Virus record (IMG/VR): IMGVR_UViG_3300046512_000030
Coordinates: 1 to 28,266 of that record
Length of the DNA stretch: 28,266 bases
DNA from: a virus
Direction: 5' to 3' (one strand)
A program made the position numbers and the translations under genes. Below the pieces are notes generated by a model. That model was not told the origin of the DNA. It was given only the letters and a program-made list of their open reading frames with translations, and made no database searches. This document shows positions 1-28,266 of this stretch, in pieces. The stretch's first letter is position 1. Every line of letters starts with the position of its first letter.

Positions 1-533
1 CAAGACTTTCTATTAACGATTTTCGAAACGGTCTGAAAGGCGATGCCGAATTCTTTGCCTATTACAGAAAGGGTTGAGCCAGTAGCGCGCTTGGCTCTGA
101 TGCTTAGAACCGCCACGTCATCCAACTTCGCGGCGCCATTGCGCGCCCCGACTGGCCGAGTGTCGTGGGCGAATTTGTCGTCCTCGTTCTCGAGGTGGGT
201 TTTCCATGAGAGGTTGCTGTAGTGGTTATTGCTCGGAATTCCATCGCCATGAGCGACTTCCGTACGGCTGCCGATCGGCCCACCGAGAAACGCCATCGCA
301 ACCAGGCGATGAGCCTCGAAATATTGGTGCTGGCAATTTATCGTGAGCTTGAAGCGCGGGTATCCAGCTTTGTGCCAGCAGAAGGAAAGGATCTTGCCCG
401 GATACGTTCTGCGGCCAGGTGTGCGCCGTCGGACGTGACCATACTCGCTGACTTCGTAATCATCGGAGGCATGGCATCGACGCCACTCCAGTGAATCAAG
501 GCTCACGCCGGCCGGAACCGGCAGAACTCTCAT
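1..533 (-). CDS. HNH homing endonuclease (NUMOD4 type), 3' end cut by window edge
   Basis: The reading frame starts at ATG 533-531 and stays open for 177 codons to the left edge of the window. Residues 20-40 hold a NUMOD4-like segment (LEWRRC...YEVSEYGHVRR). The HNH_3-type core follows, with EAHRLVAMAFLGG, then VAHGDGIPSNNHYSNLSWKT and the terminal asparagine in HLENED. The last part (ARNGAAKLDD...IGKEFGIAFQTVSKIVNRKS) reads as a helix-turn-helix DNA-binding tail. Such proteins are site-specific nucleases that spread themselves or their intron into cognate phage genes. The start overlaps the stop of a short lysin-like ORF by four bases (ATGA), so it is probably translated by coupling. The call to the family is firm; whether it is free-standing or intron-encoded is not resolved here. 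Confidence 0.88.
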   Translation of the reverse strand, partial: MRVLPVPAGVSLDSLEWRRCHASDDYEVSEYGHVRRRTPGRRTYPGKILSFCWHKAGYPRFKLTINCQHQYFEAHRLVAMAFLGGPIGSRTEVAHGDGIPSNNHYSNLSWKTHLENEDDKFAHDTRPVGARNGAAKLDDVAVLSIRAKRATGSTLSVIGKEFGIAFQTVSKIVNRKS

Positions 534-589
534 AAACCACCCCACAGCGTGCGAGCGAGGATGTCGCGGTCTTCTTCAGTGACGGTCAT
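530..589 (-). pseudogene. 5' fragment of a cell-wall hydrolase (endolysin) gene, interrupted by the endonuclease
   Basis: A 19-codon ORF, MTVTEEDRDILARTLWGGL, is preceded by the Shine-Dalgarno GGAG eight bases before its ATG. The DRDILARTLWG segment matches the N-terminus of SleB/hydrolase_2-type phage endolysins, in which LARTxWGEARGE is the normal continuation. Here the sequence leaves that pattern right after ...TGGGGT and runs into the homing-endonuclease ORF. The exon would end in T, as group I 5' splice sites do, so a spliced intron is possible; a plain insertion that breaks the gene is the alternative. The rest of the lysin would lie left of the window. This would be the lytic enzyme partner of the holin and spanins at about 17 kb. 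Confidence 0.6.
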
Positions 590-603
590 GCTTTTCTCCG
601 GGC

Positions 604-629
604 AAAAAAAACCCGCTCAGTGGCGGGCT
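604..629 (-). terminator. rho-independent terminator after the tailspike gene
   Basis: On the minus strand CCCGC-cactga-GCGGG is followed by eight T residues. It lies between the tailspike stop and the Shine-Dalgarno of the lysin fragment. Confidence 0.75.
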
Positions 630-653
630 ATAGGCGAACTCCAGCTATCCGGA

Positions 654-2555
654 CTAGAAAGCGCCGTCGTTAATGTTGAATTCCATCTGGCCAAAGTACA
701 CAGTCCGGTTGCTGCCAGATCCGTTCAGCCACCAAACATCGCCATTCGTCCTGACCTCGATAACAGCTACGGCAGTGCTCCAAGCCGCTCCTGAGTTGTC
801 ATACCAAGCCACTGTGAAAGTTCGCTTCGTGTTCGGGCGATAACCCAGCGGCAAGGTAAATATTGGGTTAGAGAACCCTGTTGTCACAGAAAAAGACCCA
901 CCGATAGAAACCCTATCCCGGCTGAGCTTGCGATAATGCGCAGGCTCGCCAGCTGGACTGGTGAAGCCTGTCCCCATCGTCGGATATTGCGCTTCCTGCG
1001 TCCCGCCTATCTTCCTAGCGACACAACTCAGTACGCTGTTCCCAGCAAACGACCACGGCGCAGTACTGGTAATGCCGCCCGGGTTGTACTGCACGTCGAT
1101 GTACTTCGAGTAACCGTTGCACAGGACATGCGGGATAGCGCTAACCACGCCGCCGAAGCCGTAATACTCGATGCTGGCACCGTCTACCGCGTACAGTGCC
1201 AGGTTGGCGAGCGCCGGACCGGACGCCGAGTGGCATCGAACCTTTAGATCCTTGACGCTGTAGGTGTAGTTCGTGTCGGTGGACCGTCCGCACTCAATAT
1301 CGGACTGCGTGTTCAGCTCGAAATAAGTGTCGATATCCAGTTCATAGAAGTTCTGCGCACGAATGCCGATACGGCCGCGCTGGAACGAGCCACCCTTGAT
1401 GATCATGTGATGACCGGACTTCAGCTTCCGCTGGTTGATGTCCAGTCCCACGTCGCACCAGTTCGCCCAGCAGCCAATCACCTGCACCTGCTCCGGGTGC
1501 GTAAAGTCATATCCGGTCAGGCACTTTTCGGCCCAGCAGTCAGTCAGCAGATGGCCGTAACCTTCCAACTGAATGCCTGTCTTTATCTTGTCTAGCTTGA
1601 CTCGTTGTAGCGAGTACCAAGGGATATTCACCAAAGTGGCAGTATCATCTGCTGCGCGGATACCGTTGACGGTAGCGCCAGCCCCCAAGTTTCCGGTTCC
1701 GTCCCCTTGAATGGTCATGTCGGAGAACGACACGCGACCAGGCCACTGGTCTGAGCCGTCACCAGTGAAGGAGTGATTAAACGCCCAAGTTCCAGCAGGC
1801 CCCAGGTATTTAACAACGGTTGTTAGTAGGCTCTCGCCTGCAAACGAGTTTGCGCTGGTGTAGTTGATTGTCGACTTTTGGGTAAATGTGCCGGGGCCAT
1901 AAACCACCTTACGCCCAACGTTTACAGCGGCTTGCACTGCAGGACTCCAATCCCAGGTGGAGGGGTCATTAATGTTGGGCTTGTCTGTAATCAGGTACGA
2001 AAATTCACGGACGTTGACCGCTAGCGTGTCCAGCATCTGGTTGGCGTAGTTGACGGCAGAGGCAATTGCTGAGCGCTTGTGGCCGACCTCTCCGGTTCCT
2101 TCGGGCGAGGCAAGATCCTGGCGCAGCGCCGCATCACCAATCAGCACCCATGATCCAGTGCCTACAGAACTGTTCCACTGCAACCAGACGTCACCGTTGG
2201 CGATAAGCTCTCCACCCGTGAGCGCTGCGTGAGCAGAGTTGACGACAGGCGAAGCTGTTAGGCCATTCGGGCTAAATGTGACGGCGCCAGTGTTTGACGA
2301 TGCCGCTTTTAGCATGAGCAGGGTGCCATCGGTCAGAACCGTAACTGCTGGCGAATAAGTCGCCGTAATCGCATTTGCGGTTCCGGAGGCGGCTGCCATA
2401 TTGAAAGCATTGTTCTGTGAGGCGTCACGCAATTGCGCGATGTAAGATGCAAGTGTGCGCAGGTAATCATCTATCAGCCCTGGTGATTCAGAGCCTGCCG
2501 GGCTGTTGGCGCCGGCAGTGGTTGATAGGTCATTGATTGACGAAGGGATCGGCAT
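654..2555 (-). CDS. tailspike / tail fibre protein with beta-helix domain
   Basis: This 633-residue protein is a host-recognition tailspike candidate. ATG 2555 was chosen because MPIPSSINDLSTTAG is the usual start of podovirus tail fibres; a further upstream in-frame start would read through the preceding terminator. Residues 1-170 form a virion-anchor-like region containing DDYLRTLASYIAQLRD, followed by a Ser/Thr/Gly-rich part. From about residue 190 (NINDPSTWDWSPAVQAAV, VVYGPGTF) the sequence has the short Gly/Asn/Asp-punctuated repeats of a pectate-lyase-like right-handed beta-helix, with a compact C-terminal domain ending MEFNINDGAF. Such spikes often cleave surface polysaccharide, but no catalytic residues can be assigned. 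It is the last virion gene, flanked by terminators on both sides, which suggests separately tuned expression. Confidence 0.85.
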   Translation of the reverse strand: MPIPSSINDLSTTAGANSPAGSESPGLIDDYLRTLASYIAQLRDASQNNAFNMAAASGTANAITATYSPAVTVLTDGTLLMLKAASSNTGAVTFSPNGLTASPVVNSAHAALTGGELIANGDVWLQWNSSVGTGSWVLIGDAALRQDLASPEGTGEVGHKRSAIASAVNYANQMLDTLAVNVREFSYLITDKPNINDPSTWDWSPAVQAAVNVGRKVVYGPGTFTQKSTINYTSANSFAGESLLTTVVKYLGPAGTWAFNHSFTGDGSDQWPGRVSFSDMTIQGDGTGNLGAGATVNGIRAADDTATLVNIPWYSLQRVKLDKIKTGIQLEGYGHLLTDCWAEKCLTGYDFTHPEQVQVIGCWANWCDVGLDINQRKLKSGHHMIIKGGSFQRGRIGIRAQNFYELDIDTYFELNTQSDIECGRSTDTNYTYSVKDLKVRCHSASGPALANLALYAVDGASIEYYGFGGVVSAIPHVLCNGYSKYIDVQYNPGGITSTAPWSFAGNSVLSCVARKIGGTQEAQYPTMGTGFTSPAGEPAHYRKLSRDRVSIGGSFSVTTGFSNPIFTLPLGYRPNTKRTFTVAWYDNSGAAWSTAVAVIEVRTNGDVWWLNGSGSNRTVYFGQMEFNINDGAF

Positions 2556-2572
2556 GTTTTTTTCATCCCAAT

Positions 2573-2593
2573 AAAAAGCCCGCACTGGGCGGG
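2573..2593 (-). terminator. terminator-like hairpin just upstream of the tailspike gene
   Basis: On the minus strand CCCGC-ccagt-GCGGG is followed by TTTTTATT, ending about 18 bases before the tailspike ATG. It probably attenuates read-through from the virion operon. Confidence 0.7.
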
Positions 2594-2642
2594 TTTAGTT
2601 GAGTGAGGGCGTTAGGCCCCGGAGGTTCGTTTGGACTTTGCG

Positions 2643-2729
2643 ATGACCGACTTCATGATCTGGAAAGGGATCTTTCTTGTCGTGGCAGCAATCATTTATG
2701 GGTTCTGGCAGGGCATCACCGGTCATTGA
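2643..2729 (+). CDS. predicted 28-residue single-span membrane protein, antisense to the late operon
   Basis: The plus strand of the gap between the ejection-protein and tailspike genes holds a 28-codon ORF beginning MTDFMIWKGIFLVVAAIIYG and ending FWQGITGH. It is one hydrophobic helix (residues 4-23) with aromatic residues at its edge, the composition of a small inner-membrane protein. The opposite strand gives an unconvincing 43-residue reading. A GGAGG lies 18 bases before the ATG, which is too far to be a good Shine-Dalgarno. Its 3' end overlaps the ejection gene's 3' end by 14 bases, tail to tail. The function is unknown, and it may be chance hydrophobic sequence. Confidence 0.45.
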   Translation: MTDFMIWKGIFLVVAAIIYGFWQGITGH

Positions 2730-4440
2730 CCGCAGATGGCACCAAGAGAGGTAGAGCCTTGTTTGCCTTTTCGGCGCCCAGCGAAAGCAGGCCGCCACCC
2801 TGACTTGGTGGTCGCAACAGTAGGCCTCGAAGAGCATTGCTGTTCATGGCCATATTCGCCCCTCGGCCTGCCGCCATCGCACCGCCGACCATCAGTGGCG
2901 CCACGGCACCAGATCCGGCACCAGCAGCACCAAGACCGCCGAGCATCAGGCGCTGCATAGCGCCATGCGGACTTTCTCTCGACTTCAGGAATTGAGCGCT
3001 GATATCGGCCAGATCTTGTAGCTCTGGATTGCCAATGTTCTTCATGTTGGCCAATCGAGCGATGGAGATATCACCGTCTGCTCCGTTCTGCGCCATCTTC
3101 TTAAGATCGAGCATGGTCCCGTACTGCTGGCGGACCTTGGCGAATTCAGTGGCTTCCTCTGGCTTCAGTGAGCGATTGAGCGCGCCCATCAGCGACTTCT
3201 TCAGATCGCCCGCATACCAGGCTTCTGGGCTGTTTCGCTGCCCGATCCGGTCGAGCGTTTTCTTGATGTTGTACGCGGCCTGCCCATCGATTTGACCATT
3301 TGGCGCCTTGGCCATGATCTCGTCGATTTGCTTGAGGATGATGTTCGCTTGCCCTTGCTCCAGTTCACTCGATGCGCGCTGTGCATGGGCGGCCAATTCG
3401 TCAGTAAACGGCTGATCGACCTTCACGGTGTTGTTCTGCAACACGCTGTCGAACTTGCTGCCAAGGTCTCCCTGTGCCTTACGCAAGGCCATGGTCACGT
3501 TGTCAGAGTCTTGTCCGAAGGTGCGTGACACCGCACGATTCAGCTGGCCCTGCATTTTATCGATGGTTGCCGTTCTGCCGCTGAATGGCATGTATTCGAG
3601 CGAGGCAGCAAGGGCGTTCATGGGCTTGCTGTTGACGATCCGGTCAGCCGGGATATCAATGCCGAGGTTATTCGCCTTCTGCACAAGGCCAGCCACTTCG
3701 GGACTGACTTCGCCGCCGCGAATAGCCCGCCCTATACCTCTGGCGGTGTTGCCGGCAATCGACACGGCGCCTGGTGTCGCACCGCCAACCATGACTCCCA
3801 CACCGGCATCCTCTGGATTAACCAAGCCTGCCGATGCGCCGCCAGTAATCCCGCCGCCAGCAACGCGTGTCGCCAGGGCAGGCGCGCCAGTCAGGCCACC
3901 GACGCGAAAGCCGCCAGATCCAATCGACTCAATCAGTGGTGCAATTTTGGCAGCGCCTGGCAGCATTGCAGCCCCTTTCGCCAGCAGGCCGCCCATGCCG
4001 AGTGTGCCTAGAATTTCAGTGCCGAGCTTGCCGCCTTTATATGGCGCCGACTCGGTATCGGCGCCGATGGTTTTCATCATCAGGTCTACATCGGCTCGGC
4101 GCTTACGGTTCGACTCAAGAGTCAGACCTTTGCCGGCACGCGCGTCCTGAACGATATCGTAAGGAGCCAGGAGAGTTGCGCCAATAGAGGCAGACCCGCG
4201 ACCGGCGCCGGCCAGGATGTCGCCCATGCCAGTCATCAACTCCTTTCCGGCATTAGGTGGCAGTTGCGGCAGATTGCCGAACCTGCCGGCTTGGTGCTGC
4301 GGTGGCTGGGCACCACTGGATTGCTCCGGCATATTGGCGGGCGATGCCTGGGGAGCTACTTGCGACGGCTCGTCCCACGTGATGCCGGCATGATCGATTT
4401 TGTCGTCATCCCAAGTGATGCCAGATGGGTCAATTGCCAT
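2716..4440 (-). CDS. large internal virion / DNA-ejection protein
   Basis: A 574-residue protein starting at ATG 4440, which has GGGAGGG seven bases upstream; the frame extends to a TTG six bases earlier. The N-terminus repeats the unit GITWDDDKIDHAGITWDE. A Pro/Gln-rich linker follows, then several Gly/Ala-rich stretches at about 130-240 and 500-560 that could insert in or cross a membrane. A central helical, Gln/Lys-rich segment (about 260-480) includes GQAAYNIKKTLDRIGQR. This architecture fits pore-forming ejection proteins of short-tailed phages, which leave the virion with the DNA. The 5' end overlaps the preceding gene by 11 bases. The family is inferred from position and composition. 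Confidence 0.7.
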   Translation of the reverse strand: MAIDPSGITWDDDKIDHAGITWDEPSQVAPQASPANMPEQSSGAQPPQHQAGRFGNLPQLPPNAGKELMTGMGDILAGAGRGSASIGATLLAPYDIVQDARAGKGLTLESNRKRRADVDLMMKTIGADTESAPYKGGKLGTEILGTLGMGGLLAKGAAMLPGAAKIAPLIESIGSGGFRVGGLTGAPALATRVAGGGITGGASAGLVNPEDAGVGVMVGGATPGAVSIAGNTARGIGRAIRGGEVSPEVAGLVQKANNLGIDIPADRIVNSKPMNALAASLEYMPFSGRTATIDKMQGQLNRAVSRTFGQDSDNVTMALRKAQGDLGSKFDSVLQNNTVKVDQPFTDELAAHAQRASSELEQGQANIILKQIDEIMAKAPNGQIDGQAAYNIKKTLDRIGQRNSPEAWYAGDLKKSLMGALNRSLKPEEATEFAKVRQQYGTMLDLKKMAQNGADGDISIARLANMKNIGNPELQDLADISAQFLKSRESPHGAMQRLMLGGLGAAGAGSGAVAPLMVGGAMAAGRGANMAMNSNALRGLLLRPPSQGGGLLSLGAEKANKALPLLVPSAVNDR

Positions 4441-5635
4441 ATTCAACCCTCCCGTCAGAGTACTGGATCACTTTCCGCCCGCTCGCGTCCTTGCCAGTGC
4501 GAACGATGCTGGGTTGGCCGGCAGGCGCCACAGATGGTTGTTTGAGCTGCTGCGGCTTACCGCTATTCCTGGCAATAATTTCCTCGAGCGCGTCCATTGC
4601 TGCCGCCCGCTCTTCTGCCGGGACGGTCGAGTCTCCAACCTTGCCGGCCATCGTTTCGTAATTTCGTCTGTCTGCGTCAGATTGAGGCCCTTCCATGCGA
4701 GGCATCATCATCATCATGTTGCCGCCAATTGCCGCGAGTTTCGCGGCTTCTTGAGCGCCTGTGGTGGTCTGCCCAACGTAACGAGCAGCCGTATCTATCT
4801 GGGCGCCGATGCCGCTCGCGGTGGCGTTTGGCAAAGATGCTCGCGCCTGCTTAATCAGATCACCAAGCTTGCCAAGGTTTTGCTGATTTTTAGCCGCGGC
4901 TTCCGCGAGCGGTCCGCCCTGAATCTGGCCGCCAGCCTGCGTGGTGGCTGGCCGGACCGTACCGGTTCCTTTATCGATCAGCATGAAGGTGCCGTCGCCA
5001 GATTGAACAACCTGGGTGCGCTGGCCTTCTTTATTGATGTTGTTGGCATCCTGAAGGGCGCCCACCTTGGCCCAGTCACGAGCATTTGTGGCCACCGCTT
5101 CTGGCGACATACCCATGGTAAAAGTCTGCCCTGCCGTCGGGGTGACAAAACGTTTCTCGTTGCCAAGATCAACCTGTAGAGGCGCCACGTAAGAGCTGAT
5201 TGCCTTACCGACTGGCCGGCCGTATTCGTCGTATTGCATAGTCTGCTTGCTGCCGTCTGCGCCAGGCACTTCGACGGTGCGCGCCACCTTGCTCATTGCA
5301 GAATTGGGGAGTTGTGCGTATTTGGCGATGTTCTCAGGCTCAATACCTAGTGCTGCTGCTGACTTCCAGTCAAAGGTGTCGCTTCCATTGGAATCTTTGC
5401 CATACAGTGTTGGCAAGGTCTGCATCTGCTTCTGGAGCAGGTCAGCCTTTTGCCGTTTCAGGCCATTCGCACCGGCCGCCGAATACCCGGCAACCCCGGA
5501 CAGACCGGCAGCACCCAACGTATTGAGCGGACCTCCGCGCCCAGCAGTAGCCAAGCCGCCGAAAGCCGCCGACAACAAACCCATTCCCGCTGGAGTTTGG
5601 GCAAAATCCAGCAGACCACCAAGACCCTCGGCCAT
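4430..5635 (-). CDS. internal virion protein
   Basis: A 401-residue protein. It begins with a Gly/Ala-rich, membrane-active-looking segment (AEGLGGLLDFAQTPAGMGLL, about residues 1-55), then a helical Lys/Gln segment with KRQKADLLQKQMQTLPTLYG. The middle is of mixed character and carries GSKQTMQYDEYGRPVG, followed by a long helical region and a run of five methionines (GGNMMMMMPRME). The C-terminus resembles a small beta-repeat (GKDASGRKVIQYSDGRVEYG). It lies between two other ejection-type genes, starts one base after the upstream stop and has GAGAGGG as Shine-Dalgarno. A role in the internal core or in DNA delivery is likely from context only. Confidence 0.65.
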   Translation of the reverse strand: MAEGLGGLLDFAQTPAGMGLLSAAFGGLATAGRGGPLNTLGAAGLSGVAGYSAAGANGLKRQKADLLQKQMQTLPTLYGKDSNGSDTFDWKSAAALGIEPENIAKYAQLPNSAMSKVARTVEVPGADGSKQTMQYDEYGRPVGKAISSYVAPLQVDLGNEKRFVTPTAGQTFTMGMSPEAVATNARDWAKVGALQDANNINKEGQRTQVVQSGDGTFMLIDKGTGTVRPATTQAGGQIQGGPLAEAAAKNQQNLGKLGDLIKQARASLPNATASGIGAQIDTAARYVGQTTTGAQEAAKLAAIGGNMMMMMPRMEGPQSDADRRNYETMAGKVGDSTVPAEERAAAMDALEEIIARNSGKPQQLKQPSVAPAGQPSIVRTGKDASGRKVIQYSDGRVEYGN

Positions 5636-5636
5636 T

Positions 5637-6323
5637 TCAATACCCTCTCATTGCGCGGCGTTGCTGTGCGTACTGCTGACGCTGAGCGATCAGCGGGTTT
5701 GGCTGGCCTTCGGCGATCTGGGCGAGCGTCTGCGGGCCGGTGGTGGCGTGCTGCATGGCTGGCCCCGAGGCTGCTGGTTGCTGACCGGGGGAAAGCAGGC
5801 CTGAGGCTTGCTGCCCATATCTGGCGGCGTCCATGTAGGGCTTGGCCGCCGTGTTGAAGTCGGAGAGGCTGCTGCCCATTGAGCTGAGCAATCCAGGGGA
5901 TGAGGTGCCGCCAGCATAGGTGGCATTACCCATGCCGCCTGACACCGCCTGCTGACCAAGCCCGAAGCCCGTGCCACCGGTTGACGCCCCTGCAGAGCCT
6001 GAACTACTTGCACCACCACCCAGCAATCCGCCCGCCGCCCCGCCCGCATAAAGCGATGCGATGGTTTTGGCGATGCCGTGCATGGTTTGGCCGGGGCCGG
6101 TATTGATGCCAGCATCCTCTGCCTCGCCGTAACGCTGCGAGGCTGCACCGCCCCACTGGTCAACCAACGGCTTGTCGTCTTTGCCCAACACCCCATTCCA
6201 TACCTTGGTAGAGAACGGATCGCCCGCACCGTAGAGCAGGCGTGCCGGGTTGTCCTTGATCTGATCGACCATCCCTTTCAGGTTGAACGCTTCGAAGCTG
6301 CCTACATCGCCAAAGAAGCTCAT
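5637..6323 (-). CDS. Gly/Ala-rich virion protein, probable ejection component
   Basis: A 228-residue protein beginning MSFFGDVGSFEAFNLKGM. Residues 1-95 look folded, with DNPARLLYGAGDPFSTKVWN. Residues 95-150 are Gly/Ala/Ser-rich (ASLYAGGAAGGLLGGGASSS), as in membrane-penetrating ejection proteins. The C-terminal 70 residues are Gln/Pro-rich and basic (QRQQYAQQRRAMRG). The ATG overlaps the upstream stop by four bases. The first of three consecutive genes with hydrophobic Gly-rich segments, it probably acts together with the next two. No specific homologue is recognised. Confidence 0.65.
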   Translation of the reverse strand: MSFFGDVGSFEAFNLKGMVDQIKDNPARLLYGAGDPFSTKVWNGVLGKDDKPLVDQWGGAASQRYGEAEDAGINTGPGQTMHGIAKTIASLYAGGAAGGLLGGGASSSGSAGASTGGTGFGLGQQAVSGGMGNATYAGGTSSPGLLSSMGSSLSDFNTAAKPYMDAARYGQQASGLLSPGQQPAASGPAMQHATTGPQTLAQIAEGQPNPLIAQRQQYAQQRRAMRGY

Positions 6324-7282
6324 TTTCCACCCCCGGAAGACTTGGTTGCAGACGTTTGACCGATGCCGGAGCCGAACACGCCTGACATGGCGGCAAGCTT
6401 CTTGTACGGGTCATTCTGCTGGTCAGACCAGTTTTGATACTGGGCATCCAGGTTCTGTTGCTGGTTGTCCTGGTACGAATTCGCAGCGTTCATGAAGTTG
6501 TTTGCGACGTTCAGCCCCTCGCTCTCATACCCGGGTGCGAGCCCAAGCATCTGGCCCTTCATCTGATCGTTTCGGCTCGCATAGTCCTGACCCATGCCGG
6601 CGTTGAACTGGTTGGTCTGAAGGTTGCGATTCAGTTGATTCTCGGCCAGCCCCTGCTGCGCGTTGTAGTCCTGCATGCGCATGCCGGAAGCGGTGTTCCC
6701 GAGATTCTTGGTGAGGTCATTCAGGGCATTCTGGGTGCTGGCCTGGGCTCCGGTGTTACCGAACGAACCAGAGCCAACCATTTGAGTGGTCAGCCCGGGA
6801 GCCACTGCATCGTTATAGTTGCGAGTGATATCACCCATAGCGGCATCAATGTTCTGCTGCAGGTAGGGGTTCGATCCGGCGTACTGATTTTCGCCACCAT
6901 TGTTGATGTCGCCATAGGGGTTCTGAGTGGCGGCGTTCCCCGAGTTAAGCGAATTCGTGACGGTGTTCCTGGCGGCATTCATCGAAGAGTCGCCTTGGTT
7001 GAAGATCTGCCCAAGGCGGGCGGTGGCCGAGTTCTGATAGGGGTTCATTCCAGCTACCTGCTGGCCGCCGTAGCTCTGATAAGGCTGATTTGACAGGTCC
7101 ATGGCCTTATCGCTGTATGCGGTTGCTAGCGGCCTCAGTTCGTCCGGGATGGATTGAGTGGTCGTACTCGAGCCGCCCCCTTTGTGCGGGCGCAACACGT
7201 CACCAGGAAAAGCCGGCAGTGCGCCAATAGCAGGGCCGCCGAATTCGGCGCTGATCTGTTCATGCAGGGCATCAATGTTCAC
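6320..7282 (-). CDS. Asn/Gln-rich virion structural protein
   Basis: A 320-residue protein with a GTG start whose GTGA overlaps the previous stop; there is no nearby in-frame ATG, so GTG is the only sensible start. It is very rich in Asn, Gln, Gly and Tyr, with sequence such as PYQSYGGQQVAGMNPYQNSA and a long helical array from about residue 140 (LQQNIDAAMGDITRNYNDAV, NALNDLTKNLGNTASGMRMQ). The tail ends in SATKSSGGGK. Proteins of this sort sit between the tail hub and ejection genes in short-tailed phages and are usually tail or internal virion components. The exact function is unknown. Confidence 0.65.
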   Translation of the reverse strand: MNIDALHEQISAEFGGPAIGALPAFPGDVLRPHKGGGSSTTTQSIPDELRPLATAYSDKAMDLSNQPYQSYGGQQVAGMNPYQNSATARLGQIFNQGDSSMNAARNTVTNSLNSGNAATQNPYGDINNGGENQYAGSNPYLQQNIDAAMGDITRNYNDAVAPGLTTQMVGSGSFGNTGAQASTQNALNDLTKNLGNTASGMRMQDYNAQQGLAENQLNRNLQTNQFNAGMGQDYASRNDQMKGQMLGLAPGYESEGLNVANNFMNAANSYQDNQQQNLDAQYQNWSDQQNDPYKKLAAMSGVFGSGIGQTSATKSSGGGK

Positions 7283-7689
7283 AGTTCAACCTCCAGTACT
7301 TGATAGACAGGTGCAAACCCGCAGCGCTGCCGATATAGGCGGGCTTGGGCGGGCGCAGCCGCACAGCGCAGGCGCAAACAGCCAAGAGACTTGGCCATGC
7401 TCCCCAGCGCATCAAAGAATTCTTCAAAATGCCCATGCGGGGCGTACATTTCATAGGCGTAGAGGATGCGGAAGTTGGGCAATTGCTCGACGCCGATCAC
7501 GCCCCACCCAGAGATTTCGCCGTCACGATCCAGCCTGACCAGCGTTCTCTCGCCACGGCCGAGCATCATTTTCAGCTGGTCGCCGGTGATCTCCCCGCCA
7601 GAGGTCGCACAGGCAGCCCCAAGGTTGTGCGCGCCCTCTTTCCAGGCCATATCGATATGCGTCGCAGGCACCACGATCAGTTTGTTCAT
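7279..7689 (-). CDS. GNAT-like acetyltransferase-fold protein in the virion cluster
   Basis: A 136-residue protein with a GNAT-type order of elements: an N-terminal strand and helix (NKLIVVPATHIDMAWKEGAH), a central strand pair (RTLVRLDRDGEISGWGVIGV), then a helix near FEEFFDALGSMAKSLG and the C-terminal RLYRQRCGFAPVYQVLEVEL. The last segment resembles the 'hR.yGF' end of N-acetyltransferases. The classical acetyl-CoA loop (Q/RxxGxG/A) is not evident, so it may be catalytically inactive. T7 gp13-like internal proteins have a similar fold and genomic place. Its start overlaps the upstream stop by one base (TGATG). Confidence 0.55.
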   Translation of the reverse strand: MNKLIVVPATHIDMAWKEGAHNLGAACATSGGEITGDQLKMMLGRGERTLVRLDRDGEISGWGVIGVEQLPNFRILYAYEMYAPHGHFEEFFDALGSMAKSLGCLRLRCAAAPAQARLYRQRCGFAPVYQVLEVEL

Positions 7690-7982
7690 CAGTTACCCGT
7701 CAGGAAGCGTTTTTCCACCCAGGCGCCAGGAGTGCCGGAGACAACACAAGTCCAGCCATCAATGACGTATTTGGAGCCAGCCGTGCCCAGTTCTGATGGA
7801 GCGATGTTTTTTACGGAGTCACCCTGCACCCAGGAATCACTAGTGGGAGCGGCGGTGAGCGCGGTATAGAACCCAGCAATACGACCCTCGGACATTTGGT
7901 TGATTTGGACTGCGTGCGCGCGCAGTTCCCGCTGCAAGGCGGGGTCGTTGCTACCAACTCGCGGGGTTGTGTTTGTCTTCAT
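7689..7982 (-). CDS. small virion-cluster protein
   Basis: A 97-residue protein. The N-terminal 45 residues are charged and helical (ALQRELRAHAVQINQMSEGR). The rest looks like a small beta domain of the kind seen in tail-associated proteins (GSKYVIDGWTCVVSGTPG, WVEKRFLTGN). It starts three bases after the tail hub stop and ends overlapping the GNAT-like gene. No family is recognised; a tail or fibre-associated role is likely from context. Confidence 0.6.
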   Translation of the reverse strand: MKTNTTPRVGSNDPALQRELRAHAVQINQMSEGRIAGFYTALTAAPTSDSWVQGDSVKNIAPSELGTAGSKYVIDGWTCVVSGTPGAWVEKRFLTGN

Positions 7983-7985
7983 GGC

Positions 7986-9431
7986 TCAACGCCCCCCTGC
8001 TGCCGTAAGGGTGGCGTCCATGTGCGTGATCTTTACTGGCCCCGAGAAACTGAATGTCGCCTTGTGCCAGCGGGCCGACTGCCTGAGGTCAAACTTCCCG
8101 TCCAGAACAGCCCCGCTAGCTGCCACGGTGAAGCCTTCCCCGGAGTTCTGCTGAATAGATGTCTGCACTGAGGCGGAGGTGGGGGCTTTTGCATAGCGAA
8201 GGCGGATTTTGTTGAGCGCCGAGACGGCGTCATCGTCGCCCACTTCGCCTGTCGTCATGGAGCTGGATACGGACGCCCCGGTCATAGACTGAAGCTGATG
8301 AGAGATGTTGAAAATGGAAAGCGTTTTACCGCCGCCCAGCCAGAACTGCGAATCAAAGGAGTAAGGGGCAAGTCCGTCAATCGTTGACGAAATGGTCGGT
8401 AGACCGTCAATGGTCACGCCATTGGAAATGTAGTTGAGCGCCGCCTGGATTCTTCGGTTTGCCACGCCCCACTTCTTGGCGTTCACGTGGTAAACAATGG
8501 CCGAATCCGGCGAGGTGGCGTCCAGCGACGGGTAAAACACCCACACCAGGTTCTTATGCCGGTCGAATACGCAGATCGTCTTATAGCGATACAACGGGCT
8601 CGAGTTATCGTAGAAGAATTGACGTACATAGCCGTCTGCCACCGGAACCGGCCTGGAACCGTCGAAGATCCACATGTTGTCATCGCCAACGAAGAAGTGC
8701 GCGCCGCCGATGTCGCAGATAGCCTCTTTCCCCACGCACCCTGCATCGCCGCCCGGCACCTGTAGCCAGTCCCATACGATCGGGGCACCGACGTACTGGC
8801 CGAGGTAGATGGAGCGCTGCTTGTAGGCGATAGCGTACTCACCCAGGCGCATGCCGGCAGTCAAGCGACCAGCAGTGGCCACAAGCCGGCCGGCAGTGGC
8901 TTGGGTGGCAAGGTTTGGCGCCCATGACGTGTCGTCGTATGCCGCGCTGCAATGCCAGCCGTCCGGCTTTTCATCCCCGTCGTTCACGTTGAGCGCCATG
9001 ATGAAGGCGCCGACAGTGAAGATGATTTCAGCCTTGGGTGACCCTGCAATGTCCTCGAACGCGCCAGACGTAGAACGCTGGATGATGTCAGCCCGGTTCG
9101 CGCATAGCGTGGCATCGCCAAACTGGGTCATGGACCAGCGGGTGTCTATCCCGCCGTTGTAGCCGTCAACCCGCGACACATCAACCCACGCGCCTTCTGA
9201 CAACTCAAAAAGCTTGGTGGCCGTGCCGGCGATGATCCGGCGCGTGTCGTCCAGTTTCGACACAACCGCCGCACCAATGCAGGCAGCCTCAAGCGGAGGT
9301 GTAGCGGACGGCGTAATAGGCTCAGGCGCTCCTTCCATGCCACTCTGATACGGGATCAGGTTCGCGCAGTTCGTGATGAGCCCTGGTGTCGTTACGTCGG
9401 CATCCGGCGCAAAGCCAATCAAGGGGATCAT
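7986..9431 (-). CDS. tail hub / DNA-stabilisation protein (P22 gp10-like)
   Basis: A 481-residue, strand-rich protein beginning IPLIGFAPDADVTTPGLITN. It shows the features of P22 gp10-like tail closure proteins: an N-terminal strand that describes coordinates (ANLIPYQSGMEGAPEP), then repeated beta-propeller blades with motifs such as TRRIIAGTATKLFELSEGAW, ATLCANRADIIQRS, HFFVGDDNMWIFDGSRPVPV and LVWVFYPSL. The C-terminus forms a separate beta domain. It would plug the portal channel after packaging. Its order after the adaptor supports this. Family assignment rests on pattern recognition. Confidence 0.7.
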   Translation of the reverse strand: MIPLIGFAPDADVTTPGLITNCANLIPYQSGMEGAPEPITPSATPPLEAACIGAAVVSKLDDTRRIIAGTATKLFELSEGAWVDVSRVDGYNGGIDTRWSMTQFGDATLCANRADIIQRSTSGAFEDIAGSPKAEIIFTVGAFIMALNVNDGDEKPDGWHCSAAYDDTSWAPNLATQATAGRLVATAGRLTAGMRLGEYAIAYKQRSIYLGQYVGAPIVWDWLQVPGGDAGCVGKEAICDIGGAHFFVGDDNMWIFDGSRPVPVADGYVRQFFYDNSSPLYRYKTICVFDRHKNLVWVFYPSLDATSPDSAIVYHVNAKKWGVANRRIQAALNYISNGVTIDGLPTISSTIDGLAPYSFDSQFWLGGGKTLSIFNISHQLQSMTGASVSSSMTTGEVGDDDAVSALNKIRLRYAKAPTSASVQTSIQQNSGEGFTVAASGAVLDGKFDLRQSARWHKATFSFSGPVKITHMDATLTAAGGR

Positions 9432-10000
9432 CAGCGCGCCCTCGCAACCATAGGCCCGGCTCGGCGCTGGTCGTTGCCACGAACCTCATCAAGCACCTGG
9501 CCAAAGCGGCCTTCCCATAACTGGGCGGCCACGTCGTCACGGACGAACAGCGCAGCTTCAAGAAGGGCGCCAAACAGGTATAGGCTCCATGGGCCTTCGC
9601 TCACCCAGTTGGTGGTAGCGGCGACCAAGGCAGGGATTCGCACGTACAGAACCCCTTGCACGTCGCCAGCGCCGTCGAAACGCAGATCCGCGCCATCCCA
9701 TGCGTACAGGGTCGGCGTGCCTTGATACCCGCCAGCGATGACGGATTCCAGGCCTTGCGGCTTGAGCGGTGTGCGCTCGTAATTCGGCACCCAAAGGGCC
9801 TTTACATCGATGACGTCAGATGCCGGCGTGATCAGGTTGTCAGTGATCGCGGTTGCGGCCAGCGAGCGCTCCATCTGGCGCACACGCAGCGCCCGGTTCA
9901 TGCGTTCCTCAGCCAGTTCAATGAAGTCCGGAATTCGCGCAGACAGGTCGCCACGGTTAATCCAATCCGCAACCTTCTCACTGATCTGGGTGTAATTCAT
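9431..10000 (-). CDS. head-tail adaptor protein (SU10/gp6-like)
   Basis: A 189-residue helical protein. The start at ATG 10000 is chosen because MNYTQISEKVADWINRGDLS is the conserved beginning of this adaptor class and its ATGA overlaps the upstream stop; the frame extends upstream to position 10048 inside the previous gene. Motifs include ARIPDFIELAEERMNRALRV, a beta portion (YAWDGADLRFDG, VLYVRIPAL) and a terminal helix (FGALLEAALFVRDDVAAQLW). It would form the ring between the portal and tail hub. Position between the major capsid and hub genes supports this. Confidence 0.75.
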   Translation of the reverse strand: MNYTQISEKVADWINRGDLSARIPDFIELAEERMNRALRVRQMERSLAATAITDNLITPASDVIDVKALWVPNYERTPLKPQGLESVIAGGYQGTPTLYAWDGADLRFDGAGDVQGVLYVRIPALVAATTNWVSEGPWSLYLFGALLEAALFVRDDVAAQLWEGRFGQVLDEVRGNDQRRAGPMVARAR

Positions 10001-10293
10001 TTGAGTGCCTTGCTGAAGGTGGCCATCTTCGGATTGGCTTTGAGCCAAGCAACCAGGCGCTTCTGGTCTATGCCGCCGTCTTGCCGCAGCATGGTTCCCA
10101 GCACCGCATTCGGGATGAAACCGATGTGTCGCATCTCACCCCAGCTCTCACCCTCGGTCGCGGCGCGCATATCGGCGGCACGATCGAGGAATGGCTGAGC
10201 GTCGTATTCTTTCTCGAACACGATCTTGTCACCCAGGTCGTGAACGGTTGTCTTGACGCCGGTCTGCGGATCGAATTCGCTAAATTTGGGCAT
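9997..10293 (-). CDS. conserved virion-region hypothetical protein
   Basis: A 98-residue protein starting MPKFSEFDPQTGVKTTVHDL, followed by FEKEYDAQPFLDRAADMRAA and RHIGFIPNAVLG. Small proteins of this kind are regularly found between the major capsid and adaptor genes of podoviruses, but their role is unknown. A strong terminator immediately precedes its start, so much of its message must come from antiterminated or read-through transcripts. No close Shine-Dalgarno is conspicuous. Confidence 0.65.
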   Translation of the reverse strand: MPKFSEFDPQTGVKTTVHDLGDKIVFEKEYDAQPFLDRAADMRAATEGESWGEMRHIGFIPNAVLGTMLRQDGGIDQKRLVAWLKANPKMATFSKALK

Positions 10294-10294
10294 T

Positions 10295-10324
10295 AAAAAA
10301 CCCGCCCCAGTTACCCAGGGCGGG
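10295..10324 (-). terminator. strong rho-independent terminator after the major capsid gene
   Basis: On the minus strand CCCGCCC-tgggtaactg-GGGCGGG (7-bp stem) is followed by TTTTTT. It lies between the major capsid stop and the next start, a usual place for capping high capsid expression. Confidence 0.85.
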
Positions 10325-10336
10325 CCTCATCAGTGG

Positions 10337-11308
10337 TTAAGGAGTCAGATCAGCGATCTTGCCGTGAGCCTTCTCGGAGGTGACCACCAGGCACGCTTCG
10401 ACGGAGACCAGCTCCTTCTCGGTGTGACCGGTCTTGGCCAAGGCCTCTGACTTGAAGCCGCCTAGGTAGGCGATACCGGCGTATTCCGGGTTCAGGATGA
10501 ACACGGTGCCAGTGTTGGCAGTGGCCTGAACGTAGTTCGGCACCACGGTCAGTTCGCCAAAGTCGGACATGTACACGTCCGCACCACCCACAATAGTGGC
10601 CTGGGTGCCCTTCTTCACGTTCACACGGCTTGCAGCGATACCGGCGAACGAGGAGAAGATCCCTTTGTGGCTCGGGGTCATGCTGATGATGCTCGGCATC
10701 TCGCCGCTATTGGTGTAGATGCTCTGCATGACAGTCTTCAACTGAGCCTCAGCGAAGGCGCGAGCAGTACCCGCCACTGGTGCGCCGGTAGCCAAGCCTG
10801 CGGAGTGAATACCGGTCGAACCGCCAGCTCCATGGCTGGAGTTGGAGTACAGCAGAACACCGAGACCGGCCGACTTACGGGCGACGGTGCTGCTGCCCTG
10901 CACGGCCGGGTTGTTGGAGATGACCATGGCTTCCAGGTCGCGCTTGAGCTCAACCATTTTCTTCGAGACTTGATACTTCATCTCGCTGGAGCGACCAGCC
11001 GACTTGGTCTTTTCCTGGGTGCCGGACACCGTAGCGACCTTGTCGAACAACTGCACGGTGTTTGCCACGCGCTCGGTCGGGGTCATAACGGTGCCGGTGC
11101 GGTCATCGCCTTCAATGACGGCGTTGTCCTTGTTCGGCGTGTCCAGGTTGTCGCGCTGCCATTCGTGCAGGCGCTGGGTAGCCTTGAAGCGGCCGATGGC
11201 GGAGACAATCGGAGTCTTCTCCGGCGACACCATATAGATTTTGTCTTGCAGGTCTTCGCGGTTACCTACGGCATCGTAGGAGTCGAAGGTGTTGGCGGGC
11301 TGGGTCAT
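10337..11308 (-). CDS. major capsid protein (SU10/DUF5309-like)
   Basis: A 323-residue protein with the start motif PANTFDSYDAVGNREDLQDK and then MVSPEKTPIVSAIGR. Residues 55-130 carry HEWQRDNLDT, VIEGDD, and VSGTQEKTKSAGRSSEM-KYQVSKKMVELKRDLEAM, the pattern of the DUF5309/SU10-type HK97-fold capsid family. A GGAG lies nine bases before the ATG. It follows the scaffold gene and is closed by a strong terminator. This family is shared by BPP-1-like and related short-tailed phages, which supports the overall classification of the virion. Confidence 0.9.
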   Translation of the reverse strand: MTQPANTFDSYDAVGNREDLQDKIYMVSPEKTPIVSAIGRFKATQRLHEWQRDNLDTPNKDNAVIEGDDRTGTVMTPTERVANTVQLFDKVATVSGTQEKTKSAGRSSEMKYQVSKKMVELKRDLEAMVISNNPAVQGSSTVARKSAGLGVLLYSNSSHGAGGSTGIHSAGLATGAPVAGTARAFAEAQLKTVMQSIYTNSGEMPSIISMTPSHKGIFSSFAGIAASRVNVKKGTQATIVGGADVYMSDFGELTVVPNYVQATANTGTVFILNPEYAGIAYLGGFKSEALAKTGHTEKELVSVEACLVVTSEKAHGKIADLTP

Positions 11309-11320
11309 GTCTTACTCTCC

Positions 11321-12190
11321 TCAGAGCAAAGCAGCCAAATCCTCGACACGGCCATTCTTTTTCAGGCGGTCGACGGCGGCTTGATTGGTTCGGGGCTTTT
11401 GTGGGGCGGCCTGCGGCTTGATTGCCGGGGCTGCCTCGGCGACTTTCCGCATGGCCTGAGGCTGTTTGGCCTGAAGCTCCCGCCACTTCATGGCGTCATG
11501 CAGGATGTGGACTTGGCGGGCATCTACGAGGCCGTCTAGCTCCTCGCTCTTGATGCCGTAATGGTCTTGAGCTGCCTTGCGAATCCGCTCAGCGGTCTGC
11601 GGCCCGAAGTCCGGAAGGCGTGCGCGCAGATCCTTTGCACCCTCGGCAAGCAGTTGCTGACGCTGGTGTTCCGTCAGTTGCTGTACCTGGGTCTGGGTCT
11701 GCTGCAGTTCTGCGTACTTGGTTTGCGCCTCACGCTGAAGCTGTTGATAAGCAATGGTCAGCTTTTGGGCATGTACGGGGTCCGCATCAACTATCGCGTT
11801 CCAGTCCAACGCCTCGAATTGGGCCAGCTTGTCCTGCACTTGGCGGAACTCAACGGCCTTGCCAAAGGTGGCGCCCATTGCCTGTTCGCGCTGTTCAAGA
11901 GCGTGCGCGCGCTCTTCAACGGATCGGCGTTGCTCGGCGACCTCTTGGGTTTTCTGGGTGTAATCCTTGTGCATGAGGACCATGCTTTTGAGTTCCTTGG
12001 GAACCCGGTACGACTTGCCCTCAATCTCGACCAGTTCGTCGTCGTCTTCTGCTGCTGCCTCGGGTTGCTCGTCCTGTTCGGGGAGTTCCTCGGTCTCAGC
12101 TACGTCGTCGCCTTCGATCCGATCGGTCGCTTCGTCCAGAAGCTCGGATACATCATCCAGAGACACTCCGCTTTCTTGGTTGGTGTCCAT
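11321..12190 (-). CDS. capsid scaffolding protein
   Basis: A 289-residue protein with an acidic N-terminus (EELPEQDEQPEAAAEDDDEL), a short folded patch (VEIEGKSYRVPKELKSMVLM-HKDYTQKTQEVAEQRR), then a long Gln/Glu-rich coiled-coil (about 85-185) and a basic C-terminus (KPRTNQAAVDRLKKNGRVED) that would contact capsid subunits. ATG 12190 is six bases from GGAG; the GTG one codon earlier is only three bases away, so ATG is preferred. Such proteins guide procapsid assembly and then leave. Position directly before the major capsid gene fits. Confidence 0.85.
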   Translation of the reverse strand: MDTNQESGVSLDDVSELLDEATDRIEGDDVAETEELPEQDEQPEAAAEDDDELVEIEGKSYRVPKELKSMVLMHKDYTQKTQEVAEQRRSVEERAHALEQREQAMGATFGKAVEFRQVQDKLAQFEALDWNAIVDADPVHAQKLTIAYQQLQREAQTKYAELQQTQTQVQQLTEHQRQQLLAEGAKDLRARLPDFGPQTAERIRKAAQDHYGIKSEELDGLVDARQVHILHDAMKWRELQAKQPQAMRKVAEAAPAIKPQAAPQKPRTNQAAVDRLKKNGRVEDLAALL

Positions 12191-12223
12191 CACTCACTCC
12201 AGTTCGCCCGTCTAGCGGACAAT

Positions 12224-12244
12224 AAAAACCCCGCTCAAGGCGGG
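12224..12244 (-). terminator. terminator-like hairpin upstream of scaffold
   Basis: On the minus strand CCCGC-cttga-GCGGG is followed by GTTTTTATT. It lies about 30 bases before the scaffold ATG. Confidence 0.7.
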
Positions 12245-12264
12245 CTCTGATTGATTGGTTGCTG

Positions 12265-12558
12265 TTAGCTGAGGACGCGCCTCAGCAAGCTCTGTTCCTC
12301 GTACTGCTTGAGCTTGTGCTTGGCCAGCTTTCCGGTATCGATGTAACCATTCAGCACTTCGCGGAACTTTCTACTGGTCTTGATGAGCTGCCAGAGGGCT
12401 TCTTTGCCTTCCTTGTCGCGGGCCGGGCAGCCTATCCACTGCTCCATGACCTCGCGCTCAATGGCGTCCAGCGCCTCTTTCAGCAGCTCGTTCTCCAGCA
12501 ACTGGAGCGCTACCTGTCCTCGGCCTTGCTGATCATGTAGGTCGGATTCATTGCTCAT
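12265..12558 (-). CDS. conserved small head-region protein
   Basis: A 97-residue, largely alpha-helical protein: QVALQLLENELLKEALDAIE, REVMEQWIGCPARDKEGKEA, LWQLIKTSRKFREVLNGYID. Similar helical proteins occur beside portal and scaffold genes in many podoviruses and may be minor head components. The ATG overlaps the preceding stop by four bases (ATGA). No function can be assigned. Confidence 0.65.
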   Translation of the reverse strand: MSNESDLHDQQGRGQVALQLLENELLKEALDAIEREVMEQWIGCPARDKEGKEALWQLIKTSRKFREVLNGYIDTGKLAKHKLKQYEEQSLLRRVLS

Positions 12559-13001
12559 CGGTAGCTGCCCTCGTATGGCGCAGGCAGCCTATCGCCAGGC
12601 TTCCAGAGCTTTAGGTAGTTGTTGTCGAAGTACGGGCCGCGCCCAAGGTTTCGTTGCCGCTCGGCATGCCCAGCTGCGCGCTGAAATACCGAGTCACTGA
12701 CCTGACCTCCTTTTAGAAGGCCGTATTCAGACGACAGCAGCCCCGGAACCATCGACGGAAAGGTCCTGCCTTGATCGTCCGTGACGCTGATTTCGGTGCT
12801 GACACCGTTCCCGTTTCCAAGTGCGCCGAGCCATCCAACACCCTTAGGCGCGGACACTTCCCCGGAGCCAGGCTCTACGTGGCGCATCCCATAGCCATAG
12901 TCATACACCCCTGGAGCCGGCGTTATCGACTGAGGTTGATGGTCGGCAAGTAGCTGCCGCACAACGTCCTCCATCGTCTTCGAGGGTGTGGTCTGGCTCA
13001 T
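12555..13001 (-). CDS. conserved virion-region protein with a KGxGWLG motif
   Basis: A 148-residue protein. Residues 30-90 carry YDYGYGMRHVEPGSGEVSAP-KGVGWLGALGNGN-GVSTEISVTDDQGRTFPSMVPGLLS, which resembles a widespread phage segment of the form 'RPDGxxKGxGFLGPL...VSTExS...EIPTLVPTL'. The C-terminal HAERQRNLGRGPYFDNNYLK also matches the end of that segment. The role in those phages is unclear; they are often linked to virion proteins. It overlaps the portal stop by one base (TGATG). Confidence 0.6.
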   Translation of the reverse strand: MSQTTPSKTMEDVVRQLLADHQPQSITPAPGVYDYGYGMRHVEPGSGEVSAPKGVGWLGALGNGNGVSTEISVTDDQGRTFPSMVPGLLSSEYGLLKGGQVSDSVFQRAAGHAERQRNLGRGPYFDNNYLKLWKPGDRLPAPYEGSYR

Positions 13002-15040
13002 CAGAGAAAGTCTCCGGCGACGGTTATCGGGTTGGCATTGACGAGGCGCAGTCTCTCCATCTCCAGCTTGAACTGGCGGTCTTTCTCAGCCTCGACAGCT
13101 TGGAATTGGCGGTCTTTCTCGGCCTGCTCGGACTTCTGGACCATCTCGGCCTGAGTCTTCATCTGCTCGTTTTTGAGCTTTTCCTGCTCAAGCACGACTC
13201 TCGGGTCAGGCGGCGGTGGAGTGTTGTCTGGTTTAACGGTGGCAGGGTCTACCCAGAATTCCTCGGGGTTCTTGAAGCCGGCGTTTTCGGCCAAGCGGGC
13301 CTGAACGTTGAAGAACTTGTCCGGACTCATCAGCGACTTGGCGAACGGCGACTGCGCGACCATGGCCTGGGTCTGGGCGATCTGCATCAGGAACGCGTTC
13401 TGCTGCTGCACATCACCGGTGCCAATGCCGACGTTGATGGTCATGTCGTACTGATCGCGCCATTCCTGCGGGTCGGCCTGAACATACTTGCCATTGAGGC
13501 GGTAGCTCAGCTTATCCATGCCGTTGTCGGTCAGAATCTTGAAGATCCCCTGGAACATAGGCGCCACCAGGCATTCAGCAGCGATCCGCGCCATCAGCTT
13601 CATCCGCTTCTGGCTGGCGTTCATGATCATCTGGGCGCCAGTGGCGGTCTTGTTCAGGCTGTCGCCGTCCAGACCTTGGCTGTAGCGCGTCCAGCCCGTG
13701 CGGTTTTCCTTCTCCATCTGAAGCTGCTCAAGCATCGGCATGGCTTCGATGCCTTGCCAGCGCTCGGAGTACGGACGGACTGCGCCGGCCACTTTCTCCA
13801 TGATGATCCCGCCCGGACGACGATTCAGCAGGCTATCAATGTCTGCCTGCGGATTGCCTTGGGAGTCAGTCGTGACGATGGTCTCCTGGTTGTTGGCCAG
13901 GTACAGGTTGTCCAGTTGCTGACGCATCACCGTGGTGTGGATGCGCTGGAAGTCTTCGACCAGATCCGCGACGGACATGCCGTTGAAGGCGTGCGTCATG
14001 ATGTACGGCGTCCAGGCCGCGATAGGCACATGGCTGCATTCGCGGTTGGCCAGCACTCGGTCACCGAGGCGCACGATGTTGCGGCGCTCAGCGATCCCAT
14101 CACCGTCGTAGTCGATCAGCACGTACTCATCACGCAGGTAGCCACGAACCATGGACTCGTCGGCCGGGTCTTCATCCTCCCAGTCGTCGAATCGCCCGCC
14201 GTTGTTCTCGCGGTAGTCGGTCACGCTCTCAGTGGTCGCGGCGCGCACTTCGGAAGCCTCGACGTCATAGCCCATCTCGCGCAGCTCGGAGACACTGCGG
14301 CGGGTCACGTGGCAGACGTAGGGGCAGTCTTTCAACAGTGGCGAGTCATGCCGGCGTGACACCTGAAGCTCTTCCGGAGGAATGGCCACTACGCAGCAGT
14401 AGCCTTTCTCCTGAATGGTCTTGACCTTAACGTTGAAGCGGCGTGGCATTGGCGGTACAGGAATGCCAGCCTGGTACTGCTCGACGGCGTATTGCTGATA
14501 TTGCTGCTGCTCTTGCTCGGTCGGCTTGATCTCTTCCTGCTCGACAATCTCGGCCTCAGGGTTCTCATCCATGAACAGTGCGACCTGCATCTCGTCCACA
14601 CCGTTGTGGCGAGTGAAGGTTGGCACTCGTTTCTTTTCATGGAACCACTTCACCGAGCCAGTTTTGAGCAGCAAGGCGTCTTTGAGGGCGGTGTAGAGGA
14701 TCATGAAACCGTTGTTCTGCTTGTAGAACACGTAGTTGCAGGCGTTGGTAACCTGCTCGGCGCCCTCTTCGTCCTCAGGGCCAACCGGCTCAAATACCAC
14801 GGCCTTCTCGGAACTGGTGAACACCTCGATCAAGTCCGGCAGCATGCCTTCTACGGCGTCGAACACGTCAGACGCCACCACAGCCGACCGACCCTCTTCC
14901 TCGTTGCCATACGGCTCCCGGGTATAGGCGCGCATTGCCTTGACGCGTTCTTCCTGCAACTCGCCGTCATTGAACAGGTGCGCCTGGCGCGCCTCATCAT
15001 TGAGGTAAGTAACCAGCTCGGCGTCCGTCATCTTGGTCAT
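13001..15040 (-). CDS. portal protein (SU10-like)
   Basis: A 679-residue portal. It has an N-terminal wing (VASDVFDAVEGMLPDLIEVF, then KAVVFEPVGPEDEEGAEQVT), a clip/stem region with FNGMSVADLVEDFQRIHTTV, and a C-terminal basic coiled-coil tail (LEQEKLKNEQMKTQAEMVQK, then QFKLEMERLRLVNANPITVA). The motif SLNKTATGAQMIMNASQKRM is typical of this class. It forms the dodecameric ring at the head vertex used for packaging and ejection. Its ATGA overlaps the large terminase stop. Length is normal for the family. Confidence 0.88.
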   Translation of the reverse strand: MTKMTDAELVTYLNDEARQAHLFNDGELQEERVKAMRAYTREPYGNEEEGRSAVVASDVFDAVEGMLPDLIEVFTSSEKAVVFEPVGPEDEEGAEQVTNACNYVFYKQNNGFMILYTALKDALLLKTGSVKWFHEKKRVPTFTRHNGVDEMQVALFMDENPEAEIVEQEEIKPTEQEQQQYQQYAVEQYQAGIPVPPMPRRFNVKVKTIQEKGYCCVVAIPPEELQVSRRHDSPLLKDCPYVCHVTRRSVSELREMGYDVEASEVRAATTESVTDYRENNGGRFDDWEDEDPADESMVRGYLRDEYVLIDYDGDGIAERRNIVRLGDRVLANRECSHVPIAAWTPYIMTHAFNGMSVADLVEDFQRIHTTVMRQQLDNLYLANNQETIVTTDSQGNPQADIDSLLNRRPGGIIMEKVAGAVRPYSERWQGIEAMPMLEQLQMEKENRTGWTRYSQGLDGDSLNKTATGAQMIMNASQKRMKLMARIAAECLVAPMFQGIFKILTDNGMDKLSYRLNGKYVQADPQEWRDQYDMTINVGIGTGDVQQQNAFLMQIAQTQAMVAQSPFAKSLMSPDKFFNVQARLAENAGFKNPEEFWVDPATVKPDNTPPPPDPRVVLEQEKLKNEQMKTQAEMVQKSEQAEKDRQFQAVEAEKDRQFKLEMERLRLVNANPITVAGDFL

Positions 15041-16350
15041 GCGATCACTCGGTTACGGTATTTAATAGGGGCCGGCGCAGTGGCGGACGGTTGTTCGTAG
15101 GCAATGCACATCAGACCGAACGCATCAGCACTGTGGCTGGCCCAGTCATGTTCAGGCCCAAGGCCAATACCTCGGATCTCGTCTCGTTTCTCGTGATACC
15201 AGCCAAGCGCCTCTCGGCCAGCCTGGGTTGGCGTCTCGTCGAACCACATGGCCGGGAGCAGCCGGCGAGCCGCCTCTACTCGAAGCATCGCGGCGCCTTT
15301 GCCCTGGTTCGGAATGACGGTGACGATGTACCCAGCAGCCTCGAAGGCCGAGCGGTAGGACACGTCGTGCACCTTGTCTTGCGTGTCGCCGTCGTGCGGC
15401 AGCCAGATTTGAGCCCGGTCCGACGTATAGCCTTTCGATCTGAGCCAGTTCAGGTGGGCCGCCAGTGGCTGCCCCTGCTGCTCGTAGTGGTCGATGATGC
15501 GGATCTCGCGACCGATGAACTGGACAGCCCAGAACACGAAGTTGTCAGCCTTGGCGCCGGTACCGCCGATGTCCGCGAACAGGCGGATTGTCATGAGAGG
15601 GTCGGCTGCAACGCGACCTATGCGCCCCTCATCCTTCGCCTTGGCCAGATGCTTGGCGAGGTAGGCCCCTGCGAGTGCTGTCACGTATTCACCTTCCCAG
15701 ATATGCGCGTACTGCTCGGGACGCTCTTCCAGATCGCGCAGACGTTCGCGCTCTAGCTTTGCTGGAAACTTTGGGTTGTCCCGCCAATTGAGCAGCACCC
15801 CTTTGATCAAGGCGTCATTGGCGAAGCGGAAACGACTTTCGACCGGTGCCTTCTTGCGCTTAGGGTTCCACGTGACCCAAAGCTCAGCGTTCCAGTCGTC
15901 GCCCTCTTCCCGCAGCGTCGGAACCAGTGTTACCCAGGCGTCATCGGTGACCGGTTCGGCCTCATCCACCCAGCAGATCAGGATTCGACCTTTCGACTTG
16001 ATGGATGCGATGTTGCGATCAAGGCCGGCGAAGGCGAACCAGATGCGCTTGTCGCGGCTTCTGATGTAGGTGTCGCCGATCTCGTAATAAGCCTTAAGGA
16101 ATGGCTCGTCTTCGATGGCCCGGACACACTCCTCAAAGGATGAGTCGGCCAGCGAGTTCATAAACTGTCGACCGCAGAGCAAAATCCCTGTGACGCCCTG
16201 CATGCCGTACATGTAGCCACGAGCGGCGATCATCTTGGCGAAGCCGCGAGTCTTGCCCGAGCCTCGACCACCCCATGCAGACCGAACGTCTGCCGGACCT
16301 TGGAAGACTGGAATCAGCTTCTTGGGGATCTTGAGTTGAGCGGTGCTCAT
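15037..16350 (-). CDS. terL: terminase large subunit (ATPase and nuclease)
   Basis: A 437-residue packaging motor. Walker A GGRGSGKT is at residues 27-34, and Walker B ILICWVDE at 123-130. A nuclease-type acidic strand, MTIRLFADIGGTGAKADN, is at 253-270, and a C-terminal DWASHSADAFGLM at about 405-417 would complete the RNase-H-like nuclease. Motif C-like ELWVTWNP is at about 156-163. It starts with a one-base TAATG overlap with terS and ends overlapping the portal start. It cuts concatemeric phage DNA and pumps it into the procapsid. Confidence 0.92.
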   Translation of the reverse strand: MSTAQLKIPKKLIPVFQGPADVRSAWGGRGSGKTRGFAKMIAARGYMYGMQGVTGILLCGRQFMNSLADSSFEECVRAIEDEPFLKAYYEIGDTYIRSRDKRIWFAFAGLDRNIASIKSKGRILICWVDEAEPVTDDAWVTLVPTLREEGDDWNAELWVTWNPKRKKAPVESRFRFANDALIKGVLLNWRDNPKFPAKLERERLRDLEERPEQYAHIWEGEYVTALAGAYLAKHLAKAKDEGRIGRVAADPLMTIRLFADIGGTGAKADNFVFWAVQFIGREIRIIDHYEQQGQPLAAHLNWLRSKGYTSDRAQIWLPHDGDTQDKVHDVSYRSAFEAAGYIVTVIPNQGKGAAMLRVEAARRLLPAMWFDETPTQAGREALGWYHEKRDEIRGIGLGPEHDWASHSADAFGLMCIAYEQPSATAPAPIKYRNRVIA

Positions 16351-16961
16351 TACAGTGCGACCAGCTCAATTCTCGTCGGGGTATCGCCAGGATCGCTTTC
16401 GCCTGCATTGCCAAGGTCGTACGCCTGACGCTCCAGGGTGATCAGGTTCTTCAGTGTCTCGCTCAACTCCTTGATGATCTTGCTGCGGCCAGGAAGGCTT
16501 GCCATCTTCTGTGCAGCCTCCAGCAGTGATGCCGGGCCTTCATCATCCTTGAGCTGATCAATCAACTCTCGCAGCGTCCCGTTGTCGTCAGTCATCGCCT
16601 CAAGCTCTTCGAGCAGCTTGTTGGCCAGTCGACGAGACCGGCCAATGTCAGTCCGATGAGCCAGCCGAACATCAGCAATGACCTGAGCATTGACCTCGAT
16701 GATTTGCCGGTCTGAAACAGCGCGTTTTGCTGTAACAGCATCTGTAACAGTTTCTGTAACAGCCTGTCTTGTGACTAGGTCGTCTGCCTTGGCCTTGATC
16801 TTTACAGAGAGATTTTTCGCCCATCCAAACTTCTTGGCCCGACGTGCAATGGCCGTATGGTTTGAGCCTGGACAAGCAGCCGCAATCTCCCTCAGCGACA
16901 GCAGATCAGCCCGGTAGAGCTGCTCGATGCGCTCCCAATCCGGGGCCTGCTTATCGGTCAT
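16350..16961 (-). CDS. terS: terminase small subunit
   Basis: A 203-residue protein. Residues 8-47 look like a resolvase-like helix-turn-helix (DWERIEQLYRADLLSLREIA, then CPGSNHTAIARRAKKFGWAK), which binds the packaging site. The middle is an oligomerisation helix region (RSRRLANKLLEELEAMTDD) and the C-terminus (SEDPGD-like, IELVAL) would contact TerL. An imperfect direct repeat inside the gene at 16730-16762 could be part of the packaging site (see repeat entry). The gene directly precedes terL. Confidence 0.82.
   Translation of the reverse strand: MTDKQAPDWERIEQLYRADLLSLREIAAACPGSNHTAIARRAKKFGWAKNLSVKIKAKADDLVTRQAVTETVTDAVTAKRAVSDRQIIEVNAQVIADVRLAHRTDIGRSRRLANKLLEELEAMTDDNGTLRELIDQLKDDEGPASLLEAAQKMASLPGRSKIIKELSETLKNLITLERQAYDLGNAGESDPGDTPTRIELVAL
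16730..16762 (-). repeat. three 9-bp CTGTTACAG repeats inside terS (candidate pac/TerS site)
   Basis: CTGTTACAG occurs three times at an exact 12-bp spacing (16730-16738, 16742-16750, 16754-16762). Each is itself an odd palindrome around the middle T. A degenerate fourth copy, CTGTTTCAG, lies at 16712-16720. The repeat encodes AVTETVTDAVTA. Small terminases of lambdoid phages often carry their own packaging site. Confidence 0.5.
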
Positions 16962-16970
16962 GGTGATTCC

Positions 16971-17243
16971 TTAGCAGGTGATCCGAGGCGTAACGCCCCA
17001 GTAAGGAGCATTTGGGCCATATGGGCTCGGCGCCCTTTGCTGGGACTCATTGAATCGGCGCATTGCGTCTTCAGCGGTCTCAACCGGAGGGATCTTCTGG
17101 GCATCTCGTACTGGCGGCGTCACCTTGTTGAATACAGTGTTCAGGTGCTCGCAGATCGACTTCCACTGTTCAGGCGTTGGCTGCTTCCATTCCGAAAGCT
17201 CGGTGAAGCCCTGCAGCCAACAGGCAAACTGTTCGGCGGTCAT
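16971..17243 (-). CDS. conserved phage hypothetical protein next to terS
   Basis: A 90-residue protein: MTAEQFACWLQGFTELSEWK and PTPEQWKSICEHLNTVFNKV then a Pro-rich tail ending PYWGVTPRITC. The N-terminal half resembles a widespread small phage domain of the type 'MtaeqFayWLqGFvElng..Pt.eQWk.Ik.HL..VF'. Its role is unknown. The gene begins within the holin stop (ATGA overlap) and ends ten bases before terS. Confidence 0.75.
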   Translation of the reverse strand: MTAEQFACWLQGFTELSEWKQPTPEQWKSICEHLNTVFNKVTPPVRDAQKIPPVETAEDAMRRFNESQQRAPSPYGPNAPYWGVTPRITC

Positions 17244-17440
17244 GGTTGCGCGCTCAGCTTCGGCTGCAGGATCACCCGGGCAACCATCACCAACAGGCCA
17301 AGCACGCCATACACAGCAGGCGGCAGCACAGCCTGAAGTTGCGGCAGCAGCTGCTCAGCGATACCCAGCACGGCAATAGCGCCACCGGCCTGCACGCTAG
17401 TCATCTTGAGGGCTTGCTTCCAGTTGCTGATCAGGGTCAT
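17240..17440 (-). CDS. holin
   Basis: A 66-residue protein starting MTLISNWKQALKMTSVQAGG, then two predicted membrane helices (residues about 15-30 AGGAIAVLGIAEQL and about 38-60 VYGVLGLLVMVARVILQ), with a basic C-terminus. ATG 17440 is chosen over an upstream frame start because GGAG stands nine bases before it. Holins form the inner-membrane hole that releases the endolysin. Its start lies 44 bases inside the lipoprotein gene upstream, so expression is probably coupled. Confidence 0.75.
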   Translation of the reverse strand: MTLISNWKQALKMTSVQAGGAIAVLGIAEQLLPQLQAVLPPAVYGVLGLLVMVARVILQPKLSAQP

Positions 17441-17663
17441 TAATCGTTGCTCCAGGTAGTTTTTCGAGGCGTTCGGCATACCGTTTCCAGCGATCACGAC
17501 TCTTCAAAGCCTTGTGCAGGGCGGCGCTTTGGTCGTCGTCAGGCACACACTGGCCGCTGACGTACCGGTAGACGGTTGTGCGGTGAACTTGGCCAGGCTC
17601 CTTGATCGTTTCTTTCTGCACACAGCCTGTGAGCAGCACGATGACGATCAGAAGGATTTTCAT
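17397..17663 (-). CDS. outer-membrane lipoprotein, candidate o-spanin
   Basis: An 88-residue protein beginning MKILLIVIVLLTGCVQKETI, a lipoprotein signal with lipobox LTGC (Cys14). The rest is polar and helical (DDQSAALHKALKSRDRWKRY). The ATGA overlap with the single-span protein upstream and adjacency to the holin support an Rz1-like partner in a spanin complex. It is longer than Rz1, so an alternative is a non-spanin lipoprotein. Confidence 0.6.
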   Translation of the reverse strand: MKILLIVIVLLTGCVQKETIKEPGQVHRTTVYRYVSGQCVPDDDQSAALHKALKSRDRWKRYAERLEKLPGATINDPDQQLEASPQDD

Positions 17664-17965
17664 TTGGGCCTGCCCATTTGGGCGAAGGCCTTAAGGGACT
17701 CGCCCATCTGATTGATTCGGAACTCTTGGCTCTGGGTTGCTGTGCGAAGGGAATCGACGAACTTGTCTGTCGACTCCCTTGAGCGCTCCAAAGAGTCGAC
17801 CCGCTGGCCGATGAGGGCCTGGCTGGTTTGGTAGGCGCCAAGCTGGGCTTGGAGCGAGCCGAGTGATCCAACCACATACACAAACGCACCAATGGCGCCG
17901 GCTGACAGGATCGTCTGGAGGATCGGCACAGCGACTTTAAAGGTGGTGCTGTCTGCAATGGTCAT
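17660..17965 (-). CDS. single-span membrane protein, candidate i-spanin
   Basis: A 101-residue protein with one membrane helix (about 12-34, AVPILQTILSAGAIGAFVYV) and then a periplasmic-type coiled coil (LQAQLGAYQTSQALIGQRVD, DSLERSRESTDKFVDSLRTA). This matches the topology of inner-membrane spanin subunits and the next gene is a lipoprotein. The possibility that it is a second holin is open. It is the first gene after the terminator and tRNA block. Confidence 0.6.
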   Translation of the reverse strand: MTIADSTTFKVAVPILQTILSAGAIGAFVYVVGSLGSLQAQLGAYQTSQALIGQRVDSLERSRESTDKFVDSLRTATQSQEFRINQMGESLKAFAQMGRPK

Positions 17966-17977
17966 GGGCAGTACCAG

Positions 17978-18001
17978 AAAAAAAGGGCCTCAGGCGAGGC
18001 C
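17978..18001 (-). terminator. rho-independent terminator before the lysis genes
   Basis: On the minus strand GGCCTC-gcct-GAGGCC is followed by seven T. It stands between the tRNA and the spanin gene, so late transcription has to pass it. Confidence 0.8.
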
Positions 18002-18026
18002 AAGCGCAGCACGGAGCAGCGATAAT

Positions 18027-18102
18027 TGGTTGCGAGGGATGGATTCGAACCACCGACCTTCGGGTTATGAGCCCAACGAGCTGACCACTGCTCCACCACG
18101 CA
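18027..18102 (-). tRNA. tRNA-Met/fMet-like (anticodon CAT), 76 nt with encoded CCA
   Basis: All four arms fold. Acceptor TGCGTGG pairs with CCTCGCA (one T-T mismatch); D-stem GAGC/GCTC; anticodon stem TTGGG/CCCGA with loop CTCATAA; T-stem GGTGG/CCATC with loop TTCGAAT. Discriminator A73 and a genomically encoded CCA follow. The three consecutive G-C pairs beside the CAT loop are the hallmark of bacterial initiator tRNA, but base 1 (T) pairs with A72 whereas initiators have an unpaired 1:72. It may be an elongator, an initiator-like or an Ile2 (lysidine) tRNA; the sequence cannot decide. Confidence 0.88.
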
Positions 18103-18110
18103 TCTGAAAC

Positions 18111-18136
18111 AAAAAAGCCCCGCACAATGGCGAGGC
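18111..18136 (-). terminator. rho-independent terminator upstream of the tRNA
   Basis: On the minus strand GCCTCGC and GCGGGGC pair (one G-U) and are followed by TTTTTT. It precedes the tRNA gene's 5' end by about 10 bases. Confidence 0.75.
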
Positions 18137-18158
18137 TCAAGGGAGAAATTCAGGTCAC

Positions 18159-18190
18159 AAAAAAGCCCGACTCAATGGCCGGGCTTTCTT
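18159..18190 (-). terminator. bidirectional terminator below Q
   Basis: AGCCCG and CGGGCT flank a 10-base loop. The minus strand ends in TTTTTT; the plus strand in TTTCTT. It probably ends the PR transcript after Q or serves as the Q-sensitive late terminator. Confidence 0.75.
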
Positions 18191-18216
18191 CAGCGGCAAA
18201 ACCGCAATGTGGCGTC

Positions 18217-18245
18217 AATGTGCCATTTCAGTGTTAACACGTCAA
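18217..18245 (-). promoter_or_regulatory. candidate late promoter PR' below Q
   Basis: Reading leftward, TTGACG (18240-18245) is separated by 17 bases from CACATT (18217-18222). It lies at the very end of the Q-like gene, where lambdoid late promoters lie, and upstream of three terminators that Q would override. The -10 match is weak. Confidence 0.35.
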
Positions 18246-18601
18246 GCCGCCATCTTCATCTCAAGACACCCATCGATATACGCATGACCGGCAATGATCA
18301 GCTCGCGCACCTTCAGTCGCGCCAAGCCCAGTTCCTTGCCCACTTCGGCCATGGTCTTGTCCAGGCCACGATAATACACGCGAACGCAAGCGGCCATGTC
18401 CGGACGCTTTCGCCCCATCAGTGCGACCAGCCGATCAATCATCATCGCGTCGTCGTCAGTGATGCTCGCTGCTGGCAGGCAATCCATCTGCTCAACGTTA
18501 TCGCGCATCAGGACGTATGAGGGTGACGTACAGCGCGGAACACCTACCTGCTGACGACTCCAGCGGCCCCACTGCGTCAAAAGATCTTCTGCGTCTCTCA
18601 T
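18242..18601 (-). CDS. Q-like late antiterminator
   Basis: A 119-residue protein. It begins RDAEDLLTQWGRWSRQQVGV-PRCTSPSYVL and carries ITDDDAMMIDRLVALMGRK, then RVYYRGLDKTMAEVGKELGL-ARLKVRELIIAGHAYIDG. The C-terminal part is a helix-turn-helix as in phage antitermination proteins of the Q class from Pseudomonas and enterobacterial phages. The gene is the last in the PR operon and sits before a promoter and three terminators, the standard Q arrangement. Its ATGA overlaps a tiny upstream ORF. Confidence 0.8.
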   Translation of the reverse strand: MRDAEDLLTQWGRWSRQQVGVPRCTSPSYVLMRDNVEQMDCLPAASITDDDAMMIDRLVALMGRKRPDMAACVRVYYRGLDKTMAEVGKELGLARLKVRELIIAGHAYIDGCLEMKMAA

Positions 18602-18678
18602 GATCCGCCCCCCAGGCAGAACCAGGCAAACACCACCACAACGGTGGCGACCTGAAAAATGTCGGCGATGTCATTCAT
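18598..18678 (-). CDS. 26-residue membrane peptide between NinG and Q
   Basis: The ORF begins MNDIADIFQVATVVVVFAWF and ends CLGGGS. It is one hydrophobic helix (about residues 8-22). Both its start and its stop overlap the neighbours by four bases (ATGA at each end), so it fits exactly into the chain of coupled genes, which argues that it is translated. No function is known. Confidence 0.6.
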   Translation of the reverse strand: MNDIADIFQVATVVVVFAWFCLGGGS

Positions 18679-19259
18679 GATGCGGCTCTCCCCTTCAGTT
18701 CCTTGGTCTTTGCCCGGTATTCGGCCTTGATGGCCTTCAACTGTTCGATGGTGTAGCGCTGGGGCTTATGAGGCCCTTCTAACCACTCAACCTTTTCGGC
18801 ACCGATGCGCTTCACCAGCTCAATGCGGTAGTTCACGATGTCGCCGGACTTGTGGTTGTTGCAGGGTGCACACTGCTTCCACACGTTCAGCGGCTCGAAC
18901 CGAAGCTCTGGGTTAGCGCCTACGGTGCGATAGTGCCCTGCGTGATATTGGCCTTCATGAAAGCGTCCGCAGCTCACACACGGCAGCGCAGCGTCTCTCA
19001 GGCGTATCCATTCGTTGAACACCGCCTGCACTTCCCGCATGTGGTCGGCCCGACTCTTCAGCTTCTCCTTACGAACCTTGATCTCCCGGCGCTCGATCAG
19101 GGCCAGTGCCTTGCGCTTTTTCTCCTGCTTGCCTCGGGCAATAACGACGGCGCAATCCGGCGAGCACCAGGTCTGGAAGCTCACTCTCGGGACGAAAGAG
19201 GCCCTACACGATGGGACGCTACAGGTCTTAGCCTTCCGCTCCTTCACTGAGGCAAGCAT
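18675..19259 (-). CDS. ninG: recombination protein NinG (Rap)
   Basis: A 194-residue protein. ATG 19259 has a strong AAGGAGGA seven bases away, so the longer frame from 19280 is not used. The N-terminus carries a zinc-binding pattern (KTCSVPSCRASFVP, WCSPDC). The C-terminal half holds LPCVSCGR, YHAGHYRTVGANPELRFEP, NVWKQCAPCNNHKSGD and YRIELVKRIGAEKVEWLEG, the canonical NinG/Rap nuclease pattern. In lambda it processes Holliday-type recombination intermediates. It overlaps the next upstream gene by 16 bases. Confidence 0.9.
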   Translation of the reverse strand: MLASVKERKAKTCSVPSCRASFVPRVSFQTWCSPDCAVVIARGKQEKKRKALALIERREIKVRKEKLKSRADHMREVQAVFNEWIRLRDAALPCVSCGRFHEGQYHAGHYRTVGANPELRFEPLNVWKQCAPCNNHKSGDIVNYRIELVKRIGAEKVEWLEGPHKPQRYTIEQLKAIKAEYRAKTKELKGRAAS

Positions 19260-19576
19260 GGGCAGTCCTCCTTGACGCATCCAGCGCAGCGATTCAGCGG
19301 CAGCGGCTCATCGTCTTTCGCCATCTCGGCAACGACCAGATTGATGATCGCCCCGGCACGGTCCTCCGCGATCATCTGCAACGCCCGATTGATCGAGTCG
19401 GCCGCCTCGCGCAGATCCTTTTCGTAATCCTTGGCGCCACGGTTGCCGGCACACAGCAGCTTCTTCGTGGCGTGCTGGATACAGGGGTTGGTGACTGCGA
19501 ACAGATCGAGCACCCGGTACACGTCGACCTGCTTGAGGTGCGACACTTCCTTGAAGTAGTGCGAATGCTTGCTCAT
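19244..19576 (-). CDS. conserved nin-region protein with HYFKEVSHL motif
   Basis: A 110-residue protein starting MSKHSHYFKEVSHLKQVDVY-RVLDLFAVTNPCIQHATKKL. The HYFxxVSHL start followed by 'QHAxKKLLxAGxRGxKD' matches a widespread small phage family of unknown biochemical function. A Cys-rich tail (RCAGCVKEDCPCL) may bind metal. ATG 19576 overlaps the upstream stop by four bases, so it is preferred over the longer frame from 19588. Confidence 0.8.
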   Translation of the reverse strand: MSKHSHYFKEVSHLKQVDVYRVLDLFAVTNPCIQHATKKLLCAGNRGAKDYEKDLREAADSINRALQMIAEDRAGAIINLVVAEMAKDDEPLPLNRCAGCVKEDCPCLPQ

Positions 19577-19749
19577 GGGTAGGTCCACTCAAAGCGGCCA
19601 GTGATGACACCCGCCTCGGTCCGATAGGTCATGTCGCGACTCTTCGCCTCGATGTGCGCGGTACGCTCGGCGCGGATCAGTTCGCCCTTCACCTTGATCA
19701 CCAGCGGGCAACCCACTGGCGGCAGCGTGTTCGGATGGTTCAGCTTCAT
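19573..19749 (-). CDS. 58-residue conserved phage protein
   Basis: A small protein beginning MKLNHPNTLPPVGCPLVIKV and ending YRTEAGVITGRFEWTYP. The ending GRFxWTYP, with PPxxCPLxIxV and RAERT, recurs in small proteins of many phages and in lambdoid replication neighbourhoods. The function is unknown. It is ATGA-coupled on both sides. Confidence 0.7.
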   Translation of the reverse strand: MKLNHPNTLPPVGCPLVIKVKGELIRAERTAHIEAKSRDMTYRTEAGVITGRFEWTYP

Positions 19750-19985
19750 ACGGCCACCTTGGCAGGAACGCCCATGTCGTTGAGCCAGTCCAGCTCGTAC
19801 AGGTCGATGGCCTGAGCCCATTCGATGGCCGACGCCATTACGGTTTTGCGGGCGGCGGTAGAGGTGATTGTCCCGGCCAGAAACATGACCGTTTTGTTGG
19901 GCGTCACACACGGTATCCGCACAACCATTCCCGGTAGCAGGAACTCCGGTGCGCCCTTGGTCCATTTCAAATTGAGAATGCTCAT
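19746..19985 (-). CDS. 79-residue nin-region protein
   Basis: It reads MSILNLKWTKGAPEFLLPGM, then VRIPCVTPNKTVMFLAGTIT and AIEWAQAIDLYELDWLND. It appears as a small alpha/beta protein. ATG 19985 was chosen because its ATGA overlaps the previous stop; the frame extends much further upstream without support. No family is recognised. Confidence 0.65.
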   Translation of the reverse strand: MSILNLKWTKGAPEFLLPGMVVRIPCVTPNKTVMFLAGTITSTAARKTVMASAIEWAQAIDLYELDWLNDMGVPAKVAV

Positions 19986-20140
19986 GCTGTCGCTCCTTGT
20001 TGCGCAAAACGGGCCTGCCGGGCGCGGCTGCATTTGGCATGGTTGCCGGTGGCGCGATGGTTTCCGCATTCGCCGCAGCGTGTTTTCGTCTCGAACCATG
20101 GAGAGGGTTGTGCACGGGAAAAGCGTGATGGATGGGTCAT
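19982..20140 (-). CDS. 52-residue zinc-ribbon-like nin-region protein
   Basis: It reads MTHPSRFSRAQPSPWFETKT-RCGECGNHRATGNHAKCSRA and ends QGATA. The CGEC...HxxxxxHAKCS set looks like a small zinc knuckle, as in other tiny nin proteins. Its ATG overlaps the NinB stop by one base (TGATG), which decides the start. The function is unknown. Confidence 0.65.
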   Translation of the reverse strand: MTHPSRFSRAQPSPWFETKTRCGECGNHRATGNHAKCSRARQARFAQQGATA

Positions 20141-20559
20141 CAGTACCGCCCTCCCCAGTTGTCCTTCTGCGTCCATCGCACCTGATGCTCTGCGCCGAAA
20201 CATTCGATCCAGGTGATAAGGTCTGCGCACTGCTTTACGCTCAGCTTGCTTGTGCGCTCGTACACGACGTCGAAGCCGTGCCCGTCGAGCGCTGGTATCA
20301 ATTGCGGCTGATCGCCAGCCTCGCGCAGCCATGCGGCCGTCAGCAGGCGTTTCCAGATCAGAACTGACCACTGCTTGTCGGCGTGGCGCACCTGTTTTGA
20401 TATGTCGGTCAACATGGCATGCAGCTTGGCGTTCTGTTCGGCGGACCGATCCACGTCCTTGATCACCACCATCTTCGGCTTGGCGAAGTCAGATCCGTGG
20501 AAGAAGCCCATCAGCCGAGTGACGTCGCGCTGGTCGCGGATTGCGAACTCGGTGCTCAT
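20140..20559 (-). CDS. ninB: recombination protein NinB
   Basis: A 139-residue protein: FAIRDQRDVTRLMGFFHGSD, then RSAEQNAKLHAMLTDISKQV, HADKQWSVLIWKRLLTAAWL and KLSVKQCADLITWIECFGAE-HQVRWTQ. This is the NinB (Orf) pattern, a single-strand-binding protein that supports recombination. The length is close to the family's usual about 145. It is coupled on both sides and lies downstream of the replication genes. Confidence 0.92.
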   Translation of the reverse strand: MSTEFAIRDQRDVTRLMGFFHGSDFAKPKMVVIKDVDRSAEQNAKLHAMLTDISKQVRHADKQWSVLIWKRLLTAAWLREAGDQPQLIPALDGHGFDVVYERTSKLSVKQCADLITWIECFGAEHQVRWTQKDNWGGRY

Positions 20560-20951
20560 GACTGCGCCTCCTTGCCGATAGCTGCATCAAGAAGGTCGCG
20601 AGTCTCGTCCAGCCCTGCGTACTCATCCCAGTATTCGCGCTGAACCGCGCTACGAACATCGGTCAGCGCCTTTCGCAGCGCCTCATTCTCGGCCGTGAGC
20701 TGGTCGATGCGCTTGCGGAGGACGTCAGCGCGGTGCATGCCCAGATCGGACCAATGGCAGGACTTCTGAACCCAGTCGGTTTTATCGATCCACTCGCAAA
20801 ATGCGCTCTCAAAGTGTTTGAGACGCTCGTTCTCGGCGATCAAGTCCAGCGCAACCGTAGGTGTGCACACCATGCTCCACAGGTCTTCCTTGCCCGGGAA
20901 TGCGCTGTTCACTTCCTCGGCCAGCCTCTTCAGTTCGCTGAAATCGGTCAT
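20556..20951 (-). CDS. coiled-coil early protein
   Basis: A 131-residue protein with a helical, charged C-terminus (VLRKRIDQLTAENEALRKAL, then TRDLLDAAIGKEAQS), plus a beginning MTDFSELKRLAEEVNSAFPG-KEDLW. It resembles the small Ead/Ea22-like proteins of lambdoid early operons, but no specific homologue is assigned. It is ATGA-coupled to the genes on both sides. Confidence 0.6.
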   Translation of the reverse strand: MTDFSELKRLAEEVNSAFPGKEDLWSMVCTPTVALDLIAENERLKHFESAFCEWIDKTDWVQKSCHWSDLGMHRADVLRKRIDQLTAENEALRKALTDVRSAVQREYWDEYAGLDETRDLLDAAIGKEAQS

Positions 20952-21115
20952 TTCCCACCCCGCTCTACGTGATTCGCCCGCTTCTGGCTGCCGTCAGTCC
21001 GAACAAATCGGTGATCTGCGCCGCTACTCATCAGCACCATGTCTCCGTGGTGGCGGGTGATCGTGAAGCCTTCGGCCTGTAGGGTTTCTACGGTTTTGCG
21101 TTGGATGGGAGTCAT
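20948..21115 (-). CDS. 55-residue early protein
   Basis: It reads MTPIQRKTVETLQAEGFTIT-RHHGDMVLMSSGADHRFVRT and ends GGK. The start overlaps the DnaC-like stop and its own stop overlaps the next start, which makes it a genuine member of the gene chain. It looks like a small alpha/beta protein. The function is unknown. Confidence 0.7.
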   Translation of the reverse strand: MTPIQRKTVETLQAEGFTITRHHGDMVLMSSGADHRFVRTDGSQKRANHVERGGK

Positions 21116-21942
21116 TACGAAGCCCTCCGCTTGCTGCGCTCTGACGCGCCTTCGAACACCAGGCCAATACCGCGACCCTCACGCAGGCGATCGACACTGC
21201 GCTCACCCAGGACCGCGCCCAATTCCTTGGCGTCGATGTTGGAAATCACGATGGTCGGCAACTGCTCCTCGTAACGGCCATTGATCACGGCGAACAAGGT
21301 GGCCAGCTCGAACTCGGTTGGCTTGGTGGCCCCCACTTCGTCGATGATCAGCAGCGATGGCTCGACGAGACTGGCGAAGGCCTGGGCCTCGGTGTATTCG
21401 GCCCGGTCGCCATAGCTGCCCTTGATGTACTGGAGCAACCCGCCGACGGTGCGATACACGGCCGTGGCGTTGTGGTTGACGATGACGTGTCCGGCGATGG
21501 CGGCAGCCAGATGCGTCTTGCCCGTGCCCGGTGTGCCGGTCATCACGATGCAGCGACCGTCTTCGAGGTTCGTTGGGAAGTCCTTGGCGTATTCAACGCA
21601 TTTTGCGAGATTCGCTTTCTGCGCCGGAGTCTCTGCAACGAAGTCGGCAAAGTTCTTGCCCATGAACCGTTTCGGGATCAGCGAGGCCCCCAGCTTGCGC
21701 TCCAAGCGCTCTTCGGCAATGCGGGCATACATTGCCTGCTGCTCTGCCTGATCGCGCAGCGCCTGAGCTTCTGCCGCGCATTCCGGGCAACCCGATGGTG
21801 TGTCGCTGGTCTTGCGAATGATCGCGGCGAACTGGCCGTGACTCGGGCACTCGGCTGGCTGCTTGGCAACAACACCAAATCGGCGCTCGATGTCACAGAT
21901 TTCGAGATCGATCTTCTTCGGCTCAGAAGTCATAGGTGCCAT
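21115..21942 (-). CDS. DnaC-like helicase loader
   Basis: A 275-residue AAA+ protein. A Cys/His set (CPSHGQF, CPEC) at 32-55 may bind zinc. Walker A is GTPGTGKT at 136-143, Walker B LLIIDE at 197-202, sensor-type LPTIVISN at about 230, and the arginine segment RSVDRLREGRGIGLVFEG near the end. It would load the host helicase at the phage origin, working with the O-like protein upstream. An alternative start at ATG 21933 is equally plausible since neither has a clear Shine-Dalgarno. The gene overlaps the O-like gene by 20 bases. Confidence 0.88.
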   Translation of the reverse strand: MAPMTSEPKKIDLEICDIERRFGVVAKQPAECPSHGQFAAIIRKTSDTPSGCPECAAEAQALRDQAEQQAMYARIAEERLERKLGASLIPKRFMGKNFADFVAETPAQKANLAKCVEYAKDFPTNLEDGRCIVMTGTPGTGKTHLAAAIAGHVIVNHNATAVYRTVGGLLQYIKGSYGDRAEYTEAQAFASLVEPSLLIIDEVGATKPTEFELATLFAVINGRYEEQLPTIVISNIDAKELGAVLGERSVDRLREGRGIGLVFEGASERSKRRAS

Positions 21943-22705
21943 CCCCGCGCGCTGTCAGGCCCGCCGTGTAGTCGCGCTGATCGAACCCTGTGTGGCGGCT
22001 GGATGGCAGATGGTGGACATTGCTGCCGGTCTTTACCTCGTCTTCCCAGCGCTTGCCGTTGAGCCATGTGGCCGCGTGCGGGATGAACTGTCCGCCGTCC
22101 TTGGTCCACTCTGCGCAGACGACTTGTTTGGAAAGGCCATTGGCGATCAAGGTGAACAGGTCGTCAGTGACCTTGAGTTTCTTCCATGCCTTCTCGGCGG
22201 CTGCCTTGCAGACCTTCTTCGGATAGAGCGCCCAGAACTTCGAAAACACATCAACGCTCGGCGCTTGCGCAGAGAGCTTTTGATCTTGATGTTTCTTCTC
22301 TTCTCTTCTCTTCTCTTCTCTGGTCCGGTTTTTGTCCGCATCACTAGCGGACATCACTGCATCACGGGCATTTCGCTTGCGCTCTGAGTCGTTCGCACGA
22401 CGCTTGGCGGACTTGCCGTTGTGCTCGTCAAAGCGAGGCATTACAAGGCTTCCATGGGAATCAACAGATGCCCACTCGACATCGATCATTGCCTGAGTAA
22501 AACCCGGCCAACCAACCACAGCATCCATCGCATCAATGGTGTATCCGACCAAAACACCATCATCGCAATGCACATCAAAGATGCTCCAGGCGACGTGAAG
22601 CCCACCAATGATGCGAAGTCTGTCCGCATTCAATGCGGACACCATGCGGAAAACTTTCGGATGGGTTTGAAGTTCGATGCGCATTTTGATCCAGTCTCCG
22701 GCCAT
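21923..22705 (-). CDS. O-like replication initiator with low-complexity hinge
   Basis: A 260-residue protein. Residues 1-90 are a winged-helix-like domain (MAGDWIKMRIELQTHPKVFR, GGLHVAWSIFDVHCDDG, MIDVEWASVDSHGSLVMPRF). Residues 92-140 are a basic hinge with REEKRREEKK, encoded by a five-base tandem repeat (see repeat). The C-terminal 120 residues (FSKFWALYPKKVCKAAAEKA, HAATWLNGKRWEDEV) match the initiator/helicase-loader-binding end of lambdoid O-type proteins. It likely recognises the phage origin and recruits the DnaC-like protein. It abuts the Rha gene with a one-base TAATG/TGATG style overlap. Confidence 0.82.
   Translation of the reverse strand: MAGDWIKMRIELQTHPKVFRMVSALNADRLRIIGGLHVAWSIFDVHCDDGVLVGYTIDAMDAVVGWPGFTQAMIDVEWASVDSHGSLVMPRFDEHNGKSAKRRANDSERKRNARDAVMSASDADKNRTREEKRREEKKHQDQKLSAQAPSVDVFSKFWALYPKKVCKAAAEKAWKKLKVTDDLFTLIANGLSKQVVCAEWTKDGGQFIPHAATWLNGKRWEDEVKTGSNVHHLPSSRHTGFDQRDYTAGLTARGDGTYDF
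22295..22321 (-). repeat. (AGAAG)5 microsatellite in the O-like gene
   Basis: The minus strand repeats AGAAG five full times plus two bases, giving 27 purines in a row on that strand. It encodes the REEKRREEKK hinge. Loss or gain of one unit would shift the reading frame. A purine tract in an O gene is also a plausible melting element. Confidence 0.75.
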
Positions 22706-23517
22706 TACTTGCTGCCTTTGCCGATCAAATCGGCAAGCTCAGGGAAACGATCGACGTACCAGTGAGGCTGCGTCTCGCGGGGGGATTGCGGGCTGGTGAG
22801 GTTCTTGCCGTACTTCAGGCCCTTTTCAGTCACGGACCAGAAGTCGACCGGCTCCTGCTTGGAGTTCTTGCGCTGCATGGTCTTGAGGAAGCCGTTGTCG
22901 GCAAGGGCTCGGTTGAATGCCGCTGGTGAGCAGCGGATGTCGTTGTCTTTCAGCAAGGCCGTGGCGGACTTGGTAGGCATCGAGGAGCCGCCGACAGCAT
23001 CAGGTGCAGCGTCTACGGCGTAACCAGGCAGGAACTTGGCGTCTAGCCCATTATTGGCGGCGATCTGGCTCAGCATCATCACTTGGCTGGATGGTGCAGG
23101 CTTCAAAAGGCGCGTGAAGCATTCGAGGATAGCGAGCTCACCGATAACCTTTGTGCCATTGGCGATCACGGCTTCCCGCGCAGCCCCGCGGCCTTCCAGC
23201 TCAGTCCAGCGACGGATAACTGCGCGGCGCATCTTGGCGCTGTAACCGGTCAGCAGCGTGTCAGTTAGTTCGCGGTCGAGCAGGTACTCGACTTGTTCGC
23301 GCTTGTAGCCGTCCAGATAGATGTGCTCAAAACTGAGCAGATCTTCTTCAAGCTCGCCAAGCATCGAAACGATGTCGCGCTTGACGTTGTTGTGACGCTT
23401 GCCCGTGACATGGGAGATCTCTCGAGAGGACATCGTAGGTCGCGACACGTTTTGCGAATGGAGAAATTGTGTCGCGGACTTTTTGAGGCCCTGTACTTCT
23501 TGATTAGAGGTATGCAT
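22705..23517 (-). CDS. Rha family phage regulatory protein
   Basis: A 270-residue protein. ATG 23517 (MHTSNQEVQGLKKSATQFLH) is chosen because the upstream frame start is only a TTG inside the terminator region. Residues about 25-110 hold the Rha domain: TMSSREISHVTGKRHNNVKR, DIVSMLGELEEDLL, EYLLDRELTDTLLTGYSAKM-RRAVIRRWTELEG. The C-terminal half (KSATALLKDNDIRCSPAAFN, WSVTEKGLKYGKNL) looks like a KilA/antirepressor-type DNA-binding domain. Rha proteins interfere with growth when host integration factor is absent and are thought to act as regulators. It lies after a tR1-like terminator. Confidence 0.85.
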   Translation of the reverse strand: MHTSNQEVQGLKKSATQFLHSQNVSRPTMSSREISHVTGKRHNNVKRDIVSMLGELEEDLLSFEHIYLDGYKREQVEYLLDRELTDTLLTGYSAKMRRAVIRRWTELEGRGAAREAVIANGTKVIGELAILECFTRLLKPAPSSQVMMLSQIAANNGLDAKFLPGYAVDAAPDAVGGSSMPTKSATALLKDNDIRCSPAAFNRALADNGFLKTMQRKNSKQEPVDFWSVTEKGLKYGKNLTSPQSPRETQPHWYVDRFPELADLIGKGSK

Positions 23518-23553
23518 AATTTGTCTCACAGTGTGTTTAGTTGTACGCAAATG

Positions 23554-23583
23554 AAAAAGCCGACCTAGTCCGTCGGTTTTTTT
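23554..23583 (-). terminator. bidirectional terminator (tR1-like) between the small PR genes and rha
   Basis: GCCGAC-ctagtcc-GTCGGT, with TTTTT on the minus strand and TTTTTTT on the plus strand. It lies before rha and overlaps the stop of the 91-residue gene. The position corresponds to lambda tR1. Confidence 0.8.
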
Positions 23584-23840
23584 GTGTCCGCAATTTGAGT
23601 GACTTCACTTTTCAGGCCCTCATCAGGCTTTGCTCTCGCTGGTGAGTAAGGTCGCCGGAATGCTTGAATCGTCCCTGACATCGTCGGGGGGCGCGTCCTT
23701 ACAACGATCAGCTTTTCAATGAGCTGCTTCGCCAGTTGCCCTGGCGTAATTCCGAGTTCTTTGGCTGCCAGCCTCAGTAGCTCGATGTCCTCTTCATCCG
23801 CGATCTGTCGCAATGACAGGTCGTCCTGGTTATCAGGCAT
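23565..23840 (-). CDS. 91-residue early protein
   Basis: It starts at ATG 23840, where GGAGG stands five bases upstream (the longer frame to 23972 has no such site). It reads MPDNQDDLSLRQIADEEDIE, then a helix LAAKELGITPGQLAKQLIEK, and a basic Pro/Ala-rich tail ending KPTD. The helix pair resembles a small regulatory DNA-binding protein, but no fold is certain. It lies between an RHH protein and the tR1-like terminator, a cII-like position. Confidence 0.65.
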   Translation of the reverse strand: MPDNQDDLSLRQIADEEDIELLRLAAKELGITPGQLAKQLIEKLIVVRTRPPTMSGTIQAFRRPYSPARAKPDEGLKSEVTQIADTKKPTD

Positions 23841-23860
23841 AGAGCCTCCATTGGGGGCCT

Positions 23861-24049
23861 TCAGGCCTTCTCTTGAATCCGGGTAAGCTCTTCCCGCATC
23901 TGCACAATCGCAGCCTTCAAGATTTCTCTGGCCAGCACGGCTTTCTGAGTTCCATGGATGTCCGCCAAGCAACGGAGGTAGTTGTCGTACTCGTCGCTTA
24001 AACGAACCTTGGTTTCGTTGTGATTCAGGTGCTTTGGGTTGTCGTACAT
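23861..24049 (-). CDS. ribbon-helix-helix (Arc-like) protein
   Basis: A 62-residue protein: MYDNPKHLNHNETKVRLSDE then YDNYLRCLADIHGTQKAVLA and REILKAAIVQMREEL. The strand TKVRLSDEYDNYL and the two helices match a small RHH/Arc-type DNA-binding dimer. It is probably an early transcription regulator acting near the immunity region. GGAGC lies nine bases before the ATG. Confidence 0.8.
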   Translation of the reverse strand: MYDNPKHLNHNETKVRLSDEYDNYLRCLADIHGTQKAVLAREILKAAIVQMREELTRIQEKA

Positions 24050-24079
24050 GTACTGCTCCTTACGGCTGTCGAAATTTGG

Positions 24080-24319
24080 TTAAGCGGCTGTTTTCTTTGG
24101 GTGCGCCTCGGCAAGCAGCCAGGCGCAATCGAATGGCTTGCCTTTGATGGCAGCCAGTTCGGCAATTTTTTTGGCGTATTGGGTTTCACCGGTGTATTCG
24201 GTGCGCGGCAATGCGTCGGCAACAAGCCATTTGTAGATAGCTCTCGGGGTCTTTCCGCACGCCAAAGCCACGGCGGTAACACCACCGGCATCATCAATCG
24301 ATTTCTTGAGCGGCCGCAT
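24080..24319 (-). CDS. Cro/YdaS-like transcription regulator
   Basis: A 79-residue helix-turn-helix protein: MRPLKKSIDDAGGVTAVALA-CGKTPRAIYKWLVADALPRT, with the recognition helix at about TPRAIYKW. The C-terminus LAEAHPKK is loosely basic. GGAG is six bases upstream of the ATG. It faces cI across the operators, as cro does in lambda, and would shut down both promoters and favour lytic growth. Confidence 0.85.
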   Translation of the reverse strand: MRPLKKSIDDAGGVTAVALACGKTPRAIYKWLVADALPRTEYTGETQYAKKIAELAAIKGKPFDCAWLLAEAHPKKTAA

Positions 24320-24337
24320 AAGGCCTCCGAGTCAAAT

Positions 24338-24354
24338 ATGAACTTACAGTACAT
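24338..24354. promoter_or_regulatory. operator 1 (right cluster)
   Basis: ATGAACTTACAGTACAT: inverted repeat ATGaACT/AGTaCAT around a 3-base centre. It covers the start region of PR. Confidence 0.75.
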
Positions 24355-24382
24355 ATTATGTCGGAACTGAAAGTACATGCAA
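24355..24382 (-). promoter_or_regulatory. PR-like promoter for cro and early leftward genes
   Basis: Reading leftward, TTGCAT (24377-24382) and CATAAT (24355-24360) are separated by 16 bases. Operator 2 lies inside the spacer and operator 1 just downstream, so repressor binding would block it. Confidence 0.65.
24362..24378. promoter_or_regulatory. operator 2 (right cluster)
   Basis: CGGAACTGAAAGTACAT: one half AGTACAT is perfect, the other (GGAACT) is degenerate. Its centre is 24 bp from operator 1, as between the two left operators. Confidence 0.65.
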
Positions 24383-24394
24383 GTGCGTGCGAGC

Positions 24395-24411
24395 ATGAAC
24401 CTATGGTTCAG
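24395..24411. promoter_or_regulatory. operator 3 (right cluster)
   Basis: ATGAACCTATGGTTCAG: TGAACC/GGTTCA is a perfect palindrome around a 3-base centre. It lies 16 bases before the chosen cI start and may autoregulate cI. Confidence 0.7.
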
Positions 24412-24426
24412 ATAGAAGAAATACGC

Positions 24427-25161
24427 ATGCAATTCGTCTCCAGGCTGAAAGAGGCCTTGGAGGCAAACGAGATCTCCCCATGGGGAGCAGGCGCTCGCCT
24501 TGCGAAAATGGCTGGAGTCACGCCAAAGGCCGCGAGCAAATGGCTGAATGGTGAGTCAATGCCAGGCGGTGCGAAAATGCTCGCCATTGCATCAGCGCTG
24601 AGGGTCAGGGTTGAGTGGCTTGAGTACGGGCGCGGTCTTATTCGTGACCCAGCCACTCCGCCACCGACTGCGGAGCCACTGCCAGACATACTTCCATTCG
24701 CCTCCAGCGAAAGCGATGGAGCTGTCACGGACGAGAAGTACGCCTTCATCCCTCAATACACAGCTATGGCTTCAGCCGGAGCTGGCCATGACAACCCTCA
24801 CATTGAGTTGCGCGGCACGCTCGCATTCAAGCGGGAATGGTTGCGCATGAAAGGCGTCAACCCGAAAAACCTGAAGGTGATTTACGCGGACGGCAACAGC
24901 ATGTGGCCGACGATAAGCGACCACGATGTGCTTTTGGTGGATGAGTCTCGCATCGAGCCGCTTGATGGGCACATATTCGTCATGTCCAGCCACACGAAGG
25001 GCACGATAGTTAAGCGGCTGATCGAATCAGATATCGACGGCTGGATCATTCGTAGCGACAACCCGGACAAGATTACTCACGGCGACCAAATTCTTCCTGA
25101 TGGGGAGATTCATGAGCACCATATCCTTGGCCGGGTGATCTGGCGCGGTGGAGATTTATAG
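24427..25161 (+). CDS. cI: CI-type repressor with S24 self-cleavage domain
   Basis: A 244-residue repressor. ATG 24427 was chosen because the reading begins FVSRLKEALEANEISPWGAG like an HTH repressor and an AGAAG lies eight bases upstream; in-frame starts at 24403 and 24358 would put operators inside the gene. The HTH spans about residues 14-45 (GARLAKMAGVTPKAASKWLN). The cleavage site SAGAG has Ala117-Gly118, the serine nucleophile is Ser158 (DGNSM), and the general base Lys196 (TIVKRL). All S24 catalytic residues are present, so RecA-stimulated self-cleavage and SOS induction are expected. Confidence 0.9.
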   Translation: MQFVSRLKEALEANEISPWGAGARLAKMAGVTPKAASKWLNGESMPGGAKMLAIASALRVRVEWLEYGRGLIRDPATPPPTAEPLPDILPFASSESDGAVTDEKYAFIPQYTAMASAGAGHDNPHIELRGTLAFKREWLRMKGVNPKNLKVIYADGNSMWPTISDHDVLLVDESRIEPLDGHIFVMSSHTKGTIVKRLIESDIDGWIIRSDNPDKITHGDQILPDGEIHEHHILGRVIWRGGDL

Positions 25162-25172
25162 GAGCAACACCA

Positions 25173-25715
25173 ATGTGGATCGCTATTGCGCACATCGCAG
25201 GAGCTGTGTTTGCTGGATTCATGGTTGCTGTGCTTACGCTACTCTTGGGCATTTGGCTCGGCAATAAATCTGCCGCCGCTGAATTAGAAGTGGTCAGCGC
25301 AAAGCTCGGCTTCACGGACGAAGACCTAGAAAACAAAGACAATTTTTATCAAGCCACCTCGCTAATGTACGAGCGCTATAGCAATGATCGGCTGGGTAAT
25401 CGATTGTCTGATTTTTGTGGCTGGATTCAGACAGCCGTTGACTGGGTGGTCCTCCTCGCCCAAATAGCAATTTTAATTAGCGTCATCTGGTTTACAGCAA
25501 AAGATACGCTGGAAAACGCCATCTATGCCTGGTGTATACCTGCGATCTCATTGCTTTCATTCGCCGCGCGGATGCTGTTCAGTTTTTTCTGTCGCATCCT
25601 GACCGGAAGATACCCAGGGCAAGCCAAATCGAGCAGGAAAGCGCTAGCTGATATGCTTAAAGCACAGCGCGAAGCTAAGAAATATCCGTTTTTATGGAAC
25701 TCAGACCCGGACTAA
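25173..25715 (+). CDS. three-helix membrane protein in the cI operon
   Basis: A 180-residue protein with predicted helices at about 3-30 (IAIAHIAGAVFAGFMVAVLT), 87-107 (VDWVVLLAQIAILISVIWFT) and 116-140 (AWCIPAISLLSFAARMLFSF), and a cytoplasmic or periplasmic segment in between (about 38-80). Its AGGAG overlaps the cI stop, so it is co-transcribed with the repressor and likely expressed in the lysogen. Its position equals lambda rexAB. It is AT-richer than its neighbours. The function is unknown; superinfection exclusion or phage defence is inference from position. Confidence 0.8.
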   Translation: MWIAIAHIAGAVFAGFMVAVLTLLLGIWLGNKSAAAELEVVSAKLGFTDEDLENKDNFYQATSLMYERYSNDRLGNRLSDFCGWIQTAVDWVVLLAQIAILISVIWFTAKDTLENAIYAWCIPAISLLSFAARMLFSFFCRILTGRYPGQAKSSRKALADMLKAQREAKKYPFLWNSDPD

Positions 25716-25735
25716 ATCTTTACCTGCTGTCCAGT

Positions 25736-25759
25736 AGCCCGCCATTGAGCGGGCTTTTT
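25736..25759 (+). terminator. terminator of the cI operon
   Basis: AGCCCGC-cattga-GCGGGCT followed by TTTTT on the plus strand. It closes the cI operon just before the left operators. Confidence 0.85.
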
Positions 25760-25777
25760 CATGCCTATCGTAAAAAT

Positions 25778-25794
25778 ATGTACTTTTGGTACTT
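25778..25794. promoter_or_regulatory. operator 4 (left cluster)
   Basis: ATGTACTTTTGGTACTT: ATGTACT/GGTACTT around TTT. It matches the right cluster consensus ATGaACy-N3-rGTaCAT. Confidence 0.7.
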
Positions 25795-25821
25795 GACCGA
25801 TATGAACCAATGGTACATATT
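25793..25821 (+). promoter_or_regulatory. PL-like promoter for rightward early genes
   Basis: TTGACC (25793-25798) and CATATT (25816-25821) are separated by 17 bases. Operators 4 and 5 lie at its -35 and -10, so CI would block it. Confidence 0.6.
25802..25818. promoter_or_regulatory. operator 5 (left cluster)
   Basis: ATGAACCAATGGTACAT: nearly perfect palindrome ATGaACC/GGTaCAT. Its centre is 24 bp from operator 4, the same spacing as operators 1 and 2. Confidence 0.75.
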
Positions 25822-25872
25822 TCACCCATCGCAGCGACACACAGCCACTGCGAAGGGCCTCGAAAGGGTCTG

Positions 25873-25920
25873 CGCTCTTTAACAGCTCAGGAACCTCGCA
25901 GATCGATCCCCGGCAACGGG
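25873..25920 (+). promoter_or_regulatory. nut-like antitermination site (boxA and boxB-like hairpin)
   Basis: CGCTCTTTAACA (25873-25884) differs from the rrn boxA TGCTCTTTAACA in one base. A short hairpin CCCG-GCAA-CGGG (25909-25920), whose loop is of the GNRA type, lies 24 bases downstream like a boxB. It is in the PL leader about 50 bases from the start, the proper place for nut. No N-like gene is visible in the window. Confidence 0.65.
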
Positions 25921-25948
25921 CACAACGCGAGCAACAAATTCGATCTCC

Positions 25949-26041
25949 ATGCCAGCTCTGGAACTGGCCGTGCTCACCAGATGTGAGTACGCGAAACCAC
26001 GCAAGCCGATCTGCGAAGAACACCGAGCACGAAATGTGTGA
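25949..26041 (+). CDS. 30-residue candidate small protein in the PL leader
   Basis: The frame reads MPALELAVLTRCEYAKPRKP then ICEEHRARNV. Two cysteines and a histidine (C..., C..H) are arranged as in zinc-finger tails. There is no clear Shine-Dalgarno, so translation is doubtful. The rest of the stretch from 25822 to 26155 holds the nut-like site and a hairpin. Confidence 0.25.
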   Translation: MPALELAVLTRCEYAKPRKPICEEHRARNV

Positions 26042-26100
26042 CGCAGGTTAGAGATATGAATCGGGCGATCAGCGTGGTGGAGAAACGGAACATTTCACTG

Positions 26101-26124
26101 ATGCACCTGGTTACCCGGGTGCAT
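26101..26124. repeat. perfect hairpin upstream of the first early gene
   Basis: A ten-base-pair stem (one G-U) with a four-base loop, ATGCACCTGG-ttac-CCGGGTGCAT style, ending 31 bases before the ATG at 26156. It has no T tract, so it is not a typical terminator and may act in translation or RNA stability. Confidence 0.65.
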
Positions 26125-26155
26125 TGGGAAAACAACCGAACAGCGGAGCGAGACG

Positions 26156-26731
26156 ATGGACATCAAAACACTGGAAGCACTCGGCGTTAGCGCCACCGAC
26201 CTTGCTGACCGCATTGTCGATCAAGCGGTACATGCGCTGCTCTACTCCACCGGATACGACGAGGACGGCGATGAATCGTCCTACGCCTCCAAGTTCAAGC
26301 AGCAAGTTGAAAAGCGCGTGCAGGAAGCTGTAGACGCCAAGATCTCCGCACTAGCCGCCGAGCATGTCCTGCCGCGTGTTGGCGAGATGATCGAAGCCGC
26401 AAACATGATGAAAACCAACACATACGGCGAGCCGAAGGGTGAGCCGATGACTTTCAAGGAGTACATCGCCAGCCGCGCCGAGGTTTATATGAGCGAGAAG
26501 GTCGACTACAACGGCCAGTCAAAAGAAGAGTCTCGCGATACCTACAACTGGCGCGAATCAGGCCCTCGCCTCACCGTCCTGATGAAGCTGTACATCAAGG
26601 ACACTCTCGAAAAGAGCGCCAAGAACGCAATCAACGACGTGAACAAGGTGATTGCCAAGAACATCGAGCAGGCAGCAAGGGACGCGATCACATCCTGTGC
26701 AGCTTCGCTCAAGATTGCAGCCACCATCTGA
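26156..26731 (+). CDS. conserved early helical phage protein
   Basis: A 191-residue protein: MDIKTLEALGVSATDLADRI-VDQAVHALLYSTGYDED, a helical KQQVEKRVQEAVDAKISALA, and a long central part (MTFKEYIASRAEVYMSEKVD, LIK-DTLEKSAKNAINDVNKVI). It is charged, has no membrane segment and looks like an all-alpha protein. GGAG lies nine bases upstream of its ATG. Similar proteins occur in Pseudomonas prophage early operons but the function is unknown. Confidence 0.8.
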   Translation: MDIKTLEALGVSATDLADRIVDQAVHALLYSTGYDEDGDESSYASKFKQQVEKRVQEAVDAKISALAAEHVLPRVGEMIEAANMMKTNTYGEPKGEPMTFKEYIASRAEVYMSEKVDYNGQSKEESRDTYNWRESGPRLTVLMKLYIKDTLEKSAKNAINDVNKVIAKNIEQAARDAITSCAASLKIAATI

Positions 26732-26784
26732 CAACCAGCGCCACGTCAGCCGGACGTTAAGCGGCCCGATCCTCTCTATGAGAG

Positions 26785-26904
26785 CGCATCGGAGTGTGAT
26801 CTGAATCCTGCCGCCAAGCAGCACAGCTTCCATCCAGCGAGGCCCGGAGGAATGAACTCGGGTCGATGCAGAGATTGGCTCCTGCCAGATCACACCCCGA
26901 TGCG
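26785..26904. repeat. 18-bp inverted repeat with one mismatch and an 84-bp loop
   Basis: Arms at 26785-26802 (CGCATCGGAGTGTGATCT) and 26887-26904 (reverse complement with one change). The arms would form a stable long hairpin in RNA. The loop contains the smaller pairing CCCGgAG...CTCGGG around a GGAGG, which may hide a ribosome site. Confidence 0.8.
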
Positions 26905-26956
26905 GACGAAATCGCGGCATATAACCGCCCACCTGCATCAAATCGCCTGACCGAGG

Positions 26957-27124
26957 GTGCACTTAAGCCAGGAGGAACTGGAGACGGCCGTGGAACTCGG
27001 CGCCGTAGACGTAAGCGGCACGGATTCGGCGAAAGCCAAAACGAAAGGTGGTCCTTTTGTGGTTTGGGAACGTACCTATAACGTCTGGAAACCGCCTCCT
27101 AACACCTTGAGTAATACGGTGTGA
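26957..27124 (+). CDS. 55-residue candidate protein in the structured region
   Basis: A GTG-started ORF whose middle reads SQEELETAVELGAVDVSGTD and KGGPFVVWERTYNVWKPPPN. The composition looks protein-like, acidic then aromatic. No good Shine-Dalgarno precedes GTG 26957; an internal GTG at 26990 has AGGAGG 14 bases upstream. The start is therefore uncertain. Confidence 0.35.
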   Translation: MHLSQEELETAVELGAVDVSGTDSAKAKTKGGPFVVWERTYNVWKPPPNTLSNTV

Positions 27125-27187
27125 CAGCCGGGAAAGACCGGCACCCAATTCGATAGGTGGCCACTGCCTGCCCAGTGAGCGAGCGAT

Positions 27188-27209
27188 AGGAGGTTGCGTC
27201 ATGAAGTAG
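27188..27209 (+). other. strong Shine-Dalgarno followed by a two-codon ORF (ATG AAG TAG)
   Basis: AGGAGG (27188-27193) stands seven bases before ATG 27201, then AAG and TAG. A further in-frame ATG at 27210 opens a 36-codon reading that ends at 27320. A minigene of this kind is known from lambda bar sites; here it may also be a decayed gene start. Confidence 0.45.
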
Positions 27210-27228
27210 ATGAGCGATTCACCTGCGT

Positions 27229-27254
27229 GGCGCAGTAAGCCTGAAGGCTGCGCC
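27229..27254. repeat. compound hairpin with TGAA loop
   Basis: GGCGCA pairs with TGCGCC; inside it GCC-TGAA-GGC pairs with a small bulge on one side. It lies 20 bases after the two-codon ORF. Confidence 0.5.
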
Positions 27255-27359
27255 CAACACCCTAACAGGCAGCGGACAGTAGGGCCGAAGATGTCACCGC
27301 GCATCAACCGGAAACGGTAGGCCCAACCTGAACACATCGGACATTGCTGATGCTGCACA

Positions 27360-27388
27360 CCCAGGCCGTCGCCAGTAGCGGGCCTGGG
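27360..27388. repeat. 8-bp perfect hairpin
   Basis: CCCAGGCC/GGCCTGGG with a 13-base loop, followed by a run of nine C (27391-27399). Confidence 0.6.
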
Positions 27389-27414
27389 CACCCCCCCCCT
27401 CCAACCTCACCCGC

Positions 27415-27463
27415 AAGCACTCACCCCTGCGCCCAACGGCAATAGGCAGGTAGCTGAGTGCTT
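27415..27463. repeat. 9-bp inverted repeat before the Cys-rich genes
   Basis: AAGCACTCA (27415-27423) and TGAGTGCTT (27455-27463) are exact inverted copies 31 bp apart, ending 35 bases before the next ATG. Confidence 0.6.
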
Positions 27464-27498
27464 TCGAGTGGGTGCGGATCAACCGGATGGAGAAATTC

Positions 27499-27690
27499 AT
27501 GACTGAGCAACGAGCGCCATATCCACGGTCGGCGGACAACGCTGATCAGATGAATCTGCCCGAGGGCAAAACCTGCGGCGACTGCGTGCACTGCCGCCGC
27601 TGCACGCTGATGTTCGACCACATCCCCACTGATGAGTCTTGCGACTGGAGCCCGTCTCGTTTCCGCGAAGCCGTGCCAGCCACCGCCTAA
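27499..27690 (+). CDS. Cys-rich small early protein
   Basis: A 63-residue protein starting at ATG 27499 (GGAG six bases upstream; the frame extends to 27472 without a site). It reads MTEQRAPYPRSADNADQMNL, then TCGDCVHCRRCTLMFDHIPT-DESCDWSPSRF. The CGDCVHCRRC...SCDWSPSRF set is a recurrent small zinc-binding-type protein in phages of several hosts. The function is unknown. Confidence 0.8.
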   Translation: MTEQRAPYPRSADNADQMNLPEGKTCGDCVHCRRCTLMFDHIPTDESCDWSPSRFREAVPATA

Positions 27691-27711
27691 CCCCAAACAC
27701 TGGAGGTCGCC

Positions 27712-27885
27712 ATGAGCGATTTCGGATTCTGCGAAGGCGATACCTGCAATCGCGAAGGCTGCGAAGGCGTCATCCAGATGCGCAGGGCAGAGAACTGCAG
27801 CTGCCACCTTAACGCGCCATGCAGCGCCTGCACTGCGCCCCGCCAGTTCTGCGACACCTGCGAATGGGATGAGGCTGACGAATAG
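27712..27885 (+). CDS. 57-residue Cys-rich protein ending in an in-frame amber codon
   Basis: Good GGAGG is six bases upstream of ATG 27712. It starts MSDFGFCEGDTCNREGCEGV and carries CSCHLNAPCSACTAPRQFCD TCEWDEADE, eleven cysteines in all, suggesting a zinc-binding domain. It stops at TAG 27883-27885, but the same frame remains open for 79 codons downstream (next entry). The protein may be complete as read or truncated by the amber. Confidence 0.7.
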   Translation: MSDFGFCEGDTCNREGCEGVIQMRRAENCSCHLNAPCSACTAPRQFCDTCEWDEADE

Positions 27886-28125
27886 GTTCCGACGCCAGAG
27901 CCGTACAAAGGCGAGGTCTGGAAGCCGGTTCCGCCGCGACCTCTCGATCCGACCCGTGTTGACTGGCGGTACATCCCGCACACGCACTTCACCATGATCA
28001 AAGAAGGCGTCTATCCCGAGCACATGACTCGCGCCGAAGTGGAGAAGGAGGTGGTTGGCACATTCGGCGGCCGTTTCGAGTACTTCGGCGGCGGCAAATT
28101 CAAGTACGTCGCTTACACCGACTAA
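27886..28125 (+). pseudogene. in-frame continuation after the amber codon
   Basis: After TAG the frame continues VPTPEPYKGEVWKPVPPRPL, then DWRYIPHTHFTMIKEGVYPE and FGGRFEYFGGGKFKYVAYTD, a clear protein-like sequence. It has no start codon until ATG 27994, which lacks a Shine-Dalgarno. So it is probably the C-terminal half of one 137-residue protein whose codon 58 is TAG, by nonsense change, read-through or a sequencing error. Confidence 0.65.
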
Positions 28126-28152
28126 CCACCCCGCCCACTCTAGGAGGCGACC

Positions 28153-28266
28153 ATGAACGCAGCACTGAAGATTTGTCAGTTCAACTACGACGCGCAGCTG
28201 CCTCCGGCGGTGAGCGAGTCAGACGACCAGCGTGAGTGGCTGGAAAGCGCCGCCGAGCAGCTTGTG
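28153..28266 (+). CDS. early phage protein, cut by right window edge
   Basis: The frame MNAALKICQFNYDAQLPPAV then SESDDQREWLESAAEQLV stays open to the end of the window (38 codons). GGAGG lies seven bases upstream. The start resembles a conserved early protein of Pseudomonas phages. Most of the protein lies outside the window. Confidence 0.75.
   Translation, partial: MNAALKICQFNYDAQLPPAVSESDDQREWLESAAEQLV

Follow-up and report, generated by a model that had tools for sequence, protein, structure and literature searches.

What becomes of a lysis gene when an endonuclease reading frame begins inside it? This question is raised by one end of a 28,266-base virus record (the window, i.e., the whole stretch of DNA analysed here), where 17 codons of an endolysin lead straight into an HNH frame. 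The original prediction had read this as an interruption and offered two explanations, a group I intron or a dead lysin with lysis relying on something else; the endonuclease inside the lysin frame stood up to analysis, and neither of the explanations did. The translations of terminase, portal, tail and repressor genes, together with the relatives found, suggest that the window most probably derives from a temperate phage whose host is Pseudomonas or a relative. Elsewhere in it lies a 201-aa frame rich in cysteine and histidine (18675-19280, minus strand), which we take to resemble a NinG-type recombination protein.

The interrupted lysin start and its HNH frame

On the minus strand of the window, a Shine-Dalgarno sequence (GGAG, 599-596), a motif shared with native loci, precedes an endolysin start codon (ATG, 589-587). 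The first 17 codons of a Hydrolase_2-type endolysin follow (MTVTEEDRDILARTLWG at 589-539), then codons for G and L and a TGA stop (532-530) that overlaps the ATG of the HNH frame (533-531) as ATGA. Ribosome-binding site, 17 lysin codons and ATGA overlap had all been predicted and can be read off the minus-strand sequence. The resulting stub (530-589, minus strand), i.e., the original codons 1-17 plus two codons and the stop (MTVTEEDRDILARTLWGGL in translation), lies ahead of the Hydrolase_2 domain region. Its DNA matches the lysin 5′ ends of Pseudomonas phages VW-6S and phiAH14a, with similarity ending at the junction. Native lysins continue beyond TGGGGT with GAAGCC(CGC), encoding EAR, and in comparison with them the anticipated departure from the family pattern right after TGGGGT proved exact to the codon. 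The insertion point is codon 17 (GGT; 539-541, minus strand), the identical codon in all seven carriers. A search across the window for a second lysin homologue returned none. Just upstream of the lysin ribosome-binding site, sequence and native leaders indicate a terminator-like hairpin with a T-run (610-629, minus strand); similar hairpins precede most native lysins.

Pfam matches (HNH_3, E 5e-9; NUMOD4, E 7e-7), together with the native-lysin comparison, bore out that it is an HNH/NUMOD4 frame which sits inside the endolysin reading frame at TGGGGT. This homing-endonuclease-like gene (3-533, minus strand) is incomplete at the window edge, with 177 of 181 codons present counting from the ATG at 533; translation could alternatively begin at a GTG at 545. 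The protein combines the two domains, HNH_3 and NUMOD4, that define I-HmuI-like homing endonucleases, and its nearest solved structure is I-HmuI itself (1u3e, E 1e-10). Among the catalytic residues D74, H75 and N96 of I-HmuI, the H and N positions are kept, but Ala replaces the metal ligand D74 in this HNH family, a point against the homing reading proposed below; some other phage HNHs likewise have Ala there. The HNH frames of the carriers are intact and evolve with a dN/dS of about 0.05-0.2; the proteins of L002 and L003 are 71-73% identical to that of the window. The frame exits the left end of the window at base 3, and relatives indicate that what is missing are the last four codons (WSHI) and the stop.

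A second, recoded copy of the lysin start

What lies beyond the edge could be read in six complete carriers, five of them IMG/VR contigs (L002, L003, L035, L087 and L091) and the sixth MT836303 (L088). In each of these six relatives, i.e., all that extend past the junction, stub, HNH gene and an intact 141-aa lysin follow one another with no spacers; in L002 and L003, the lysin ATG overlaps the HNH stop codon. The distance from stub ATG to lysin ATG is 601 bp and the junction codon is identical in all six. The lysin of L002 is a member of the endolysin family by its Hydrolase_2 domain (PF07486, E 9e-20). Within the 601-bp cassette, 5 nt precede the HNH gene, which is followed by a substitute for lysin codons 1-17; the cassette is flanked on the left by the 5′ end native to the recipient, reduced to a 19-codon leader closed by a stop, and on the right by the recipient's lysin body. 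An intact endolysin beyond the endonuclease had been named as what would speak against an interrupted gene. Such a lysin exists in the relatives, albeit in an unexpected form, namely past the HNH gene and with a recoded duplicate of its start.

Because the window sequence ends inside the HNH gene, its own downstream lysin copy can only be deduced. From the six complete carriers, the window edge (1-2, minus strand) would continue with the remainder of the HNH gene (WSHI and the stop), which encodes the Shine-Dalgarno TGGAG, and then with a recoded, intact endolysin. This places the expected lysin start about 14 bases past the left edge, after four further HNH codons, with a sequence probably close to ATGAACGCGACC...TACGG. 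A search of viral contigs for the window's own continuation found none.

Lysin codons 1-17 are thus present twice in each complete carrier, and the two copies differ in kind. The stub resembles the native 5′ end of each phage's own lysin lineage, at up to 96% identity, the value reached between L003 and the corresponding stretch of L020, which is closely related to it. In the second copy, almost the same peptide is encoded by a start rewritten with synonymous codons, whose DNA matches native 5′ ends at about 70% of positions: GAC-ATC-CTG becomes GAT-ATT-TTG, CGC becomes CGG or CGA, CTG becomes TTG, and the junction codon TGG is changed to TAC (TTC in L088). Codon 17 marks both borders of the insert. 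Five carriers share 92-98% identity over the recoded 51 nt, compared with 78-88% for their lysin bodies; the L088 copy is more diverged (80-86%), so the 51 nt are not invariant. Native lysin pairs with comparable bodies (78-86%) average about 80% over their 5′ 51 nt, with 92% reached in 19 of 1235 pairs. Since the recoded stretch is more alike than the bodies behind it, this comparison points to a recoded start that moves with the HNH gene, and to a stub and lysin body that belong to the recipient. The synonymous sites of the recoded start form the most conserved stretch overall, with certain segments of the HNH gene and of the lysin body coming close; as these are nearly as conserved, we do not claim an unusual constraint on the synonymous sites.

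The stub residues W16R and R13H, found in the stubs of L088 and L091, occur in none of 68 native lysins, and these changes are consistent with relaxed selection on the stub protein. Separately, five uninterrupted native-like lysins (L012, L017, L049, L145 and L151) carry TAC for TGG at codon 16, the junction codon, and L017 has further recoded-like codons besides. Partial conversion may have produced them, or they may be alleles that gained resistance independently.

Scattered insertions and uninterrupted recoded lysins

The insertion is absent from 122 of 128 distinct lysins, and the six carriers occupy six separate places in the lysin-body tree of these 128. A single-clade origin of the carriers was rejected on this tree (lnL difference 238, p-AU 1e-4). 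When HNH and body trees of the six carriers alone were compared, the conflict was weak in the body direction (p 0.135) and clear in the HNH direction (p 4e-4). Past the lysin, the carriers have largely unrelated DNA. Scans of a genome collection gave no matches, whether run with the HNH alignment or with the DNA pattern of the recoded start, and a plasmid search gave none either.

A stub that is specific to the lineage, an HNH gene and recoded start common to distant lineages, and a fixed codon of insertion are together the signature of recurrent insertion at a break site. The trees and alignments argue for repeated insertion at one site, which the HNH enzyme would drive, and part of the scattered presence could stem from ordinary recombination of phage lysis modules and not from endonuclease-driven homing. 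On these sequence comparisons, we are fairly confident that the locus holds a mobile, intron-less HNH homing-endonuclease element, inserted in codon 17 of a Pseudomonas-phage endolysin, that restores the gene it interrupts.

Some lysins lack the HNH gene and nonetheless have a recoded start behind a native leader, namely L028, L095 (identical to L029, L030 and L031) and L093. L028 is a clean hybrid, its first 24 nt as in its relative L120 and recoded afterwards, as would result if stub and recoded copy had recombined. L095 and L093 hold the whole recoded start, that of L095 being identical to the start of carrier L035. Probably these three lysins are loss products of the element or donors to it. 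That L095 and L093 donated the element's 5′ end, and are not loss products, strikes us as rather unlikely, though a serious contender: their complete recoded starts, and the identity between L095 and L035, are what a donor would have, but their bodies belong to different native lineages close to carriers, and the L028 hybrid breaks inside the shared GACCGCGA, as deletion or conversion would give. Both origins may be true.

An improbable alternative to a gene-restoring element is that the HNH gene is an ordinary free-standing gene upstream of the lysin and that the stub, without any part in homing, is what a tandem duplication of the lysin start happened to leave behind. Comparable HNH genes frequently sit immediately ahead of a further gene with an overlapping start, and others of them likewise end at or across the next gene's start; the recoded start could, moreover, be a foreign lysin's own, brought along with the gene. 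Chance duplication, however, sits badly with a stub that tracks the recipient lineage, with an HNH gene and recoded start common to distant lineages, and with two borders at the same codon in all carriers. The same design was sought at 17 other HNH insertion loci, including phiK7B1 ruvC and phiLM21, and none was convincing, so the design may not be a general one. In L089 and L118 (phages of the phiK7B1 and nickie type), a related HNH gene overlaps the ruvC start (ATGA) and the end of the preceding gene, and a search upstream for a duplicated ruvC start found none. The sole match well above the bulk of this screen was in L115, where the stretch preceding an HNH ORF (5815-6162) resembles a segment 106 codons into the following region (ITPP..LIQ.W...WGADQ); we set it aside, as it lies inside the downstream region and looks like a repeated domain. 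It is perhaps that, or else another gene disturbed by an HNH insertion.

Inactivation of the endolysin, with lysis depending on something else, is very improbable. Within the window only the stub is visible, as a dead gene would have it, but each of the six relatives whose sequence continues beyond the HNH gene has an undamaged Hydrolase_2 lysin directly after it, and the same is expected of the window itself. A group I intron that carries the HNH ORF and is spliced from the endolysin can practically be dismissed: phage group I introns often carry HNH/NUMOD4 genes and the putative 5′ exon ends in T, but Rfam returned no group I intron in the whole window at the gathering threshold, i.e., no catalytic core matching Intron_gpI, and only sub-threshold chance matches in the junction and L002 at E values up to 10; the 601-bp insert is coding end to end, with no non-coding part and no room for a core; and the exons do not join without duplication, as splicing of stub to body would have to take out the recoded start, although the downstream lysin lacks nothing and has an ATG, Shine-Dalgarno and N-terminus of its own.

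A candidate home-and-rescue mechanism and its precedents

How might a gene-restoring element of this kind work? The endonuclease would cut or nick uninterrupted lysin genes around codons 9-17, and repair of the double-strand break from the donor would copy the cassette in, with leader and stub as the homology arm on one side and the lysin body on the other. The stub at 530-589 (minus strand) probably serves as both left homology arm and leader peptide. The recoded copy would restore the lysin and, no longer matching the target, escape the enzyme; it would also be too diverged for easy recombination with the stub. Expression would proceed by coupled translation, from the native Shine-Dalgarno through the stub and ATGA to the HNH frame, and from there through TAATG, TGATG or ATGA to the lysin, with the last HNH codons (KSWSHI) likely providing the Shine-Dalgarno TGGAG ahead of the lysin start. 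Now and then, the stub might recombine with the recoded copy, an event that would remove the cassette and yield a recoded lysin free of any interruption. More tentatively, with the chances a little below even, the element could be a natural, self-contained home-and-rescue gene drive, which homes into an essential lysis gene, supplies a recoded, uncuttable 5′ end and ties translation of the lysin to that of the endonuclease. If so, damage to the endonuclease would also damage lysis, and the lysin population would display all states of a homing cycle, i.e., empty and sensitive, occupied, and empty and resistant.

Where a phage endonuclease gene lies inside an essential gene, the usual explanations are introns, inteins or a gene that functions in two pieces. 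A fourth solution would be an element that brings with it a recoded copy of the very part that it disrupts. We know of no phage example of a gene-restoring HNH insertion, and a search of the open-access literature, partial in its coverage, yielded no phage case of this kind. For annotation, the lesson is that an HNH gene preceded by a truncated lysin start does not necessarily signal an intron or an inactive gene.

The known systems share parts of this design. Like the intron endonucleases of the I-HmuI type, the element has a NUMOD4-HNH protein of the same family and domain order and apparently sits at its own target site; unlike them, it has no intron, and protection and rescue would come from a recoded exon and not from splicing. 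Free-standing homing endonucleases of T4 occupy intergenic sites and cut at a distance, and insertions within a gene leave it in two pieces (PMC2988022). With segF, segG, mobE of Aeh1 and mobA, the element has in common a promoter-less HNH gene in a phage operon, coupling to an upstream frame and intron-less spread (PMC2988022). It differs in lying inside a gene, at codon 17 of the lysin frame, and in leaving that gene restored and not as two polypeptides.

The nearest precedent is found in fungal mitochondria, where the mORFs of Allomyces macrogynus atp6 and of Glomus sp. atp6, atp9, cox2 and nad3 carry a diverged copy of the gene's 3′ end (PMC3630166). In both cases an intron-less endonuclease gene stands in an essential gene whose displaced end is duplicated, the element's copy is diverged in DNA with the protein kept, and the native remnant matches close relatives. 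The phage locus likewise joins an endonuclease ORF, of putative expression, to a diverged gene-end copy that replaces the original. The mORFs, however, replace the 3′ end (C-terminus) and encode LAGLIDADG or GIY-YIG enzymes, whereas the phage element carries the 5′ end with the start codon and an HNH/NUMOD4 enzyme; it also differs in its presence at a single codon across six lineages and in the recoded alleles that lack it. By its sequence anatomy, the phage element is the mirror image of the fungal mORFs at the 5′ end, and would extend that design to phages at the opposite end of the gene. Engineered home-and-rescue (HomeR) drives (PMC7968924) similarly place a nuclease in an essential target together with a recoded, uncuttable rescue part; the phage element differs from them in being natural and HNH based, in residing in phages, and in a drive activity that is putative. 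It would be a natural counterpart to such drives, in which sensitive, occupied and resistant alleles coexist in one population.
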